64,000 nt of DNA from Brevibacillus laterosporus DSM 25 (GTDB lineage Bacteria > Bacillota > Bacilli > Brevibacillales > Brevibacillaceae). The stretch's first letter is position 1. Every line of letters begins with the position of its first letter. A program made the position numbers and the translations under genes. This document shows, in pieces, positions 1 to 64,000 of this stretch. Where the stretch lies: positions 4,191,501-4,255,500 of the forward strand of contig NZ_CP017705.1 in NCBI RefSeq assembly GCF_002706795.1. The letters are read 5' to 3'. Below the pieces are notes generated by a model. It searched no databases and was not told the DNA's origin. It worked only from the letters and a program-made list of their open reading frames with translations.

Positions 1-1
1 T

Positions 2-403
2 GATTTGCGCGAAGCGGGGTTTCCAAAGGAAGTAGTGGAGGCAGTGATGATCCTTACCAAAAATTCAAAAGAGGATTATGACAGCTACATTAAAAGGGTT
101 AAACAAAATCAGTTAGCGCGAGCTGTGAAGATTGCAGATATCAAAGATAATTTGGATTTGACTCGAATAGCGGAACCTACGGAAGCTGATGTAGCTCGTA
201 TAGAAAAATATAAACGAGCACTGAAAGAATTAGAGGCGGATACTGAGGATAACCAAAAGCTAAAAAATCCAGAGGAAAATAAACCAACTTCTCATATAGA
301 ACAGGATGGAAATACGGAAGAGGGCACTCCTAATGATGCTGCTAAGGAAGATACTCCTCATGAAGAAGCGATGGCTGATGACAAACAGTATAAAGAAGAG
401 TGA
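2..403 (+). CDS. HD-domain phosphohydrolase, 3' part (partial)
   Basis: The reading frame is open to the left edge, so only the C-terminal ~133 residues are present. The segment with YIKRV, LARAVKIADIKDN and LDLTRI closely resembles the end of the small HD hydrolases related to the (p)ppGpp hydrolase domain, where Asp and Asn of the K-ADIKDN stretch sit in the last conserved helix. The last ~50 residues are an acidic, Glu/Asp/Asn-rich tail with low complexity, probably disordered and lineage-specific. The true start lies outside the window. Family assignment is by motif resemblance; the substrate is unknown. The 149 bases to the next gene hold no clear feature. Confidence 0.6.
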   Translation, partial: DLREAGFPKEVVEAVMILTKNSKEDYDSYIKRVKQNQLARAVKIADIKDNLDLTRIAEPTEADVARIEKYKRALKELEADTEDNQKLKNPEENKPTSHIEQDGNTEEGTPNDAAKEDTPHEEAMADDKQYKEE

Positions 404-552
404 GACCAATATGCACAATTCAATAAGTTTGATTCAAACTGCTTGTACTTGTGTCATTCTCTGAAGGCTGTTATTCTAATAAAATAGTGTATTTTTGCAC
501 AAACGACCTATGATTAGGCATGTGCAAGAAACAGAGAATGAAGGAGGGCTCC

Positions 553-1230
553 ATGGGCTTATTTCACTTTGACCTAAATACGCTCCCTTTCCGGGTTATC
601 GCGTTTGTGATCGCATTTTCCATGCATGAGTGGGCACATGCGTTTATTGCTTATCGATTAGGTGATAACACAGCGAAAAACGAAGGGCGTTTAACACTCA
701 ATCCAATTCCGCATCTAGATCCGTTCGGACTCCTGATGATTTTGTTTGGACCCTTTGGATGGGCTAGACCTGTTCCGTTTAATCCTTACAATTTCAGAGG
801 TAATAAGCGTCTAGGAATTGTGTGTGTTGCAGCAGCAGGACCGTTCGTGAACTTAGTATTAGCGTTTTTCTTTTCGTTTCTATGGTTTTATATTCAGACC
901 CCATTCTGGGCAGACATGATGGCTTCCTGGCCTGCTAAGGGGTTAGAAGCGGTTTCTTTAACCTTAGAATACTGTATTTTGATTAACTGCGCTATGCTGG
1001 TGTTTAACATGCTTCCAATAGCTCCGTTAGATGGCTCTAAAATCCTGCGTTATATTTTACCGCATAAATGCAGTGGATTCTTTGATAAATTAGACCTATA
1101 TGGACCATGGTTGTTATTGTTAATCGTATTCTTGCCACCGTTACGTGGATTGCTTAGTGTACCACTAGGCATCGTATTGTCTTGGATCCAAAGCATTACA
1201 CGATATGTGGTTATTCAGCTTTTTTTATAA
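553..1230 (+). CDS. Site-2 protease family protein (M50 peptidase)
   Basis: This is a 225-residue multi-pass membrane zinc metalloprotease of the small rhomboid-sized S2P group found upstream of scpA in many Firmicutes. The zinc motif HEWAH is at residues 25-29 in the first membrane segment, and the second metal-ligand motif NMLPIAPLDG lies about two thirds along. Both are intact, so it should be active inside the membrane. An upstream in-frame ATG at 520 exists, but the strong ribosome site AAGGAGGG at 541-548 fits ATG 553. The gene precedes scpA by 32 bases and is probably cotranscribed. The substrate is not predictable. Confidence 0.85.
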   Translation: MGLFHFDLNTLPFRVIAFVIAFSMHEWAHAFIAYRLGDNTAKNEGRLTLNPIPHLDPFGLLMILFGPFGWARPVPFNPYNFRGNKRLGIVCVAAAGPFVNLVLAFFFSFLWFYIQTPFWADMMASWPAKGLEAVSLTLEYCILINCAMLVFNMLPIAPLDGSKILRYILPHKCSGFFDKLDLYGPWLLLLIVFLPPLRGLLSVPLGIVLSWIQSITRYVVIQLFL

Positions 1231-1262
1231 CATGATTGCAATGAAGTAAGGCGGGATTAGCG

Positions 1263-2024
1263 TTGTCATACAGTATTAAATTGGATTCGTTTGAAGGGCC
1301 GCTCGATTTGCTTTTGCATTTGATCGACAAGGCGGAGGTAGATATCTATGATATACCAATAGCGGTGATTACTGAACAATATTTGGATACCATTCATACG
1401 ATGCGTGAGCTTCAATTGGATGTAGCTAGTGAGTTCGTAGTCATGGCTGCTACTCTGTTGGCCATCAAAAGCAAAACGTTACTTCCTAAAAAAGAGGAGA
1501 TACATTTTGAACCATTGCACGATGAATATGGTGAAGAGGAAGATCCTCGGGATGAACTGGTACAACGCTTACTGGAGTATAGAAAATTCAAACGCATGGC
1601 CGAACAACTACGCGAAATGGAGACGGGGCGTAGCCATGTATTTACTCGACCGGCTGAGGACTTAACACCATATGCGCGTGAAGAGGAGCCAGGAATTGCA
1701 AATGTGACCCTATTTGATATGCTTCATGCATTAGAAAAAATGTTTGCGAGATTGCAGACCAAAGAGCCTGTAGCTAAGGTCTCACGAGATGAAATTTCCA
1801 TAAAGGACCGGATGAAAGAGATTCGTCAGCTCATTAAGGTTGGAGGAGGGCATGTTCGCTTCTCTCAATTGTTTATTACAAACGTTACTCGCACTGAGAT
1901 TGTGACGACGTTTCTTGCCTTACTGGAATTGATGAAGGGAAAGGCTATTACGTGTGTTCAAAATCAATTATTTACGGACATCTTGATCAGTGAGGGAAAG
2001 GGAGAAACGGAACATGGATTATGA
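1263..2024 (+). CDS. scpA: Segregation and condensation protein A
   Basis: ScpA is the kleisin that bridges SMC heads in the bacterial condensin complex and is needed for chromosome compaction and origin segregation. The 253-residue protein begins with the diagnostic [12 protein letters not shown] segment, which docks on SMC, and ends with a winged-helix region. The start is TTG 1263 preceded by AAGGCGGG at 1248-1255. The gene overlaps scpB by 11 bases, consistent with coupled translation of the two partners. Length and sequence are normal for the family. Confidence 0.95.
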
Positions 2025-2598
2025 TAAATTAAAATCGGTGATAGAGGGTCTTTTATTTATCTCCGGTGATGAGGGGATAGATGCAAAGCAGATTGCCGAA
2101 ATCATAGAGGTTTCTGAAGATGTTGTCATTGACCTACTAGAGGATATGAAAGCGGACTTTTACCGATCGAATAGAGGTATTCAGCTTGTGGAAGTGGCGA
2201 AAGCTTATCAATTGACTACTTTGCCTGAACACATGATTTATTTTGAAAAGCTGGCTACTTCCCCCACGCACTCGTCGTTATCGCAAGCGGCATTGGAAAC
2301 CTTAGCTATCATCGCGTATCGCCAGCCGATTACTCGTTCGGAGATAGAAGAGATTCGTGGAGTGAAATGCGAAAAAGCGCTACATACTTTGACATCTAAA
2401 CTTTTGATTAAAGAAATGGGACGTGCAGAGGGGATCGGACGACCGATCTTATATGGCACAACTAAAGAATTTCTAGAGTATTTTGGATTGAAGGGAATTG
2501 CAGATTTACCAGAACCGCCAATTGATTTTTCATTTGATCAACACGATGAGGAAATGGCTCAATTGTTTCGCGGGAAGGAATCTGCTGGAAACGACTAG
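2014..2598 (+). CDS. scpB: Segregation and condensation protein B
   Basis: ScpB dimers bind the linker of the ScpA kleisin and complete the SMC-ScpAB condensin. The 194-residue product starts [15 protein letters not shown], typical of the family, and contains the two winged-helix domains with the conserved [16 protein letters not shown] stretch. ATG 2014 is preferred over an in-frame GTG 24 bases upstream because it matches the usual N terminus and has AAAGGGAG at 1998-2004. It overlaps the 3' end of scpA. The C-terminal ~20 residues are variable and acidic, as usual. Confidence 0.95.
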
Positions 2599-2684
2599 GA
2601 CCCGATTAAGATTAGGGTATATCATAGGTCTTGTCTCCATATACTTGGTACAAACCATTGTAAACCAAGCATGAGGAGGACACT

Positions 2685-3857
2685 ATGAGATACCAACGAA
2701 TAATCGGCGTACTCGTCGTTTTTCTTTTGTGCGTTAGCTATTTAGGCCCACAACCTCGTGCATGGGCATCGCTAGCACCTAAGATTTCGGCGGAAGCAGC
2801 TGCGGTTATTGATGTTGAATCAGGACGTATTCTGTACCAAAAAAATGGAAGTAAGAAAATGAGAATTGCCAGCCTGACGAAGACGTTAACGGCCATTGTT
2901 GCAATGGAAGCAACCGATATAAAAAAAGTGGTTACTGTACCTGACAAAGCCATAGGAGTTGAAGGCTCCTCCATTTATTTAAAAAGAGGGGAGAAACTGA
3001 CCTTAGAAGAATTACTATACGGCTTGATGCTTCGTTCTGGAAATGATGCGGCCGCTGCGATTGCTTTGCAGGTAGGGGGCTCTATTGAAGGATTTGCCAC
3101 AATGATGAACGAAAAAGCCATGTACATCGGCATGGATCAAAGTAATTTTATGAACCCGCATGGATTAGATAATAGCAAGGAGCACTACTCAACAGCTGTT
3201 GATATGGCTAAATTATCGGCCTATGCCTTACAAAACCCACAATTTCAGCAGATTGTCTCCACAAAAGTAAAAAGTATTTCGTGGGAAGGCGAGAAATGGG
3301 ACCGCAGGTTGCAAAACAAAAATAAAATGCTCCATCTCTATAACGGAGCGGATGGAGTGAAAACAGGTTATACGAAACTTGCAAAACGTTGCTTAGCATC
3401 ATCAGCAAGCCGAGATGGGCGACAAGTGGCCGTTGTTACGCTTAATGCACCGGATGACTGGAATGACCATGCTACACTACTCGACTATGGCTTTCAACAG
3501 TTCAAAGAAAGCTCTTTAATTCACAAAGGCGAAAAATGGGATGCTCCCCAAGCGATTAAACTGGAGGACAAGGGAAAGGTTGAGTTGGTTTCATTAGCTG
3601 ACTTTACTTATCCACTTAAGGCTGGAGAAGAGCAGAACGTGAGTAAAAAAGTTCAATTGTTTCAAAAGCAGGTAGGAAAAAAAGAGGTAAGTGAGCATGT
3701 TGGATTTGTTGAGATCTACTTAGGCACAACTTCCATTGGCAAAATACCACTTACTGTACGAGAAATAAAAGTAACAGATACCTTTCAAAAAACCACACCA
3801 AATGGTGTCTGGAAGCATGTCTCCCAATTGCTGAAGGGAGGATTACCTGATGCTTAA
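2685..3857 (+). CDS. dacB: D-alanyl-D-alanine carboxypeptidase, sporulation type
   Basis: This is a 390-residue penicillin-binding protein of the S11 family. It trims terminal D-Ala from peptidoglycan stem peptides. A signal peptide ends near PRAWA (residues 23-28). The catalytic motifs are complete: SLTK at 63-66, SGN at 118-120 and KTG at 226-228. A C-terminal PBP5-type beta domain follows. The position directly before spmA-spmB matches the B. subtilis dacB-spmA-spmB operon, so it is most likely the mother-cell enzyme that sets cortex cross-linking in the spore. ATG 2685 has GAGGAGGA at 2673-2680. It overlaps spmA by 8 bases. Confidence 0.9.
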   Translation: MRYQRIIGVLVVFLLCVSYLGPQPRAWASLAPKISAEAAAVIDVESGRILYQKNGSKKMRIASLTKTLTAIVAMEATDIKKVVTVPDKAIGVEGSSIYLKRGEKLTLEELLYGLMLRSGNDAAAAIALQVGGSIEGFATMMNEKAMYIGMDQSNFMNPHGLDNSKEHYSTAVDMAKLSAYALQNPQFQQIVSTKVKSISWEGEKWDRRLQNKNKMLHLYNGADGVKTGYTKLAKRCLASSASRDGRQVAVVTLNAPDDWNDHATLLDYGFQQFKESSLIHKGEKWDAPQAIKLEDKGKVELVSLADFTYPLKAGEEQNVSKKVQLFQKQVGKKEVSEHVGFVEIYLGTTSIGKIPLTVREIKVTDTFQKTTPNGVWKHVSQLLKGGLPDA

Positions 3858-4440
3858 TATCATTTGGCTCATTTTAATCATTATCAGCGTGATTGTAGCA
3901 GCTGTGAATGGACGTATGGAAATTATTAGTCAATCGATATTTGAAGGTGCCAAAACAGGCGTTACTGTCTGTTTTGGTCTTCTCAGCGTCCTCATCTTCT
4001 GGATGGGGATCATGAAAATTGCCGAAAAATCCGGACTTTTACATCTAGTCTCAATCTGGTTATCTCCCATTGTGCAAAAGCTTTTCCCCGATATACCTAA
4101 AGGACATCCGGCCATTGGCTACATTCTCTCCAACATGAGCGCCAACATTCTCGGGCTTGGAAATGCTGCTACTCCAATGGGAATTAAGGCAATGGAGGAG
4201 CTACAAAAATTAAACCCCCACAAAGATATCGCAACCCCAGCTATGTGCACCTTACTTGCCATTAACACGGCCAGTATCACACTTATTCCTACTACTATGA
4301 TCGCAATACGCTTGCAATATGGCTCAACGAATGCTTTTGAAATAGTGGGTACAACTCTGCTCGCTTCCTTTTTCGCAACAGCTTTTGCCCTACTGCTTGA
4401 TCGTGTCTACCGTCTGCGCTACAAGCGCAAGTCCCGTTAA
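3850..4440 (+). CDS. spmA: Spore maturation protein A
   Basis: SpmA is a membrane protein of the nucleoside-recognition (Gate) family. Together with SpmB it is required for full dehydration of the spore core. The 196-residue product has several hydrophobic helices, with the GLGNAATPMGIKAM stretch characteristic of the Gate domain around residues 100-113. The start lies inside the end of dacB and the ribosome site GAAGGGAGG overlaps dacB codons, so translation is coupled. The molecular activity of the family (probably transport) is not established. Confidence 0.92.
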   Translation: MLNIIWLILIIISVIVAAVNGRMEIISQSIFEGAKTGVTVCFGLLSVLIFWMGIMKIAEKSGLLHLVSIWLSPIVQKLFPDIPKGHPAIGYILSNMSANILGLGNAATPMGIKAMEELQKLNPHKDIATPAMCTLLAINTASITLIPTTMIAIRLQYGSTNAFEIVGTTLLASFFATAFALLLDRVYRLRYKRKSR

Positions 4441-4454
4441 AGGAGGGAGTTAGC

Positions 4455-4988
4455 TTGTACTCACTGATCAATGTCGTATCGCTTTGGGCAATTCCGGTCT
4501 TTATTTCCTTTGTTTTAACTTACGGATGGTATAAAAGAGTGCAAGTCTATGACACTTTTATAGAAGGAGCTAAGGGAGGACTTGTCACAACCATCAAAAT
4601 ATTACCTCACTTAGTAGCGATGATGGTGGCCATTACGTTGTTTCGTGAGTCAGGAGCTTTAGATATTTTATTACAAGCGATGAAGCCCGTACTCCAATTG
4701 CTTCATATCCCTTCTGAAATTGTCCCATTGGCTTTGCTACGTCCTTTGTCAGGTACAGGGTCACTTGCCATTACAACAGATTTGATTGCGCAATTTGGTC
4801 CCGATTCTATGATTGGTAGACTTGCTTCCACGATGCAGGGTAGCACTGATACAACCTTTTATGTGTTGACCGTATATTTTGGGGCGGTGGGCGTCAAAAA
4901 TGGATTGTATGCATTAAAAGTAGGGCTATGGTCGGATTTGATTGGTGTAGTCGCTTCTTTAGTAGTTGTTTATTATATTTTTTCTTAA
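4455..4988 (+). CDS. spmB: Spore maturation protein B
   Basis: SpmB is the second half of the SpmA-SpmB membrane pair involved in spore core dehydration. It is a 177-residue Gate-domain protein with a conserved LRPLSGTGSLAI segment and STMQGSTDTTFYVL further on. It uses TTG 4455 with AGGAGGGAG 4441-4449 in front. It is the last gene of the dacB-spmA-spmB operon and is followed by an intrinsic terminator. Confidence 0.92.
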   Translation: MYSLINVVSLWAIPVFISFVLTYGWYKRVQVYDTFIEGAKGGLVTTIKILPHLVAMMVAITLFRESGALDILLQAMKPVLQLLHIPSEIVPLALLRPLSGTGSLAITTDLIAQFGPDSMIGRLASTMQGSTDTTFYVLTVYFGAVGVKNGLYALKVGLWSDLIGVVASLVVVYYIFS

Positions 4989-5042
4989 ACCCGAATCTAA
5001 TTTAAACACTTCACTTCTTTCACATTTATAAACTGATTTTTT

Positions 5043-5088
5043 AAAAGCTTGCGTCATGATTGATAATCTATGATACAAGCTTTTTTTA
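5043..5088 (+). terminator. Intrinsic terminator after spmB
   Basis: The arms AAAAGCTTG and CAAGCTTTT flank a 27-base loop that contains further pairing (ATCAT/ATGAT) and are followed by a T run. It closes the scp-spm block. The remaining bases up to 5307 contain no convincing gene. Confidence 0.75.
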
Positions 5089-5307
5089 TTCATTTTTCAG
5101 TGGTATTCTTTACGGATAATGAGTGGCATCTTGCTCAAACCTATAAGATAAGCATTCTTATTTGTTTTTTAGATAGTTGCTTATGATTCCCGTGCTATGT
5201 GTATTTTTCAAAAAAAGATGCTTATGTATGGTTGACTTGCAATCTTTGCCAACCGTGCTCTTGTCCAACCTGCCGGAAATAGGTAGAATGTGTGAGGGGT
5301 GGTCTAT

Positions 5308-6060
5308 ATGGAAGAACGCTTGCAGAAGGTGCTGGCACAAGCGGGTGTCGCCTCACGTCGCAGCTGTGAAGAACTGATAAAGCAAGGTAGAGTAAAAGTA
5401 AATGGACAAGTGGTAACGGAGCTAGGTACAAAGGTAAATGCCTCCGTAGATCAAATTCTGGTTGATAACAAGTCCATAGCACAAGAAGAACATGTCTATG
5501 TCTTACTCAACAAACCAACAGGTGTCATTACAAGCATGAGTGATCCTGAAGGACGTAAAACCGTTCGTGATCTGATCAAAAAAATTCCTCAGAGGGTCTA
5601 TCCAGTGGGGCGTTTAGATTTTGATACATCGGGTCTGCTTATTATGACAAACGATGGAGAATTGGCTAATCGCTTGGCTCATCCGTCATTTGAGATGGAT
5701 AAGGTATATCGGGCCTGGGTTAAAGGAATGCCCACAACGGAAAGTGTCTTACAACTAGCTAAGGGTATTAAGTTGGAGGACGGAATCACCTCTCCTGGGA
5801 AAGCAAGAATTTTGGAGAGAAATGCCAAGAAAAATCGCACATTAATTGAGCTGACCATTCATGAAGGCCGTAATCGTCAAGTACGTAGGATGTGTCAAGC
5901 AATTGGACATCCCGTAATTACTTTGCAACGAATTCAGGTTAGCTTTCTTACGTTAGGCAATCTTGATCTCGGTACATATCGTTTTTTACAAAAGGGAGAA
6001 GTAGAACGATTGCGGAGTGAGTTAAAAAAAGTTAGAAAGAAAACGAACAAACGTTTGTGA
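5308..6060 (+). CDS. rluB: 23S rRNA pseudouridine(2605) synthase family
   Basis: This is a 250-residue RsuA-family pseudouridine synthase. An N-terminal S4 RNA-binding domain (residues 1-60) is followed by the catalytic domain with GRLDFDTSGLL at 101-111, in which Asp104 is the predicted catalytic residue. It modifies a uridine in domain V of 23S rRNA if orthologous to RluB. ATG 5308 has GAGGGGTGG at 5294-5302; an in-frame GTG at 5299 is less likely because it lies inside that site. The order spmB-rluB-resA is as in B. subtilis. RsuA/RluB/RluE specificity is taken from context. Confidence 0.9.
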   Translation: MEERLQKVLAQAGVASRRSCEELIKQGRVKVNGQVVTELGTKVNASVDQILVDNKSIAQEEHVYVLLNKPTGVITSMSDPEGRKTVRDLIKKIPQRVYPVGRLDFDTSGLLIMTNDGELANRLAHPSFEMDKVYRAWVKGMPTTESVLQLAKGIKLEDGITSPGKARILERNAKKNRTLIELTIHEGRNRQVRRMCQAIGHPVITLQRIQVSFLTLGNLDLGTYRFLQKGEVERLRSELKKVRKKTNKRL

Positions 6061-6082
6061 TTAACTGCACATCGTTCAAAAG

Positions 6083-6111
6083 TTGTTCAAAATATCCAAT
6101 TCGTTTAAAAT
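6083..6111 (+). promoter_or_regulatory. Predicted sigma-A promoter for resABC
   Basis: TTGTTC at 6083-6088 and TAAAAT at 6106-6111 are separated by 17 bases. A TTTGTGATT sequence at 6054-6062, 21 bases upstream of the -35 box, is one mismatch from the TTTGTGAAT core described for ResD boxes. Autoregulation by ResD is therefore plausible but not shown. Confidence 0.5.
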
Positions 6112-6182
6112 AGCGGCAAGCTATAATAAAGAAAGAATGAGTAATAATTGGAACGATTCTGAACAAAGTCAGGTGAGCAAAT

Positions 6183-6716
6183 GTGAATAAACAGAAAAGA
6201 ACATCAATGCGAGTTGCCATTTTGGGAGTTTTGTTAGTTGCTCTCGTTTTTGCTGTGTATACAAGCTTTGCCAAGCCAAACGAAATTAAAAAAGGGGATA
6301 GGGCACCTAATTTCAGTTTGCAAAGCTTGGATGGTGAGACGATGACACTAGCTGATCTAAAAGGTAAGGGAGTCATCCTTAATTTCTGGGGTTCCTGGTG
6401 TGAGCCCTGTAGAAATGAAATGCCGGACTTAGAAAAAGCATGGCTTGCCAATAAGGATCAAAATATTGTAATCGTAGGGGTCAACGTGGGAGAATCGGAG
6501 GTATCTGCTGAGCAGTTTGTCCGTCAGGTAAAAACCACGTTTCCCATTTTGATGGATAAGCAGAGAGAAGTTACAAAAGTATATAATATTGGACAAATGC
6601 CTAGTACTTTTTATATTGATCAGGATGGTATCGTCCAAGATATCATCCTTGGACAAATGAATGAAAAGAGAATAAATGCCGCGCTCGAAAAGATTAGACC
6701 TGTCAAGACAAACTAA
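6183..6716 (+). CDS. resA: Thiol-disulfide oxidoreductase ResA
   Basis: ResA is a membrane-anchored, extracytoplasmic thioredoxin-fold protein that reduces the haem-binding cysteines of apocytochrome c. An uncleaved N-terminal membrane helix spans about residues 10-29. The active site is C73-E-P-C76 in WGSWCEPC, with the specificity Glu of ResA between the cysteines. The cis-Pro loop is at QMPSTF. The 177-residue length is usual. The start is GTG 6183 with a modest AGGTGAG site. It begins the resABC operon. Confidence 0.93.
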   Translation: MNKQKRTSMRVAILGVLLVALVFAVYTSFAKPNEIKKGDRAPNFSLQSLDGETMTLADLKGKGVILNFWGSWCEPCRNEMPDLEKAWLANKDQNIVIVGVNVGESEVSAEQFVRQVKTTFPILMDKQREVTKVYNIGQMPSTFYIDQDGIVQDIILGQMNEKRINAALEKIRPVKTN

Positions 6717-6737
6717 ACCGTAAGCGAGGACACGAAC

Positions 6738-8399
6738 ATGGATCAAAGAAAATGTGAATGCGGACACACCAACCCGGTGGGAACGCTTTTGTGTGAATCC
6801 TGCGGTATACCTCTTTTACAGCCTGTTAAAGAGATAGATGAAAAGAAAGCGTTTCCTGATATGCGTTATGAAGGGACAGCTCGCCGTTCCCAGACTTATT
6901 CCACCTCGGTAGTGGATAAAGTCTGGAACTTCTTTTCTTCTGTAAAAATCGCAATCATCATAATAATCATTACCTTGGTGATGGCAGGAGTTGGTACAAT
7001 CCTGCCGCAGTTAGAATATGTCCCGGTCCCTTTACTAGATGAACCCAGCAAAGCTTTATTTTATGAACAAACGTACGGTTTTTTTGGTAAGGTGTATTAC
7101 GCTTTAGGCTTTCATGAAATGTATGGATCTTGGTGGTTTGTTTCCTTATTAGTAATGATAGGAATATCATTGGTTATTTGTAGTTTAGACCGGGTAATAC
7201 CGTTGTACAAAGCGTTGAATAAACCACGTTTGAATCAGCATCTTTCGTTTTATAAAGGGCAGAAGTTACACGCAGATATGTTACTACCGGAGGGACTTTC
7301 CGGTGAAGAAAAGCTTGCACAAGTGCAGAGCTGGTATAAGAAAAAAGGCTATCGCGTCTATCGGGAAGGTAATTCCGTATTGGGAGAAAAAGCAAGGTTT
7401 AGTAGATGGGGTCCCTATGTGAATCATATTGGACTGATTATTTTCTTGTTAGGTGTATTGCTGCGTGGTGTACCACAATTCTTCTTAGAGGATACGATTT
7501 GGGTGCGTGAAGGGCAAACCGTAAAAGTGCCAGGAACTGAGCTCTATATTGAAAATCTAGATTATAAGACTGAATATTATACAAAGGATGAATTTGCTGA
7601 AGATCTTCCGTTACAAGAAGGGCAAGTAATTCCGAAGAACTACCAGACTGATGCTGTTTTATACAAAAATGAAAATGAAGGGCTAGCGGGAGCCAAGCCC
7701 AAATTGGTGGAAGTCAAAAGAGGATCAATTACCGTAAATCATCCGCTGACTTACGAGGGAATTCTTTTATACCAATTGGATCGTCGAGAACAAATGCTGG
7801 GCGCACTTAATTTTGATTTATATGATGCCAAAGAGAAGGAAAAGAGAGTTGGCTCGTTTAAAATTGATTTGTATGAGCCTAAAAAGGAACAAAAAGTAGG
7901 CAATCATTACGTTGTGCGTGTCATGGATTATTTCCCAGATTTTGAGCTAGGCAAAGATGGGGTACCGACGACCAAAACAACTTTACCAAATAATCCGATG
8001 GTTGCATTGGAATTTATTGATTCGAAAACAAATGAGAGCGAACGATTAGCATACGTAGCCGGTGGGTTTATTGAAAATACAAAATCACCTCGCTTCATTT
8101 TAGAAGTACATAAGCCTGATATCATTGATTCAAGCGGCTTATTGGTGCGTAAGGATACCATGATTCCGTTAATCTACTTCGGGGCTTTTATTACGATGAT
8201 TGGGTTAGTCATGGGCTTCTATTGGCAACATCGCCGGATTTGGGTGCATGTTACAAATAATGAGCTGTATCTAGCCGGTCACACCAATAAAAACTGGTTT
8301 GGTTTACAACAGGAAGTTAAGAATCTGGTGAAACAATTGGAGTTACCATTGGAACTCATTCTTGAACAAGATAAACAAAAATCGAAGAAGAAAGCGTAG
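6738..8399 (+). CDS. resB: Cytochrome c biogenesis protein ResB
   Basis: ResB is the Ccs1 subunit of the system II cytochrome c synthase, which moves haem across the membrane and attaches it to CxxCH motifs together with ResC. The 553-residue product has a short N-terminal zinc-ribbon-like segment (CECG and CESCG, residues 7-25), membrane helices near 70-95, 135-155 and 220-245, a large extracytoplasmic domain and a last helix near 475-495. The N-terminal ribbon is also seen in Bacillus ResB. It is 21 bases downstream of resA and is followed by resC. Confidence 0.93.
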   Translation: MDQRKCECGHTNPVGTLLCESCGIPLLQPVKEIDEKKAFPDMRYEGTARRSQTYSTSVVDKVWNFFSSVKIAIIIIIITLVMAGVGTILPQLEYVPVPLLDEPSKALFYEQTYGFFGKVYYALGFHEMYGSWWFVSLLVMIGISLVICSLDRVIPLYKALNKPRLNQHLSFYKGQKLHADMLLPEGLSGEEKLAQVQSWYKKKGYRVYREGNSVLGEKARFSRWGPYVNHIGLIIFLLGVLLRGVPQFFLEDTIWVREGQTVKVPGTELYIENLDYKTEYYTKDEFAEDLPLQEGQVIPKNYQTDAVLYKNENEGLAGAKPKLVEVKRGSITVNHPLTYEGILLYQLDRREQMLGALNFDLYDAKEKEKRVGSFKIDLYEPKKEQKVGNHYVVRVMDYFPDFELGKDGVPTTKTTLPNNPMVALEFIDSKTNESERLAYVAGGFIENTKSPRFILEVHKPDIIDSSGLLVRKDTMIPLIYFGAFITMIGLVMGFYWQHRRIWVHVTNNELYLAGHTNKNWFGLQQEVKNLVKQLELPLELILEQDKQKSKKKA

Positions 8400-8417
8400 A
8401 GAAAGGGGTTCTCACGA

Positions 8418-9644
8418 TTGATACAGATAAGTAGCAATCTATTATTGATCGCCTTTGTGTTGTATTTGATCGCTACGATAGTATTTGCGGTAGCAATCAC
8501 GGGAAAACGTTGGTCTAACAGGGATGCAAAGGCGCACCAGGCACGATATGCAAAGATTGGCGTGGGAATCACTGTAATTGGATTTTTAGGCCATTTGGGG
8601 CAATTTATCATAAGATGGGCTGCTTCTGGGCGTATCCCTACCAGCAATATGTTCGAATTTATTTCCTTCTTGTCAATATGTATTGTAGCCGCATTCTTAC
8701 TGCTTTATTATATCTACAAGCTAGGGGTACTGGGCGCCTTCGCGATGCCGCTAGCAGCTATTATGCTAGCCTATGCTAGTGTTTTTCCAAAAGAGGTGAC
8801 GCCACTTATTCCATCATTACAAAGCTACTGGTTAAAGATTCATGTTACTACAGCAGCGCTTGGGGAAGGAATTTTGGCAATTGGATTTGCTGCGGGGCTC
8901 ATGTACTTAATTCGCACTATTCCGCAAATCAAAAAATCAGCAAGTACCTTTTGGTTAGAATTTTCCATAAGTGTTGTTTTAATGATGGTTGGTTTTATTG
9001 TTGTATCGGCATCCTTTTCCTCACCAAGTCTGAGAACCACCTTTGAGTTTCCGGTTTATGATGAAAATAACCCGGCTATTGTTAAAAATATGCAGCAGGT
9101 CGAGTATAAATTGCCGGCAATTGTGGCACCACAAGAGTATAAAATCATCAAAGAGGGTCCAATCAAGCCATTATTTGAAGCCCCGTCCTTTATGCATGGG
9201 AAAGATGCGGCTCGCAAATTTAATACGATGATCTGGTCCGTATTGTCAGGACTTGTGCTTTATGGTCTCTTACGATTGATTTTACGTAAACGTATTGCAG
9301 CAGCGATTCAACCATCTTTAGATGATATTGATCCAGAGCTAATCGATGAGATTAGCTACCGTGCAATTGCTATTGGATACCCTATTTTTACGTTAGGAGC
9401 GCTTGTTTTCGCTATGATCTGGGCGAATGAAGCATGGGGGCGTTTCTGGGGTTGGGATCCAAAAGAAACGTGGGCGTTGATTGTATGGCTCTTTTATAGT
9501 GTTTATTTGCACCTTCGTTTGTCAAAAGGATGGATTGGAGAAAAATCTGCTTGGATGGCAGTACTAGGGTTTGTTATTATATTAGTAACGCTGGTTGTAG
9601 TAAATTTGGTGATCGTAGGCTTGCACTCTTATGCAGGTGCTTAG
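8418..9644 (+). CDS. resC: Cytochrome c biogenesis protein ResC (CcsA)
   Basis: ResC is the CcsA partner of ResB in system II cytochrome c maturation. The 408-residue protein is strongly hydrophobic and carries the WWD-type haem-handling motif WGRFWGWDPKETWAL near the C terminus. About 90 residues between helices (around 195-270) form a longer external loop than the minimal family members. TTG 8418 has GAAAGGGG at 8401-8408. It is followed by a strong terminator that separates resABC from resDE. Confidence 0.93.
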   Translation: MIQISSNLLLIAFVLYLIATIVFAVAITGKRWSNRDAKAHQARYAKIGVGITVIGFLGHLGQFIIRWAASGRIPTSNMFEFISFLSICIVAAFLLLYYIYKLGVLGAFAMPLAAIMLAYASVFPKEVTPLIPSLQSYWLKIHVTTAALGEGILAIGFAAGLMYLIRTIPQIKKSASTFWLEFSISVVLMMVGFIVVSASFSSPSLRTTFEFPVYDENNPAIVKNMQQVEYKLPAIVAPQEYKIIKEGPIKPLFEAPSFMHGKDAARKFNTMIWSVLSGLVLYGLLRLILRKRIAAAIQPSLDDIDPELIDEISYRAIAIGYPIFTLGALVFAMIWANEAWGRFWGWDPKETWALIVWLFYSVYLHLRLSKGWIGEKSAWMAVLGFVIILVTLVVVNLVIVGLHSYAGA

Positions 9645-9660
9645 CTCTAAAAATTTGCTA

Positions 9661-9700
9661 ACAAGTAAAAAAGCTGGTCGCACGCCAGCTTTTTACTTGT
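9661..9700 (+). terminator. Intrinsic terminator after resC
   Basis: A long near-perfect hairpin pairs ACAAGTAAAAAAGCTGG with CCAGCTTTTTACTTGT around a 7-base loop. In B. subtilis resD can be read from the resA promoter; here this hairpin should make resDE largely independent. Confidence 0.85.
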
Positions 9701-9788
9701 ACTATCAAGACGTATAGGCTATTTTAGATAGGTAGGTTGTAGTACTCATTTAACAATTAATTTCAATGTTGTAGCAGAGGTGATCCGG

Positions 9789-10502
9789 GTGGAGAAAGAA
9801 AGAATCCTCATCGTAGACGACGAAGAAAGAATCCGTCGCCTGCTAAAGATGTATTTGGAGAGAGAGAATTACTATATTGATGAGGCAGAGCATGGAGAAG
9901 AAGCCTTAGATAAGGCACTAAATCAAGATTATGATATTATCTTGCTCGATCTAATGCTGCCTGGTATGGATGGAATCGAAGTTTGTGAAAAAATTCGTGA
10001 GCAAAAAGCGACGCCAATCATCATGTTGACCGCTAAAGGAGAAGAAACCAATCGGGTAAACGGTTTCGAGGCTGGCGCAGATGATTATGTAGTAAAACCG
10101 TTTAGTCCACGTGAGGTTGTATTTCGTGTAAAAGCGATTTTACGTCGTTCTTCTGCTACTGCTTTTTTAAAAACGGATACGGTATCGAGTCATTCCATTC
10201 TGGTTTTTCCAGAGTTAACGATCGATCATGATGCACACAAGGTTACAGCGAATGGTGTAGAAGTAAATCTGACTCCAAAAGAGTACGAGTTGTTGCATTA
10301 TTTAGCATTATCTCCAGATAAAGTATTTACACGGGAAGAATTACTAAAGGACGTATGGCACTATGATTTCTTCGGAGATTTGCGAACCGTGGATACGCAT
10401 ATTAAACGCCTGAGAGAAAAGCTAAACAAAGTCTCTCCTGACGCTGCTCAAATGATCTCAACCGTTTGGGGCGTAGGTTACAAACTCGAGGTGCCTAAAT
10501 AA
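9789..10502 (+). CDS. resD: Response regulator ResD
   Basis: ResD is the OmpR-family response regulator for aerobic and anaerobic respiration genes. The receiver domain has the acidic pair DDE at 10-12, phospho-acceptor Asp54 in LLDLMLPGMDG and Lys in VVKPFSPRE. The C-terminal winged helix includes LTPKEYELL and the RTVDTHIKRLREKL recognition region. Two GTG starts are in frame, 9780 and 9789; GAGGTGA at 9777-9783 is well spaced only for 9789, which gives 237 residues. It is immediately adjacent to resE. Confidence 0.92.
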   Translation: MEKERILIVDDEERIRRLLKMYLERENYYIDEAEHGEEALDKALNQDYDIILLDLMLPGMDGIEVCEKIREQKATPIIMLTAKGEETNRVNGFEAGADDYVVKPFSPREVVFRVKAILRRSSATAFLKTDTVSSHSILVFPELTIDHDAHKVTANGVEVNLTPKEYELLHYLALSPDKVFTREELLKDVWHYDFFGDLRTVDTHIKRLREKLNKVSPDAAQMISTVWGVGYKLEVPK

Positions 10503-12281
10503 GTGGATAATATCCTGCGAAGTGTTGTCGGAAAGCTTTGGATGACAATCATAGCGTTATTCGCGGTGGTACTTACGATTTTCAGCCTCTTGCTTGTTCA
10601 GTCCTTTGGTAGTTATTATCTGAAAAAGCAGTCGGCTGATTTGGCTCTTCTTGGAACAAAAGTTGCTGCTAATCTGGAAACTGTGCGTGATCAAAAAGAA
10701 ATGCTAACGATGGCTTCCAAACTCTTGACGGTGTACCATACAGGTCTGCTTGTGGTAGATGAGCAAAAACGCGTTCTTGTTCATGAAACGACTGATGAAA
10801 AACAACCGTCCATTACTCTGGATAAGCTATTAAATAGCGGGGGATTTCCCTTAGCTGATGCTTTTGCAGGAAAACAGGTCGGACCTAATCGTTTGATTTT
10901 TGGAGATAAAGCTTCAGATAGTCTTGAACACACACAGTTTCTGGCCATGGCTATTCCTATTTCCTTTGATGGAAAACAAAAATCCGCACTTATTTTATAT
11001 CAAGCCATCCAAGAAGTGAATGGTACTTATCTGGAGATTAGACAACTTATTTTTGTTGTGGGTGTCATTGGGTTTATTTTAACGACAGTATTCGCGTTCT
11101 TTTTATCTTCACGTATCACTTCACCATTGCGTCAGATTAAACAATCTGCTCAACGTATCGCTGAAGGAGAATTTAATACGGAGATACCGCTTCGATCGAC
11201 TGATGAAATTGGAGAATTAGCGGCTGCTTTTAATGTCATGACGCTAAAACTTCGTAATGTAGTAAATGCTCTGTCGCATGAAAAGGAGCAAATGGCAACT
11301 GTTTTACGTAGTATGATTGATGGCGTTATCATGCTGGATCAAAAAGGGCGTGTCGTATTAACCAATCCTCAGGCAGAAGATTTTACTCGGGATTGGGCTT
11401 TTGAAAATCAAGGTCGTCCTTTGCCTATTCAGGAATTGTATCAAAAAATGTTGCTCTCAGAACAAGAAGTAATGGAAGATTTTGAAGCACAAGGGCGTTT
11501 CTGGTCTGTTGTGATGGTACCGCTATACGATCACAATCAAGTTCGAGGAGCTGTCGCTGTACTGCGGGACATGACTAAAGAGCGGAAACTGGACAAATTA
11601 CGCCAAGACTTTGTTGCAAATATTTCGCATGAATTAAGAACGCCTCTGTCCATGCTACAGGGTTATAGTGAAGCCATTGTAGATGGTATTGCTTCCACTC
11701 CAGAGGAACATAAGGAGCTAGCAAAGATTATTTATGATGAATCAGTTAGGATGACTAAGCTAGTAAATGAATTGTTAAGCTTAGCACGTATGGAAGCAGG
11801 GCATGTGGAGCTCCATGAAGAACTAACAGAGCTTCTTCCTTATTTCGAACGAGTATTGCGCAAATTTGCGAACAGAGCGGCAGAACGTAATGTCGACATC
11901 AAGCTTGATATACAAACGGATTATGGGTGGATTTCTTTTGATCCGGACAAAATGGAGCAAGTGCTGACCAATTTAATTGACAATGCAATTCGTCATATTC
12001 CCGATGGCGGACTTATCACTGTTCGTATAAAGAATGAGGATACAGGAAAAATAACCATTGAGGTCATCGACACAGGTAGTGGAATTCCTCAAGAGGATTT
12101 ACCATTTGTTTTTGAGCGTTTTTACAAAGCAGATAAAGCTCGAACTCGTGGTCGAGCAGGAACTGGATTAGGCTTAGCTATTGCAAAAAACATTGTAGCA
12201 GCCCATAACGGAAAAATATCTGTTCAAAGTAAGATGAAGGAAGGAACAACCTTTACCATTACAATACCAGTCATCACATAG
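10503..12281 (+). CDS. resE: Sensor histidine kinase ResE
   Basis: ResE phosphorylates and dephosphorylates ResD in response to oxygen limitation and nitric oxide. The 592-residue protein has membrane helices near 12-34 and 183-204 enclosing an extracytoplasmic domain, a HAMP domain (205-257), a PAS domain (about 265-355), the HisKA motif with His376 in NISHELRTPLS, and an HATPase domain with the N, G1 (DTGSGIP) and G2 (GTGLGLAI) boxes. GTG 10503 directly follows the resD stop, with GAGGTG at 10488-10493. Confidence 0.93.
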   Translation: MDNILRSVVGKLWMTIIALFAVVLTIFSLLLVQSFGSYYLKKQSADLALLGTKVAANLETVRDQKEMLTMASKLLTVYHTGLLVVDEQKRVLVHETTDEKQPSITLDKLLNSGGFPLADAFAGKQVGPNRLIFGDKASDSLEHTQFLAMAIPISFDGKQKSALILYQAIQEVNGTYLEIRQLIFVVGVIGFILTTVFAFFLSSRITSPLRQIKQSAQRIAEGEFNTEIPLRSTDEIGELAAAFNVMTLKLRNVVNALSHEKEQMATVLRSMIDGVIMLDQKGRVVLTNPQAEDFTRDWAFENQGRPLPIQELYQKMLLSEQEVMEDFEAQGRFWSVVMVPLYDHNQVRGAVAVLRDMTKERKLDKLRQDFVANISHELRTPLSMLQGYSEAIVDGIASTPEEHKELAKIIYDESVRMTKLVNELLSLARMEAGHVELHEELTELLPYFERVLRKFANRAAERNVDIKLDIQTDYGWISFDPDKMEQVLTNLIDNAIRHIPDGGLITVRIKNEDTGKITIEVIDTGSGIPQEDLPFVFERFYKADKARTRGRAGTGLGLAIAKNIVAAHNGKISVQSKMKEGTTFTITIPVIT

Positions 12282-12293
12282 ATAGAGAGTAAG

Positions 12294-13460
12294 ATGGATG
12301 AGAGAATGGAGTGTTTTTTGGGGATGAACAAAACGATTTTATTTGATGTGGATGGTGTATTTCTAAGCGAGGAAAGATATTTTGATGCTTCTTCTCTGAC
12401 GATTTGGGAAATGTTATTTAGCGAAAAATATCTTGGAATAGAGGGACAGGATTTCGTGCCAGCTCCTGAGGAAAAGGTGATCAGACGTGTCCGTTCCGAA
12501 ATTTTTGCAAATGACCAGGTGCTGACCTTTATGAAAGCCCAGGGGATTAACTCTAACTGGGATATGGTGTATTTAGTTGTTTCTTACCATCTTGTTAGTC
12601 TTGTTGCAAAATTACAAGAATCCAAGCCAGAGGAAGTTCGTGCACTGTTAACGAATCAAATTGGTCGAGAAGAGATTGGAAAAATTCAAGCTTTGGTGAG
12701 ATCGGAAAATCTCTCCTTTGTTCCTGACTATGCTGCTTTTGTTTCGGATTTTACAAAAGGAAATGTAGAGAAGAGTGAGATGCTACTCTATCTCAATCAA
12801 ATCGCCTATGAAAAATGTGGAATATCAACTAACATTTTTGCGCGAACTAGCTCGCTGTGGGAACTATGCCAAGAGACATTCCAAGAATGGTATCTAGGCG
12901 ACGGGCTGATCGCAGACTCCATAGGTAGAGCAGCCCACCAGGTAGGAAAAAGAGGATTTTTGTCAGATGAAATTCCAATCATTGAACCAGCCGTTATGAG
13001 AGAAGTGCTACAAGGCTTGCGTGATCGAGGATATCGCTTAGGCGTAGGTACAGGACGCCCTTCTATCGAGACGTATGTTCCACTAAAAGAGCTTGGGATT
13101 TTAGAGTTCTTTGACCCAGATCGTATTGTAACTGCCTCCCATGTATTGGAAGCAGAACAGCAATTCCCAGACACTGCCCCACTCTCCAAGCCACATCCAT
13201 ACTGCTACTTTCAAGGTTATTTGACGAGAGGCAAAGGTGTTTCTGCTGCACTTTCCTGTCAGCTAACGGAGGAAGAACGTCAGAATCTGCTAGTTGTTGG
13301 AGATTCCGTTGCTGACTTAATGGCTGCTAGATCAATTGGTTGTCAGTTTGCAGCTACTTTGACAGGATTAACAGGAGAAGAAGCTCGGGAGAAATTTGAA
13401 CAAGCGAATGCAGAATTTATTTTGCGTGATGTAAGTGAAATTGCAACGATTGAGTTTTAA
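12294..13460 (+). CDS. HAD-superfamily hydrolase
   Basis: This 388-residue protein has haloacid dehalogenase motif I DVDGV near the N terminus, motif II at GVGTGRP, and the terminal motif VVGDSVADLMAAR, so it is a likely phosphatase of unknown substrate. A large alpha-helical cap of about 200 residues separates motifs I and II and makes it longer than common HAD phosphatases. The start is uncertain: ATG 12294, 12306 and 12324 are in frame, and 12324 begins right before motif I. It lies 12 bases after resE and may be cotranscribed, although it is not part of the B. subtilis res operon. Confidence 0.75.
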   Translation: MDERMECFLGMNKTILFDVDGVFLSEERYFDASSLTIWEMLFSEKYLGIEGQDFVPAPEEKVIRRVRSEIFANDQVLTFMKAQGINSNWDMVYLVVSYHLVSLVAKLQESKPEEVRALLTNQIGREEIGKIQALVRSENLSFVPDYAAFVSDFTKGNVEKSEMLLYLNQIAYEKCGISTNIFARTSSLWELCQETFQEWYLGDGLIADSIGRAAHQVGKRGFLSDEIPIIEPAVMREVLQGLRDRGYRLGVGTGRPSIETYVPLKELGILEFFDPDRIVTASHVLEAEQQFPDTAPLSKPHPYCYFQGYLTRGKGVSAALSCQLTEEERQNLLVVGDSVADLMAARSIGCQFAATLTGLTGEEAREKFEQANAEFILRDVSEIATIEF

Positions 13461-13478
13461 TTAAACATCGATTTGTGA

Positions 13479-13518
13479 AGAGCATGTGAGCAACTACAGT
13501 TGTCTTCGCATGCTTTTT
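13479..13518 (+). terminator. Intrinsic terminator after HAD gene
   Basis: AGCATG and CATGCT arms enclose an inner GCAAC/GTTG helix and are followed by TTTTTCTTGTT. Confidence 0.65.
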
Positions 13519-13522
13519 CTTG

Positions 13523-13550
13523 TTGTGGACTGGCTACAACTAACTAAAAT
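13523..13550 (+). promoter_or_regulatory. Predicted promoter for MFS gene and its leader ORF
   Basis: TTGTGG at 13523-13528 and TAAAAT at 13545-13550 with a 16-base spacer. Transcription would start near 13557, leaving about 60 bases before the leader ORF at 13618. Confidence 0.4.
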
Positions 13551-13617
13551 TTACCTTTCATAACAAAATACATAAAAGGAATAGTAAAAGAAGTATGAGT
13601 TGAGGGAGGAAAACAAC

Positions 13618-13662
13618 ATGATCATCATCTCTATTTCTGCTTTCGGAAAGGTCATTAGCTAA
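13618..13662 (+). CDS. 14-codon upstream ORF (candidate leader peptide)
   Basis: ATG 13618 is preceded by an excellent ribosome site, GAGGGAGGA at 13602-13610, and encodes MIIISISAFGKVIS before TAA. The MFS gene itself starts only 6 bases after this stop and has no good site of its own at normal spacing: the nearest purine stretch, GGAAAGG, lies inside the leader ORF about 17 bases upstream. The arrangement suggests translation of the exporter depends on the leader, as in antibiotic-inducible efflux and methyltransferase genes. It could instead be a remnant of an earlier N terminus, but it is out of frame with the exporter start and ends in a stop. Function is inferred. Confidence 0.5.
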   Translation: MIIISISAFGKVIS

Positions 13663-13668
13663 TCTACT

Positions 13669-14934
13669 ATGAAAGACAAAAAAACGTGGGACCTTATTTC
13701 TGTGGCATCAATCCCTCTTGTCATGACATTGGGTAATTCCATGCTTATTCCAGTCTTGACAATTATGGAAAAGAAGCTGGGGATTTCTCCTTTGCAAGCA
13801 AGTATGCTTATTACTACGTATTCTGTAGTAGCTATTTTACTTATACCTCTGGCAGGTTTTTTGTCAGATCGCATTGGTCGAAAAACCATTATCATACCGA
13901 GTCTACTGATTGCTGGCCTAGGTGGTCTGCTATCAGGTTGGGCAGCTTGGAAAATGGCAAATCCTTATATGATGATTCTAGTTGGTCGTACCTTGCAAGG
14001 AGTGGGGGCGGCTGGAGCGTTTCCTATTGTTATGCCGTTAATTGGGGACATGTATCAAAATAAAAAGGAGGTTAGCTCTGGTTTAGGTATTATTGAAACA
14101 TCCAATACCTTTGGAAAAGTGCTATCTCCTGTATTAGGCGCTTGGTTAGCGACGTTGATCTGGTATTTACCTTTTTTGGCAACACCTATTTTTTGCCTAG
14201 TTTCTCTTTTACTAGTAGCCTTTTTTGTTAAAGCTCCACAGGAGAAACAAACACCAAAAAGCTTCCAAGAATATAAAAAGTCCATTCTGGCTATTTTTCA
14301 AGCAGAGGGTCGTTGGCTATATGCGGTGTTTGCTATCGGGTGTATCTCTATGCTTGTTTTATTTGGAGTACTCTTTCATTTGTCGTCCGTGTTAGAGGAT
14401 CAGTATAGGTGGGAAGGCATAAAAAAAGGATTAGTTCTAGCAATACCATTAGCATCCTTATGCCTTGTATCCTATGTGACAGGGAGGCTAATTGGAGAAA
14501 ATAAGCAGTTAATGAAGTGGTTGTCCTTTTCGGGAATGTTGATCCTGTTTGGCAGTATGCTTTGGATTAGCTTTAGCCAGCCACAGAGCATATATCTGTT
14601 CCTTATTCTTTTATGTGTTAGTGGTGCCGGCATTGGTGCGACACTTCCAAGTCTAGATGCTCTTTTGACTAAACGCTTTGATAAAGCAGAGAGAGGAACT
14701 ATTACGGCGTTTTACAATAGTGCCCGGTTTGTTGGAGTTGCATCTGGTCCGCCGCTATTTGCCTATTTGATTACAGTTTCGCATCGCTTTTTGTTTTTGA
14801 CAGTAGCGGGAATTTGCTTGGTGGCAGCGATTCTTTCTTTATTTGCCATTAAACCAGCGGAGAAAACCACAAAAAAAGAAGATGGTGGCCCTGAGTCCAT
14901 CAATATGCTTAGAAAGAGCAGAGTAAAAGCCTAA
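13669..14934 (+). CDS. MFS multidrug-type efflux transporter
   Basis: This is a 421-residue major facilitator with about 12 predicted helices. The motif-A-like loop GFLSDRIGRK lies between helices 2 and 3, and RTLQGVGAAG, in the motif-B region, follows. A second, weaker A-like loop is present after helix 8. It resembles the DHA1/Bmr-like drug-proton antiporters, but the substrate cannot be read from sequence. The start at ATG 13669 lies 6 bases after the stop of a 14-codon leader ORF, which may control its translation. Confidence 0.8.
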   Translation: MKDKKTWDLISVASIPLVMTLGNSMLIPVLTIMEKKLGISPLQASMLITTYSVVAILLIPLAGFLSDRIGRKTIIIPSLLIAGLGGLLSGWAAWKMANPYMMILVGRTLQGVGAAGAFPIVMPLIGDMYQNKKEVSSGLGIIETSNTFGKVLSPVLGAWLATLIWYLPFLATPIFCLVSLLLVAFFVKAPQEKQTPKSFQEYKKSILAIFQAEGRWLYAVFAIGCISMLVLFGVLFHLSSVLEDQYRWEGIKKGLVLAIPLASLCLVSYVTGRLIGENKQLMKWLSFSGMLILFGSMLWISFSQPQSIYLFLILLCVSGAGIGATLPSLDALLTKRFDKAERGTITAFYNSARFVGVASGPPLFAYLITVSHRFLFLTVAGICLVAAILSLFAIKPAEKTTKKEDGGPESINMLRKSRVKA

Positions 14935-15011
14935 TGAGCAGGGGAATAACGCATACGTAGTTTTTAATACCAAGTTTCCTGACTGGTTAAGTTGCTGTAA
15001 TCCAAGTATTA

Positions 15012-15056
15012 AAGCCAAGGCAATAGGAGTTTCATCCTAAGCACTTGGCTTTTTTT
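15012..15056 (+). terminator. Intrinsic terminator after MFS gene
   Basis: The arms AAGCCAAG and CTTGGCTT with an inner TAGGA/TCCTA helix are followed by T7. Confidence 0.8.
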
Positions 15057-15085
15057 ACAACTGAAAGTGATTTTAGATAGTCCTA

Positions 15086-15364
15086 CTATTCGCTCCAACT
15101 TAGGGATTCTAAACAATGAAAGCGGAAGGCTTCAGTTAAAAATTTCAAATAGTAATCATTACGAACGATTATTTCAAAGACTCCTTGCTGATCGGTATAA
15201 AATAATGCGTCTGTATAGTCTTTGTCATTGTTTAGATAGTTACGCAATTCTTTAATACGATCGCGCATTACCTCTGATTTTACTTCTACACGAAAGGTGA
15301 CATCCTTCTCGTTTTGTGTTTCTTCAATGTGGATGAATGCTTCGTTGTACGTATACGTAACCAT
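15086..15364 (-). CDS. Conserved hypothetical 92-aa protein
   Basis: I do not recognise this family. The product is soluble and acidic, with a beta-rich N terminus (MVTYTYNEAFIHIEE) and a central KELRNYLNNDKDYTD helix. No cysteines beyond one near the C terminus, no membrane helix and no signal peptide are seen. The start is well supported by AAAGGAGGAAGAACT in front of the ATG. It lies 14 bases upstream of a convergently placed partner gene on the same strand order: the transporter gene at 15379-16659 is read first and this gene follows it, so they probably form an operon. Confidence 0.65.
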   Translation of the reverse strand: MVTYTYNEAFIHIEETQNEKDVTFRVEVKSEVMRDRIKELRNYLNNDKDYTDALFYTDQQGVFEIIVRNDYYLKFLTEAFRFHCLESLSWSE

Positions 15365-15378
15365 AGTTCTTCCTCCTT

Positions 15379-16659
15379 TTACATGAAATAAACTAGATAC
15401 ACATAGAGATTAGCCATCAATATGGAGAGGAGCATGAGTGGGAAAGCGACTTTCATAAAGCCTAGAAATGTAATGCGATAACCATCCTTCATTGCCAAAC
15501 CGATCACAATAACATTAGCACTAGCACCGATTACAGTTCCATTTCCGCCTAGACATGCTCCAAGTGATAAACTCCACCAAAGGGGCTCTATATTTTGTAT
15601 ACCCAAATGGCCTAAGCCCTTAATCAGGGGTATCATCGTAGCCACAAATGGAATGTTATCGACGAATGCTGATGCGATCGCACTTAACCAGAGAATGAGA
15701 AAAGCAGAGCTCATAGCTCCTCCGCCTGTTAGTGACATTACTTTCTTCGCCAGTAAATCGATTACTCCTGTTTCTACTAATCCACCTACCAAAATAAATA
15801 GCCCCACAAAGAAGAACAGGGTTGTCCATTCTACCTGTAACAAAGCATCCTCTAAATAGTTTTCACCGGTTAACAATAATAAGAAAAAAGCACCTGTTAA
15901 AGCGATGGTAGCTGTTTCTAATCCCAGCAGGTTATGAATAACAAAACCTGTGATGGTAAGACCTAGCACAATAAGAGATTTTACTACTAAGCGGATGTCG
16001 GTCAACTCTTCCTTTTCATTTAATTCCATAATTTTTGCTTGCAAAGCTGGAGCTGTCACTAATTGCTTACGATAAATAAAATATAATAAGGCAAGCGTTA
16101 CGGTCATGATAGGCACAATGATAGGGGCTAGATTTGTTAGAAAAGCCATGAAGTCTAGCTCAGGAACAGCGCTACCGATCATGATATTTGGTGGGTCACC
16201 AATTAATGTTGCTGTACCTCCAATATTAGCGGCTAAAATTTCACTAATGAGATAGGGAATGGGATTTACTCTAAGGGAGTGAGCGATACTAAAAGTGATG
16301 GGAACAATTAATAAGACAGTGGTTACGTTGTCTAAAAATGCGGAAGCCAGCGCTGTAATCAAGCTAAGATAGATGAGAATCATAGAGGGGTTGCCCTTCG
16401 CTAATTTAGCAGCTTTAATCGCCATATACTTAAAAAGACCAGTCTGAGAAGTGATTGCTACTAGGATCATCATACCAATCAGAAGCCCAAGTGTATTAAA
16501 GTCAATGTAATGAAGTGCATGTTCTTGACTGACAATGCCTGTTATAATCAGCAGGACAGCACCAACCATCGCAATAATTGTTCGATGAATTTTTTCACTG
16601 ATGATACATGCGTACGTAAGAAGAAAGAACGTAAGCGCAAGATAAGCCTGGCTGCCCAT
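15379..16659 (-). CDS. ArsB/NhaD-family ion transporter
   Basis: This 426-residue membrane protein belongs to the ion transporter superfamily that includes ArsB, NhaD and SLC13 carriers. It has about 11 hydrophobic segments and two inverted-repeat signature regions, SAFLDNVTTVLLIVP and SAFVDNIPFVATMIPL, each followed by a GG(T/N)-rich hairpin (IGGTATLIGDPPN and GGNGTVIGASANV). This duplicated DN motif favours an NhaD/P-protein-like permease over arsenite export, and no arsR or arsC is nearby. The ATG follows AGGAGGAAATCAT. Confidence 0.8.
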   Translation of the reverse strand: MGSQAYLALTFFLLTYACIISEKIHRTIIAMVGAVLLIITGIVSQEHALHYIDFNTLGLLIGMMILVAITSQTGLFKYMAIKAAKLAKGNPSMILIYLSLITALASAFLDNVTTVLLIVPITFSIAHSLRVNPIPYLISEILAANIGGTATLIGDPPNIMIGSAVPELDFMAFLTNLAPIIVPIMTVTLALLYFIYRKQLVTAPALQAKIMELNEKEELTDIRLVVKSLIVLGLTITGFVIHNLLGLETATIALTGAFFLLLLTGENYLEDALLQVEWTTLFFFVGLFILVGGLVETGVIDLLAKKVMSLTGGGAMSSAFLILWLSAIASAFVDNIPFVATMIPLIKGLGHLGIQNIEPLWWSLSLGACLGGNGTVIGASANVIVIGLAMKDGYRITFLGFMKVAFPLMLLSILMANLYVYLVYFM

Positions 16660-16708
16660 TATGATTTCCTCCTAGCTTTTTTGGTTGTACTTGACTTTTT
16701 ACTTTTGG

Positions 16709-16750
16709 GAAAAACAGCCAAAAAGGCAGAATCTCTACCAGTTTGGCTGT
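16709..16750 (-). terminator. Intrinsic terminator of the serA operon
   Basis: On the minus strand the arms ACAGCCAAA and TTTGGCTGT are followed by T5. It lies about 40 bases after the serA stop. Confidence 0.8.
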
Positions 16751-16789
16751 CTAAAGTTTAATCTATACTTTTCTTTGATTCTTTCCTGA

Positions 16790-18379
16790 TTACAATTCAA
16801 TTTGCGTTACGCTAGAGATTTCAAGGGATTGACCTAGTTCATCCAACAGTTCAGCACTGAGTGGTTTATCGACTGTTAGCATCATAATGGCATCCCCGCC
16901 TACATCCTTGCGACCTACCTGCATGGTGGCGATATTGACACCGTTTTGACCAAGCACGCTGCCAACATATCCAATAACACCCGGACGGTCATTATGCTGA
17001 ACGTACATTAGGTAGCCTTGGGGTTGTACATCAATGGTGGACTGATCAATTTTAACAATTCGATCACCAAAGCCATTTAAGCGAGTACCAGCAATAGTTC
17101 TTGTCTCTAGATTGGAGCGGAGTGTCACGGTGATTAAGTTTGTAAAACCACGAGAAATTGTTGATTTTTCTTCTGTAACCGAGATGTCCCGCTTTTTTGC
17201 TAGATAGGGTGCATTAATGTAGTTTACTTCGGCACCTAATCGATAAGCTAATAAGCCTTTTAAAATCGTGCGAGTTAATGGAGAGGTGCTCATTTCTGAT
17301 AATTCTCCACTATACGTAATTTTCACTTCTTGTAATGCACCGATTGTGAGCTGAGCTAAGAATTGTCCTAATTTCTCTGAGAGTGAGAAGAAGGGTTGTA
17401 CGCATTCCATCAAATGAGCATCTACAGTAGGTAAGTTTACTGCGTTTTTGAAAGTTTCATTACGTAATACTTTAAGTAATTCTTCGGATACATCAATTGC
17501 AACGTTTTCTTGAGCTTCCACAGTAGATGCCCCTAGGTGAGGAGTTGTAACAACTCGTGGATGTCCTACCAATGGATTATTTACAGGAGGCTCTTCTTCA
17601 TATACATCAAGTGCGGCTGCAGCAATCAGTCCGTTGTCTAATGCATGTAACAAGGCTTTTTCATCAATAATTCCGCCACGTGCACAGTTGATAACACGAG
17701 TGGTAGGTTTCATTTTAGCAAATTGCTTGTCGTTTAAAAGATGTTTGGTCTCTTTCATTAGTGGAGTATGCACGGTGATAAAGTCTGCTTGTGTAACGAT
17801 ATCATCCACAGTGCCGTTTGTTACCCCAAGCTTTTGAGCACGTTCGTTTGTCAAATAAGGATCGTAACCAATTACGTTCATTTGAAAAGCCTTTGCTCGT
17901 TTAGCAACTTCCGAACCAATTCGACCCATCCCAATAATTCCTAAGGTTTTATTATGAAGCTCTACACCTTGAAAGTTTTTTCTATCCCATGTTCCATCAA
18001 CCAACTTTTTATGAGCCTGAGGAATGTTGCGGGCTACTGCCATTAGCATTGCAAAAGAGTGCTCAGCAGTGGAAATCGTATTGCCATCTGGAGCGTTGAT
18101 GACTACAATACCGGCTGCCGTGGCTGCGTTAATATCAATATTGTCGACACCAACACCTGCACGACCAATTACTTTTAGTTTCTTGGCTGCTTGTATGACT
18201 TCAGCAGTCACCTGTGTTTGACTCCGGACCAATAGAGCATCATAGTGCCCGATGATCTCAAGTAATTCACTCGGTGATAAAGCTGTTTTTTGTTCAACGA
18301 TCACATCTTGAGCGTCCAGTAGTTGCTGAATACCTTGTTCACTTAGGGGATCACTTATTAATACGCGAAATTTATCCAT
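16790..18379 (-). CDS. serA: D-3-phosphoglycerate dehydrogenase
   Basis: SerA oxidises 3-phosphoglycerate to 3-phosphohydroxypyruvate, the first step of serine synthesis. The 529-residue product is the long form: catalytic/NAD domains (1-310) with the nucleotide fold GIIGMGRIGSEVA and active-site regions CARGGIIDE and TPHLGAST, an intervening ASB domain, and a C-terminal ACT domain (from about 455) with HNDRPGVIGYVG for allosteric serine sensing. It overlaps the upstream aminotransferase gene by 8 bases and is under the same T-box. Confidence 0.95.
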   Translation of the reverse strand: MDKFRVLISDPLSEQGIQQLLDAQDVIVEQKTALSPSELLEIIGHYDALLVRSQTQVTAEVIQAAKKLKVIGRAGVGVDNIDINAATAAGIVVINAPDGNTISTAEHSFAMLMAVARNIPQAHKKLVDGTWDRKNFQGVELHNKTLGIIGMGRIGSEVAKRAKAFQMNVIGYDPYLTNERAQKLGVTNGTVDDIVTQADFITVHTPLMKETKHLLNDKQFAKMKPTTRVINCARGGIIDEKALLHALDNGLIAAAALDVYEEEPPVNNPLVGHPRVVTTPHLGASTVEAQENVAIDVSEELLKVLRNETFKNAVNLPTVDAHLMECVQPFFSLSEKLGQFLAQLTIGALQEVKITYSGELSEMSTSPLTRTILKGLLAYRLGAEVNYINAPYLAKKRDISVTEEKSTISRGFTNLITVTLRSNLETRTIAGTRLNGFGDRIVKIDQSTIDVQPQGYLMYVQHNDRPGVIGYVGSVLGQNGVNIATMQVGRKDVGGDAIMMLTVDKPLSAELLDELGQSLEISSVTQIEL

Positions 18380-19526
18380 GTTGAATCAATACCTCCTGAG
18401 CCGCACGTACACCGGCACCTAATGTCGTTTCATAACCAATCTGCTGCAAAGAGATTTCAATGAGTGAAATTACAGTCAACATATCTTGTGGATCACAATA
18501 GCCCATATGACCAATGCGGAAAATCTTACCTTTTAAATGCTGCTGTCCACCAGCAATGATCACATTATACTTGGTGCGCAATATCTTACGTAGTTCCTCA
18601 GCATTAAATAAATCGCCAGGATCTACGGATGTAACAGTTGGAGAGGCGTATGCATCAGCTGTCATTAATGGCAATCCTAATGCTCTCATTGCAGCTCGTG
18701 TCATTTTTTTCATAAGCTCATGACGAGCAAATACCTGAGGAAGTCCTTCTTCGTCGAGCATTGCTACCACTTCTTCTAATCCAAACACGAGTGATACGGC
18801 AGGAGTATAAGGCGTTGTTTGCTCTGCCATACTTTTGCGATACGCCTTGAGATCAAGATAGAAGGCTTGAGGAGTGATCTGTTCAATACGTTTCCAAGCT
18901 TGTTCGCTTACTGCAATGAAAGCAAGTCCAGTAGGTAGCATAAATGCTTTTTGCGAACCTGTTACAACGATGTCCAGACCCCACTCATCCATTTCGCAAG
19001 GCACAGCGCCTAAGCAACTGACCGCATCTACAATAAATAGAGCGTTGCTGTGCGTTTTGACGACCTGTGATAATTCTGGAATTGGATTTAAAACACCTGA
19101 GGATGTTTCGCAATAGGTAGCAAAAACAGCTTTTGCCATGGGATGCTGCACTAGAAAATCTTGCAAGAGTTCAGGGGTAATTGCTTCTCCCCAAGCAACC
19201 TCTAGACGATGAACTTTAATTTGATAACGTTCGCAGATTTTTGCGAATCGTTCGCCAAAAGCTCCGCTAATCGTGACGATTGCTTCATCTCCTGCTTGCA
19301 AAGTATTGACTACGCTCATTTCCAATGCGCTTGTACCGCTTCCTGCGAGTACGTACACTTGTTGTGTAGTGCCGAATACCGGTTTTATTTTCTCAGCTAC
19401 ATCAGATAGTATTTGAGAAAATTGACCACTGCGATGACCGATCATGGGACGGTTCATTGCTTGTTGCACGCGAGGTGGAATTGGAGTAGGGCCAGGAATA
19501 CGTAATATGATTTTCTCTTTGAACAT
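18372..19526 (-). CDS. Class V aminotransferase (alanine-glyoxylate/serine type)
   Basis: This 384-residue PLP enzyme belongs to the alanine-glyoxylate/serine-pyruvate aminotransferase group. The PLP lysine lies in VVTGSQKAFMLPTGLAF, and the N terminus has IPGPTPIPP. Its place in front of serA under a serine T-box suggests that it provides the transamination step of serine synthesis (the SerC role), as seen in other organisms lacking canonical serC next to serA; that role is inferred. ATG 19526 is preferred over ATG 19535, because AGGAGG is 8 bases from the former and abuts the latter. Confidence 0.85.
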   Translation of the reverse strand: MFKEKIILRIPGPTPIPPRVQQAMNRPMIGHRSGQFSQILSDVAEKIKPVFGTTQQVYVLAGSGTSALEMSVVNTLQAGDEAIVTISGAFGERFAKICERYQIKVHRLEVAWGEAITPELLQDFLVQHPMAKAVFATYCETSSGVLNPIPELSQVVKTHSNALFIVDAVSCLGAVPCEMDEWGLDIVVTGSQKAFMLPTGLAFIAVSEQAWKRIEQITPQAFYLDLKAYRKSMAEQTTPYTPAVSLVFGLEEVVAMLDEEGLPQVFARHELMKKMTRAAMRALGLPLMTADAYASPTVTSVDPGDLFNAEELRKILRTKYNVIIAGGQQHLKGKIFRIGHMGYCDPQDMLTVISLIEISLQQIGYETTLGAGVRAAQEVLIQHG

Positions 19527-19593
19527 GATTCTCATCCTCCTAAATATATCTCTATTACTTATTTACACGTAGAATCTTGCTTTTTGAGCATAT

Positions 19594-19880
19594 AAAAAAA
19601 CCTCTCAGCCTCCCCACTACAAAACACATGATGTAGTGAGGGGCGAGAAGTTATATTCGCGGTACCACCCTCATTTGTTCTTCTTTTCGCAAAAAAGAAC
19701 CTTACCAGGTAACAAGACCTGAGAGATAACGGATCATCCGTTCAAACCTACGACCGTAAGCGGGCTGGGTTTGCCAACTCGGAAGTGCTCATCTTTTAAC
19801 GGAATCACCGGTTCGCAGCAACCACCGGCTCTCTGAGGATTTCCTGTAAAAGCATCTCTTCGTCAAAGTTGTTTCGTATG
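19594..19880 (-). ncRNA. T-box riboswitch, probably serine-specific
   Basis: On the minus strand the element has the conserved T-box sequence AGGGTGGTACCGCGAA (plus-strand 19656-19671), a strong terminator whose arms cover plus-strand 19601-19620 and 19633-19650 with T7 after it, and a Stem I ending in AGAGAGCCGGTGG...CCGGTGA. Pairing GAAG/CTTC below and CTTTTA/TAAAAG above the specifier loop places ATGAGCA in the loop, giving specifier codon AGC (Ser). Uncharged tRNA-Ser would stabilise the antiterminator and switch on the aminotransferase-serA operon. The upstream boundary is approximate. Confidence 0.9.
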
Positions 19881-20239
19881 TAGCTGTTAAAGTTAGAACT
19901 TACTTTATCACCGTACAACAGTAGCGTCAAGAAGAAAAATAGAAAAAGAAAGAACATTGTTTTTGTGTGGTGCCATAGTTGTTCGTAAATAAATGGAGGA
20001 GTTACATAATCATGATGAAAAAGCAGTTGAATGTACGGTTTTTGTAATATGAAGAAAATGGGACTAACCGGTAGAAAACGAGAGATAAATGACAAAAAAT
20101 AATAAAAATGCGATGTGGTTCAACAGGTAATGAGGGAGTGATAAATAAAAATGTTACGGAAAAATATTCGGATTTTAGGAAGTAAACTTACCTATAAAAA
20201 AAGAGAATTTTATTGGGGTATACCAGATTTGAGCAGAAG

Positions 20240-20279
20240 AAAAACCACTCACACTGCTAAAGCAGAGATAAGTGGTTTT
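20240..20279 (-). terminator. Intrinsic terminator after ferredoxin gene
   Basis: On the minus strand AAAACCACT pairs with AGTGGTTTT around a 21-base loop, followed by T run. Confidence 0.75.
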
Positions 20280-20305
20280 GGTCTTCCTTATTTGATTGCA
20301 ATCGA

Positions 20306-20554
<249 letters not shown>

Positions 20555-20631
20555 TTACACAATTATTGTATAATTACTTTATGCCGATTACAAGAATGAA
20601 TCGCGTCTAAATATGTACCGAGAACACGATT

Positions 20632-21558
20632 TTATTTATGATAAATCGGCACTTCAGGCAATGTTAGGGCAGGATAGATATTTTTGTTTACTTGTACAAA
20701 ATCTCCAGCATGTACCCCATTGCTTGCAATCAATACATTAACACCAAACGGGATGTTTTGCCAGCCTAATTTCACTGTCTCTTTATTTTTTATACGGGCA
20801 TCGATAGAAGCAGTCAAATCCTGAGGAAAGAATTGAGGTATGCTTCTAATATTCTCCATATAACGAGCAGATATGTAATTACGATAATGAAAAGGCAGTG
20901 TATCCCAAGCTGCAAATGTCAGCGAGGTAATATCAACATCCCCAATAGAGTGTTGTAGTACATAGATTTGCTCCCACATAGCAATAGCTTGATAAAATTT
21001 CGTTTGAGCTTGCAAATATTCTGATTGAAAGTCTTTGGCATGTCTTAAGGCTGCAATGTCTTCGGAGGAGTAGTGACTGCCTTTAGCATCTGCCATGGCT
21101 TGAGTTAAACTATTATGTAAGGTATGTAGGCTTTTCAAAAATTGATTTCTAGATGCAACCAGCAATGGAGAACTATCACCGATATGAACTGTTTCTAGTT
21201 GTTTAATTTTAGCTTGTACCACTTGTTTAAGTTGGTCATGAACTCCTTTTTGTTCTTGCAATGTTTTTCCTTGTAAGTTGGCTACATAATAAAAATAATC
21301 GGTTTGAAAAGTGCTTAGTGGTTCATAAAAACTGTAGTAATAATTGGTGAAATCTTGCTCGGGATATAGTTTCTTTTCACGAATGAGTTTTTCTTGATTA
21401 TGTGTTTGTTGTGTTAACTGCTGGAGTTGGGATAGCTGCTGATTCATTTTAGATTGAACCACGTTTGCTCCCCAAAAAAATCCGACAACCAAACAAGTTA
21501 ATGATAAGATAATCATGTATGTAACGATGTACTCGTGCTTGGACAAACGCTTTGTCAT
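20632..21558 (-). CDS. Membrane-anchored extracellular protein of unknown function
   Basis: I do not recognise this 308-residue protein. A single N-terminal helix (about residues 14-36, ending FFWGANVV) anchors it with a long extracytoplasmic part. The region 40-75 is Gln-rich and likely coiled coil (QLSQLQQLTQQTHNQEKL), followed by helices, and the last 60 residues look like a beta domain (VNVLIASNGVHAGDFVQV). No catalytic motif was found. ATG 21558 with GGAGGGATACCT in front is chosen over an in-frame ATG 81 bases upstream. It is divergent from ypbB and sits where B. subtilis has nothing between fer and ypbB. Confidence 0.6.
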   Translation of the reverse strand: MTKRLSKHEYIVTYMIILSLTCLVVGFFWGANVVQSKMNQQLSQLQQLTQQTHNQEKLIREKKLYPEQDFTNYYYSFYEPLSTFQTDYFYYVANLQGKTLQEQKGVHDQLKQVVQAKIKQLETVHIGDSSPLLVASRNQFLKSLHTLHNSLTQAMADAKGSHYSSEDIAALRHAKDFQSEYLQAQTKFYQAIAMWEQIYVLQHSIGDVDITSLTFAAWDTLPFHYRNYISARYMENIRSIPQFFPQDLTASIDARIKNKETVKLGWQNIPFGVNVLIASNGVHAGDFVQVNKNIYPALTLPEVPIYHK

Positions 21559-21662
21559 AGGTATCCCTCCGTCTAAAGCAAAAACATTACAAATCATTTT
21601 TTGTCGCTGTTTCCATGATAAAATAATGAAATGAATCAATCGTGAAGGAGAAACTTTGATCC

Positions 21663-22775
21663 ATGGAGGAACAAGATTTCCATTTTTTTGAAACTGTTGT
21701 GTTGAACGGACTAGCTGTGTTGCAAGGGGAACGAACTCCTCAATCTCTCTACTACATGGTAAAAGGACGTAAAGCTAATCAAGTTTGGCAGGATGTGAAT
21801 AATTTTAACCTCCACTCCTATTATCGGCTGTTCCCTTGGCTTTCAAGAGGGCTGTGGGAGCAAACCATGAAAAATCTCATGGAAAAAAAGTGGGTCTCAA
21901 ATACTAATGTAGCGCAAAAGAATGCTATATCAAGCTTTGAGCTAACTAGTTCTGGTTATCAACAACTTTGTGAACAAAATAAAACCTATCAGTTGGAACG
22001 GTGGTTATCTGAGATTAATGGGATTTCGATAACAGAGGAAGCATCCTTGTTTCGTTTACAGGCTTTGCTCATGGTCCAAACTATTTCTCAGCTTTTGTAT
22101 GCCAACGCTCATTTTTCACCAATTGTGCAAAATAGAGAAATCCAACGTCAAATAAAGCAACTGCTGGCAGAACCGGTAGGACGAGCAGCTTGGCTTGATG
22201 GATTAGTAGCTGAGCTCTATCTGCTTATGGACATGCTTGAGCCAAGCTTGCAACAGCAGTTTTTTTTGCAATGGACAGGGGCTTCACAAGTAGGTCTCAC
22301 ATCTCGGCAAATTGCCTACCAATTTCGTGAATCATTTCTATTCACGGAGGTAAAGTTGCTGTCGATTTGGAGTAGCATGTATTGTGAGGTAAAAGAGAAC
22401 AAGTCAGGGCAATTTCCATTGTTACAAAAGCTATGCCAGCTTCAATCAGCACAAAAGCCTCCAATCAGTATGAGTGCTTGGGAAACATATAAAATGCTCC
22501 AAAAAGATATAACCCTTGAGGAAATTGCTTCTAGGCGTGCCATTAAGTTAAATACTGTAGAGGATCACCTGATTGAAGTAGCCTTAATGTCTCTTCCTTG
22601 TAAGTATGGACGTTGGGTGAGCGAGCAACAAATTGAATTCGTGCATGAAGCGAGCGAGCGATTACAAACCAAACGATTGCGACTGTTAAAGGATGAATTG
22701 GGTCATGACTACAGTTATTTGCAAATACGATTGGCTTTAGCCCTTAGAGGAGCGTCATCATGGAAACAAATATGA
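21663..22775 (+). CDS. ypbB: YpbB-like helix-turn-helix protein
   Basis: This 370-residue protein corresponds in place and general character to B. subtilis YpbB, which overlaps the recQ-type helicase gene. Most of the protein is alpha-helical. A C-terminal helicase-associated helix-turn-helix (TYKMLQKDITLEEIASRRAI, about 275-310) is recognisable. Its role is unknown, but the strict coupling to recQ suggests a helper or regulator of that helicase. The ribosome site GAAGGAG at 21643-21649 is rather far from ATG 21663. Confidence 0.75.
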   Translation: MEEQDFHFFETVVLNGLAVLQGERTPQSLYYMVKGRKANQVWQDVNNFNLHSYYRLFPWLSRGLWEQTMKNLMEKKWVSNTNVAQKNAISSFELTSSGYQQLCEQNKTYQLERWLSEINGISITEEASLFRLQALLMVQTISQLLYANAHFSPIVQNREIQRQIKQLLAEPVGRAAWLDGLVAELYLLMDMLEPSLQQQFFLQWTGASQVGLTSRQIAYQFRESFLFTEVKLLSIWSSMYCEVKENKSGQFPLLQKLCQLQSAQKPPISMSAWETYKMLQKDITLEEIASRRAIKLNTVEDHLIEVALMSLPCKYGRWVSEQQIEFVHEASERLQTKRLRLLKDELGHDYSYLQIRLALALRGASSWKQI

Positions 22776-24382
22776 AGAAAATTCGTCTTATCTTACAACA
22801 GTACTTTGGTCACGCTACGTTTCGTACTGGACAAGAGGAGATTATTAGTCGAATCTTACAAGGGAAAAATGTACTTGGAATCATGTCTACAGGTGGGGGA
22901 AAGTCGCTTACGTACCAAGTTCCGGCTTATTTGCTACCTGGCATCACACTTGTGGTTTCCCCGTTAATTTCCTTGATGGTCGATCAGGTTCAGCAATTAT
23001 TAAAAAACGGACATCGGCTAGCGACTTACATAAATAGTTCCTTGGATCGCGACGAAATTCGTTTAATAGTAGATGAGCTGGAAGCGGGCAAATACAAGCT
23101 TGTCTACATTTCCCCCGAAAAGTTGCAACAACCTTCTATCATCCGACTACTTCAAAAAAGAGGAGTGTCCTTGGTAGCGATTGACGAGGCTCATTGCATT
23201 TCACAGTGGGGACATGACTTTCGCACGGATTATTTAAAACTGCCGTCTCTGGTTAAATCATTAGGTCAACCTCCTGTGCTAGCTGTTACGGCTACTGCAA
23301 CACATAGCGTAGCGCAAGAGATTGCACATTTGTTTGATATTGACCTCGATAATCAGATCCGACATAGTGTGAATCGTTCTAACATTGCCTATGATCTTTA
23401 TCAAGCCAGCGATGAGGCGGACAAGAAAACACAATTACTTGCTCAATTACGTGAGTGCCAAAAGCCAGGCATCGTGTATTGCAGCACAAGACAAGCAGTA
23501 GATCAACTAGTCTTGCTGTGCCAGCGGGAGGGAATTCAGCGAGTAAGTGGCTTTCATGGTGGAATGAACCCGATGGAGCGTATTTTAATTCAAGAGCAAT
23601 TTATTGCGAATCAATTAGATGTGATTATTGCAACGAATGCGTTTGGAATGGGGATTGATAAGTCAGATATCCGCTTTGTTATCCACTATCATCTTCCTGC
23701 AAGCATAGAGGCTTACACACAGGAGGTTGGACGGATTGGGCGCGATCAACACCCCGGATATGCTTGCCTGTATGTACAGGAAGAGGATGTGCATATTCAT
23801 CACCGTCTTTTCCAAAATGAATATCCAACAGATGAAGAGCTAGTTGCCTTTTTAGAGTTGCTTCGTAATTCAGTTCATGCATCTGATTCTGTTGTTCTAG
23901 CAAGAGAGGGGTATGAGCAAAAACTCACACATGAGGAACTTTTTGCAGCTATTGGTATTGGTGAAAATGTAACTAGATTCTTATTTTATTATGCACAGGA
24001 AGCAGGAGCTGTCCGTAGTGTCCAACTAGGAAAAAGCGGTTATACCTACTGGTTTCAACCGCATGATCCCCAGGTAGTCCTTGCTACTATGAAGCAACGA
24101 ATACAGCTAGTAAAGCGTTCTAAATATGCAAAATTGGGGAATATGCAGGAGTGGATTCGGTCATCTGGTTGTTATCGAGAATCATTGCTAGCCTATTTTG
24201 GGGAAAGGCTGATAAACAACCCCGAATCATGCTGTAGAGCTTGTGGGATCAACAGAACTCTTTATCTTGAGTCTACAAAACCGGAAAGGGTTGCTCAGGA
24301 ATCAGCCTGGAATCTGCAAGAAGCATTGGAGCGATTGTTGCCTCATAGACCATCAAACGAGGGAGGGACCGCTTCATTGTGA
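22760..24382 (+). CDS. recQ: RecQ-family ATP-dependent DNA helicase (short form)
   Basis: This is a 3'-5' superfamily II helicase for recombination and fork repair. Motif I GGGKSLTYQ, the Walker B box DEAH in AIDEAHCISQWGHDFR, motif III AVTATAT, and motif VI QEVGRIGRDQHPG are all present. The cysteines near the end (CYRESLLAYF, CCRACG) form the RQC zinc site. At 540 residues it lacks an HRDC domain and corresponds to the short B. subtilis homologue RecS. It overlaps ypbB by 16 bases and the next gene by 4. Confidence 0.9.
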   Translation: METNMKKIRLILQQYFGHATFRTGQEEIISRILQGKNVLGIMSTGGGKSLTYQVPAYLLPGITLVVSPLISLMVDQVQQLLKNGHRLATYINSSLDRDEIRLIVDELEAGKYKLVYISPEKLQQPSIIRLLQKRGVSLVAIDEAHCISQWGHDFRTDYLKLPSLVKSLGQPPVLAVTATATHSVAQEIAHLFDIDLDNQIRHSVNRSNIAYDLYQASDEADKKTQLLAQLRECQKPGIVYCSTRQAVDQLVLLCQREGIQRVSGFHGGMNPMERILIQEQFIANQLDVIIATNAFGMGIDKSDIRFVIHYHLPASIEAYTQEVGRIGRDQHPGYACLYVQEEDVHIHHRLFQNEYPTDEELVAFLELLRNSVHASDSVVLAREGYEQKLTHEELFAAIGIGENVTRFLFYYAQEAGAVRSVQLGKSGYTYWFQPHDPQVVLATMKQRIQLVKRSKYAKLGNMQEWIRSSGCYRESLLAYFGERLINNPESCCRACGINRTLYLESTKPERVAQESAWNLQEALERLLPHRPSNEGGTASL

Positions 24383-24969
24383 ACAGAAACAATCAGCTAG
24401 ATCAATTAGACGACCGTACGTTGCTACTCAATCTATGGCTGACACAAGGCATTGTTCTCTTGATTGCCATACTAGGATCATGGTTTCTTTATACCAAGAC
24501 AGAACTGTGGCATCTATTTTTTACTTTGCACCCTGCTTACCTCGGATATGCAGCCATTTTGATCATCCTTGTTGTAGCTAGTAATATTATTATTGAAAAA
24601 ACAGTTCTACCAAACTGGATAGATGATGGTGGGATGAATGAACGAATTTTTCGTTCCCTTTCCATTCCAACTACGGTTTTACTCTGCGTTGCAGTAGGAA
24701 TTAGTGAAGAATGGCTTTTTCGTGGTGTGGTTTATGAGTTGGTCGGGAATTTTTGGACAAGTTTACTGTTCACAGCTATTCATTTTCGATATTTACAAAA
24801 ACCTATACTCATTGGAATGGTATTTCTTACAAGCTATTTACTAGGCGTACTTTTTACCTGGACCAATAGTCTGATCACAGTTATGTTTGTTCATGCTACT
24901 ATCAATTTTATTCTTGCGCTATTTTTAAAATACAGTTCAAAGTCTACATATTCACATGAAGATACGTAA
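24379..24969 (+). CDS. ypbD: CPBP-family intramembrane glutamic endopeptidase
   Basis: This 196-residue membrane protein has the CAAX-protease/bacteriocin-processing (Abi) signature: motif 1 EEWLFRG, a middle FTAIHF, and a late VMFVHATINF. About six helices are predicted. It overlaps recQ by 4 bases through GTG 24379. In B. subtilis ypbD occupies the same position. Substrates of this subgroup are unknown. Confidence 0.85.
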   Translation: MNRNNQLDQLDDRTLLLNLWLTQGIVLLIAILGSWFLYTKTELWHLFFTLHPAYLGYAAILIILVVASNIIIEKTVLPNWIDDGGMNERIFRSLSIPTTVLLCVAVGISEEWLFRGVVYELVGNFWTSLLFTAIHFRYLQKPILIGMVFLTSYLLGVLFTWTNSLITVMFVHATINFILALFLKYSSKSTYSHEDT

Positions 24970-24986
24970 CAAAAAGGGGAGGAAAT

Positions 24987-25802
24987 ATGATGGAAGGTAG
25001 AGATGTTGGTAAGCGAATGGAAGGGCAACAGGACACCCTGCTCGGCTTACCACCTAGAAAAACAAGGTTAAAAAATCATAAAAAACAAGCACAAAAAAAG
25101 CAAGTAAATCGTACAAGCACAGAAAAGCTATCAGCAAAGAATGATAACGAAGAATCTAGTAAACCAGTAAAAGCCTCGACTAAACTCACCAGTGGAGGAG
25201 GATGGAAGGTGATTGTTCCGCTAGCGGGTGCAGTTGTCGTGGCAGGTGTATTGTTCATCTGGAAAGAGATGAATACGTCACAAACGACATCTTTTTTTAG
25301 CGAAAACCACACGCGAACAGATGCAATTGCTTCGGGGACAGGAATTTCAGTTACGGGGCCCGAACCTCTTGTAAATAGGGAAGGGGCAGATCAGTCAAAT
25401 GTAGCAACAACAGGAATACAAAAGAAGCTAGATGACGAGAAACCAACAAATAATTCATCGTTGGCGATGGAAGGAGAAAAAGGAGAGGGAGGAACGAAAG
25501 TCACTGCTAAACCTATTGGTAGCTCTACCCCATCTGCTAATAAACCTACTGCTGACCAGAAAACTAGTAGCCCAGCTTCAGTCTCACCATCAAACAAACC
25601 TGAACCAACTAAAAGCGAACAAAAACCTGCAAAAAAAATAAAAAGTAAATTGTATAAAGTAAAAAGAGGAGATAATTTACATAAGATTTCCCGTGCTTAC
25701 TATGGTAATAATAATGGAGTAAATCGAATCGCAACTTTTAATGGTCTCGATACAGAAGCCCCATTAATAGAGGGAAAAACACTTTACATTCCCGTTGATT
25801 AA
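24987..25802 (+). CDS. ypbE: LysM-domain membrane protein
   Basis: This 271-residue protein has a Lys-rich cytoplasmic N terminus (residues 1-70), one membrane helix (about 74-92, VIVPLAGAVVVAGVLFIW), a long low-complexity Ser/Thr/Pro/Lys linker and a C-terminal LysM domain beginning YKVKRGDNLHKISRAYYG. The LysM would hold it to peptidoglycan outside the membrane. It corresponds in place and architecture to B. subtilis YpbE. GGGAGGAAAT lies before ATG 24987; ATG 24990 is equally possible. Confidence 0.85.
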   Translation: MMEGRDVGKRMEGQQDTLLGLPPRKTRLKNHKKQAQKKQVNRTSTEKLSAKNDNEESSKPVKASTKLTSGGGWKVIVPLAGAVVVAGVLFIWKEMNTSQTTSFFSENHTRTDAIASGTGISVTGPEPLVNREGADQSNVATTGIQKKLDDEKPTNNSSLAMEGEKGEGGTKVTAKPIGSSTPSANKPTADQKTSSPASVSPSNKPEPTKSEQKPAKKIKSKLYKVKRGDNLHKISRAYYGNNNGVNRIATFNGLDTEAPLIEGKTLYIPVD

Positions 25803-25867
25803 TGAATGCAATCATGTTAATCGCCTAAAATGGTTACTCTAGAGAGAGAAACTGTTAGGAGGTACTC

Positions 25868-26779
25868 ATGATTTACGACACCATCGTGATTGGAGGCGGG
25901 ATCGCAGGCTTACAAGCCGCTATTCAGCTCTCGCGAAGCTTACATAAGGTATTGGTTATTGATAAAAAATCGGGGAGATCGATCCTAGCCCGCAAATACC
26001 GTAACATATTAGGTTATCCAGAGGGTGTCAGTGGAGTGGAACTAAGAATTCAGGGCGAAAAAATGGCTAAACGTTTTGGTGCCACGTTCATTCAAGATGA
26101 AGCAACATTTTGTGAGCAGAATCAGGAGCATATTTTCTGTGTGACCACAAGAGAACATAAGGAGACCTTTATGGCCAAAACATTACTGATTGCAACGGGA
26201 ATTACTGATCCACTGCCAGATATTCCAGGATTGGTTGAGTGTCTAGGTGAATCCATCTACATTTGCCCTGATTGTGATGGCTATGAAGTGTATAAAAAGC
26301 GTACAGTAGTAATTGGTTCTGTCAAGCAAGCCTTGCAAATGGCACAGGAATTAAAATACTATACACAAGATATTATGGTTATTAATCATTCGTTAACATC
26401 ACTGGACAAAGATGATCAAATCAAGGCAAAAGAATGGGGAGAATCATACAGAGATGATGAGATCGTCTCTATAGAACAGCAGAATGGTTACTTGTCATCT
26501 ATAGCGTTACGCTCAGGCGAAGAAATAGCAGTAGAAAGAGGTTTTTTGGCTTTTGCTGGAGCACATGTGAATTCAGACCTACTACAAGCTTTTCGTATTC
26601 AACTTTTACCCCAAGGCCATGTTCAGGTAGACCCACGAACAAAGGAAACAAATCATCGTAATATCTGGGCAGCAGGAGATGTCAATGCACATTCTCAACA
26701 AGTAACGATCTCAATGGGGGATGGCTCTCAGGCGGCTATTTGGATACACAAGCGATTGTTAGAGCTGACACAAGAATAA
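25868..26779 (+). CDS. Thioredoxin-reductase-like flavoprotein
   Basis: This 303-residue FAD/NAD(P)-binding oxidoreductase has the FAD dinucleotide fold GGGIAGLQAA at the N terminus, the ATGITDP segment, a redox-active CPDCDGYE motif in the position of the TrxR disulfide, and the C-terminal FAD motif IWAAGDVN. The NADPH-side fold is weak: the usual GGGxxA is replaced by VIGSVKQALQ. It is therefore TrxB-like but not a standard TrxB, and the intact CxxC rules out YpdA, which lacks it. The partner is unknown. It is followed by a strong structured terminator. Confidence 0.8.
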   Translation: MIYDTIVIGGGIAGLQAAIQLSRSLHKVLVIDKKSGRSILARKYRNILGYPEGVSGVELRIQGEKMAKRFGATFIQDEATFCEQNQEHIFCVTTREHKETFMAKTLLIATGITDPLPDIPGLVECLGESIYICPDCDGYEVYKKRTVVIGSVKQALQMAQELKYYTQDIMVINHSLTSLDKDDQIKAKEWGESYRDDEIVSIEQQNGYLSSIALRSGEEIAVERGFLAFAGAHVNSDLLQAFRIQLLPQGHVQVDPRTKETNHRNIWAAGDVNAHSQQVTISMGDGSQAAIWIHKRLLELTQE

Positions 26780-26805
26780 CATCGTAATACGATGGATTGT
26801 TGTAG

Positions 26806-26901
26806 TGACGTTATGATCTTCCGTACTTGATGAGCAACGATGATGGACAAGCGTCGGGAAAAGCTCATAAGTTTTCTGGAAGCAGTAACGTCATTTTTTT
26901 T
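26806..26901 (+). terminator. Long multi-helix structure ending in T8
   Basis: Nested pairing is visible by eye: TGACGTTA/TAACGTCA (8 bp, outer), TTCC/GGAA, CTTGATGAGC/GCTCATAAG (9 bp with one bulge), and an inner GAC/GTC over AAGC, followed by T8. It can act as the terminator of the flavoprotein gene, but it is much larger than the other terminators here. A small structured RNA is possible. A separate 13-base palindrome ATCGTAATACGAT lies at 26781. Confidence 0.6.
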
Positions 26902-27357
26902 GTCCCATGCATATTGTGGAGTATGAGATCATATTGAACATGATGTCATGGGTTGAATTGATACATAACAGTTGGGTATATCCTCTTTACATGCAGCGAA
27001 CTGCTAGAATACTACGTATAAGTAGGGAATGAGTCTGTCATGGTTGTTTATCCTTTCCTGGGAAAGCGCAATATTTGACAAGGATATCTCAGCTACCCAC
27101 TAGATTGACGATTTATGTCGGAAAGAGAGTAGTAGGAAAAACTTCAATATCTATGTTCTTGTCTCACAATGTGGTATTATACAAGAATGGATGAATCGTA
27201 ATCACAGCAGGATTATAGCTTAAGGGGAGTTTGTCTAGTAAGAATAAAACAGATATTTTTGTACGCCAGATTATTCTATTTATAGATGTATGTACGGAAC
27301 AATTACAGGCTTCTTAACATACGTTGTAATAGGACTGGATGGTGAGGAGGGACAGTC
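26902..27357 (+). promoter_or_regulatory. mecA: 456-base gene-free region upstream of mecA
   Basis: I see no supported ORF here. The clearest site is an extended -10 element, TGGTATTAT with TATTAT at 27175-27180, which would start a mecA message with a leader of about 170 bases. No terminator is evident inside the leader. Confidence 0.4.
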
Positions 27358-27948
27358 ATGCGAGTTGAACGCCTTGGCCAAGACAAGATAAGAATTTTTT
27401 TAACCTTTGACGATCTTACGGAGCGAGGTATTGAAAAGGAAGACATGTGGCGTGACATTCCTAAAGTTCATGAGCTGTTTAATGATATGATGGAGCAGGC
27501 TTATGATGAGCTTGGATTTGAAATATCTGGTCCAGTCGCTGTAGAAGTCTTTGCTTTACCTGCCCAAGGAATGGTAGTCATTGTCACTCGTGGCAAAACA
27601 GGAATTACTGCTGAAAAAGATGAAGAAGAAGATGTATACGAAATGGAAGTCACTTTAGAAGAGAGTGACTTAATCATATATGCTTTCCGCGATTTTGAAC
27701 ATGTCGTTGAAGTAGCCCACAGAATTAATGCCTTCTTAACATATGGGGGTAGCTTATATTTCTATCAGGATAAATACTACCTTGTTTTAGAGGATGTAGA
27801 GCTTGAACAAGAGCGTTACCAACATTTAATTGCCATTTTATCGGAATATGGTGAGGCGAATCCAATTACTGTATACGTGTTAGAAGAATACGGGAAGTCG
27901 ATCATGCCTGATGATGCTGTTAAAGAGATAGCTCGTTATTTTCGTTAA
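27358..27948 (+). CDS. mecA: MecA/YpbH-family ClpC adaptor protein
   Basis: MecA-type adaptors target substrates such as ComK and Spo0A to ClpCP and control ClpC assembly. The 196-residue product has the N-terminal substrate-binding domain (MRVERLGQDKIRIFLTFDDL, residues 1-85), an acidic linker EKDEEEDVYE, and a C-terminal ClpC-binding domain (110-196) ending in the family-typical AVKEIARYF. Length and context (before gudB) fit YpbH/MecB of B. subtilis; no second copy is in the window. GTGAGGAGGGA precedes the ATG. Confidence 0.9.
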   Translation: MRVERLGQDKIRIFLTFDDLTERGIEKEDMWRDIPKVHELFNDMMEQAYDELGFEISGPVAVEVFALPAQGMVVIVTRGKTGITAEKDEEEDVYEMEVTLEESDLIIYAFRDFEHVVEVAHRINAFLTYGGSLYFYQDKYYLVLEDVELEQERYQHLIAILSEYGEANPITVYVLEEYGKSIMPDDAVKEIARYFR

Positions 27949-27959
27949 TGTGAAAAGAG

Positions 27960-27991
27960 AAGGACACCTGTGTATATAGGTGTCCTTTTTT
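27960..27991 (+). terminator. mecA: Intrinsic terminator after mecA
   Basis: Perfect arms AAGGACACCT and AGGTGTCCTT with an 8-base loop and a T run; it can also serve the convergent deacetylase gene in part. Confidence 0.85.
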
Positions 27992-28008
27992 CTACTACCA
28001 TTTTCATT

Positions 28009-28770
28009 TTAGATACCCGCAAATAAGTCGGTTTCTTTTTGTATAGGATGATAGTTGGGCAAGTTGTGCCAGGCCAATAGATAATAATTAGTGGTAGGGA
28101 CGTTTTTATAATCATGGGCAGTTATACCTGGAAAAACTCGCTCAACAGATAAATGCTGTGTTTTATGGGCTAGTAAAGCTTTAGCTATCCGATCTCTATA
28201 GGGCTTTTGATCAATAATAGTTGTAATATCTTCTAGTGAATCACCATTGGTAGGAGTGCCATTTTTGCTCGTAAAAGGAGCAGTTAACGGTATTGTCGCA
28301 TGATATAGCTTACGAACACTAGAAGAATCGTCTAGTAAGTGCTCAACGACATACTGAGTAGCCTTAGACATCGCTATATGATCAGGATGACCCGATATCC
28401 CATGTGGAGCAAAAGTAATCAAAATTTGTGGTTTTTCCTCATCAATTATTTCTTTTATATGGGCAGCAAGCTCCTCTATTGGAGAATTGCCTACTAGTTT
28501 ATCCTCATAATCTAATACGGCAACTCGATCCACACCTAAGATTTCACAGGCATGGCGTAATTCAGCCTCTCTATAAGCGGGTAACTCCTCTGGTGTACAT
28601 AGAGGTGGTGTTCCTGCTTTACCTGCCTGACCTCGCGTAGCACACAGGAGAGTTTGACGAACAGTACCTTGGTCATTATAAAATGCAATCGTGGCCCCGG
28701 AGGCAAATGTCTCATCGTCTGGATGCGCATAAATTAATAGAATTCCTTTTTGTGTTGTCAACAAATTCAC
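28009..28770 (-). CDS. PIG-L family deacetylase (BshB-like)
   Basis: This 253-residue protein has the zinc motif AHPDDE near the N terminus and the third ligand in HPDHIAMSKAT, as in LmbE/PIG-L N-acetyl sugar deacetylases. Members of this group in Firmicutes (BshB1, BshB2) deacetylate GlcNAc-malate in bacillithiol synthesis; BshB2 is the closer guess but specificity is unproven. The start is uncertain: GTG 28770 is only one base from GGAG, whereas TTG 28764 has good spacing. It is convergent with mecA and divergent from gudB. Confidence 0.8.
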   Translation of the reverse strand: MNLLTTQKGILLIYAHPDDETFASGATIAFYNDQGTVRQTLLCATRGQAGKAGTPPLCTPEELPAYREAELRHACEILGVDRVAVLDYEDKLVGNSPIEELAAHIKEIIDEEKPQILITFAPHGISGHPDHIAMSKATQYVVEHLLDDSSSVRKLYHATIPLTAPFTSKNGTPTNGDSLEDITTIIDQKPYRDRIAKALLAHKTQHLSVERVFPGITAHDYKNVPTTNYYLLAWHNLPNYHPIQKETDLFAGI

Positions 28771-29042
28771 ACTCCTATAGCCTTCTTTATTGTTATTATG
28801 GCATAGGTTCCTCCATACGCATACAAAAGAAGCACATTGATAAGCGCGTAACCCTTTTCATTTTAGTAAAAGAGGAGTATGCTTTGGCTGTAGGAAAGTT
28901 TAGTGACAAGAGAGAATTTCCGTTTTTTCTAGAAAGTTCTTATAAATAAGGAAAAAGCAGAATTTTTACTTCTCTTTCAGGTAGTGAGCGTGTATACTGA
29001 ACGATGGATTTACTGAACATAACTTTTTGAGGTGATTATACA

Positions 29043-30332
29043 ATGGGGAATCACGAAATGGTAACCAACAACACTGAGACTGCGCAACAAAAAGAAAGTC
29101 TGAATCTTTTAGCTTCGACGCAGACGGTGATTAGGGAAGCACTAGAAAAACTAGGTTACCAAGAGTCGATGTACGAACTGTTAAAGGAGCCTTTGCGAGT
29201 CCTGACTGTTCGCATCCCAGTTCGAATGGACAATGGCGATACAAAAGTGTTCACAGGCTATCGTGCACAACACAATGATGCTGTTGGTCCAACAAAGGGC
29301 GGAATACGTTTCCATCCAGAAGTTACAGAGGATGAAGTGAAAGCGCTTTCTATATGGATGAGCTTGAAGGCGGGAATTGTTGATTTACCGTATGGCGGGG
29401 GTAAAGGTGGAATTATTTGTGATCCACGCGAAATGTCCTTCCCTGAATTAGAGCGTCTTAGCCGTGGTTATGTACGCGCTATCAGTCAATTAGTTGGACC
29501 AACTAAAGACATCCCTGCTCCAGACGTATTTACCAATTCACAAATCATGGCATGGATGATGGACGAGTATAGTTGCATTCGTGAATTTGACTCTCCAGGA
29601 TTCATTACGGGTAAACCTATTGCATTAGGGGGCTCTCATGGTCGTGAAACAGCTACAGCAAAAGGTGTAACCATCTGCATTCGTGAAGCTGCTAAGAAGC
29701 TAGGTATCAATCTTGAAGGTGCTCGCGTGGTTGTCCAGGGCTTTGGTAATGCGGGAAGTTATTTATCTAAATTCATGCATGACGCTGGTGCTAAAGTGGT
29801 AGGTATCTCTGATGCTTACGGTGCTCTTTACGATCCAAATGGTTTGGATATTGATTACCTTTTAGATCGTCGCGATTCTTTTGGTACCGTTACCAAACTA
29901 TTTACCAACACCATTTCTAATAAAGAACTATTGGAATTGGATTGCGATATACTTGTTCCGGCTGCTATTGAAAACCAAATCACAGCTGAGAATGCACATA
30001 ACATTAAAGCTTCTATTGTAGTAGAAGCAGCCAATGGACCAACCACATTAGAAGCTACTAAAGTTTTAACAGAGCGTGGCATTTTGTTAGTGCCTGACGT
30101 GCTAGCTAGCTCTGGCGGTGTAACAGTATCGTACTTTGAGTGGGTACAAAACAACCAAGGTTACTATTGGACAGAAGAAGAAGTTGAAGAGAAATTAGAA
30201 CGTGTGATGGTTCGTTCGTTTGAGAACGTCTACCAAACTTCTCAAACACGTCGTGTAAATATGCGTTTAGCTGCTTATATGGTGGGCGCTCGAAAGATGG
30301 CGGAAGCATCTCGTTTCCGTGGATGGGTTTAA
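29043..30332 (+). CDS. gudB: NAD-specific glutamate dehydrogenase
   Basis: Glutamate dehydrogenase interconverts glutamate and 2-oxoglutarate plus ammonium. The 429-residue hexameric-type enzyme shows the substrate region GPTKGGIRFHP, catalytic Lys in KAGIVDLPYGGGKGG, and the nucleotide fold VVVQGFGNAGSY. No internal duplication like the 9-bp insertion of laboratory B. subtilis gudB is evident near the active site. AGGTGA precedes ATG 29043. Its position next to the ypb genes matches B. subtilis gudB. Confidence 0.93.
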   Translation: MGNHEMVTNNTETAQQKESLNLLASTQTVIREALEKLGYQESMYELLKEPLRVLTVRIPVRMDNGDTKVFTGYRAQHNDAVGPTKGGIRFHPEVTEDEVKALSIWMSLKAGIVDLPYGGGKGGIICDPREMSFPELERLSRGYVRAISQLVGPTKDIPAPDVFTNSQIMAWMMDEYSCIREFDSPGFITGKPIALGGSHGRETATAKGVTICIREAAKKLGINLEGARVVVQGFGNAGSYLSKFMHDAGAKVVGISDAYGALYDPNGLDIDYLLDRRDSFGTVTKLFTNTISNKELLELDCDILVPAAIENQITAENAHNIKASIVVEAANGPTTLEATKVLTERGILLVPDVLASSGGVTVSYFEWVQNNQGYYWTEEEVEEKLERVMVRSFENVYQTSQTRRVNMRLAAYMVGARKMAEASRFRGWV

Positions 30333-30343
30333 GATAAAGGAAG

Positions 30344-30377
30344 AGCCTTCTTGGATGGATGCCAAGAAGGCTTTTTT
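30344..30377 (+). terminator. gudB: Intrinsic terminator after gudB
   Basis: AGCCTTCTTGG and CCAAGAAGGCT arms, 8-base loop, T6. Confidence 0.9.
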
Positions 30378-30421
30378 ATTTGTGCTACTCATTTTGTGTG
30401 GTAGAGATGAGAAGAAATAGT

Positions 30422-30466
30422 AAAAAAACAATCACGTAGAAACATCCTTCTTTCTACGTGATTGTT
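30422..30466 (-). terminator. ansA: Intrinsic terminator after ansA
   Basis: 16-bp arms AACAATCACGTAGAAA and its complement, T7 on the minus strand, 20 bases past the ansA stop. Confidence 0.9.
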
Positions 30467-30485
30467 ACGAATTCACAGTCTGCTA

Positions 30486-31457
30486 TTAGTGATCAAAGCA
30501 ATCTTGCAATTTTGTTGAGTCAATGGTTTGTTGTAAAGCTACCAACAGCTTCAAACGCGCCTTCTGTCCGTTTAATCCATTTGAAAAAATCATACCCATA
30601 TCTTTTAATTGACGTCCACCGCCTTCATATCCGTATAAATCTTGCACCTGTCCGTTATAGCAACGTGAAACGACGACAATAGGGACATTTTGCTGTAGTA
30701 GCTCCTTTAGTACGGGAAGGATCATTGGAGGTAGGTTTCCTAAACCAAACGCTTCAATTACCATACCATCAATTTTTTGGTCTAACAAAAAGCGGAGCCA
30801 GGCAGGGTCCATACCTGTTACCGCTTTAATGAGCGGTACATTGCCATCTGCATGCGATATTTCATAAAATTCGCGTGAAAGAGGCGCATGGTGGTACTGG
30901 ATGGATTTTTTTGAGATGGTACCAATCGGCCCGTAAGAAGGGGATTGGAAGGTAGCTACATTAGATGTATGGGTCTTGGTTACATGCCGGGCTGCATGAA
31001 TTTCATCATTAAAAACAACCAGTACACCTTTGTTTCGACTGCTTGGATCGATGGCCGTGCGCACGGAAGAAATCAGGTTGACAGGACCGTCTGCTCCTAG
31101 TTCATTACTAGAGCGCATAGCACCTGTTACGACAATCGGCACGGTAATTGGCAGGGTAAGGTCAAGAAAATATGCTGTTTCTTCGAGGGTATCGGTACCA
31201 TGAGTAATCACGATACCATCGTAAGTATCTTGTAACAGCTCTTGTTCAATAATTTCCCGCAGTTGATTCATAATAGCAGGCGTCATGTGTGGACTGGGTA
31301 GGTTAACGAAATCTTTCATTACCACATCAGCATACTTACTTAAATAGGGAAGATTATGGTTTAGAACATGCTCATCTAGTGGTTTAACGCTTTCTGTGCC
31401 TTCTTCGACTGACATTGCAATGGTACCGCCTGTATTTATTACTAGCACTTTTTTCAT
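30486..31457 (-). CDS. ansA: Type I L-asparaginase
   Basis: Cytoplasmic L-asparaginase hydrolyses asparagine to aspartate and ammonia. The two catalytic threonine motifs are intact: NTGGTIAM near the N terminus and THGTDTLEETAYFL around residue 85-100, with GAMRSSNELGADG after it. ATG 31457 with AGGAGAGAG gives 323 residues; an in-frame ATG 30 bases upstream lacks such a site. It faces gudB; both serve amino-acid catabolism. Confidence 0.9.
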   Translation of the reverse strand: MKKVLVINTGGTIAMSVEEGTESVKPLDEHVLNHNLPYLSKYADVVMKDFVNLPSPHMTPAIMNQLREIIEQELLQDTYDGIVITHGTDTLEETAYFLDLTLPITVPIVVTGAMRSSNELGADGPVNLISSVRTAIDPSSRNKGVLVVFNDEIHAARHVTKTHTSNVATFQSPSYGPIGTISKKSIQYHHAPLSREFYEISHADGNVPLIKAVTGMDPAWLRFLLDQKIDGMVIEAFGLGNLPPMILPVLKELLQQNVPIVVVSRCYNGQVQDLYGYEGGGRQLKDMGMIFSNGLNGQKARLKLLVALQQTIDSTKLQDCFDH

Positions 31458-31545
31458 AGGGATCTCTCTCCTGTTGCGGGTTTTCATATATTATCTTTCA
31501 TGGTACGATGAATAGGGAACCTATGTAAAGGAGCAAACAAGAAAT

Positions 31546-32220
31546 ATGATTCCGTTAATTGGTGCAGCTTTGGCGCCAGGACTTGCTTTGCTGTGTTATT
31601 TTTATTTGCGCGATAACTTAGAGCCGGAGCCAATTTCAATGGTGATACGCTCTTTTATTTTTGGTATCTTGCTTGCCTTTCCCGTAATGGTGTTGCAATA
31701 TATTTTTCAAAATGAATGGGGCATCGATTCCGTCTGGTTTAACACGGTAATTTCACCTGCAGTTGTGGAAGAATTTTTTAAATGGTTAGTCGTGTTTCAC
31801 ACCGCATATAAACATGTAGAGTTTAATGAACCGTATGATGGTATTGTTTATGCTGTAGCGGTTTCCCTTGGTTTTGCGACGCTTGAAAACTTTTTGTATC
31901 TCGTGATTAATGGAAAGCAAGTTGCCATGTGGCGAGCATTATTACCAGTTTCTAGCCATGCTTTGTTTGGTATCTATATGGGCTATTACATGGGTAGAGC
32001 TAAATTTGCGAATGCAAATGAGAATCCACTATGGTTATTATTTGTCTCTTTAATGCTGCCAATGTGTTTTCACGCAATTTACAATTTCATTTTTCTGTCT
32101 GTTAATTATTGGTTGTTTATGGTCGTGCCATATATGGCAGTACTTTGGTGGTTTGGAATGAAAAAAGTAGAACTTGCTCACGATATCAGTTCTAAAAAAA
32201 TACACAATCGTCCACACTAG
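31546..32220 (+). CDS. prsW: Intramembrane protease PrsW
   Basis: PrsW is a glutamic-type membrane protease that in B. subtilis makes the site-1 cut in anti-sigma-W factor RsiW in response to antimicrobial peptides. The 224-residue product has the motif EEFFKW in the third hydrophobic segment, ATLEN in the next, and a later SHALFGIYMGY, all typical of the family. AAAGGAG precedes ATG 31546. No rsiW is in the window. Confidence 0.9.
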   Translation: MIPLIGAALAPGLALLCYFYLRDNLEPEPISMVIRSFIFGILLAFPVMVLQYIFQNEWGIDSVWFNTVISPAVVEEFFKWLVVFHTAYKHVEFNEPYDGIVYAVAVSLGFATLENFLYLVINGKQVAMWRALLPVSSHALFGIYMGYYMGRAKFANANENPLWLLFVSLMLPMCFHAIYNFIFLSVNYWLFMVVPYMAVLWWFGMKKVELAHDISSKKIHNRPH

Positions 32221-32241
32221 AGTATGAGGAGGCGACTGTAT

Positions 32242-32406
32242 TTGTTCAAAACTCAGCGATCTAAAATTATGATACGGTGCAACCAATGCGGCGAAAAATT
32301 TATCTTGCGTGGTCGCCCAGGCATGGAAGGAAAAGTTGACACAGGATTTAAGCAATGTATCTGCGACAATCAGGAACAATTTGATATCACCCATCTGGAA
32401 GAATGA
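32242..32406 (+). CDS. Small zinc-ribbon-like protein
   Basis: The 54-residue product carries CNQCGEKF and later CICDN, four cysteines that could form a zinc ribbon. The family is not recognised. TTG 32242 fits the ribosome site GAGGAGG at 32226-32232, whereas the in-frame ATG 32224 overlaps it. It lies between prsW and sleB, close behind prsW. Confidence 0.6.
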   Translation: MFKTQRSKIMIRCNQCGEKFILRGRPGMEGKVDTGFKQCICDNQEQFDITHLEE

Positions 32407-32514
32407 AGAGACTGGTATTTACTGGTCTCTTCTTTCTTTTTGTATAAACATGATTTCCCTCACGAACAATACATACAAGGAAAGGAAATTTACCGGTTTG
32501 AAGGAGGAAGTTAA

Positions 32515-33063
32515 ATGAGGAGTAAAGAGGTCAAAACATGGAGGCTTATGGTTGCAAGTACAGTTGTAGTTATTTGTACGGCATTCTATTTATTACTCGC
32601 TACTAATCTACAAGAAGCGGTGCAGAAACAGACGGAACAGCCTACCGAATCTAATGTGACGCCAGCTGCTACTACCACGGCACAAAAAACATTTTCAGCC
32701 TCACAGTTATCAGACAATGACCTTAAGCTGATGGCAAATGCTGTATATGGAGAAGCGCGTGGAGAACCCTATATCGGGCAAGTAGCGATTGCGGCTGTTA
32801 TCATAAATCGGACAAAGAGTTCATCGTTTCCAAATACGCCTTCCGCTGTTATTTTTGAACCTCGTGCCTTTACTGCGGTAGCAGACGGTCAGATTAACTT
32901 AACCCCGAATGAAAATGCTAAAAAGGCAGTTAAGGATGCTTTGAAAGGGTGGGACCCGACAGAAGGATGTACCTATTATTTTAATCCTGAAACAGCTACA
33001 TCCAAATGGATATGGGGGCGCCCTCAGGTAAAAAAAATCGGTAAACATATATTCTGCCGCTAA
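32515..33063 (+). CDS. sleB: Cell wall hydrolase SleB/CwlJ-type
   Basis: This is a 182-residue spore-cortex lytic enzyme candidate. An N-terminal signal/anchor helix (residues 10-30) and a Thr/Gln-rich linker precede a Hydrolase_2 domain (from about 63) with catalytic Glu in VYGEARGEP, then AAVIINR and the terminal RPQVKKIGKHIFCR. It lacks the N-terminal peptidoglycan-binding repeat of classical SleB and is shorter. Adjacency to ypeB, as in B. subtilis, supports a germination role. GAAGGAGGAAG precedes the ATG. Confidence 0.85.
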   Translation: MRSKEVKTWRLMVASTVVVICTAFYLLLATNLQEAVQKQTEQPTESNVTPAATTTAQKTFSASQLSDNDLKLMANAVYGEARGEPYIGQVAIAAVIINRTKSSSFPNTPSAVIFEPRAFTAVADGQINLTPNENAKKAVKDALKGWDPTEGCTYYFNPETATSKWIWGRPQVKKIGKHIFCR

Positions 33064-33093
33064 TCAATACAACGGAAGAAGGAGGATCTAGAT

Positions 33094-34470
33094 ATGGTTT
33101 ATGGTGCAATTTCGCGAGTGCTGTTTCCGGTATGTTTAGTTGGATTGGTCGGTGTTGGTGTTTGGGGCTATCAGGAACATAACGAGAAGAACAGTATACT
33201 AATCAAAGCAGAGAATCAATATCAAAGGGCTTTCCACGATTTAAACTTTCATATGAACAAACTGCATGATGAGTTAGGGAAATCTGTTGTATTAAATACA
33301 CGCAAGCAGTTAGCTCCATGCCTTACTAATGTGTGGCGTCTTGCATATACCTCACAGAATGACGTTGGTCAACTTCCATTGACTCTAATGCCATTCAATC
33401 ACACAGAAGAATTTTTGGCCAAGGTAGCTGATTTTTCTTATGAAGTAGCTGTGAGAGATTTAAATCAGGAGCCATTGAGTGAAAAGGAGTATAAAAGACT
33501 CAACACTCTGTACCAGAACTCTAAAAAAATCCAAAAAGAATTGACTGGTGTTCAAACAAAGGTTATTGATAGCAAATTGCGCTGGATGGATGTAGAAACA
33601 GCACTTGCTAAACAGCAACAGCCTGGAGATAACACCATCGTTGACGGCTTTAAAACGATTGATAAAAAAGTACAGGAGTTCCCTGAAATGGAATGGGGAA
33701 TGACTGTTCACAATATGGAAACGAAACGTCAGCAACGTATAAAGGGCATATCAGGAAAACCAGTTAGTGAACAAAAAGCGATAGAGATTGCTAAAAAATT
33801 CGTTGGTAACATTTCGCCAAAAGACAAGATTTCTGTAGAAAAAAACGGAAAAGGTATGCAATATAATGCATACAGTGTCCGTATAACTAGTAAAAATGCT
33901 AGTCCAATCAATATGGATGTAACCAAAAAAGGCGGAAAGGTTGTCTGGTTATTAAACGAAAGAGAAGTCAAACAAGCAAAGATAAACTTAGATCAAGCGG
34001 AAAAAAGCGCTAAGAAGTTCCTGAAAGAAAAGGGTTACGGCGATATGGTAGCAACCGAACGAGATACATACGGAGGGATAGGGGTATTTACGTTTGTACC
34101 AAAAGTGGAAGACGTACTAATCTATCCTGATTCCGTAACGGTCAAAGTGGCGCTTGATAATGGAGATGTGAATGGTTTTCATGCTGTTGAATATTTATTT
34201 AACCATAAACAACGCATGATTCCAAAAGCAAAAGTCTCTGCCCAGCGAGCAAGAACTATGATCAATCCACATGTTAAGGTTACTGATTCTAGACTTGCCA
34301 TGATTCAAGGAAAGAATAACGGGAAAGAAGTTTTAGCTTATGAGTTCACTGGACAATTTGAAAATGATGTTTATATGATTTATATCAATGCACAGACTGG
34401 TGAAGAAGAAGATGTAATAAAAATGAATGTAGGCGAGCAAAAAATGCCAAATAAAGGCGAAAATGCATAA
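33094..34470 (+). CDS. ypeB: Germination protein YpeB
   Basis: YpeB is required for the stable presence of SleB in the spore. The 458-residue product has an N-terminal membrane anchor (residues 7-26), a helical N domain, and three C-terminal PepSY-like repeats (around 225-290, 300-375, 385-445) containing conserved AIEIAKKF and SAKKFLKEKGY segments. It follows sleB after 30 bases with AAGGAGGAT in front, so both are expected in one forespore-expressed operon. Confidence 0.92.
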   Translation: MVYGAISRVLFPVCLVGLVGVGVWGYQEHNEKNSILIKAENQYQRAFHDLNFHMNKLHDELGKSVVLNTRKQLAPCLTNVWRLAYTSQNDVGQLPLTLMPFNHTEEFLAKVADFSYEVAVRDLNQEPLSEKEYKRLNTLYQNSKKIQKELTGVQTKVIDSKLRWMDVETALAKQQQPGDNTIVDGFKTIDKKVQEFPEMEWGMTVHNMETKRQQRIKGISGKPVSEQKAIEIAKKFVGNISPKDKISVEKNGKGMQYNAYSVRITSKNASPINMDVTKKGGKVVWLLNEREVKQAKINLDQAEKSAKKFLKEKGYGDMVATERDTYGGIGVFTFVPKVEDVLIYPDSVTVKVALDNGDVNGFHAVEYLFNHKQRMIPKAKVSAQRARTMINPHVKVTDSRLAMIQGKNNGKEVLAYEFTGQFENDVYMIYINAQTGEEEDVIKMNVGEQKMPNKGENA

Positions 34471-34583
34471 GAGGTTAAGAGAGAGTACAAAGGAGTTTGT
34501 CTAAGGGCAAACTTCTTTGTTTGCTGTATGGATATCCGCGTGTGTATAATATTGGAAGAGGGTGAGAAGGGGAGGAAATAAGA

Positions 34584-35267
34584 GTGAGTGTGTTACCTCA
34601 AGTAGGACAAGTGATGCGTCTATCTCTCGCGTCCCTGTCAGAAGAGCAAAGCAAGAAAGTGTATAAGACAAGAGTAGCAGATTATTCTGAAAAAAACTTT
34701 GCAATTGAACTACCCATCGACGAAGAAACGGGCAGAACGGAGTCTCTTCCAATTGGAACGACCTGTTCAGTATGGTATGTTGGACAAGATGGTTCACGAT
34801 TTGATTTTGAAACAAAAATTATTGGTACGAAACAAGAAAACATTTCTATGCTTTTGATGGAAAAAGTAGCAAAAGAACAGATCATTCGTACGCAACGCAG
34901 AGGTTATCTGCGAGTTCCTGCTAGCTTTGAGATCTCTGTTAGCTATCCAGACATCCGAGGAAAACAAAAGATCCTGGCGAAGACTTTGGATATTAGTGGT
35001 GGAGGTCTGGCATTTGCATGTCCCAAGAACCACATCTTACAAGAAGAGCAGGAAATAGCTATGTGGATTAGTTTTCCATCCAAAACGGGAACCGTTAGTC
35101 ATGCTTTTGCCAAAGCACAAGTAACACGTGTCCAAGAACAAGAACTGAGTGATTTTAATTGGATATCTTTGCAGTTTACAACTATATCAGAAGCAGATCG
35201 AGCTAAAATTGTTCGTGTATGTTATGAACGTCAATTGGAAATAAGACAAAAAGGAATAGTTGAGTAA
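34584..35267 (+). CDS. ypfA: PilZ-domain c-di-GMP-binding protein (YpfA/YcgR type)
   Basis: The 227-residue protein has an N-terminal YcgR-like domain (about 1-95) and a PilZ domain with the c-di-GMP motifs RTQRRGYLRVP and DISGGGLAF. In B. subtilis the orthologue (YpfA/DgrA) slows flagellar motility when c-di-GMP is high. GTG 34584 follows GGGGAGGAAAT. It stands upstream of ypfB and cmk as in B. subtilis. Confidence 0.88.
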   Translation: MSVLPQVGQVMRLSLASLSEEQSKKVYKTRVADYSEKNFAIELPIDEETGRTESLPIGTTCSVWYVGQDGSRFDFETKIIGTKQENISMLLMEKVAKEQIIRTQRRGYLRVPASFEISVSYPDIRGKQKILAKTLDISGGGLAFACPKNHILQEEQEIAMWISFPSKTGTVSHAFAKAQVTRVQEQELSDFNWISLQFTTISEADRAKIVRVCYERQLEIRQKGIVE

Positions 35268-35301
35268 TGGTTGACTAACAACAAGAAGGAGCGTTACCTC
35301 C

Positions 35302-35487
35302 ATGAGAAAATCAACGTTTGATGCTCGTTTTGTAATGCTGTCCAATCGTTTAGAGAGATATCTTATGAAAGCTATCATTATTTTTATTGCTTCTTTATTG
35401 TTGGCTCAAACCATTTTAACTTGGAGTTCAATTCGCCCTTATTTTGTTCGCGTTGAGAGATTGGAAGGCATTTCTGCTATCCGTTAA
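35302..35487 (+). CDS. ypfB: YpfB-like small membrane protein
   Basis: A 61-residue protein with a cytoplasmic N-terminal segment, one membrane helix (about 23-43, AIIIFIASLLLAQTILTW) and a short external tail ending RLEGISAI. It corresponds in size and place to B. subtilis YpfB. The function is unknown. The ATG follows AAGAAGGAGCG. Confidence 0.7.
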   Translation: MRKSTFDARFVMLSNRLERYLMKAIIIFIASLLLAQTILTWSSIRPYFVRVERLEGISAIR

Positions 35488-35508
35488 TTTGCTTCATATT
35501 CGCTACTG

Positions 35509-35514
35509 TGGTAC
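35509..35514 (+). promoter_or_regulatory. cmk: Extended -10 box upstream of cmk
   Basis: TGTGGTACAAT contains an extended -10 (TG-N-TACAAT). No clear -35 box. It would give a leader of about 85 bases for cmk-plsC. Confidence 0.35.
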
Positions 35515-35606
35515 AATATACCATAGCTTGGCTTCGACGAACTGTCTTCGCTCGAGGCTTTTCTTCATTATTAACGTATTTAAACTCTAGTAGGTGAATT
35601 TACATA

Positions 35607-36257
35607 ATGAATATTGCAATTGATGGACCTGCTGGTGCAGGGAAGAGTACCGTGGCACAACTAGTTGCTGCTGCATTACAGTACGTTTATATTGATACAG
35701 GAGCGATGTATCGGGCTTTAGCTTGGGCTGTTTTAAAGAACGGCACTGCAATTGAAGATCAAGAATCTGTTGCAAGCCTGTTACAACAAGCCAAGATTGA
35801 GTTGAAGCGTACAGAGGAAGGACAACGCGTGTATTGGGATCATGAGGATATCACTCACCAAATTCGCACACAGGAAGTAAGTAATTATGCTTCAGTAGTG
35901 GCGAGTTACCCAGAAGTTCGTGCTACGATGCTAATTCTGCAACGTGATATGGCCCAGCAAGGAAATGTAGTGATGGATGGGCGCGATATAGGTACGCACG
36001 TGTTACCTGAAGCGGAAGTGAAAGTTTTTCTGACAGCTTCCATTGAAGAGAGAGCTACACGTCGTTTTGGTGACCTTCTTGCAAAAGGGGAACAACCTGA
36101 TATAACCGAATTACAAAAGGAAATTGCTGAGCGCGACAAACGCGATCGTGAGCGAGAAACAGCGCCACTCAAGCAGGCTGAGGATGCTATCTTATTAGAC
36201 ACCACAGGAATGCCGCTTGATGAGGTTGTTAGTAAAATTCTTGCGCTCTGCAAATGA
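35607..36257 (+). CDS. cmk: Cytidylate kinase
   Basis: Cmk phosphorylates CMP and dCMP to the diphosphates. The 216-residue protein has the P-loop GPAGAGKSTVAQ at residues 7-18, DTGAMYRALAW, the CMP-binding stretch VVMDGRDIGTHVLP, and the lid segment KRDRERETAPLK. All are standard. TAGGTGA precedes ATG 35607. It is 14 bases upstream of plsC. Confidence 0.95.
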   Translation: MNIAIDGPAGAGKSTVAQLVAAALQYVYIDTGAMYRALAWAVLKNGTAIEDQESVASLLQQAKIELKRTEEGQRVYWDHEDITHQIRTQEVSNYASVVASYPEVRATMLILQRDMAQQGNVVMDGRDIGTHVLPEAEVKVFLTASIEERATRRFGDLLAKGEQPDITELQKEIAERDKRDRERETAPLKQAEDAILLDTTGMPLDEVVSKILALCK

Positions 36258-36271
36258 TTGGGTGAAATACA

Positions 36272-36865
36272 TTGATTCTTTATAAATTTTTTAGAGGTAT
36301 ATTCCGTATTGTTCTTAAGGGATTGTATCGATATGAGTCCATAGGATATGAGAATGTACCAAATGAAGGTCCAGTCATTCTATGCTGCAATCATATTAGT
36401 AATTGGGATCCGCCCTTACTAGGATGTGGAATAGACCGACAAGTCAGTTATATGGCAAAAGAAGAATTGTTTAGGTTTCCCGTTTTGTCTCACGTACTGA
36501 AAAGCTTTAACGCAATTCCTGTTAAGCGTGGTGGGAATGATCGAGGTGCTATTCGTACTACACTACAGGTTCTGGAACAGGGAAGGGTCTTTGGTATCTT
36601 TCCGGAGGGAACGCGAAGCAAATCAGGAGAATTGGGCGAAGGAAAGACGGGAGTAGCAATGTTTGCTCTCAAATCAGAGGCAACTATCGTACCTGTAGCA
36701 ATAATTGGACCATACCGTTTGTTTCATAAAGTAAAAGTTGTGTATGGAAAGCCAATTGATATCTCAAAGTACCGAGAAGCTAAAAGCAGTAGTGATACTA
36801 TGCGCGAGGTAACGCAGGTGATTATGGGCGAGATTCAAAAATTAAAAGATACTCATCAACAGTAG
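36272..36865 (+). CDS. plsC: 1-acyl-sn-glycerol-3-phosphate acyltransferase
   Basis: PlsC adds the second acyl chain to lysophosphatidic acid to make phosphatidic acid. The 197-residue product has the acyltransferase motifs NHISNWDPP (HxxxxD), GAIRTTLQVLEQG, and FPEGTRSKSG. TTG 36272 has GGGTGA in front. Adjacent cmk supplies CTP needed downstream in phospholipid synthesis; plsY and gpsA of the same pathway are 5 kb further. Confidence 0.92.
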   Translation: MILYKFFRGIFRIVLKGLYRYESIGYENVPNEGPVILCCNHISNWDPPLLGCGIDRQVSYMAKEELFRFPVLSHVLKSFNAIPVKRGGNDRGAIRTTLQVLEQGRVFGIFPEGTRSKSGELGEGKTGVAMFALKSEATIVPVAIIGPYRLFHKVKVVYGKPIDISKYREAKSSSDTMREVTQVIMGEIQKLKDTHQQ

Positions 36866-37044
36866 CACAGTTGATTACTTGGAATTTGTATGGTTTTTCC
36901 AGTATCATCATATACTAATAGCTACTCTCACCTGCTTGAATTTTGGAAGACCACACGCCATTGGCGGGGTTTAATATATTTTGTTCACAGGTTGGCTTCA
37001 ATAACACTTACATGTCAATGTTGGCATTCGAGGAGGTTTGTTCA

Positions 37045-38133
37045 ATGGTCGATGGCACAGATAACAACGTAAGTCTAACAGATGTTCAAACTCTGTCCGT
37101 AGGGGACATTGTGAAGGCAAAAGTGACAAAGGTAGAAGAAAAACAAGTATTGGTCGATGTAGGCTACAAATATGATGGTCTTATCCCAATCAGTGAGCTT
37201 TCTGGTCTTCATGTAGAAAAAACTTCTGATATCGTTTCAGAAGGCGACGAGTTTACTGTAAAAGTAACAAAACTGAATGAAGAAAAAGAAGAGCTGGTTG
37301 TTTCTAAAAAAGCAATTGATGCTCAAATTGCATGGGAAGAACTGGCTAAGAAGCAAGAAAACAATGAAACGATCGAAGCAGAAGTTAAAGACGTCGTAAA
37401 AGGTGGACTTGTAGTTGATGTAGGTCTACGTGGATTTATCCCTGCTTCTATGGTAGAGCGTCATTTCGTAGAGGATTTTAGCGACTACAAAGGACGTACG
37501 CTTACTCTAAAAGTTATGGAATTGGATCAAGAAAAGAACAAGGTGATCCTTTCTCATAAAGCTGTTTTAGAAGAAGAATCCAAAGCAAGCAAAGGTAAAG
37601 TATTGGACAGCATCGAAGTAGGAAATATCCTCGATGGTACTGTACAACGTTTGACTGATTTTGGCGTATTTGTTGATATTGGTGGCGTAGACGGGCTTGT
37701 TCATGTGTCTGAATTAGCTTGGAAGCATGTAGATAAACCTGCTGATGTAGTAAAAGAAGGCGACAAGGTTAAAGTGAAGGTTCTGAAGGTGGATAAGGAA
37801 AATGAGCGCATCAGCTTGAGTATGAAAGAAGCGCAACCAGGTCCTTACCATGATATTGCTGAGAAGTTCAAAAAAGGTGACGTGGTTTCTGGTACGGTGA
37901 AGCGTTTAACTGGCTTTGGTGCATTTGTAGAGATTGCTCCTCACGTAGAAGGCTTGGTGCATATCTCACAAATCGCGAATCGCCGTGTGAAATCGCCTAG
38001 CGAAGTATTAAAAGAAGGGCAAGAAGTAAATGTAAAAGTCCTTGAAATCAATCCTGCTGAGCAACGTGTAAGCTTAAGTATTCGTGCGGTTGAAGAAGAT
38101 CGTGACGAGGAAGCAGAACGTTCTATCTCGTAA
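37045..38133 (+). CDS. S1-domain RNA-binding protein (ribosomal protein S1 homologue)
   Basis: This 362-residue protein has four S1 domains, with repeat cores such as VDVGYKYDGLIPISEL, VDVGLRGFIPASMV, FVDIGGVDGLVHVSEL and FVEIAPHVEGLVHISQ. It matches YpfD/RpsA of Firmicutes. ATG 37045 has GAGGAGG at 37030-37036; an upstream in-frame ATG is unlikely. The last residues after EEDRDEEAER appear frame-shifted: the +1 frame runs open to 38227 and ends LGDLFGDLRDKLK, resembling the conserved C-terminal tail of S1 homologues in related bacteria, so the intact protein is probably about 31 residues longer. Confidence 0.9.
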   Translation: MVDGTDNNVSLTDVQTLSVGDIVKAKVTKVEEKQVLVDVGYKYDGLIPISELSGLHVEKTSDIVSEGDEFTVKVTKLNEEKEELVVSKKAIDAQIAWEELAKKQENNETIEAEVKDVVKGGLVVDVGLRGFIPASMVERHFVEDFSDYKGRTLTLKVMELDQEKNKVILSHKAVLEEESKASKGKVLDSIEVGNILDGTVQRLTDFGVFVDIGGVDGLVHVSELAWKHVDKPADVVKEGDKVKVKVLKVDKENERISLSMKEAQPGPYHDIAEKFKKGDVVSGTVKRLTGFGAFVEIAPHVEGLVHISQIANRRVKSPSEVLKEGQEVNVKVLEINPAEQRVSLSIRAVEEDRDEEAERSIS

Positions 38134-38250
38134 GGAACTCCAACAATATACACAAGATAACAATCAACAGGGTATGGGTGTGACGCTGGGAGACTTATTC
38201 GGCGACCTACGAGACAAGCTAAAATAAACTCGTAAATACCGTTATATAGT

Positions 38251-38309
38251 AAAGAAGAGGCAAGCGCTCGTTAATCATTACGATTAATGGAGTGGCTTGC
38301 CTCTTCTTT
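38251..38309 (+). terminator. Hairpin terminator after S1 gene
   Basis: 15-bp arms AAAGAAGAGGCAAGC and GCTTGCCTCTTCTTT with an inner GATTAA/TTAATC helix; only a short T run follows. Confidence 0.7.
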
Positions 38310-38406
38310 AGTAGATTTTGTCAAATGGGGTTACTAGTCCAACATCTGAGTCATACTAGGATTACTTACCTATTAAGCCTATGTTAACTAATGAAGGTGT
38401 TGTCAG

Positions 38407-39063
38407 ATGAATGATGGAACAATGGCCATGATAGTAGAGTGGACGCTACTATGTGTGGTATGGATGGGACTTACTGATCGGTTTTTACATCACATGGGAT
38501 GGAAGCGCTCAACTGCATTGATGGTTCTAACAGCTTTTCTTATTACAAGTTACAGTGAGTGGCGGCTTTTTATTCTACCTGTAGAAGTAAATGTGAGCGG
38601 AATGCTTCTCCCATTATTGATAGGGGGGGGCTTATGGTACCATCTCAAAAAGAAGCGGCGGAAGTATATGATGACTAGTGCTATATTGATGGCATTTGCT
38701 CTGATTTTGTTGCGTAAATTGTTTTTTTGGGACCCTGTACTTTTATTCATCGATGAGGTGATGATTTTACCAGTACTTTGTGTAATTTTGTGCTTTATTG
38801 TGACAAGGCATGCTACCTATCATTGGTTTTTACTGTGTGTTGCTTTTCCATTATCAGATGCGTTCTATCAGGCTTCCTTTCTTTCCCTAACAGAGCGTTG
38901 CGTAATTGGTGGAGAATACCAGCAAGATTTATTTTGGGCGTCATTTACTTTGTTATCAGGCTGTTATCTGGTTATTCAATTGCTCCAGAAGACCGGTATG
39001 CTCTTGCGTACACGAATTGCCCCTTTGATTCGGTTTAAATCAAAATCTCCTACGAACAGGTGA
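38407..39063 (+). CDS. yphA: YphA-like membrane protein
   Basis: The 218-residue product is almost entirely hydrophobic with about six or seven predicted helices and a basic C terminus. It corresponds in place to B. subtilis YphA, upstream of the YIEGIA gene. No catalytic motif is visible and the function is unknown. The ATG has AAGGTGTTGTCAG in front. It is 7 bases from the next gene. Confidence 0.7.
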   Translation: MNDGTMAMIVEWTLLCVVWMGLTDRFLHHMGWKRSTALMVLTAFLITSYSEWRLFILPVEVNVSGMLLPLLIGGGLWYHLKKKRRKYMMTSAILMAFALILLRKLFFWDPVLLFIDEVMILPVLCVILCFIVTRHATYHWFLLCVAFPLSDAFYQASFLSLTERCVIGGEYQQDLFWASFTLLSGCYLVIQLLQKTGMLLRTRIAPLIRFKSKSPTNR

Positions 39064-39070
39064 ACAACTT

Positions 39071-39985
39071 ATGATCAAAGAATTGCTTTCAAATGAGTAT
39101 GTCGTTCCTCTTTTGATTGGAATTGCTGCTGGGATTGTCACACGCCTGTATTTACTCCAGACTGATTATCGGCAATATCCTACCTATCCTCATGGGAAGC
39201 TCATTCATGTAGCATTAGGGATTATTGCCTCCGGATTGGGGGCGGTTGCGGTACCTTCCTTTTTAAAAGAGGATTACACGGCTATTACGTTTTTGGCACT
39301 TGCTGCTCAACAGTTTAGGGATGTTCGTAACATGGAACGAGCAACTTTGACAGAAATCGATAAGCACGAGCTGGTTCCACGAGGTGGGAGTTATATTGAA
39401 GGAATTGCGATGGTCTTCGAAGGGCGTAATTACATGGTTATTTTCTCTGCATTTTGTACTACGTTTGCAACTGTGCTGTTCAATTGGTACGGAGGGGTAT
39501 TGGTAGGTATCTTGGTTTTGATGATTTCTCGCTTATTCAAATCGGGAAAGTCATTGAAATACATAGCGGATGTAGTACCGTCAGTCATTCGTCTCGATGA
39601 CGTGCATTTATATGTAGACGACATCTATATGATGAATGTGGGCTCCCCCGAGGCTCAGGCTATCATAAGGGAACGAGGTGTAGGTTATATACTAATTCCT
39701 AAAAATGCCAATGCGAAGGTAACTATTGCACATCCAGGACAACGCCAGGCAATTATTCATGATGCCTCAACTATTCTAGGCATTTATTCAGACGAAGGTG
39801 AGCCCTCTCTTACTCCACTTGTAAAACGAGATCTGAAAACGGGGCGCATGGGGATTTTCCTGTTACCATATGAGCAAGGAATTGAAAAAGGTAAAAGTGT
39901 ACTTGAAAATACGCCTGTTATTGAAAGTGCCATTCGCATGCCGAGTGAAGCAAAGGTAAATCAGCCAAAGGGGAGTTCATCATGA
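39071..39985 (+). CDS. YIEGIA-domain membrane protein
   Basis: This 304-residue protein has the family-naming GGSYIEGIA motif (residues 98-106), N-terminal membrane helices and a cytoplasmic C-terminal region. It corresponds to B. subtilis YphB/SeaA, linked to spore envelope formation. It overlaps the next ORF by 4 bases (ATGA), a sign of coupled translation with its small partner. Confidence 0.85.
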   Translation: MIKELLSNEYVVPLLIGIAAGIVTRLYLLQTDYRQYPTYPHGKLIHVALGIIASGLGAVAVPSFLKEDYTAITFLALAAQQFRDVRNMERATLTEIDKHELVPRGGSYIEGIAMVFEGRNYMVIFSAFCTTFATVLFNWYGGVLVGILVLMISRLFKSGKSLKYIADVVPSVIRLDDVHLYVDDIYMMNVGSPEAQAIIRERGVGYILIPKNANAKVTIAHPGQRQAIIHDASTILGIYSDEGEPSLTPLVKRDLKTGRMGIFLLPYEQGIEKGKSVLENTPVIESAIRMPSEAKVNQPKGSSS

Positions 39986-40164
39986 GTGCTGGTATTCTGG
40001 CGATCATTTCAACAAGAAAAGGGGATATAGCAGGTGGAGCCCCTATCTTTTTTGCTAAGGATAGTAAGGAGATGCAAGATATCGCGTTTACACTAGAAAA
40101 AATAACAGATGCAATGATTCATCAAATTACACCAGAAATCCTGGTCATTGTTAGGCACAAGTAG
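39982..40164 (+). CDS. Small capping-subunit partner of YIEGIA protein
   Basis: A 60-residue soluble protein beginning MSAGILAIISTRKGDIAGG. Short proteins of this sort regularly follow YIEGIA genes and are annotated as a capping complex subunit. GGGGAGTTCATC precedes ATG 39982, which overlaps the stop of the upstream gene. Molecular function is unknown. Confidence 0.75.
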   Translation: MSAGILAIISTRKGDIAGGAPIFFAKDSKEMQDIAFTLEKITDAMIHQITPEILVIVRHK

Positions 40165-40219
40165 AATATGGTATGATTAGTAGATGAAATAAGCTAGCAG
40201 AGAGAGAGTGTTGTGTAGT

Positions 40220-41533
40220 ATGGGATTACCAGTAGTTGCAATCGTAGGCCGCCCAAATGTGGGTAAGTCAACGATCTTTAATCGATTGATCGGCGAAAGA
40301 GTTGCTATAGTAGAAGACAAGCCAGGTGTTACACGTGACCGTTTATATGCAAAAGGTGAATGGCTAAATCGTGAATTTCACGTGATTGATACAGGCGGAA
40401 TAGAGTTTGCTGAGACAGATCAAATTTTAACGCAAATGCGCTATCAAGCAGAGTTGGCTATTGATGAGGCGGATGTTATCATTTTGATCGTTGATGTACG
40501 TGCTGGAGTGACGGATGCTGATTTGAATGTAGCTCGTATGTTAAACCGGACAGGTAAGCCAATTGTATTAGCTGTTAACAAAGTAGATAATTTCGAGATG
40601 CGTAATGATATTTATGAGTTTTATCAGCTGGGCGTAGGTGAGCCATTCCCGATCTCAGGATCACATGGTCTTGGCTTAGGTGATATGCTAGATGAAGTTT
40701 TCCATCACCTGCCTCCTGTGGATGAAGAGGAGAAACGCGATGATGTGATTCGTGTGTCTATCATTGGTCGTCCTAATGTAGGAAAATCTTCTCTAACCAA
40801 TGCAATCTTAGGTGAAGAGCGTGTTATTGTCAGTGAAATAGCAGGAACAACACGTGATGCCATCGATACGCCGTTTGAACGTGATGGTCAGGAGTACGTG
40901 CTGGTAGATACAGCTGGCATGCGTAAAAAAGGCAAAGTGTACGAGGGTACAGAGAAGTATAGCGTAATGCGTGCACTTAAAGCGATAGAGGATTCTGACG
41001 TTGTACTGGTGGTAATTAATGGGGAAGAAGGCATCATCGAGCAAGATAAGAAGATTGCTGGATATGCACATGAAGCTGGTCGCGGAGTTATCATTGTAGT
41101 GAACAAATGGGACGCTTTGGAAAAAGACGATAAAACCATGCAACGTTTTACGGAATTGATCCGTGAAGAGTTCAAGTACTTGTCGTATGCACCAATTCTC
41201 TATGTTTCTGCGAAGACAAAACAACGTGTTCATACCATTTTATCTAAAGTAAATGCTGTGGCAGATTCACATTCGATGCGTGTGAATACGTCAGTCTTAA
41301 ATGATTTGATTACGGATGCTACTATCATGGCACCTCCGCCAACAGACAGAGGAAAACGCCTTAAAATCAATTATACGACACAGGTTGCTGTCAAACCACC
41401 AACGTTTATTGTGTTTGTAAATGACCCTGAGTTAATGCATTTCTCCTATGAAAGATATTTAGAAAATAAAATTCGCGGAGCGTTTGAATTTGAAGGAACG
41501 CCAATCCGTATTTTAACCCGTAAGAAAACATAG
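40220..41533 (+). CDS. der: Ribosome biogenesis GTPase Der (EngA)
   Basis: Der is an essential double-GTPase for 50S subunit assembly. The product has two G domains, each with GRPNVGKS, DTxG and NKxD boxes (NKVDN; NKWDA), and a C-terminal KH-like domain ending [16 protein letters not shown] 40220 gives 437 residues; in-frame GTG 40208 and TTG 40211 lie nearer the AGAGAGAG purine stretch and cannot be excluded. It precedes plsY by 15 bases. Confidence 0.95.
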
Positions 41534-41548
41534 GGAGTGGAGAATGCA

Positions 41549-42157
41549 ATGATGGTGTTGATTTCTCTAGTCATCAGTTATTTGCTCGGTTCCGTTAGTT
41601 TTAGTTATTTAGTTGCAAAAAAAGTAGCGGGTATTGACATCCGAAGCCATGGTAGTGGGAATGCTGGAGCGACTAATACGCTTCGTGTACTCGGTAAAGG
41701 CCCCGCGATTCTGGTTCTACTATTGGATCTATTAAAAGGCGTGCTAGCCATGTACGTAACTCATTGGCTTACTGATGGAGATGCTGTGGCGTATGCTTTT
41801 TCTGGAATATTAGCGATCGTTGGCCACAATTGGCCCATTTTTTATGGATTCCGTGGCGGCAAAGGCATTGCTACAACTGTTGGGGTAGCACTGGCCTTAT
41901 CGCCACTAGCATTTTTGATTTGTACGATTCTGACTATTATCTGTATTGCTATTACCAAGTATGTCTCTGTAGGATCGTTGCTTTTTGTTACATTATTTCC
42001 TATATTGATTTGGTTTTTTAAACAGGACATTTATGTTTTCTGGATTACCTTAGCCATTCCTGCATTGGCTTATTATCGGCATTATTCCAATCTGGTTAAT
42101 CTATGGAACGGAACAGAGCGTAAACTTGGTGATAAATCGAATAGGAAACTAAGCTGA
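41549..42157 (+). CDS. plsY: Glycerol-3-phosphate acyltransferase PlsY
   Basis: PlsY transfers the acyl group from acyl-phosphate to glycerol-3-phosphate, the first step of phospholipid synthesis with PlsX. The 202-residue membrane protein has the three conserved loops: GSGNAGATNTLR, KG near GKGPAILVL, and GGKGIATTVG. ATG 41549 with GGAG 6 bases upstream is preferred over GTG 41537. It is followed directly by gpsA, which makes its substrate. Confidence 0.93.
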   Translation: MMVLISLVISYLLGSVSFSYLVAKKVAGIDIRSHGSGNAGATNTLRVLGKGPAILVLLLDLLKGVLAMYVTHWLTDGDAVAYAFSGILAIVGHNWPIFYGFRGGKGIATTVGVALALSPLAFLICTILTIICIAITKYVSVGSLLFVTLFPILIWFFKQDIYVFWITLAIPALAYYRHYSNLVNLWNGTERKLGDKSNRKLS

Positions 42158-42169
42158 GTGGAGGGAAGA

Positions 42170-43204
42170 ATGTTGACCAAGCGCATAGCAGTGATTGGAG
42201 CAGGCAGTTGGGGTACCGCCCTAGCTTCAGTCTGTGCAGCGAATGATTTTCAGGTGACATTATGGGTTCGTGATCAAAAGAATGCACATGAAATCAACAT
42301 AAACCATACCAACGAAAAATACTTATCAGGCATTACCTTGCCTGACACGATCGTGGCAGAAACGAACCTACAACAAGTTGTTACAGGGCAGACTGCCATT
42401 ATTCTGGCATTGCCTTCAAAAGCGATGCGAGAGGTAGTAAAGCAAATATCTCCGTGGCTAAACTCAGATGTGACGATTATCCATGCAACGAAAGGCTTTG
42501 AGCTAGAGAGCTTAAAACGCATGTCAGAGGTGATCAGAGAAGAGGTACCTAAAGAGATTGGCGATCGCGTTGTTGTATTAACAGGACCAAGTCATGCTGA
42601 AGAAGTGATTCAAAAATCACCAACAACAGTCGTTGTAGCTTCTGAATGTGAAGAAAGCATGCTAAAAGCCCAAGATATATTGATGAATTCTTACTTCCGT
42701 GTCTATACAAACCCTGACATGATTGGTGCTGAAATTGCAGGTGCATTAAAAAATATTATTGCGCTCGGAGCAGGTCTTAGCGATGGATTAGGTTATGGGG
42801 ACAATGCAAAAGCTGCATTGTTAACCCGTGGTTTGGCCGAAATAGGGCGTTTAGGCGTAAAATTGGGTGCTAATCCGTTAACGTTTGCGGGGCTTGCAGG
42901 AGTAGGAGACTTGGTGGTGACGTGTACCAGTAAGCACAGTCGTAACTGGCGAGCTGGCTATATGCTGGGTCAAGGAAAAAATCTTGATGAAGTACTTGCT
43001 CATATGGGAATGGTTGTCGAAGGTGTGCGCACCACTAAGGCTGCAAAAGCACTAGCTGAGAGAGAAGGCGTAGACATGCCAATTACCAAGGTGTTTTTTC
43101 AGGTCTTCTTTGGAGACTGTTCCCCACGTCAGGCGGTAGAAGAGCTGATGGGGCGAGGACGTAGACTTGAACTAGAAGATATCGTTCGCTATAAAGATAA
43201 ATAG
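42170..43204 (+). CDS. gpsA: NAD(P)-dependent glycerol-3-phosphate dehydrogenase
   Basis: GpsA reduces dihydroxyacetone phosphate to sn-glycerol-3-phosphate. The 344-residue enzyme has GAGSWGTALA at the N terminus, the catalytic Lys region GALKNIIALGAGL, and GLAGVGDLVVTCTS. ATG 42170 is preceded by GGAGGG at 42160-42165. It forms an operon-like unit with der and plsY, as in many Firmicutes. Confidence 0.95.
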   Translation: MLTKRIAVIGAGSWGTALASVCAANDFQVTLWVRDQKNAHEININHTNEKYLSGITLPDTIVAETNLQQVVTGQTAIILALPSKAMREVVKQISPWLNSDVTIIHATKGFELESLKRMSEVIREEVPKEIGDRVVVLTGPSHAEEVIQKSPTTVVVASECEESMLKAQDILMNSYFRVYTNPDMIGAEIAGALKNIIALGAGLSDGLGYGDNAKAALLTRGLAEIGRLGVKLGANPLTFAGLAGVGDLVVTCTSKHSRNWRAGYMLGQGKNLDEVLAHMGMVVEGVRTTKAAKALAEREGVDMPITKVFFQVFFGDCSPRQAVEELMGRGRRLELEDIVRYKDK

Positions 43205-43287
43205 GCATTACACCATTTTTGCTCCTGCTTCATACTCTAAAGAGAGTACCCATTGTTATGAATGGGACGTATGAGGAGGAGTTACAC

Positions 43288-43551
43288 ATGAATAAGCGTA
43301 TATCTAGAAGTTTGTTGAGCAAGTTAACGGGCAAGACTAACGTTGATCAATCACAGTTGTTTCAACTCGCTAGTTCTTTTAATAAAGAGGATATACAAGA
43401 CGAGAAGAAGCTACGTCAGCTAATCAAAATGGTTTCCATGATGAGTGGAGTAGCAATTAGTCCAGAAAAGGAAGAAGAGATTATGGGAATGGTTCAAAAT
43501 GGTTCCTTTAATCCGGATGATCTCTCTGGCATGCTTGATAAAATGAAATAG
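43288..43551 (+). CDS. Stage VI sporulation protein F-like
   Basis: The 87-residue product has a helical N terminus, DEKKLRQLIKMVSMMSG, and a C terminus NPDDLSGMLDKMK; this resembles the SpoVIF/YjcC family of spore coat assembly proteins. ATG 43288 follows GAGGAGGAG; an in-frame upstream start exists but extends into a region with no family resemblance. Assignment is by resemblance only. Confidence 0.65.
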   Translation: MNKRISRSLLSKLTGKTNVDQSQLFQLASSFNKEDIQDEKKLRQLIKMVSMMSGVAISPEKEEEIMGMVQNGSFNPDDLSGMLDKMK

Positions 43552-43666
43552 GCCCCTTTTACTCATAAATGGGCCATTGCGTCAGTTCCCAGCCTTCTAC
43601 AATCACATAGAGTAAAATAGGAACAATCATGGCTCTACAGGGACATGGCTGCTCTATCCAATTAAG

Positions 43667-43698
43667 AAAAAAAGAGGGGATATTACCCCTCTTTTTTT
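43667..43698. terminator. Bidirectional intrinsic terminator
   Basis: AAAAAAAGAGGGG pairs with CCCCTCTTTTTTT across a 6-base loop. It can stop transcription from both the sporulation gene and the convergent gene, whose stop codon lies in the loop. Confidence 0.85.
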
Positions 43699-44249
43699 CG
43701 TTTACCAGAATCGTTCGATGATTGAGTTAGAAGACTTTGCACTAACGGTGATTGCAACAAGCCCAACAATTGTCCGATGTCTAGTCCGCTAAAAGGGTTT
43801 GACGTATTTTCCTGAACAGGGGCTTCCTCTTCAATCTCCTCCTCGTCCTCAAAAAGGAAGGCAGACTCATGTTGTTGTTTTTTCTGAGGAGGTATTTCAC
43901 TCGCTGTTTTTACGTTCTCTGTTTTATTTACCTTCTTGAATGAATCCAACATCTCCATCGCACCAAAGATCGATTCCATTGTATCTTCCATTTGGCGAAT
44001 TGTTGTACTAATTCCTTTAATGTTACTTCTCACCTTGGTGACAGAAGTACGCAGGTCAAGATTACTGAGGATGTCTAGAGATGGCAGCTTTGATAAGAGC
44101 CCCTTTTTCTGAGAAATTTCTTTCACTACAGGTTCTTGTACAGCAATATTTACATTTCCTTTTGCTTTTGCTTTGGCTTTATTGGCACTCGGACGAGAAG
44201 GTTTTTTATTAATGGTGACGTAAGGATTTCGCCATTTTCGCTTACTCAT
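43683..44249 (-). CDS. Hypothetical 188-aa basic protein
   Basis: I do not recognise a defined family. The N-terminal third is Lys/Ala-rich and positively charged (NKAKAKAKGNV), the middle has a helical TKVRSNIKGISTTIRQMED segment, and the rest is Glu-rich then ends FSGLDIGQLLGLLQSPLVQ, a short repeat-like motif. There is no signal peptide. The layout (basic start, low-complexity acid stretch, coiled helices) resembles small spore-coat or envelope proteins; this is a guess from the neighbouring sporulation genes. GGAGGGAGCTAC precedes the ATG. Confidence 0.6.
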   Translation of the reverse strand: MSKRKWRNPYVTINKKPSRPSANKAKAKAKGNVNIAVQEPVVKEISQKKGLLSKLPSLDILSNLDLRTSVTKVRSNIKGISTTIRQMEDTMESIFGAMEMLDSFKKVNKTENVKTASEIPPQKKQQHESAFLFEDEEEIEEEAPVQENTSNPFSGLDIGQLLGLLQSPLVQSLLTQSSNDSGKRKKEG

Positions 44250-44374
44250 GTAGCTCCCTCCAAATGGGCGTGGATTATCTCAATATCATATGCCACTGCT
44301 CTTAAATAGGTTCGTGCCCCGGATAATTATGCTATAATCAGGCTAAAAAGAAAAAGTAAAGGACGCAGAAGAAT

Positions 44375-44563
44375 ATGTACATTGACCCCATGACTAAAAT
44401 GAATATTTCGCTTCTTGCGATTTTTCTTATGTTTGTGTGCAATTTACTCTTGTTATTCTCACGGAAAAAAGCGGGGACATTCCTAGGTATTATTCTTAAA
44501 ATCTTGGCATTTCTCATGCTGTTGATTGTGTTTGGTATGATTTTAATCGTATTGCTAGTCTAG
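44375..44563 (+). CDS. yphE: YphE-like DUF2768 membrane protein
   Basis: This 62-residue protein has two hydrophobic helices separated by a basic turn (SRKKAG). It begins MYIDPMTKMNISL, typical of the small DUF2768 family, and holds the same place between gpsA and yphF as in B. subtilis. Function is unknown. Confidence 0.75.
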   Translation: MYIDPMTKMNISLLAIFLMFVCNLLLLFSRKKAGTFLGIILKILAFLMLLIVFGMILIVLLV

Positions 44564-44574
44564 GAGATGATAGA

Positions 44575-44874
44575 ATGAAAGAGTTGACATTAATTACTAA
44601 GCTGGGGACCACTCATGATGTAATAATCGAAAAAAATATGACTGTTGTAAAATTGGCAAAAAAAAATAAAATTCAATGGGGTCATGCATGCGAACGAGGT
44701 ATCTGCGCACAATGCCGCACCAAAGTTTTGGAGGGGGCAGAATTTCTTAATGAGGTCACAACAGAAGAGAAGCTACGTCTGAAAAAAGCAGAGCGTCAGG
44801 AGCATTATCGTTTGGGGTGCCAAATCCAAGTGCACGAAGAGGGAGCCATTCGGTTGTGGCATGTCCCATACTAA
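44575..44874 (+). CDS. 2Fe-2S ferredoxin-type protein (1)
   Basis: The 99-residue product has a plant-type [2Fe-2S] fold with ligands CERGICAQC and a distal Cys in LGCQI, i.e. C-x4-C-x2-C and C about 35 residues on. It would be a soluble one-electron carrier; the partner is unknown. It follows yphE by 11 bases and is paralogous to the next gene. TAGGAGATGATAGA precedes the ATG. Confidence 0.8.
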   Translation: MKELTLITKLGTTHDVIIEKNMTVVKLAKKNKIQWGHACERGICAQCRTKVLEGAEFLNEVTTEEKLRLKKAERQEHYRLGCQIQVHEEGAIRLWHVPY

Positions 44875-44889
44875 AGTGAGGGAGCAAGA

Positions 44890-45234
44890 ATGCCAAAAGT
44901 AACATTTTTTCCAAGTAAAAAAACCATAAAAGCTCGTCCTGGACAAACAGTTCTGCAGCTCTCCCGAGTAGCTCGTGTAGCTATACCTACCCGTTGTGAT
45001 GGAAATGCAGCTTGTTTGTTATGCAAAGTAACGATTGAGAAGGGCACAGTCTCATCATTATCAGCTAGTGAAGAACGTAAACTATCAGAGCGTGATCGAG
45101 CGAGGGGAATACGTTTAGCTTGTCAAGCACGTGTGCTTGAAGAAGACCTTATTGTTCGTGTTCCTGAGTCCAGATTGAAATCAGTTGTGGAGAAAGCCTT
45201 GGAGCGTCAACGCCTCGAGGAGGAAGAATGGTAG
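44890..45234 (+). CDS. 2Fe-2S ferredoxin-type protein (2)
   Basis: The 114-residue product is a second [2Fe-2S] protein with CDGNAACLLC (C-x5-C-x2-C) and the fourth ligand in LACQARV. The extended loop between the first two ligands differs from its neighbour by one residue. A Glu/Arg-rich C-terminal helix (VVEKALERQRLEEEEW) is extra. GTGAGGGAGCAAG precedes the ATG. B. subtilis has no such pair between yphE and yphF. Confidence 0.8.
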   Translation: MPKVTFFPSKKTIKARPGQTVLQLSRVARVAIPTRCDGNAACLLCKVTIEKGTVSSLSASEERKLSERDRARGIRLACQARVLEEDLIVRVPESRLKSVVEKALERQRLEEEEW

Positions 45235-45244
45235 GAGGAACAGC

Positions 45245-45961
45245 ATGATTCAGAAGAAGGTTCAATTATTCACTCTTTTACTGTTGGTATCAAGTTTCGT
45301 AAGCGGTTGCTTATACCCAGCAGATCGGAAATCGGAGAATCAGGTGCCCCATCCGATGTATGTAGAACAAACACAAAAGGCAGTAGAGCAACTTCAAGAA
45401 CAATCTGGTATTTTACCTATTGTCACTAAGGATGCGTCAACGCCTTATTTTGAAAAGTATGAAGTGGATTTTACTAAGTTGGTCCCAAAGTACTTACCTG
45501 ATGCCCCAGCTAATGCTTTTGAAAAAGGAGGAAACTTTAAATACGTTTTGGTTGATGTGGAAGAGAAGCCACAGGTAAAACTCATCAATTTACCTACAGT
45601 TAGCACGGTAGCAGATGTGCAACAAGCTGTCATTCGCTATCAAATTTCTAATGATAAGCTACCTATTAAGGAGCACATTAGCAATGGGTATTTTTCAATT
45701 CGCTATGATCTTATAGGCATGAAGGAGCCCGTGATTAGTAGTCCGTATACACAAAATACTCTCTCATTAATTATGAATGCTAAAGGTGAAGTAGGGATTG
45801 ATTACGCCATTGATATCGCTACGCTATTACGTGAAAAGAAATGGAATGTACCAAAGGGAACAGATCCACGCTATGTATTAGCACGGGAAACATTTTTTGT
45901 GCCTGTGAAATCCTTTCCGTACAAACTGGTTAATCATGAACCTGAATTGTTAAAATTATAA
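45245..45961 (+). CDS. yphF: YphF-like lipoprotein
   Basis: The 238-residue product has a lipoprotein signal with lipobox VSGC (Cys22), so it should be anchored outside the membrane. It resembles B. subtilis YphF in size and location, just upstream of spoIVA. The function is unknown. ATG 45245 follows TAGGAGGAACAGC; the longer ORF overlapping the ferredoxin gene is not supported. Confidence 0.75.
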   Translation: MIQKKVQLFTLLLLVSSFVSGCLYPADRKSENQVPHPMYVEQTQKAVEQLQEQSGILPIVTKDASTPYFEKYEVDFTKLVPKYLPDAPANAFEKGGNFKYVLVDVEEKPQVKLINLPTVSTVADVQQAVIRYQISNDKLPIKEHISNGYFSIRYDLIGMKEPVISSPYTQNTLSLIMNAKGEVGIDYAIDIATLLREKKWNVPKGTDPRYVLARETFFVPVKSFPYKLVNHEPELLKL

Positions 45962-45996
45962 CTAAATAGTAGGAAATAAACGGGAATAATGAAATG

Positions 45997-46027
45997 GGCG
46001 TCTGCATATTGCAGGCGTCTTTTTTTA
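45997..46027 (+). terminator. Intrinsic terminator after yphF
   Basis: GGCGTCTGCA and TGCAGGCGTC form a hairpin with T7. Confidence 0.85.
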
Positions 46028-46112
46028 GTTCTAAAAATAGTATCTATTCATATATTGATACTGTCCACAACACTTGTACAAAAAAGATTATATAAAATAT
46101 TCGAAATCAGGG

Positions 46113-46138
46113 ATAAATGAGAAAAAGAGCCATAGATT
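46113..46138 (+). promoter_or_regulatory. spoIVA: Candidate sigma-E promoter for spoIVA
   Basis: ATA at 46113-46115 and CATAGATT at 46131-46138 match the sigma-E pattern ATA and CATANNNT with a 15-base spacing. Expected from the known mother-cell expression of spoIVA; the match is short. Confidence 0.4.
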
Positions 46139-46166
46139 TAAATAGACAATCACAAGGAGGTTTTCG

Positions 46167-47648
46167 ATGGTGGAACGAATCGATATCTTTAAAGACATAG
46201 CAGAGCGTACGGGCGGTGATATTTATCTTGGGATTGTGGGTCCTGTCCGTACTGGTAAGTCAACGTTTATCAAACGTTTTATGGAGCAAGCGGTCATTCC
46301 TAATATTCCATCCGAGGCAGATCGTATTCGTGCCACGGATGAACTACCGCAGAGTGCTTCTGGCAAAACCATCATGACGACCGAGCCTAAATTTGTTCCA
46401 AACCAAGCTGTACAAATAAACGTAACAGAAGGCCTTAATATAAATGTACGCCTTGTGGATTGCGTAGGATATACGGTAGCTGGAGCAAAAGGGTTTGAGG
46501 ATGAAAATGGGCCTCGTATGGTCAATACACCTTGGTATGAAGAACCAGTCCCGTTTGAAGAGGCTGCGGAAGTAGGAACGCGGAAAGTCATCCAGGAGCA
46601 TTCCACCATCGGAATTGTTGTTACCACAGATGGTAGCATTGCTGAAATACCTCGTGAAGGCTATGTGAATGCAGAAGAACGAGTAGTAGCTGAATTGAAG
46701 GAAGTAGGCAAGCCTTTCGTCATCTTAATTAATTCAACCCGCCCTCGCTCTGACGAAACACAAGCATTACGCCTTGAACTTCAAGAAAAGTATGATGTTC
46801 CGGTTGTGGCTCTCTCTGTTGATTCAATGTCAGAGTCGGAAGTTCTCTTGATCTTAAAAGAAGTATTATTTGAATTCCCCGTGCATGAGGTAAACGTAAA
46901 TCTGCCAAGCTGGGTCATGGTACTTGAGAGCGGCCATTGGTTGCGCCAAAACTATGAAGAAGCAGTTGGTGAGACCGTTAAAGATATTCGTCGTCTACGC
47001 GATGTGGACCGTGTAGTAGGACAATTTAATGAGTATGAGTTTATTGAAAAAGCCGCATTAGCCGGTATGGATATGGGACACGGTGTCGCAGAGATTGATT
47101 TAATAGCCCCTGATCATCTGTACGATCAAATCCTGATGGAAATCGTTGGCGAGGAAATCAGTGGCAAGGATCATTTACTACGAATTATGCAAGAATTTGC
47201 CCATGCAAAACGCGAATACGATCAGGTAGCAGAGGCACTGCATATGGTACGTTCCACGGGCTATGGAATTGCGGCCCCATCCCTGCATGAAATGACTTTG
47301 GATGAGCCAGAGATGATTCGGCAAGGACCACGCTTCGGTGTGCGTCTAAAAGCTACAGCACCATCTATTCACATGATTCGTGTTGATGTGGAATCTGAGT
47401 TTGCACCGATTATTGGTACTGAGAAACAGAGCGAAGAATTGGTGCGATACCTGATGCAAGACTTTGATAAAGATCCGTTGGCTATTTGGAACTCTGATAT
47501 TTTTGGTCGATCTCTACATTCCATTGTACGTGAAGGTATCCAGGCCAAGATTTTGATGATGCCTGATAATGCTCGCTATAAATTGCAAGAGACTCTTGGA
47601 CGCATTATTAACGAAGGTTCAGGGGGCCTCATTGCCATCATCTTATAA
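46167..47648 (+). CDS. spoIVA: Stage IV sporulation protein A
   Basis: SpoIVA is an ATP-hydrolysing scaffold that polymerises on the forespore surface to build the coat basement layer. The 493-residue product has a TRAFAC-like N-terminal domain with Walker A GPVRTGKST near residues 24-32, a middle domain and a C-terminal domain ending GGLIAIIL. It is highly similar in pattern to B. subtilis SpoIVA. AAGGAGG at 46153-46159 precedes ATG 46167. Confidence 0.96.
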   Translation: MVERIDIFKDIAERTGGDIYLGIVGPVRTGKSTFIKRFMEQAVIPNIPSEADRIRATDELPQSASGKTIMTTEPKFVPNQAVQINVTEGLNINVRLVDCVGYTVAGAKGFEDENGPRMVNTPWYEEPVPFEEAAEVGTRKVIQEHSTIGIVVTTDGSIAEIPREGYVNAEERVVAELKEVGKPFVILINSTRPRSDETQALRLELQEKYDVPVVALSVDSMSESEVLLILKEVLFEFPVHEVNVNLPSWVMVLESGHWLRQNYEEAVGETVKDIRRLRDVDRVVGQFNEYEFIEKAALAGMDMGHGVAEIDLIAPDHLYDQILMEIVGEEISGKDHLLRIMQEFAHAKREYDQVAEALHMVRSTGYGIAAPSLHEMTLDEPEMIRQGPRFGVRLKATAPSIHMIRVDVESEFAPIIGTEKQSEELVRYLMQDFDKDPLAIWNSDIFGRSLHSIVREGIQAKILMMPDNARYKLQETLGRIINEGSGGLIAIIL

Positions 47649-47666
47649 AGGTGAATTCACTAAATA

Positions 47667-47717
47667 AAACCCTGTTTCTTTCTTTGTAGGACCAAAAGGA
47701 AGAGAACAGGGTTTTTT
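47667..47717 (+). terminator. spoIVA: Intrinsic terminator after spoIVA
   Basis: AAAACCCTGTT and AACAGGGTTTT arms with a 27-base loop, T6. Confidence 0.8.
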
Positions 47718-48129
47718 GTTATGGAAGAGAAGAAAATATAAAATGACATATAGAAGGAATACACCCGCTCCATCAAACAAAACTGGGCAGTATAATAAAG
47801 CTTCCCCCTTGCATAGAAGTGAGCGAGATAGAGATTCCTATAAACAGTTTTTTGATTTTGATTGAAAAAGAAACACATTTTTTCATTTATGAAAAGATGA
47901 GTAATGAATGTTTTTTTAGGCATTAAAGTGGTTTTTTTACGAGTGTTCTCCTGCTAGAGAACTGTTTTTCGCATTTCAAGTGGAAAAGTCTTGTAAAAAT
48001 AAAATCTCTGTATTACTATAAGCTTGTCAGAAGGCATAATTACGCCATTCTGCGTATAAAATTAGCTGAATCTGTTAAGACATGTAATACCATACATGCA
48101 ACTCCAAGTTTTGAGGGGAGGTGAACGTA
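47718..48129 (+). promoter_or_regulatory. hbs: Gene-free hbs upstream region with sigma-A promoter
   Basis: TTGTAA at 47991-47996 and TACTAT at 48014-48019 with a 17-base spacer form a good promoter, giving a leader of about 105 bases. The rest is AT-rich, and no other gene is supported. Confidence 0.6.
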
Positions 48130-48402
48130 ATGAATAAAACAGAACTCATTGCAAAGGTAGCTGAAACGTCTGAACTAACTAAGAAAGATGCTACAAAAGC
48201 AGTTGACGCTGTTCTTGATGCGATTTCTGATGCGCTAAAAGAGGGAGACAAAGTTCAACTAATCGGCTTTGGAAACTTCGAAGTGCGCGAACGTGCTGCT
48301 CGTAAAGGCCGCAACCCACAAACAGGGGAAGAGATCGAGATCGCTTCCAGTAAGATTCCTGCCTTCAAACCTGGTAAACAGCTGAAGGATTCAATCAAAT
48401 AG
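48130..48402 (+). CDS. hbs: DNA-binding protein HU
   Basis: HU is the main histone-like nucleoid protein. The 90-residue product has the full dimerisation N terminus ([12 protein letters not shown]) and the DNA-binding arm [15 protein letters not shown] 48130 follows GAGGGGAGGTGAAC; an in-frame GTG 9 bases upstream lies in that site. hbs-folE-mtrB are linked in B. subtilis; here mtrB is displaced. Confidence 0.96.
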
Positions 48403-48427
48403 ATTGAAGCTCCAAGATCTTACATAT

Positions 48428-48486
48428 AAAAGGTCCCCAAGAGAAGTAGCGGGTTATTAGCTAACTTCTTTTAGGGGGCCTTTTTT
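48428..48486 (+). terminator. hbs: Intrinsic terminator after hbs
   Basis: AAAGGTCCCC...GAAGT and ACTTC...GGGGGCCTTTTTT form an interrupted hairpin with T6. Confidence 0.75.
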
Positions 48487-48667
48487 GGTGATTACAACAA
48501 ATAGAAAAAGCATCTCATTTTTTCGCATTGTAATCCAGATACTAGTAGAGTCAGGGACTCGTCATTGTAGCGTTTTCTCTCCTCTAATCTGTAAAATCTT
48601 ATCATAAAGGATGAAAAAGCAATCTAATTAGGATATAGTAATAAGTAAGTTTCTACACATTAGTGTT

Positions 48668-48696
48668 TTGTATTTTTATATAGGGTATGATAAAAT
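48668..48696 (+). promoter_or_regulatory. folE: Predicted promoter for folE
   Basis: TTGTAT at 48668-48673 and TAAAAT at 48691-48696 with a 17-base spacer. Confidence 0.55.
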
Positions 48697-48737
48697 TGGC
48701 TTGTTCTTGTTGCGAAGGGTTTGAGGAGGCTGTCATT

Positions 48738-49301
48738 ATGAATGTAGATCACGAAAAAATAAAACAAGCTGTTCGAATGATCCTAGAAGCTGTCGGTGAA
48801 AATCCAGACCGCGAAGGCTTATTGGATACACCAAAACGTGTAGCAAAAATGTACGCAGAAGCCTTTGAAGGCATGAATGTTGACGAAGAGACTTACTTCG
48901 AAACCATATTCAGCGAAGATCATGAAGAAATTGTACTTGTTAAAGATATTCCTTTTTATTCTATGTGTGAACATCACTTGGTACCATTTTTTGGGAAAGC
49001 GCATGTAGCTTATATACCAAAAGGTGGACGAGTTGTAGGTTTGAGCAAATTAGCACGAGCTGTGGAAACTGTAGCACGTCGTCCACAATTGCAAGAACGT
49101 ATTACTTCCACTGTGGCTAACGCGATTATGAAGAAACTAGAGCCACATGGTGTTATGGTGATGGTAGAAGCAGAGCATATGTGCATGACGATGCGCGGTG
49201 TGAAAAAGCCTGGCTCTTCTACTGTAACTACAGCTGTTCGTGGAGTATTTGAAAAAGATGCTAATGCACGTGCAGAGGTTTTACAATACATCAAAGCTTA
49301 G
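48738..49301 (+). CDS. folE: GTP cyclohydrolase I (MtrA)
   Basis: FolE converts GTP to dihydroneopterin triphosphate, the first step of folate synthesis. The 187-residue product has the zinc and substrate motifs [22 protein letters not shown], and [15 protein letters not shown] 48738 with GAGGAGG at 48723-48729 is preferred to an ATG 51 bases upstream. In B. subtilis it is mtrA, first gene of mtrAB; here two terminators and a 7.9-kb gap separate it from mtrB. Confidence 0.96.
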
Positions 49302-49354
49302 TGTCCTGTCGCGAAGAGCGAGCCGATTTTACTTCCTATGATAACAAGAAAGTG

Positions 49355-49387
49355 AAAACCCGCGCTTTCCTTTGAAAGGCGGGTTTT
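49355..49387 (+). terminator. folE: Intrinsic terminator after folE (1)
   Basis: AAAACCCGC and GCGGGTTTT arms with an inner CTTT/AAAG helix. Confidence 0.8.
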
Positions 49388-49433
49388 AGTGTATTATCAC
49401 GAACCACTTTTAATATGATATCAATGCAAAGCT

Positions 49434-49476
49434 AAAGCCCACAAATCCTTATTTATAGGAATCGTGGGCTTTTTTC
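49434..49476 (+). terminator. Intrinsic terminator after folE (2)
   Basis: AAAGCCCAC and GTGGGCTTT arms with inner TCC/GGA pairs and T6, 47 bases after the first. It may be a second stop or mark the island edge. Confidence 0.75.
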
Positions 49477-49541
49477 ATAACTCAAATTCATTAAGATATA
49501 GTCATTATTTAATAGCAAAATAGATTGATTGACATAAATGG

Positions 49542-49573
49542 AAAAGCACCTCCCTAAATGGAGGTGCGCTTTT
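49542..49573 (-). terminator. Terminator of lectin gene 1
   Basis: AAAAGCGCACCTCC / GGAGGTGCTTTT on the minus strand, directly after the gene. Confidence 0.7.
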
Positions 49574-49581
49574 AAAGAAAA

Positions 49582-49989
49582 CTAGTTTGTACCTGTCCAC
49601 CAAATAGCTTTTTGAGCTAAGTATATAACCACGTTACCATCGTTTTGAACAACCAATCTAGCTCCGGGATTATTGTGGGTTCCGGAATGCCAGATTGCAT
49701 TAGGGTATCCGTATATTACTAGATTGCCGTCTCCTTGCATAATTACGTTACTAGCAGCGTGACCATGTGTGTTAGAGGACCATAAAGCTCTACCTCTTCC
49801 GTAAAGTACGAAATTTCCATCATCTTGCAAGACCAATTGATACTCACCATTTGTTGACTTTAGATATTGTCCTTTGACAAGTTTTTCACCCGGATCTAGG
49901 TGGTCTTCTCCTGAAGCCGCGAAGGCTGGGATGCTTAATAGCAGCATCATGGCAAAGAGAAAAAATGAAGCAGTAACTTTTTTTACCAC
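49582..49989 (-). CDS. Secreted bulb-type mannose-lectin-like protein (1)
   Basis: The 135-residue precursor has a signal peptide ending PAFA and then a single beta-prism (B-lectin) domain with three mannose-binding QxDxNxVxY sites: LQDDGNFVLY, MQGDGNLVIY and VQNDGNVVIY. All three are intact. Stand-alone secreted B-lectins include lectin-like bacteriocins and plant-like lectins; which applies here is open. GTG 49989 with AAAGGAAG 7 bases upstream is preferred to ATG 50007, which has no site. Gene 2 downstream on the same strand is a paralogue. Confidence 0.85.
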   Translation of the reverse strand: MVKKVTASFFLFAMMLLLSIPAFAASGEDHLDPGEKLVKGQYLKSTNGEYQLVLQDDGNFVLYGRGRALWSSNTHGHAASNVIMQGDGNLVIYGYPNAIWHSGTHNNPGARLVVQNDGNVVIYLAQKAIWWTGTN

Positions 49990-50344
49990 ATGAACACTTC
50001 CTTTCATATGAAATGCTGTTACGTGGAAATAATATCATATATTTCTAAAAATTACCAATATAATTTTTATTAATAAATGATTTACTAAGATATTCCTTTT
50101 GCCGAGTGACTTTTATTCAGGTAGTTTTTTTGTAACTCTAATTTTACGATATATTTATGCTAAAGATAGAATAAAAGAAACGATAAGCAGTAGAGTGGAT
50201 GGAATAAATCAGGATGAGTTTCATAGATTCCTATTTGTCACACAATGGACGAGTATTGCCGCTTGCTACGAAGGCGATGGAGATGGATCGAATGCTCAAC
50301 GCTTTGGTAGGATCACTCATTGTGAATAATTGATGGATCGAAAT

Positions 50345-50373
50345 TAAAAAAACACCGCCTATAAAGGCAGTGT
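50345..50373 (-). terminator. Terminator of lectin gene 2
   Basis: ACACTGCC and GGCGGTGT with a 5-base loop and T7 on the minus strand. The 350 bases between the two lectin genes hold no other supported feature apart from the lectin 1 promoter region. Confidence 0.85.
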
Positions 50374-50380
50374 GCGAGAA

Positions 50381-50782
50381 CTACTGGCCCGTACCAGTGG
50401 ACCATAGGGCTATTTGATCTTTGTAAATGACTACATTCCCATCGTCTTGAACGATTAAGTATGCGCCTGGATTATGAGTTCCGCTACTCCAAAGTACAAC
50501 AGGGTAAGTCCAAATTGTAAGAGCACCGTTTTTATCCATGACTACGGCCCAAGCAGCGTAAGTGTTGGAAGACCACAATGTTGTGCCTCTTCCTTTAAGT
50601 ACAAGATTCCCGTCCTTTTGGAAGACCAATTTATACAGCCCATTATTAGACACTAGCTGGTGTCCCCTATTCATTCCTTCACCAGGATTGAGCCGATTTT
50701 CTCCCGGAGCAGCAAAGGCAGGTAGACTGTAGAAAAGCATCATGGTTAAAAGGAAGAAGGATAGAGAAAATTTTCTTAACAC
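50381..50782 (-). CDS. Secreted bulb-type mannose-lectin-like protein (2)
   Basis: The 133-residue precursor has a signal peptide ending PAFA and a B-lectin domain paralogous to the neighbour (shared GENRLNPGE/GEDHLDPGE start, TLWSSNTY/ALWSSNTH). The sugar sites have diverged: FQKDGNLVLK has Lys for the Tyr, MDKNGALTIW has lost the Q-D-N pattern, and only VQDDGNVVIY is intact. It may bind a different ligand, or one site only. GTG 50782 follows AAGGAGGTG. It has its own terminator. Confidence 0.85.
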   Translation of the reverse strand: MLRKFSLSFFLLTMMLFYSLPAFAAPGENRLNPGEGMNRGHQLVSNNGLYKLVFQKDGNLVLKGRGTTLWSSNTYAAWAVVMDKNGALTIWTYPVVLWSSGTHNPGAYLIVQDDGNVVIYKDQIALWSTGTGQ

Positions 50783-50948
50783 ACTAGCACCTCCTTCTAT
50801 ATTAATTTAATATATTGTTAATGATACCATATTTTACTAATATTACCATATTAAAATTGTGTGTAAATTAAAATAACTAAATTGAGCAGATAAATAGAAT
50901 TGACGAGGAACAGGCCGCCTCTATGTCGAAAGTGGTAGGATGATGGAA

Positions 50949-50984
50949 TAAAAAACTGACGCCTAAATTCAGTAGTCGTCAGTT
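50949..50984 (-). terminator. Terminator after 58-aa ORF
   Basis: AACTGACG and CGTCAGTT arms with T6 on the minus strand, ending the two-gene unit at 51036-52320. Confidence 0.75.
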
Positions 50985-51035
50985 AAGGTCATTTCGATAT
51001 TCTAGAAATTACGATCACAAAATATAACTTTACTA

Positions 51036-51212
51036 TTACTTATATTTTTTATGTGTCTGAACAGCCAAGAAAAGAAGCACGATATTAATTAAATAAAATA
51101 TGCTTTGGGTTTCTGTGGGATGATGATTTCTTTCTAAACTACTCACAAAAATATAAAGATAAGAATTAATAGTAAAGATCATCAAACATAGTACAAATAT
51201 AAGTATTTTCAA
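51036..51212 (-). CDS. 58-aa two-helix membrane protein
   Basis: TTG 51212 follows TGGAGGTAAATT and opens a 58-codon frame: MKILIFVLCLMIFTINSYLYIFVSS is the first hydrophobic helix, then a polar SLERNHHPTETQ loop and a second helix FYLINIVLLFLAV, ending in a basic tail HKKYK. It starts 28 bases after the 359-aa secreted protein and shares its terminator, so the two should be cotranscribed. Small two-helix proteins next to secreted effectors are often immunity proteins; that is inference only. Confidence 0.6.
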   Translation of the reverse strand: MKILIFVLCLMIFTINSYLYIFVSSLERNHHPTETQSIFYLINIVLLFLAVQTHKKYK

Positions 51213-51240
51213 AATTTACCTCCAGAAAAATATAAAGTGT

Positions 51241-52320
51241 TTATTCTTTAGTCGTAAGTCTTAATCTGTCGTCTTTATAGAAATATTTCACATTATATTT
51301 ATGTTGTAAGTCAGCAGAATTTGAACCAGTACTATGAGTCAGCCAAAATTCATCCCATACTTGGAGGTTAACAGAATTCCAATCAGCCCCTTTATCAATG
51401 TATGCTCCTTGTGAGAATTGAAAACCTTTTCGGAAGGAAGCAAAATTATAGGGGTGCATTGTCCACACAGCGTGATTATTTAACATGGAAAACTCATGTT
51501 TCAGAGTCAAACCTGTAATGAAATCAGCTGACAAAGTAATATATTTATTAATAGCTATAGACATATCACTTTCTCCTTTTATGTTCTGAGGCTGTGGTTT
51601 ATGCATCAGTCCATCATATCTAGCTATCCATTGGGTTTTAAATGTCCATGGTATAATTCTGTTATTCCCTTTAGTCGGGCCCAGATACTCATGATCAGCT
51701 TGCATAAATGTATAAACATTTGAACCTGAACGTGGAGCTTCATATACTCTATATATGGTTAACCAATAAGAATCATTAGTAGACCAAGTATGATTTACTT
51801 TAAGTGCTGAAGCTTTTGGTTCATAGGTTCCCATAGCAAACGGAACTAGACTATTAGGGGGATTATCTGTCTTCTCTTTAGCATAATAATTATTTAAAGC
51901 AGCTTTAATTACTTTTTCAATGATATCTTGTTTATTCATATTTTTCGGCATTACCGTATCAATTGGACTTATGATATAAACAGGTATTTCTTTATCTCCA
52001 TCTTGAATTAACCCGTACGCATCAATCTTAGAAGTAGGCTTTTCATCAACGTGTAAAGAAGGGTTTTCATTTGATTTAAAAGATTGAAACTTTTTCACTC
52101 CCTCATCTTCACTATCATAATAACTGTCTATAGTTTCCAGTGGAACTAGTTCAGTATCTATGAAGGCCACACCATTCTTTTTTAAAGCTTTTTCAAAATC
52201 TTTTTTTGTAGTATGTAACTCATATTCACTGTTCTTTGAATGGACGTCTGCGTTAGGAGAAAAGAAAGAACTAAATATAACAATTGACAAGGTTAAAGTA
52301 ATTAAAAAATACTTTTTCAA
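51241..52320 (-). CDS. Secreted protein of unknown function, 359 aa
   Basis: I do not recognise the family. A signal peptide is clear (MKKYFLITLTLSIVIFSSFF). The mature part has a charged helical N region (KKDFEKALKKNGVAF), a central part, and an aromatic-rich second half (SYWLTIYRVYEAPRSGS, WTFKTQWIARYDG, WTMHPYNFASFRKGF) suggesting beta structure. No cysteines occur after the signal peptide, and no catalytic motif is apparent. The TTG start has AGAAAGGGTG in front. Base composition is more AT-rich than the backbone. A secreted toxin is possible, given the 58-aa membrane partner and the lectins beside it, but that is inference. Confidence 0.6.
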   Translation of the reverse strand: MKKYFLITLTLSIVIFSSFFSPNADVHSKNSEYELHTTKKDFEKALKKNGVAFIDTELVPLETIDSYYDSEDEGVKKFQSFKSNENPSLHVDEKPTSKIDAYGLIQDGDKEIPVYIISPIDTVMPKNMNKQDIIEKVIKAALNNYYAKEKTDNPPNSLVPFAMGTYEPKASALKVNHTWSTNDSYWLTIYRVYEAPRSGSNVYTFMQADHEYLGPTKGNNRIIPWTFKTQWIARYDGLMHKPQPQNIKGESDMSIAINKYITLSADFITGLTLKHEFSMLNNHAVWTMHPYNFASFRKGFQFSQGAYIDKGADWNSVNLQVWDEFWLTHSTGSNSADLQHKYNVKYFYKDDRLRLTTKE

Positions 52321-52637
52321 AAAAACACCCTTTCTTATTTATAAAAGATGTAATCTATAATTACCTACCAAAAGTTCAATTGGGTAGCACCTTTATTTAA
52401 ACAGCTAATTGGATTTGAGTCAATTATTGGAAATTAGGAAGGTAAGATTAGAATACTATTCCCTCAAATCTATCACTTTTTGATGGTGTTTTGTTGCTTA
52501 GACTGTCTTGGGCTCGTCTTTCTAAGTAAAAATACGCCGATCTCGTTTGAGAAGTGCGCGAGTCACAGTGGCTAGCGGTTATAGTGTCGATTACTTACGA
52601 GGAAAGCCGGATGACTGACGAAAGGAATTTGCAGACA
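52321..52637. other. Non-coding stretch, possible phage-like fragment
   Basis: No supported gene. Around 52550-52612 a plus-strand frame without a start reads VASGYSVDYLRGKPDD then stops, and the base use is less AT-rich than its neighbours, so this may be debris of a foreign gene. Confidence 0.3.
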
Positions 52638-52886
52638 TTAGATCTGATTTAAACAATAGTTATAATTAGCGATGCATTCGGATCGGCAGTAAGCGTAAGG
52701 ATCGTAAGTGTGGTGACAGTTGCGTAAGCAGTCATAATAATCTTGGGTACATATACCGCGGTTTACATCGTCACTCGATCGGTGCGGGTATGGGTACGGG
52801 TACGGCAAGAAATAAGGATCGTACGGATACGGATACCCGTCATACTGCACGTGTCGAATGGCTCTCTTATTACCCTTTCGTTTCAT
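52638..52886 (-). CDS. Small Tyr/Pro- and Cys-rich protein
   Basis: The 82-residue product has a basic start (MKRKGNKRAIRH), a YPYP-type repeat region (GYPYPYDPYFLPYPYPYPH) and a C-terminal half with six cysteines spaced CTQDYYDCLRNC and YCRSECIANYNYC. There is no signal peptide. Such composition is typical of spore coat or crust proteins, but no defined family is recognised. GAGGGAGTGAAGAC precedes the ATG. Confidence 0.55.
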   Translation of the reverse strand: MKRKGNKRAIRHVQYDGYPYPYDPYFLPYPYPYPHRSSDDVNRGICTQDYYDCLRNCHHTYDPYAYCRSECIANYNYCLNQI

Positions 52887-53044
52887 GTCTTCACTCCCTC
52901 ATTAAAGTAACACGCCTTTTATAGTAAATGACTATATGTCCCGTCCTGAATAGACGGATCGACGGGGTGTTTTACCCAAATGTAGACGCGGCGCCGTTCT
53001 TTGGTTCCGCATTATTTCTATTGAAACGAAAGGAGGTCGCGTCA

Positions 53045-53152
53045 ATGACGTTCACTATACCGATATGGGTCGTATAGCTTATCGGAGTACCAGTTGGATT
53101 AAGCGCGTTAGCAGGCGTTCTAATCTTGCGGAGCTTCCAACGGTCCATATAG
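53045..53152 (+). pseudogene. Small membrane ORF interrupted by in-frame TAG
   Basis: AAAGGAGGTCGCGTCA precedes ATG 53045. The frame reads MTFTIPIWVV, TAG at 53075-53077, then LIGVPVGLSALAGVLILRSF to a second stop at 53150. Without the TAG it is a 34-residue one-helix protein of phage-like look. The TAG could be a point mutation of a Tyr codon. A further ribosome site and MVKRLTTKQFGRY start at about 53184 also stop early. Confidence 0.4.
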
Positions 53153-53310
53153 ATAAACAATGGAAAGGAGACGGTAAACACCGATGGTTAAACGATTAAC
53201 AACCAAACAATTCGGCCGGTATTAACGTATGGGTAAATTGGTGTTAGTAGGAGAAGTAAATTTTGTTTTTATATGAAAGAAAATGAGCAAAAATCTATTT
53301 ATAGTATGAT

Positions 53311-53339
53311 TTGTATTTTTTAAAAAAATTTAGTACAAT
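53311..53339 (+). promoter_or_regulatory. Strong predicted promoter
   Basis: TTGTAT at 53311-53316 and TACAAT at 53334-53339 with a 17-base A/T-only spacer (one G), upstream of the 53384 gene. Confidence 0.55.
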
Positions 53340-53383
53340 CAAGTCTCGTTTTACAAAAAATACCTAAATGGAGATGATTATTT

Positions 53384-53553
53384 TTGAAGAAAATTGTCTT
53401 ATCGAGTGCTAAATCTAGTTGGCAAGATCAAAAAATCTTAGCCACTTTGCAGCATTAGGTTTTACTGGGTGGGCTGGTTCAAATTTACTTGATATTTTCC
53501 TACATGAAAGAAAGGTTAAACGCTCATTCAGAGACGCGTATGATTCGGAATGA
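53384..53553 (+). pseudogene. Frameshifted small ORF
   Basis: TTG 53384 (GGAGATG in front) reads MKKIVLSSAKSSWQDQK and then meets a stop in its frame, while another frame continues through HFAALGFTGWAGSNLLD and HERKVKRSFRDAYDSE to 53553. Adding one A to the A6 run near 53432 would join them into a 56-residue protein. The join is natural (DQKNLSHFAALGF), so the gene is either recently broken or the run is misread. Its TGA overlaps the start of the next ORF. Confidence 0.5.
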
Positions 53554-53768
53554 TACTATTAAATATCATGTTTAATAAATGGGTTATTCTTTTTTATATA
53601 ACTTTTCTTGTACTTACACTTATTTTATTGATTTTTTATAACAATAAAAAATTACCAAGGATAAGAAAAATATTCAATTATATTAGTTCTTTTCTTCTTA
53701 TTTACATTTCAATTGGTATAATTCTTTTCTTTTATAAAATTTTTTTTACCTATGATATTGTGAAATAA
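53550..53768 (+). CDS. Small two-helix membrane protein, 72 aa
   Basis: ATG 53550 overlaps the stop of the preceding (frameshifted) ORF by 4 bases, a coupling pattern. The product is very hydrophobic with two helices (about 7-28 and 42-66) split by a basic NNKKLPRIRKI turn. Extreme AT-rich codon use suggests foreign origin. Function unknown; candidates are holin-like or immunity-like roles. Confidence 0.5.
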   Translation: MILLNIMFNKWVILFYITFLVLTLILLIFYNNKKLPRIRKIFNYISSFLLIYISIGIILFFYKIFFTYDIVK

Positions 53769-53777
53769 GAAAAGTGA

Positions 53778-53804
53778 ACCTCGGATTTCTTCCGGGGTTT
53801 TTTT
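53778..53804 (+). terminator. Intrinsic terminator
   Basis: ACCTCGGA and TTCCGGGGT arms with T7; ends the 53384-53768 unit. Confidence 0.8.
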
Positions 53805-53921
53805 GCGTTAATCCCTTACTATGAAAATAAGCTTTATAACGATTGTGGTCGTCTTTACTTACCGAGAAAGCGTGAACGTTTTGAATGTTACAATGCATAC
53901 TAGCGAAAGGAGAACGAAATC

Positions 53922-54285
53922 ATGGCGAAAGGTTTACGAAAATTAGAAGCGAAATTAACACGCGAAGAAATCGATGCCCAATTACTCGCGGTCAACAACT
54001 TCTTATTGCAATCCAAATGATGGCGAACAAGGTCGCTTGACTCTCGACGAGATTTCGGAGCAGGCGAAGTATTCAGTTAGTGCGCTTTATAAATGGCGTC
54101 TTCACAATCGTGACTTTATTGCGTACGCGAATGAACTATCGGCAGACGTGTTTATGTCACACCTTCCGCACATCATGGAGAAACATTTGGACATGACAAT
54201 TAAAGGGCAAGGCTCGATGAAAGGAATTGAGCTGTTTTATAAATTCGGCGGACTCTTATACGATCCACGTCGATCAAATCGTTGA
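53922..54285 (+). pseudogene. Phage terminase-small-subunit-like HTH protein, frameshifted
   Basis: ATG 53922 with GAAAGGAGA reads MAKGLRKLEAKLTREEIDAQ to a TGA at about 54018. The +1 frame continues NDGEQGRLTLDEISEQAKYS, SALYKWRLHNRDFIAY and KGIELFYKFGGLL to 54285. Together they make a phBC6A51-type phage helix-turn-helix protein, broken by a one-base shift near 54000. Downstream, another frame reads VDIIVPPNLVLIDWLWTEDEF, possibly its original C terminus after a further shift. Confidence 0.5.
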
Positions 54286-54371
54286 CATCATCGTACCACC
54301 TAACCTAGTCTTGATAGATTGGCTGTGGACGGAGGACGAGTTCTACTATACAAAAACGAACAAAGATTAAC

Positions 54372-54610
54372 GACCTATTCGGCTCCATGCGACTTGTATT
54401 GCCGGAGCAACGCGAATGGTACCTTAAATACCGAAGAGAATTATCGTTAGTGTCAAAGCCTGACCTCGATCATGACGAAATCATGGCGATTAACTATAGA
54501 CTAACGGAAAGTAAACGTTATAACATCGAATTAGCCGTCAAGTATGGCGCGAGGTATCCGAGAACGGAGGCGAGTTTCTGACGGTGAGGGGTGTAGCCAA
54601 GTTGTATGAT
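54372..54610 (+). pseudogene. YolD-like protein remnant
   Basis: A plus-strand frame reads INDLFGSMRLVLPEQREWYLKYRRELS, KPDLDHDEIMAINYRL and NIELAVKYG; a second frame continues WREVSENGGEFLTVRGVAKLYD. The L-PE-RE, KP-LD-DE and late TVRGV segments resemble the YolD-like family carried by phages. A frameshift near 54550 splits it. (Residues here are quoted in pieces.) Assignment is tentative. Confidence 0.35.
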
Positions 54611-55109
54611 ACCGTTAAATATCCCTCGGAACTTATCGAACTGCTCAGGGGAATCTGCTTTTGTATGTACCCATCCAACTTTACCATCAGAGACGAGGAC
54701 GATTTCTTCCACTGATTTTTCACTTTCTTTATCGCAAACAATAAGGACCGCGGTTGCTTTTTTGCCACCCATTTCGTGATCCACAGATTTAACAACCGTG
54801 GCATTATCATGTTTAGCTGATTTTGCTGACGGAGATTTCGTTGCCATTTCAAATATAGGACGCACTTCCGAAGTGATCTTTTCAGCTACAAATTTCTTTT
54901 TCAATTCCGTATCTTGCCCGTTTTGCATGACGGTTATATATTCGATAGCTGATTGTTCAGTAGAAGTAAGTGTTTTCTCTACGGACGGTGTGCTAGGTGC
55001 TTTTAACCGTTTTGGTGACGCCATTAACTTCAGTTCCATTATTAGACGTTCCAGAGTAACTAGATAGTATAAGACCTACTACAAATCCTACAACGGCTAT
55101 TTTTCTCAA
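54518..55109 (-). pseudogene. Decayed secreted protein gene with altered lipobox
   Basis: TTG 55109 with GGGAGGATTCC reads MRKIAVVGFVVGLILSSYSG, a lipoprotein-like signal except that Tyr replaces the lipobox Cys, then NNGTEVNGVTKT, and stops at TAG after ST. The neighbouring frame carries on (KRLKAPSTPSVEKTLTSTEQ...) for about 150 residues to 54518. One frameshift near 55000 would join them. The 3' end runs into the YolD-like remnant on the other strand, so it may be truncated as well. Confidence 0.5.
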
Positions 55110-55521
55110 TGTGGAATCCTCCCGTAATGCGAATTGTATAATAATTACATTTTAAGTTTATTAGTAAGAGTGTAATCACTAGATTAAAGACTTGTTATTC
55201 CACTTGATATAAATAGAAGCAACAGCCCCGGAAGGCTAGCGTAATTTTACTTCTTTAAGTCATAATCATGTCAGATAGCGTAATCAAACCGATGATGTGT
55301 ACGATCTGACCGCGTTAAGATACCGAATAATTTAACCCGAAAAAGAAATATTGTACGTTTGAGAGTCATATAAACAGTAACGAGGGGTGCGCTATTAGGT
55401 ATTGCGGGGGTGCGGGGCTGTATGATATACTTTGAATAATCGAACAATTAGGCGCGACTGTTAACAGGTGAAAAATCCCCGCTAAATCAACGCTTTACGA
55501 AGTTTATCCAAATTAAAACAT
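55110..55521. other. Gene-free stretch
   Basis: No supported ORF or RNA. The 55380-55480 part is G-rich and unlike the surrounding AT-rich DNA, compatible with foreign debris next to the tRNA. Confidence 0.35.
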
Positions 55522-55598
55522 CGGGATGTGGCGCAGCCAGGTAGCGCGCACCCTTGGGGTGGGTGAGGTCCAGGGTTCGAATCCCTGCATTCCGACCA
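55522..55598 (+). tRNA. tRNA-Pro(GGG)
   Basis: The 77-base sequence folds as a full cloverleaf: acceptor CGGGATG/CATTCCG, D-stem GCGC/GCGC, anticodon stem CACCC/GGGTG with loop TTGGGGT (anticodon GGG, codon CCC), and T-arm CAGGG-TTCGAAT-CCCTG, with encoded CCA. It stands alone at the end of the accessory island and is a likely integration site. Confidence 0.95.
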
Positions 55599-55608
55599 CT
55601 TAGAATCT

Positions 55609-55647
55609 AACACTTCTTCAGCATTACTATGCGAAGAGGTGTTTTTT
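55609..55647 (+). terminator. Terminator after tRNA-Pro
   Basis: AACACTTCTTC and GAAGAGGTGTT arms, 13-base loop, T6. Confidence 0.85.
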
Positions 55648-55857
55648 AGAAAAGAAACTTTATGTATACGACTATCTACATTCGTCCTTCGCGGAAAACT
55701 ATGATCCATTCGGAAGAGCTTGCAAATTTTTAGTAATGTAAAAAGGCCGCAAGAAGGCGGACAGGATAACTGGGCTAGACACATGTTGGTTCTATTCTGT
55801 AGGAAGCCAAATTACTCTGAAATTGCTCAAACTTTTTTATAAAGGTGTTATAGGGAA

Positions 55858-55899
55858 GAATCCATTTTGTTGCAAATTTTTTGCAAAATGGATTCTTTT
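55858..55899. terminator. Hairpin downstream of the 85-aa membrane gene
   Basis: GAATCCATTTTG pairs with CAAAATGGATTC, T4 on the plus strand; it can work in both directions. The 55648-55857 interval holds no supported gene. Confidence 0.65.
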
Positions 55900-55954
55900 C
55901 ATTTAATACGCAACAGGTCGAAGGCTGATCATTCTTACGTTCAGTACAGACGAG

Positions 55955-56212
55955 TTATTTATTTCGTAGAAACACATGATACACCCAAGAAGTCATAAGA
56001 GAAACAAACAAGGATAGACCAGCATACACAACGGACCACATAAAAAATGTATCACCAAAATAAGTATAGGTTAAGATCGTAAAGAAAAGGAAAGTCCCAA
56101 CAGGCATGACATAAAATCGTTTCCAGATTAGCGTACCAATAATCGTTAAAATCCCTACTGCTATTGGAAAATAAAATAAGACTAACAAAAACTCACTCAC
56201 GTATCGCACCAC
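55955..56212 (-). CDS. Small membrane protein, 85 aa
   Basis: The product has three hydrophobic helices (about 7-27, 33-52 and 56-76) with few polar residues and no motif I recognise. It lies between the tRNA and the transglycosylase gene on the opposite strand. The ATG follows TAAGGAAGTGGTGCG. Function unknown. Confidence 0.55.
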   Translation of the reverse strand: MVRYVSEFLLVLFYFPIAVGILTIIGTLIWKRFYVMPVGTFLFFTILTYTYFGDTFFMWSVVYAGLSLFVSLMTSWVYHVFLRNK

Positions 56213-56343
56213 TTCCTTACTAGATAAATTAGGAAAGAATGTACCTGTTCGGTTATACGCATACTTATCTAAAATGTTTCATCATTTTCGTTTTTTAAAA
56301 AATTCAAGTAAAGATTTTTCTCCGCACCCAGGTCTTTTTTCTC

Positions 56344-56373
56344 TTGGCTCTATGGAAAGCTTTCCCTTATAAT
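56344..56373 (+). promoter_or_regulatory. Predicted promoter for lytic transglycosylase
   Basis: TTGGCT at 56344-56349 and TATAAT at 56368-56373, 18-base spacer. Confidence 0.55.
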
Positions 56374-56395
56374 AGAACATAAAAGACAGAGGAGA

Positions 56396-57133
56396 ATGGA
56401 TGATCTAATCGTGAAAATAGATAGTAATCAGTTCGTTAGGAACCTTGCATCTAATGGGCAATGGGCATCAGGTGATGTTAGTCAGGTAGCACAAATTCAA
56501 GAGCTATTGGATAATCAGGCGAATTCAAATGGACAAGATCCCTTGTTTTCGGATGTATTTGATAGTGAGTTGCAAAAATATCAACATGTAATCTCTAAAG
56601 AGCAGGTCCTAGCTGAGTTAGATGGGACGAAGCAGCAAGATAATTGGAATTCTTCAATGAACTATTCTTCAACCTCTCCTGACCTTTCCTTTAGTAGGGG
56701 CGAATCTATGACATGGAGCCGTCAGCAGATCGTGGATAAAATTGAGCAGGTGAGCAAACGTTTTGGCGTAAACTCTGACTTGGTCAAAGAGGTGGTACGA
56801 GCCGAGTCTAATTTTAATCCTGTTGTTACTTCTCATGCTGGAGCAAAAGGTCTCATGCAATTAATGGATGATACTGCTCGTAGTGTAGGGGTACGCAATT
56901 CTTATGATCCGGATCAAAATTTGACAGGCGGTACTCAATATCTGGGCAAATTACTCGACCGATATGATGGTAATGTAAAGGTTGCATTGGCTGCTTATAA
57001 TGCAGGATCTGGTCGAGTCAGAAGGGCTGGAATTGAGACAGATGAAGATTTTGACCGTCTAGCAGCTAATCTTCCTCAAGAGACACAGCGTTATGTCGCC
57101 AAGATAACGACGAAATTGCAAGCGGAAGATTAG
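56396..57133 (+). CDS. Lytic transglycosylase (SLT domain)
   Basis: This 245-residue murein lytic enzyme has a C-terminal SLT domain from about residue 108 with catalytic Glu in VVRAESNFNP, then GAKGLMQLM, GTQYLGKLL and AAYNAGSGRV. The N-terminal 100 residues are polar and unordered, with no evident signal peptide, as in other Bacillus-type homologues (YjbJ-like). GAGGAGA abuts ATG 56396, so the exact start is uncertain. It precedes mtrB by 44 bases and may be cotranscribed with it. Confidence 0.85.
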   Translation: MDDLIVKIDSNQFVRNLASNGQWASGDVSQVAQIQELLDNQANSNGQDPLFSDVFDSELQKYQHVISKEQVLAELDGTKQQDNWNSSMNYSSTSPDLSFSRGESMTWSRQQIVDKIEQVSKRFGVNSDLVKEVVRAESNFNPVVTSHAGAKGLMQLMDDTARSVGVRNSYDPDQNLTGGTQYLGKLLDRYDGNVKVALAAYNAGSGRVRRAGIETDEDFDRLAANLPQETQRYVAKITTKLQAED

Positions 57134-57177
57134 GTAGGGTATAGTAAAGAGAGAAATTCTCTTAGGGGGACAAAAAG

Positions 57178-57417
57178 ATGGACCAACATCAACAACGAAG
57201 CAATGGCAACCAAGACTTTTTTGTTATTAAAGCAAAAGAAAATGGAGTACATGTGATCGGATTGACCCGTGGTACAGATACACGTTTTCACCATACAGAA
57301 AAACTAGATAAGGGCGAAGTAATGTTAGCCCAATTTACGGAGCATACATCTGCTATTAAGGTACGTGGTAAGGCGATTATTCAAACCAGACATGGAGTTA
57401 TTGATACAGAGGAATAA
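57178..57417 (+). CDS. mtrB: Tryptophan RNA-binding attenuation protein TRAP
   Basis: TRAP forms an 11-mer ring that binds tryptophan and then NAG-repeat leader RNA to terminate trp operon transcription. The 79-residue product matches closely: [54 protein letters not shown], including the RNA-binding Lys/Arg set and the Trp-pocket HTSA. AGGGGGA precedes ATG 57178. In B. subtilis it directly follows mtrA (folE); here it is 7.9 kb away behind a transglycosylase gene. Confidence 0.95.
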
Positions 57418-57432
57418 TGGTAGAAAATGTAG

Positions 57433-57466
57433 AAAAGAAAGTGACCATGGGTCGCTTTCTTTTCTT
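57433..57466 (+). terminator. mtrB: Intrinsic terminator after mtrB
   Basis: AAAAGAAAGTGACC and GGTCGCTTTCTTTT around ATG, followed by T-rich sequence. Confidence 0.8.
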
Positions 57467-57495
57467 TTTCGGTATAAAAAGTGAAGAAAATGTTG

Positions 57496-57524
57496 TTGAC
57501 GTTTGTTTGCGAGGATAGTATGAT
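57496..57524 (+). promoter_or_regulatory. Promoter of the PTS operon
   Basis: TTGACG at 57496-57501 and TATGAT at 57519-57524, 17-base spacer; near-consensus sigma-A. Start expected near 57531, at the edge of the GAACAAATG repeats. The aco-type operon promoter at 63006 shares the same TTGACG. Confidence 0.7.
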
Positions 57525-57530
57525 AAAGCT

Positions 57531-57642
57531 GTAAGGAACAAATGATAAAAGTAAGAACAAATGTAACAGGAAACAATGGAATAATTTGTGAAAAGAGCCA
57601 CGGGCTAGATTTGTATGAATGTCATACGATCTGGCCCTTTTT
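57531..57642 (+). promoter_or_regulatory. Attenuator leader with tandem GAACAAATG repeats (copy 1)
   Basis: Two GAACAAATG copies start at 57536 and 57555 (period 19), with a weaker GAAACAATG at 57570. They are followed by GAGCCACGGGC and by a terminator with arms GGGCTAGAT (57602-57610) and ATCTGGCCC (57629-57637), an inner GTATGA/TCATAC helix and T5, ending 65 bases before the IIA gene. The same arrangement occurs at 63043-63123. This is expected to stop transcription unless relieved. Confidence 0.65.
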
Positions 57643-57707
57643 GTATAGAAATGTTGGCTTTTTGCACAAAAAAGACAGAGACAGCTTAGATAGAAGGGAG
57701 AATCCAC

Positions 57708-58181
57708 ATGTCATTTTTTGAGATGGTGCAAACGGATCATTTGTTTATATTTCCAGATGAGACCCGTCAAGACGTTATCCTAGAAATCATGGCAAAATCG
57801 TTATGGAGTAAGGGCTTTGTGCATGAAAGTTATGTAAACGCTGTCAAGGATCGTGAAAAGCATTATCCCACTGGTTTAGAGTTGGCTGATGTACATGTGG
57901 CTATTCCACATACGGATGCGTGTCACGTTAAACAGCAAACCATTGCATTGGGTGTAGTGAAACAAGGTACAAAATTTCACTGTATGGCTGATGCAAGCAA
58001 AACGATTTCAGTCAAGCTTATTATCATGCTAGCGATTGAAAAAAGTGAGGCTCATTTGGAAATGTTGGAAGAGATTATGACGTTCATCCAGGATGCTTCA
58101 CGCTTGGAGGCACTTAGTCAGGCTAGTACTCCGGTAGAATTTTTTTCAGTTATCCAGCCAGCTAACAGTTACAACCACTAA
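57708..58181 (+). CDS. PTS galactitol-type IIA component
   Basis: The IIA protein passes phosphate from HPr to IIB. The 157-residue product is of the fructose/mannitol/galactitol IIA fold, with phospho-His68 in VHVAIPHTD. AGAAGGGAGAATCCAC precedes ATG 57708. It is first in the IIA-IIB-IIC operon behind the attenuator-like leader. Galactitol is inferred from the IIB/IIC type; related systems carry other polyols or pentoses. Confidence 0.85.
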   Translation: MSFFEMVQTDHLFIFPDETRQDVILEIMAKSLWSKGFVHESYVNAVKDREKHYPTGLELADVHVAIPHTDACHVKQQTIALGVVKQGTKFHCMADASKTISVKLIIMLAIEKSEAHLEMLEEIMTFIQDASRLEALSQASTPVEFFSVIQPANSYNH

Positions 58182-58199
58182 TTTTAGGAGGAATTCATT

Positions 58200-58484
58200 A
58201 TGGCAAAGAAAAAAGTTATGGTGATTTGTGGTACAGGGGTAGCAACTTCTACAGTGGTTATGCAGAAATTAAAAACGTTCTTCCAAGAAAAAGGATTAGA
58301 GGCTAATTTAGAGCAATCAAAAGTAAGCGATGTTTTAAATAAGGGTGATCAATACGACCTGATTATTTCCACTACAGCAGTACCAACTAATTTACAAGAA
58401 AAGGTGATTAACGCTGTTCCGTTGTTAACAGGAATCGGTAAAGAAAAAGTGTTTGCCGAAATTGAGAAACGGATGAACGAATAG
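58200..58484 (+). CDS. PTS galactitol-type IIB component
   Basis: The 94-residue IIB has phospho-Cys10 in VICGTGVATSTVV, the P-loop-like site of Gat-type IIB proteins. It takes phosphate from IIA and gives it to the incoming sugar at IIC. TAGGAGGAATTCATT precedes ATG 58200. Confidence 0.9.
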   Translation: MAKKKVMVICGTGVATSTVVMQKLKTFFQEKGLEANLEQSKVSDVLNKGDQYDLIISTTAVPTNLQEKVINAVPLLTGIGKEKVFAEIEKRMNE

Positions 58485-58512
58485 CCATTTTACTGAGTTA
58501 GGGGATGAGGGA

Positions 58513-59856
58513 ATGGAGTACTTACAAAAGATTGTTAATTTAGGGCCAACTGTCGTATTGCCCATTATCATCTTCATTTTTGCGATTCTCTTAAAAACGA
58601 AGCCCGGACAGGCGTTCCGGGCTGGACTCACTATCGGGATTGGATTTGTTGGGGTCAATCTGATTATTGGATTACTTAGCAGTTCACTTGGTCCTGCAGC
58701 TCAAGATATGGTCAAAAATCTAGGAGTGGAGCTAACGATTATCGATGTAGGCTGGCCAGCTAGTTCAGCCATTGCGTTTGGTACAACGATAGGAGCTCTT
58801 GCTATCCCGATTGGTCTTGGGGTCAACCTAGCAATGCTAGTATTCGGACTCACTAAGACATTAAATGTAGACGTATGGAACCTATGGCATATCGCATTTA
58901 CTGGATCATTGGTGACAGTTATGACCGATAGTGTACCGATGGGTTTATTGACAGCGATTGTTCATGCAATCGTATTACTTGTACTAGCGGACATGTCTTC
59001 TAAGCATGTGTCTGAATTTTATGGTTATCAAGGAGTTACATTCCCGCATGGTACTTCTACTGCTTTTTATGTGATCGCCATGCCGCTCGAAAAATTATTT
59101 AATATGATTCCAGGGTTGCGTAGCTTAAAAGCTGACCCAGATTCCATTCAAAAACGGATGGGCGTGTTGGGTGAATCAACCGTACTAGGTCTTATTCTAG
59201 GTATTATTATCGGTCTTTTAGCTGGGTGGAGTGTGAAGGATGTCTTAACCCTTGGGGTAAATACAGCTGCTGTTATGCTCCTGTTACCTCGAATGGTAGC
59301 TGTTCTTATGGAAGGATTATTACCAGTATCGGAAGCGGCTTCGGAATTTGTTCGCAGTAAGTTCCCAGATCGTGAAGTAAATATTGGGATGGACTCTGCG
59401 CTCGCAGTAGGACATCCAGCCGCTATAGCCTCATCGTTAATTATGATCCCTATTGTTTTGGCATTGGCAGTACTGCTTCCTGGTAACAAGGTGTTACCTT
59501 TCGGAGATTTAGCAACCATTCCGTTTATTGTCTGCTTAATGGTTCCTGTGTTTAAAGGAAACGTGGTACGTACTGTTCTCGGGTCAACGATCGCTCTGGG
59601 ACTGGGCTTATTATTAGCCACTTACGTATCTCCGCTTATTACTACTGCGGCAACTATGGCAGGGTTCAAATTCCCTGAGGGGGCTGCGGCAATCTCTTCC
59701 TTAGTGGATGGTGCGGTTCCTACGACAGCATTATTCGTTTTTGGTGCTAAGCTGGGGTACGTCGGTATCATTGGGATTGGTGCTATTGCCATAGGTACAG
59801 CTATTTATTTGAGACGACGGGACAAAAGAAAGATGCTACAACAACGCGAGATGTGA
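58513..59856 (+). CDS. PTS galactitol-type IIC permease
   Basis: The 447-residue membrane permease has the GatC-type signature elements LPIIIFIFAILLKTKPGQA near the N terminus, GLTIGIGFVGVNLIIG and the later VDGAVPTTALFVFGAKLG. About ten helices are predicted. The C terminus is basic. GGGGATGAGGG precedes the ATG. Substrate is inferred from family only. Confidence 0.88.
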   Translation: MEYLQKIVNLGPTVVLPIIIFIFAILLKTKPGQAFRAGLTIGIGFVGVNLIIGLLSSSLGPAAQDMVKNLGVELTIIDVGWPASSAIAFGTTIGALAIPIGLGVNLAMLVFGLTKTLNVDVWNLWHIAFTGSLVTVMTDSVPMGLLTAIVHAIVLLVLADMSSKHVSEFYGYQGVTFPHGTSTAFYVIAMPLEKLFNMIPGLRSLKADPDSIQKRMGVLGESTVLGLILGIIIGLLAGWSVKDVLTLGVNTAAVMLLLPRMVAVLMEGLLPVSEAASEFVRSKFPDREVNIGMDSALAVGHPAAIASSLIMIPIVLALAVLLPGNKVLPFGDLATIPFIVCLMVPVFKGNVVRTVLGSTIALGLGLLLATYVSPLITTAATMAGFKFPEGAAAISSLVDGAVPTTALFVFGAKLGYVGIIGIGAIAIGTAIYLRRRDKRKMLQQREM

Positions 59857-59910
59857 TAAAAATAAAATAACGAAAGATCACTTGTTCCTTTAACGATTAC
59901 AAGTAGGTAT

Positions 59911-59937
59911 AACCAGGAGAGCATGTATCTCCTGGTT
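59911..59937 (+). terminator. Hairpin after IIC gene
   Basis: AACCAGGAGA and TCTCCTGGTT arms with a 7-base loop; no clear T run, so a weak terminator or RNA-end stabiliser. Confidence 0.5.
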
Positions 59938-60088
59938 CGTCTACGTTTGTATCGCACTTTTGTGCTTATGAAGAACAATTTCTACCACTGGTATATAATG
60001 AGTGGTCGGTATGTAGAAGACTCAGGGATTGAAAGAAATTGTGAGTAGTTATCAGGGATTCTGCTAAAAAGGGAAGGAATGGTGGCAA

Positions 60089-61249
60089 ATGAAGACACAG
60101 CTACTGCGGATTGTACAGGAGGAAGATCCCAAAAATCCGCTGACTGACGAAGAGATTGCCGCAAAATTAGGAATTAGGAGAGATAAATGTACGTTATTGC
60201 GCCAACAGTTTCATATCCCTGATTCCCGTAAAAGACGGTTACCATTGCTGACAGCAGAAATGAACCGGATTCTAAAGGAGCATTCACAGATATCAGATCG
60301 CAAACTAACAGGAGAGCTACGCAAAATAGGGTTTGAAATATCAAAATTTACTGTGATGAATTTGCGGAAAGAACAGCAAGAAAATTGGCTAGAGATGTCT
60401 TTGACCACAGAAACACTTGTTTCTCAAAACAAGGAACAGTCAGCACAACGAAGACTACGGCAGTTTGCTGATTTGATCGAGAGTGATGGTTTCTTATTGC
60501 CATTTGTACAGCAGGTGAAGGCAGTCATTTTATACCCATATCAAAAGCTACCAATTTTATTTCAGGGAGAAAAGGGCACAGGTAAGCGAGCTATTGCAGA
60601 AGCAGCCTTTTCCTTTGCGAAACAAGAGAAACAACTTACATCAGAAGCTATCTTTATAGAGATAGATATACGAGAGATACCGGAAGGGCCGTTATTTGAG
60701 CAACGGATTCACGATACACTTTGTAGCTATAAAGGTGTAGGTGGTGCACTGTATATTCGGGAAATTCAGCTTTTATCCCTGAAGTCTATAGAAGGGGTGC
60801 TCAAGCGTGTACGAGAGATGGACTCACCCATATTCGTTTTCGCGTCAAGCACGAATACAGCAGGCTGGGATAATACTGACTTCATGCATCGCTTGTTTCC
60901 CATTCAGATCCACTTACCAGCCTTAGCATCATGGCCGAAAGAGTCACAGCTCCGTTTTCTTGAGGATATGATTCAACAGCAAGCACAACAAGCTGGTTGT
61001 CCGATTCGTATGGATAAATGCGGAGAAAGTAAAAAACTGATGAATGGGTATACGGCTAACATTACGCAGTTACGAGCAGAAATCCGCGCTTTTGTTTGCA
61101 ATGAATTAATAGATTGGTTATTTGAAACCATTTCTACTCCGCAAAGTGATGAAAGAACGAAACAAAGCTCTCCGACGGCTGTAGCGCCTGACTCAATCTA
61201 TCATTGGCTACAGTTTTGCACAAATGAATCAACAAGGGGTTCAGCCTGA
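60089..61249 (+). CDS. LevR-type regulator, N-terminal part (degenerate AAA+)
   Basis: The 386-residue ORF has two HTH-like units at the N terminus (residues 10-50 and 55-95); the first, with NPLTDEEIAAKLGI and PDSRKRR, resembles the DNA-binding tail of sigma-54. An AAA+ region follows with Walker A GEKGTGKR (residues about 165-172), but the Walker B acidic pair is replaced (GALYIREIQ) and no GAFTGA sigma-54 loop is seen. The ORF ends inside what should be a linker, and the next ORF, shifted by one frame and overlapping by 26 bases, supplies the PRD and PTS domains. It is either one gene split by a frameshift or two coupled genes. Confidence 0.65.
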   Translation: MKTQLLRIVQEEDPKNPLTDEEIAAKLGIRRDKCTLLRQQFHIPDSRKRRLPLLTAEMNRILKEHSQISDRKLTGELRKIGFEISKFTVMNLRKEQQENWLEMSLTTETLVSQNKEQSAQRRLRQFADLIESDGFLLPFVQQVKAVILYPYQKLPILFQGEKGTGKRAIAEAAFSFAKQEKQLTSEAIFIEIDIREIPEGPLFEQRIHDTLCSYKGVGGALYIREIQLLSLKSIEGVLKRVREMDSPIFVFASSTNTAGWDNTDFMHRLFPIQIHLPALASWPKESQLRFLEDMIQQQAQQAGCPIRMDKCGESKKLMNGYTANITQLRAEIRAFVCNELIDWLFETISTPQSDERTKQSSPTAVAPDSIYHWLQFCTNESTRGSA

Positions 61250-62819
61250 ACTAATTCGACTCCAATTGCAACATGAATGCCGAGAACGATTGAGAGATGA
61301 CAGTGGAAAACGTAAGTCAGATGCAGAGCGTGCTCGCAGTCTAAGTATTTTTGTCGGAGAAAAGGTCATGCAAATGGTAGAGCAAATGCTATGGATTGCA
61401 GAGAGGCACCTTGTGCTCGATCATGAAAAGCTATTAATGGCTCTTGCTTTGCATGTGAAAGGGATGTTAGAACGTTATCAGGTTACAGAGCCAAATCAGA
61501 TTTATCATGGGGATCGAAAAAGCGAGGCAACTACTACTTACTTGTCAATGGAATGGATTGTTGCCGAAGAGATGGCAGAGGTAATAAAAAGCACTTGGGG
61601 AATTAGCATTACGAAGGCAGAAACAGAAATGCTGGCTCGATATGTGAAGCATTGCACCCTTATTGAAAAAAATTCACCAACTGTCGGTATGGTTTTGGTT
61701 TCATACGGTAGTATTGCTGAGAGTATGGCAGAACAACTACATTCTTTATTTGGGCAACATCATATTCAAGCAGTTAGTCTCTCTGTAGATGATTCGGAGG
61801 AGCGTTTTTTGTCTAAAGTTAGCTCTGCTATTAAACGGGCAGACCATGGTATGGGAGTTGTCGTCTTGGCAGATGCTGGACGGATGGTAGGTAGTGAAGA
61901 GATTTGGCGGGAACATGTTCAGGTAGAAACGTTAATATTTGCACCTCTGAGCTTGCCATTTGCTATGGAGGTTATGCGTCGCTGCTTGTACGCACCAAAG
62001 TCATTGTCTCATGTGGCACAGGAAATTGTTCAATGGCGTATGCCAGTTTCCCCTTTTTTAGATGAGTGGAAAATAGCCAAGCCCAAAGCATTGATGTTGG
62101 TTTGTTTGACTGGGGAAGGGGCAGCACGTCAACTCGGACAAATTGTGAGCGAGCATGTGGGAGATCGTGGTGGGGATCTACATTATTTGTTTGCAAATAC
62201 TCATACGGTACGCTCCTCCTATACAAAGTGGAAAGAGGAATATCATATTTTAGCGGTTGTAGGCACGATTGATCCATTGGTAGATGGGCTACCCTTTATC
62301 TCCTTACAGAATTTAATTGAGGGAAGTGGATTTTCGTTTTTAGATCGCTTATTAATGGTGGGTGATTGGACGGGTGGACAAGCAGATAGTGATCAACGGA
62401 CACCATTACACATGCAGGATTTATTTGTGACGGATCTTATTTTTTCAGATTGCAACATTTCTAATAAAAAAGAAGCAATTCTTTTTCTTGCTCACAAGCT
62501 AGTAGAAAAAGGCTACGTAAAACCCGAATTCGTACAGAAGGTGTGGGAACGCGAAAAGCTTGGGACAACATCACTCGCAGGTGGTATCGCGATCCCGCAT
62601 GCAGAGCCTGCTCAGACTATCAAGCCTGCCGTTGCCATTATGCAATTGGCTCATCCTCTGGAGTGGGGACCGGGTATTCAGGTAGACTGGGTAATCATGT
62701 TGGCAGTTAATGATACATGCCAATTTGCTGTGGAAGAATTAATGGAAGCATTGGAAGAACCAGCGAATATCCAGAAGATTACAACCAGAGGTGGGGAGGA
62801 AGAGAAATGGAATCAATGA
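61224..62819 (+). CDS. LevR-type regulator, C-terminal PRD/PTS-domain part
   Basis: The 531-residue ORF has a PRD (about 25-145, with ALHVKGMLERYQ), an IIA-Man-like domain (150-265) in which the usual phospho-His of the HG motif is Tyr161 (VSYGS), a IIB-Gat-like domain with Cys294 in VCLTGEGAA, and a C-terminal IIA-Fru/Mtl-like domain with His459 in AIPHAEP. This is the tail order of LevR/ManR regulators. There is no ribosome site of quality in front of ATG 61224, which favours a frameshifted single gene of about 910 residues over two genes. Phosphorylation would report PTS activity. Confidence 0.7.
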   Translation: MNQQGVQPELIRLQLQHECRERLRDDSGKRKSDAERARSLSIFVGEKVMQMVEQMLWIAERHLVLDHEKLLMALALHVKGMLERYQVTEPNQIYHGDRKSEATTTYLSMEWIVAEEMAEVIKSTWGISITKAETEMLARYVKHCTLIEKNSPTVGMVLVSYGSIAESMAEQLHSLFGQHHIQAVSLSVDDSEERFLSKVSSAIKRADHGMGVVVLADAGRMVGSEEIWREHVQVETLIFAPLSLPFAMEVMRRCLYAPKSLSHVAQEIVQWRMPVSPFLDEWKIAKPKALMLVCLTGEGAARQLGQIVSEHVGDRGGDLHYLFANTHTVRSSYTKWKEEYHILAVVGTIDPLVDGLPFISLQNLIEGSGFSFLDRLLMVGDWTGGQADSDQRTPLHMQDLFVTDLIFSDCNISNKKEAILFLAHKLVEKGYVKPEFVQKVWEREKLGTTSLAGGIAIPHAEPAQTIKPAVAIMQLAHPLEWGPGIQVDWVIMLAVNDTCQFAVEELMEALEEPANIQKITTRGGEEEKWNQ

Positions 62820-62977
62820 AAAGAGTAACTCCTGGCACAAAAATATATAAATTGTTTGAACACGATAAATTTGTATGCGAGGGCACGGAAGAAGTTTTTC
62901 TCATTCCCATTGAAAAATTAACCAAAGAGGAATTTAAAAAACGCTTGGAAGAAAATCCAAAGTTGTTAGAAGAATAA
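62807..62977 (+). CDS. 56-aa protein of unknown function
   Basis: ATG 62807 follows GGTGGGGAGGAAGAGAA, a very strong ribosome site, and overlaps the end of the regulator by 13 bases. The product is highly charged: MESMKRVTPGTKIYKLFEHDKF, then CEGTEEVFLIPIEKL and a basic-acidic helix FKKRLEENPKLLEE. One Cys. No family recognised. It lies between the regulator and the leader of the dehydrogenase operon. Confidence 0.65.
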   Translation: MESMKRVTPGTKIYKLFEHDKFVCEGTEEVFLIPIEKLTKEEFKKRLEENPKLLEE

Positions 62978-63005
62978 AAAGATAAGAAAACCATTGAGAT
63001 AATGG

Positions 63006-63033
63006 TTGACGGATATAAAAAAAGAGGTAAAAT
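63006..63033 (+). promoter_or_regulatory. Promoter of the dehydrogenase operon
   Basis: TTGACG at 63006-63011 and TAAAAT at 63028-63033, 16-base spacer; the -35 box is identical to that of the PTS operon. Confidence 0.65.
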
Positions 63034-63039
63034 AAAGAT

Positions 63040-63124
63040 GTAGAACAAATGTAACTTATCAGAACAAATGTAAAAAAGGGCCTCGGGCCGAATGCTTCCC
63101 TGTGTGGAGGTGTTCGGCCTTTTG
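63040..63124 (+). promoter_or_regulatory. Attenuator leader with tandem GAACAAATG repeats (copy 2)
   Basis: GAACAAATG occurs at 63043-63051 and 63062-63070, period 19 as in copy 1, then GGGCCTCGGGCC and a terminator with arms GGCCGAA (63086-63092) and TTCGGCC (63113-63119), inner TCC/GGA pairs and a T-rich run. It ends about 32 bases before the E1 alpha start. The GCC-N-CGGGC block just before the hairpin is shared with copy 1. Confidence 0.65.
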
Positions 63125-63155
63125 TCTTTTTCTAAAGAGCAAAGGAGGGTACAAC

Positions 63156-64000
63156 ATGACTACTGCTTGGCAATTGCCTGAGATGATTACGGAGCAAAAG
63201 TTGGTTGAATTACTACATCAAATGTGGGTGATCCGCTTTTTTGATGAGAAGGTGGATGAATTTTTTGCAAAAGGGTTAATTCACGGAACTACCCATCTAT
63301 GTGTTGGACAAGAAGCAACAGCGGCAGGTGCAATCGCTGTGCTTCAACCAGAGGATAAAATTACAAGTACGCACCGCGGTCATGGACACTGCATTGCCAA
63401 AGGTGCTGATGTTAATAAAATGATGGCTGAATTATTTGGACGTGAAACGGGATATTGCAAAGGAAAAGGCGGATCGATGCATATCGCGGATGTAGATAAA
63501 GGGAATTTGGGAGCGAATGGTATTGTCGGTGGTGGTATTCCTATTGCAGTTGGAGCGGCGCTTACCTCACAAATGAGGAAGTTAGGCTATGTTACAATCA
63601 GCTTTTTTGGCGATGGAGCGAGTAATGAAGGTAGCTTTCATGAGTCAGTTAATATGGCTTCCATTTGGAAATTACCCGTTATCTTCTTCTGTGAAAATAA
63701 TCAATATGGAATGTCTGGTCCTGTAACGGAGATGGTGAATATCGAACATATTGCGGAACGGTCAAAAGCATATGGTATTCCTGGAGTCGTAGTAGATGGA
63801 AATGATCTTTTCGCAGTCATGAATGCTGTAGCTGAAGCGGCAGAACGAGCTCGGCGTGGCGAAGGGCCTACTTTAATTGAAGCCAAAACATATCGATACA
63901 AAGGTCATTCAAAGAGCGATGCGAAAAAATATCGGACACGCGAAGAAGAGATGGATTGGAGAAAAAATCGCGATTGTATTAAGAAATTACAAGAAGTATT
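63156..64000 (+). CDS. TPP-dependent acetoin/pyruvate dehydrogenase E1 alpha (partial)
   Basis: This is the alpha subunit of a 2-oxo acid or acetoin dehydrogenase complex; it is cut by the window edge after about 281 residues. It shows [14 protein letters not shown], the thiamine-diphosphate motif [10 protein letters not shown] ending with CENNQYG about 25 residues later, and the phosphorylation-loop-like region [15 protein letters not shown]. It resembles AcoA more than PdhA because of the short N terminus and the HLCVGQEA segment. ATG 63156 has AAAGGAGGG in front. Beta and E2 genes should follow outside the window. Confidence 0.85.

Follow-up and report, generated by a model that had tools for sequence, protein, structure and literature searches.

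The galactitol-type PTS operon and the dehydrogenase operon that begin in the 64,000-nucleotide stretch of Brevibacillus laterosporus DSM 25 DNA analysed here (the window) are probably controlled in two layers, namely a SorC-type operator in the DNA and, downstream of it, a switch between termination and readthrough of the transcript, whichever factor may act on the latter. Our analysis suggests that the new components are the terminator element and a small protein, here designated as SML, the repeats of the two leaders being themselves of a known operator type. "Undescribed", as the initial annotation had called the shared leader, thus suits the element better than the repeats, which match the SorC/DeoR-type operator. 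The features are:

57496..57524, + strand: predicted sigma-A promoter of the PTS operon, TTGACG-17-TATGAT, predicted start ~57531 (consensus match 10/12)
57536..57566, + strand: predicted SorC/DeoR-type operator of the PTS operon, two GAACAAATG half-operators (28.6 bits, matrix from dehydrogenase-leader sites only)
57596..57606, + strand: small hairpin AGCC-ACG-GGCT, alternative to the terminator, candidate antiterminator (pairing and covariation)
57602..57642, + strand: PTS-leader intrinsic terminator, its stem (57602-57637) followed by a T run (folding; element-model match 57590-57641, E 2.2e-6)
57708-58181, + strand: galactitol-type PTS EIIA (Pfam and NCBIfam)
58200-58484, + strand: galactitol-type PTS EIIB (Pfam and NCBIfam)
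58513-59856, + strand: galactitol-type PTS EIIC (Pfam and NCBIfam)
60089..62819, + strand: LevR/DagR-like regulator without GAFTGA, in this genome two overlapping frames, 60089-61249 and 61224-62819 (Pfam and NCBIfam)
62807..62977, + strand: SML, candidate antiterminator; small protein without a known family, 53-56 aa according to the start chosen (sequence comparison)
63006..63033, + strand: predicted sigma-A promoter of the dehydrogenase operon, TTGACG-16-TAAAAT, predicted start ~63040 (consensus match 10/12)
63043..63073, + strand: predicted SorC/DeoR-type operator of the dehydrogenase operon (conserved leader)
63079..63089, + strand: small hairpin GGCC-TCG-GGCC, alternative to the terminator, candidate antiterminator (pairing and covariation)
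63085..63128, + strand: dehydrogenase-leader intrinsic terminator, its stem (63085-63120) followed by a T-rich tail (folding, terminator scan; element-model match, E 2.7e-5)
63156..64000, + strand: dehydrogenase E1 alpha, cut by the window end (domain matches)

The architecture initially annotated was confirmed in both leaders: a TTGACG promoter is followed by a pair of GAACAAATG copies with a 19-nt period and by a terminator. The GCC-N-CGGGC block (GCC-A-CGGGC and GCC-T-CGGGC) was confirmed as well. The two TTGACG promoters were the sole 10/12 consensus matches within 57100-63200, a region with 10 promoter-like matches in total, below the shuffled mean of 14.2, and the operators lie just downstream of both predicted starts. 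With a period of 19 bases, the GAACAAATG copies are located at 57536-57544 and 57555-57563 in the PTS leader and at 63043-63051 and 63062-63070 in the dehydrogenase leader. Across the 5.40-Mb genome, the pattern GAACAAATG-N9-11-GAACAAATG has just two occurrences, those in the two leaders, and the reversed control pattern none. When up to two mismatches were admitted the pattern was noisy, matching in 28/39 family genomes, many by chance; a global scan for exact GAACAAATG-N10-GAACAAATG retrieved 51 genome stretches and 17 viral stretches, among which two Brevibacillus stretches (L043, L047) were read and the other 66 were assumed to be chance matches. The pairs of repeats are real, but the conserved unit is longer than annotated, being a 31-bp site, TTACANNTGTAAC-N6-GAACANNTGTAA, whose first TTACA is replaced by GAACA in the window operators.

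Several lines of comparison make it very likely that the paired repeats are the operator of a SorC/DeoR-family repressor, an assignment we regard as well supported. Downstream of E1 alpha and outside the window follow E1 beta, E2, E3 and a SorC-family regulator gene (~68142-69107 in window numbering, 4.1 kb beyond the window). The searched sample consisted of 398 Bacilli plus two orders, with 39 genomes in the family set. A SorC orthologue (at least 51% identity) was detected in 15/39 family genomes, and all 15 carry the site at the dehydrogenase/SML leader; the repeats are thus kept upstream of homologous dehydrogenase operons, the lack of which the initial annotation had named among its refuting conditions. 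SorC and the site were also found together in G323, belonging to another order. The SorC orthologue of G031 has one stop codon inside. A matrix built from 12 dehydrogenase-leader sites recovered the PTS sites (28.6 bits in the window; L134, L145, L146). In other genera it retrieved nine sites preceding a sorbitol-PTS operon (25.6-36.8 bits), and in G323 a site scoring 34.4 bits, 13 bp ahead of sorC; the top score in 8.1 million positions of shuffled sequence was 20.4. Behind the promoters of two SorC paralogues themselves, GAACAAAYGT occurs in pairs at 19 bp; by eye, the seven paralogue promoters inspected showed the operator pair in two cases, a different arrangement in one and none in four.

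The window site, with two half-operators of GAACA/TTACA-type half-sites, resembles the two-half dra-nupC-pdp operator of B. subtilis DeoR (SorC family, DeoR subclass), a tetramer which binds half-sites with GAACA and TTACA within 39 bp at -60 to -21 (PMC11229326). Like DeoR, the window regulator combines PF04198 with an N-terminal helix-turn-helix, and DeoR R39 is aligned to an arginine; unlike in that operator, the window halves lie 19 bp apart just after the -10 box, and over the -10 before gutM. The operator of B. subtilis CggR, to which a tetramer of the SorC family binds, is a repeated pair of half-operators located after the start site (PMC11229326), and here too the pair follows the (predicted) start, whereas the CggR half-site (CGGGAC/TGTC) and its position (+32 to +77) differ. 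Co-regulation of both operons by one factor, as initially supposed, is very probable. The TGTAA-N7-GAACA arrangement resembles the GlnR/TnrA site, with consensus TGTNAN7TNACA; this candidate was dropped because the third half-site reads GAACA in most sites and SorC is the associated regulator. A resemblance to the LexA box was dropped because relatives carry TTACA at that position.

The initial annotation also held that a factor reads the repeats and decides between termination and readthrough. A choice governed by the GAACAAATG copies, whether in the RNA or through a bound factor, at the downstream hairpin would fit their adjacency to the terminator in both window leaders and in related loci of the window genus. 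This is nonetheless extremely unlikely, since the site has no terminator behind it before gutM and before the G038 dehydrogenase genes, the terminator element has no operator nearby at PTS enzyme I genes and in G128, and a whole gene separates the two in other genera. Moreover, in the gutM promoter the -10 hexamer lies within the first half-site, which would therefore not be transcribed. An operator found without a terminator and able to contain a -10 box would therefore act as DNA. The decision between termination and readthrough is itself plausible; the terminator carries its own conserved element.

Folding supports the intrinsic terminators annotated in both leaders (-18.3 and -24.3 kcal/mol), although a simple terminator scan listed the dehydrogenase hairpin and missed the PTS one, with its bulged stem. 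Their distance to the first gene, initially given as 30-65 bases, is corrected here to ~70 (PTS) and ~35 (dehydrogenase) between the end of the stem and the first ATG. No Rfam family matched at the two leaders, either at the gathering score over the whole window or in a permissive search of L001 and L002. The T-box (RF00230) present in the window at 19636-19875 had no counterpart at these leaders, and a T-box-like reading of the wording TGG.ACC.CGGG was dropped, with no TGG in the window leaders and no Rfam T-box match there.

The 5' arm of the terminator can pair alternatively with an upstream tetranucleotide, forming a 4-bp hairpin, NNCC-NYG-GGNN, which is paired and overlaps the terminator 5' arm in every one of 36 aligned copies. 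The element occurs at dehydrogenase, PTS, gutM-srlA, PTS enzyme I and polyol ABC operons. In 34 distinct rows all 136 of 136 cells were paired, with 19 double-change cells versus 6.2 in shuffles and a covariation score reached in 0/500 shuffles; pairings slid along the alignment were paired in at most 73%. An alternative hairpin with covariation support, as expected of an antitermination switch, is thus present. The element model was trained on 22 copies taken from 27 and chosen with pairing as a condition. Family matches at E 1e-3 to 1 were left uncounted, with two exceptions among the 36 copies, the G031 dehydrogenase-leader copy (E 0.014 in one search, 0.001 in another) and the G034 enzyme I copy (E 0.00225); a G192 match (8.8e-4), having neither the 5' arm of the small hairpin nor an SML match, was left out. 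We consider it fairly well supported, and likely, that the small hairpin functions as one part of a termination switch. At -3.9 to -6.2 kcal/mol, versus -14.8 to -25.9 kcal/mol for the terminators, it is far weaker than these and would therefore need a helper, still putative.

As the NNCC-NYG-GGNN palindrome is a short inverted repeat at the DNA level too, and the SML model described below would be compatible with DNA binding, it might be an operator at which a bound protein road-blocks polymerase. This is very unlikely, considering that the arms change jointly, with G-C to A-U changes on both arms at two pairs, that U-G pairs are present and mismatches absent in the aligned copies, and that the palindrome overlaps the terminator 5' arm in all 36 of these copies. 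The weakness of the small hairpin and the lack of a known inducing signal would also suit a leaky constitutive attenuator, in which the hairpin tunes pausing or folding and is read by no regulator; we judge this improbable, since compensatory changes in all contexts exceed the needs of a fixed leak, the element recurs at varying positions among several operons belonging to a single pathway, and only 5/378 background terminator-like hairpins had any NYG small hairpin, with the element's sequence in 0/5. Translation of a leader frame might instead block the terminator, the SML frame extending into the hairpin in G323 and G128 and a 55-codon frame starting from 57542 in the window PTS leader. Such ribosome-coupled attenuation has very little probability: the start codons before the dehydrogenase hairpin are two ATGs only, each immediately followed by a stop, a 13-nt deletion in G004 throws the PTS-leader frame out of register, and the enzyme I leaders of L138 and L139 have only ~20 nt from predicted start to hairpin, with no ATG with a ribosome-binding site seen by eye.

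A termination switch thus being the preferred reading, SML may be the factor acting on the small hairpin, with somewhat less than even probability. SML was found in 14/39 family genomes, all 14 with the element, and outside the family SML and element lie side by side in G128 and G323. Both are present in 16 genomes, which span three families and include the G128 setting without adjoining SorC/PTS genes; this co-occurrence is partly linkage, because the two are usually neighbours. An SML match in G129 (0.008), reading like a ferredoxin, was left out. In the window genus the SML gene is located behind the PTS terminator that SML should open. No Pfam or NCBIfam family and no known RNA-binding family matched SML. 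Its predicted structure (pLDDT 82.7, pTM 0.48) would have three strands and one helix; Foldseek of the model against the PDB gave no match at E < 0.001, the best VIA-align hit (6drt, Z 3.3, 45 residues, 5.7 A) was not meaningful, and the SML profile searched against PDB sequences reached at best E 0.5, with 5ons (Malignant T-cell-amplified sequence 1) at 0.63, not significant. The want of a recognisable RNA-binding fold, and the retention of the element in G035 without intact SML, leave some room for another reader of the hairpin, be it a different protein, a small RNA or a small ligand recognised by an aptamer embedded in the terminator, a kind of aptamer of which examples are known (PMC6478431). 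We consider this rather unlikely, as the conserved part outside the terminator is only ~11 nt and SML accompanies the element in the 16 genomes mentioned. In the open-access literature, as covered in part, nothing was found on the element or SML, which is weak evidence of absence.

In the mechanism we propose, the SorC/DeoR-family repressor encoded behind the dehydrogenase genes would sit on both half-operators and, when ligand-free, would block initiation or early elongation, its ligand probably being a phosphorylated polyol or sugar. In the RNA, the terminator 5' arm would re-pair with the upstream tetranucleotide into the small hairpin, which alone is too weak to compete, so that most transcripts should terminate; if the hairpin is held by a factor, polymerase would read through. 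The likeliest holder would be SML, its gene being found alongside the element in three bacterial families: repressor release would allow SML to be made, SML would hold the small hairpin and polymerase would pass. More tentatively still, SML could found a new family of very small antiterminators recognising the 11-nt NNCC-NYG-GGNN hairpin and could join hexitol transporters, the 2-oxoacid dehydrogenase and the PTS enzyme I gene in a single feed-forward circuit under the SorC repressor. If right, sugar-alcohol metabolism would include an antitermination system whose protein and RNA target are unusually small and which could serve as a genetic part, and the repeats, as an assignable operator, would point to the regulon and likely ligand class of an unstudied SorC regulator.

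In the BglG/SacY/LicT systems of sugar PTS operons, a protein stabilises a RAT hairpin of ~30 nt overlapping the 5' part of the terminator. The small hairpin likewise overlaps the terminator 5' part at a sugar PTS operon, with a putative protein stabiliser, but has 4 bp and an NYG triloop, and no BglG-type RNA-binding domain was matched by Pfam in the scanned cluster proteins (PTS, regulator, dehydrogenase, SorC). ANTAR targets are two hexaloop hairpins, unlike the one triloop hairpin and the ~55-aa protein without ANTAR match found here. ANTAR antiterminators such as EutV make the intrinsic terminator of a catabolic operon subject to control by a protein (PMC3369931), a likeness to the present operons, where protein dependence is putative.

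As for LevR/DagR-type PTS activators, a homologous regulator gene lies behind the PTS genes. Sigma-54 activation of this type is recognised by the GAFTGA motif and a -24/-12 promoter, both kept in 8/8 loci of other genera (L135-L142). Unlike these, the window and two close relatives (L134, L145, L146; 3/3) have neither and carry the SorC operator in their place, and LevR/DagR-type activation of the window PTS operon is accordingly not supported. If the two-layer account is right, a transporter operon would have moved from a sigma-54/LevR-type to a sigma-A/SorC circuit by gain of the operator together with the termination switch, and would be a clear example of rewired regulation. Pfam scans of the cluster proteins (PTS, regulator, dehydrogenase, SorC) revealed PRD, EIIA and AAA+ domains.

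The initial annotation had proposed that a factor reads the paired repeats of two leaders, one preceding galactitol-type PTS genes (57496-57642) and the other preceding the dehydrogenase E1 alpha gene (63006-63128), and chooses between termination and readthrough. Its sequence claims on both leaders were correct on re-inspection, and the double repeat was found at these two places only in the 5.40-Mb genome, the reversed control pattern giving 0 matches. When homologous dehydrogenase loci collected across the family Brevibacillaceae were compared, the conserved unit resulted to be a 31-bp site, TTACANNTGTAAC-N6-GAACANNTGTAA, here termed operator, located downstream of the -10 box in the dehydrogenase leaders; in the window genus, its first half-site also reads GAACA. 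A weight matrix built from 12 dehydrogenase-leader sites alone recovered the three PTS sites of the window genus (28.6 bits each) and nine sites at the start of the sorbitol-PTS operon (loci L135-L142 and L177; 25.6-36.8 bits). Scanning with the matrix also gave one sorbitol-PTS-type operator near a contig end in genome G033 (29.2 bits), the dehydrogenase site of genome G038 (32.8 bits) and, in G323, a genome of another order, an operator 13 bp upstream of sorC (34.4 bits). On shuffled sequence, 22 matches of at least 16 bits were obtained per 8.1 million positions, with a maximum of 20.4 bits; the weaker matches at L179 1544 (18.8 bits), L144 8246 (18.2 bits) and L183 (17.6 bits) fall inside this range, as does that of L275 (17.1 bits), which is background. 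Pfam was used to check the sorbitol-PTS operon genes in L136 (GutM, EII-GUT, EIIBC-GUT, EIIA-gut), and those of the other loci were assigned by reading; in L250, a locus of G323, Pfam confirmed GutM and SorC. A weak operator-like site in the same locus (L250 4204; 19.9 bits, inside the shuffled range) precedes a galactitol-type EIIC gene and hints that the PTS/SorC link extends to another order.

The next gene past E3, separated by a 219-bp gap, codes for a SorC-family regulator and lies beyond the window, hence out of view of the initial annotation:

4259642-4260607 of the window genome (G000), start at about window position 68142; same strand as E3; SorC-family regulator gene (PF04198)

DeoR, the sorbitol operon regulator SorC and LsrR were among the best PDB sequence matches of this protein. 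The published B. subtilis DeoR operator includes GAACA and TTACA half-sites, and a DeoR tetramer holds two half-operators (PMC11229326). The same paper reports base contacts of DeoR R39, though with limited resolution; provided that chain and paper numbering correspond, this residue is aligned to an arginine of the present regulator. An orthologue with 51% identity or more is present in 15 of the 39 family genomes, that of G031 containing one stop codon, and all 15 carry the operator at the leader of the dehydrogenase or of SML, a small protein described below (for G031 and G033, the inspection covered SML and the leader). On sequence grounds, the paired repeats belong to a known operator type, of which they are a new example. 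Promoters of SorC paralogues were also viewed, namely those of G034 and G036 and five others. The G034 and G036 paralogues have, immediately downstream of their own promoters, GAACAAAYGT pairs at 19 bp; such own pairs lie at L183 1303 and, in L184, near the sorC start, and the L186 promoter has a related but differently arranged, GCAAAYGT-rich region, all of which probably reflects autoregulation. No operator pair was seen by eye at the paralogue promoters of L182, L187, L188 and L189.

The suggestion that the repeats read the terminator was not borne out, since the operator and the terminator element (the terminator plus an overlapping 4-bp small hairpin, NNCC-NYG-GGNN) occur apart. Upstream of gutM, the first half-site holds, by reading, a -10-like hexamer TACAAT 17 nt from TTGAC, and no terminator lies between operator and gutM. 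In G038, the operator precedes dehydrogenase genes without SML and without the element there; in other genera, a whole gene, that of SML, separates operator from terminator; PTS enzyme I leaders and an operon of genome G128 have the element with no operator nearby. In L135-L140, the cre-like sequence TGAAARCGNTTTCA is found in the sorbitol-PTS promoter spacer, about 15-25 bp before the operator (L137 near 18045), and suggests catabolite control of this operon as well.

In the 15 leaders first folded, the terminator 5' arm has an alternative partner, a tetranucleotide upstream of it, with which it can form the small hairpin around an NCG loop (ATG in some further copies), at -3.9 to -6.2 kcal/mol versus -14.8 to -25.9 kcal/mol for the terminators. 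Ten loci also have the element at the place that corresponds to the gutM-srlA junction (L135-L142, L177, L178), and six have it ahead of a PTS enzyme I gene (L135, L138-L142; gene identity checked with Pfam in L142). In G323 it precedes srlA, and in G128 it precedes an operon that combines ABC-transporter genes with Zn-dependent dehydrogenases. A covariance model, R1, trained on 22 copies picked with pairing as a condition, retrieved 36 copies from 366 kb of cluster loci, and the 9 added by R1 alone also pair in the small hairpin. All four pairs are kept in 34 of 34 distinct rows.

Pair types of the small hairpin over the 34 rows, one pair per line
G-C 31, A-U 3
G-C 18, A-U 16
C-G 28, U-G 6
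C-G 33, U-G 1

Double-change cells numbered 19 versus 6.2 in shuffles, counts that include related sequences repeatedly; two-sided change occurs at only two of the four pairs, and the number of pair types is not above shuffles. Slid pairings left at most 73% of cells paired, and the terminator helix is paired in 97.3% of 373 cells. Of 378 terminator-like hairpins in twenty 20-kb stretches taken from the same genome, 5 had any NYG small hairpin and 0 of these 5 the element sequence; the window gave 3 of 55, which were the two leaders and a dissimilar minus-strand copy at 7700. Neither leader had a match in Rfam.

In other genera, the dehydrogenase leaders carry directly ahead of the element a gene for SML, a protein of about 55 aa with motifs TPGTKVYKLF and CEGK; the window copy is at 62807-62977. 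SML is present in 14 of the 39 family genomes and the element (E <= 1e-3) in 15, the same 14 and G035; both are missing from G038, which has SorC and the dehydrogenase. In G035 (L180 8900-9900), an apparent SML 3' remnant, the element and a truncated sorC were observed, with no dehydrogenase genes in the fetched stretch, apparently a deletion remnant. Among 398 Bacilli genomes, searched with stricter filters that may miss weak copies, the non-family genomes with both SML and element were G128 and G323 (for SML, 1 of 14 and 1 of 42 genomes of the respective orders). An SML match in G129 was discarded as spurious and an element match in G192 as lacking the small hairpin. As SML and element usually lie next to each other, their co-occurrence points to linkage no less than to dependence. 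The SML reading frame enters the small hairpin in G323 and G128. The frame ends within the terminator element (L250 8198-8386, L251 14093-14251 (minus); tails GPRAG, GPRAECG), thus the hairpin is also coding there. SML matched no Pfam or NCBIfam family, and its predicted model, three strands and a helix, gave no convincing structural match. Together, element and SML may constitute a new form of antitermination control, the comparative support being good for the RNA element and one of association only for SML.

Outside the window genus, the galactitol-type PTS operon is preceded in all eight loci (L135-L142) by a sigma-54 promoter that matches 10-11 of 11 consensus positions, and it is accompanied by a LevR/DagR-like regulator with GAFTGA. 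Both features are absent in the window (stretch 57300-57708 for the promoter) and two close relatives (3 of 3), the AAA+ domain (PF00158) of the regulator scoring 21.2 bits in the window versus 133.1 in L142. The PTS leader of the window genus has the SorC operator and terminator element in place of the sigma-54 promoter; judged from these loci, the loss is a promoter replacement, and the likeness of the two leaders therefore stems from regulation that the PTS operon gained, in agreement with the earlier remark that their hairpin loops are unrelated. The LevR/DagR-like regulator is one 918-codon frame in close relatives (L145 4217-6970; L146 4145-6898) and two overlapping frames in the window genome (60089-62819), either a real frameshift or a sequence error. 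The EIIC of the window genome is 98% identical to those of genomes G003 and G004.

By analogy with DeoR and CggR, SorC on the operator would block the promoter or early elongation without inducer, and would leave it upon induction. In other genera SML, first in the transcript and ahead of the terminator, would be made at once and might grip the small hairpin of its own transcript, so that polymerase reads on; it might also act in trans on the small hairpins at gutM-srlA and PTS enzyme I. For the window genus, with the SML gene behind the PTS genes and with operator and terminator adjacent, the loop would need basal readthrough to start, a weak point of the model.

Elsewhere in the window, a T-box leader (RF00230, 102 bits) is located at 19636-19875 on the minus strand.
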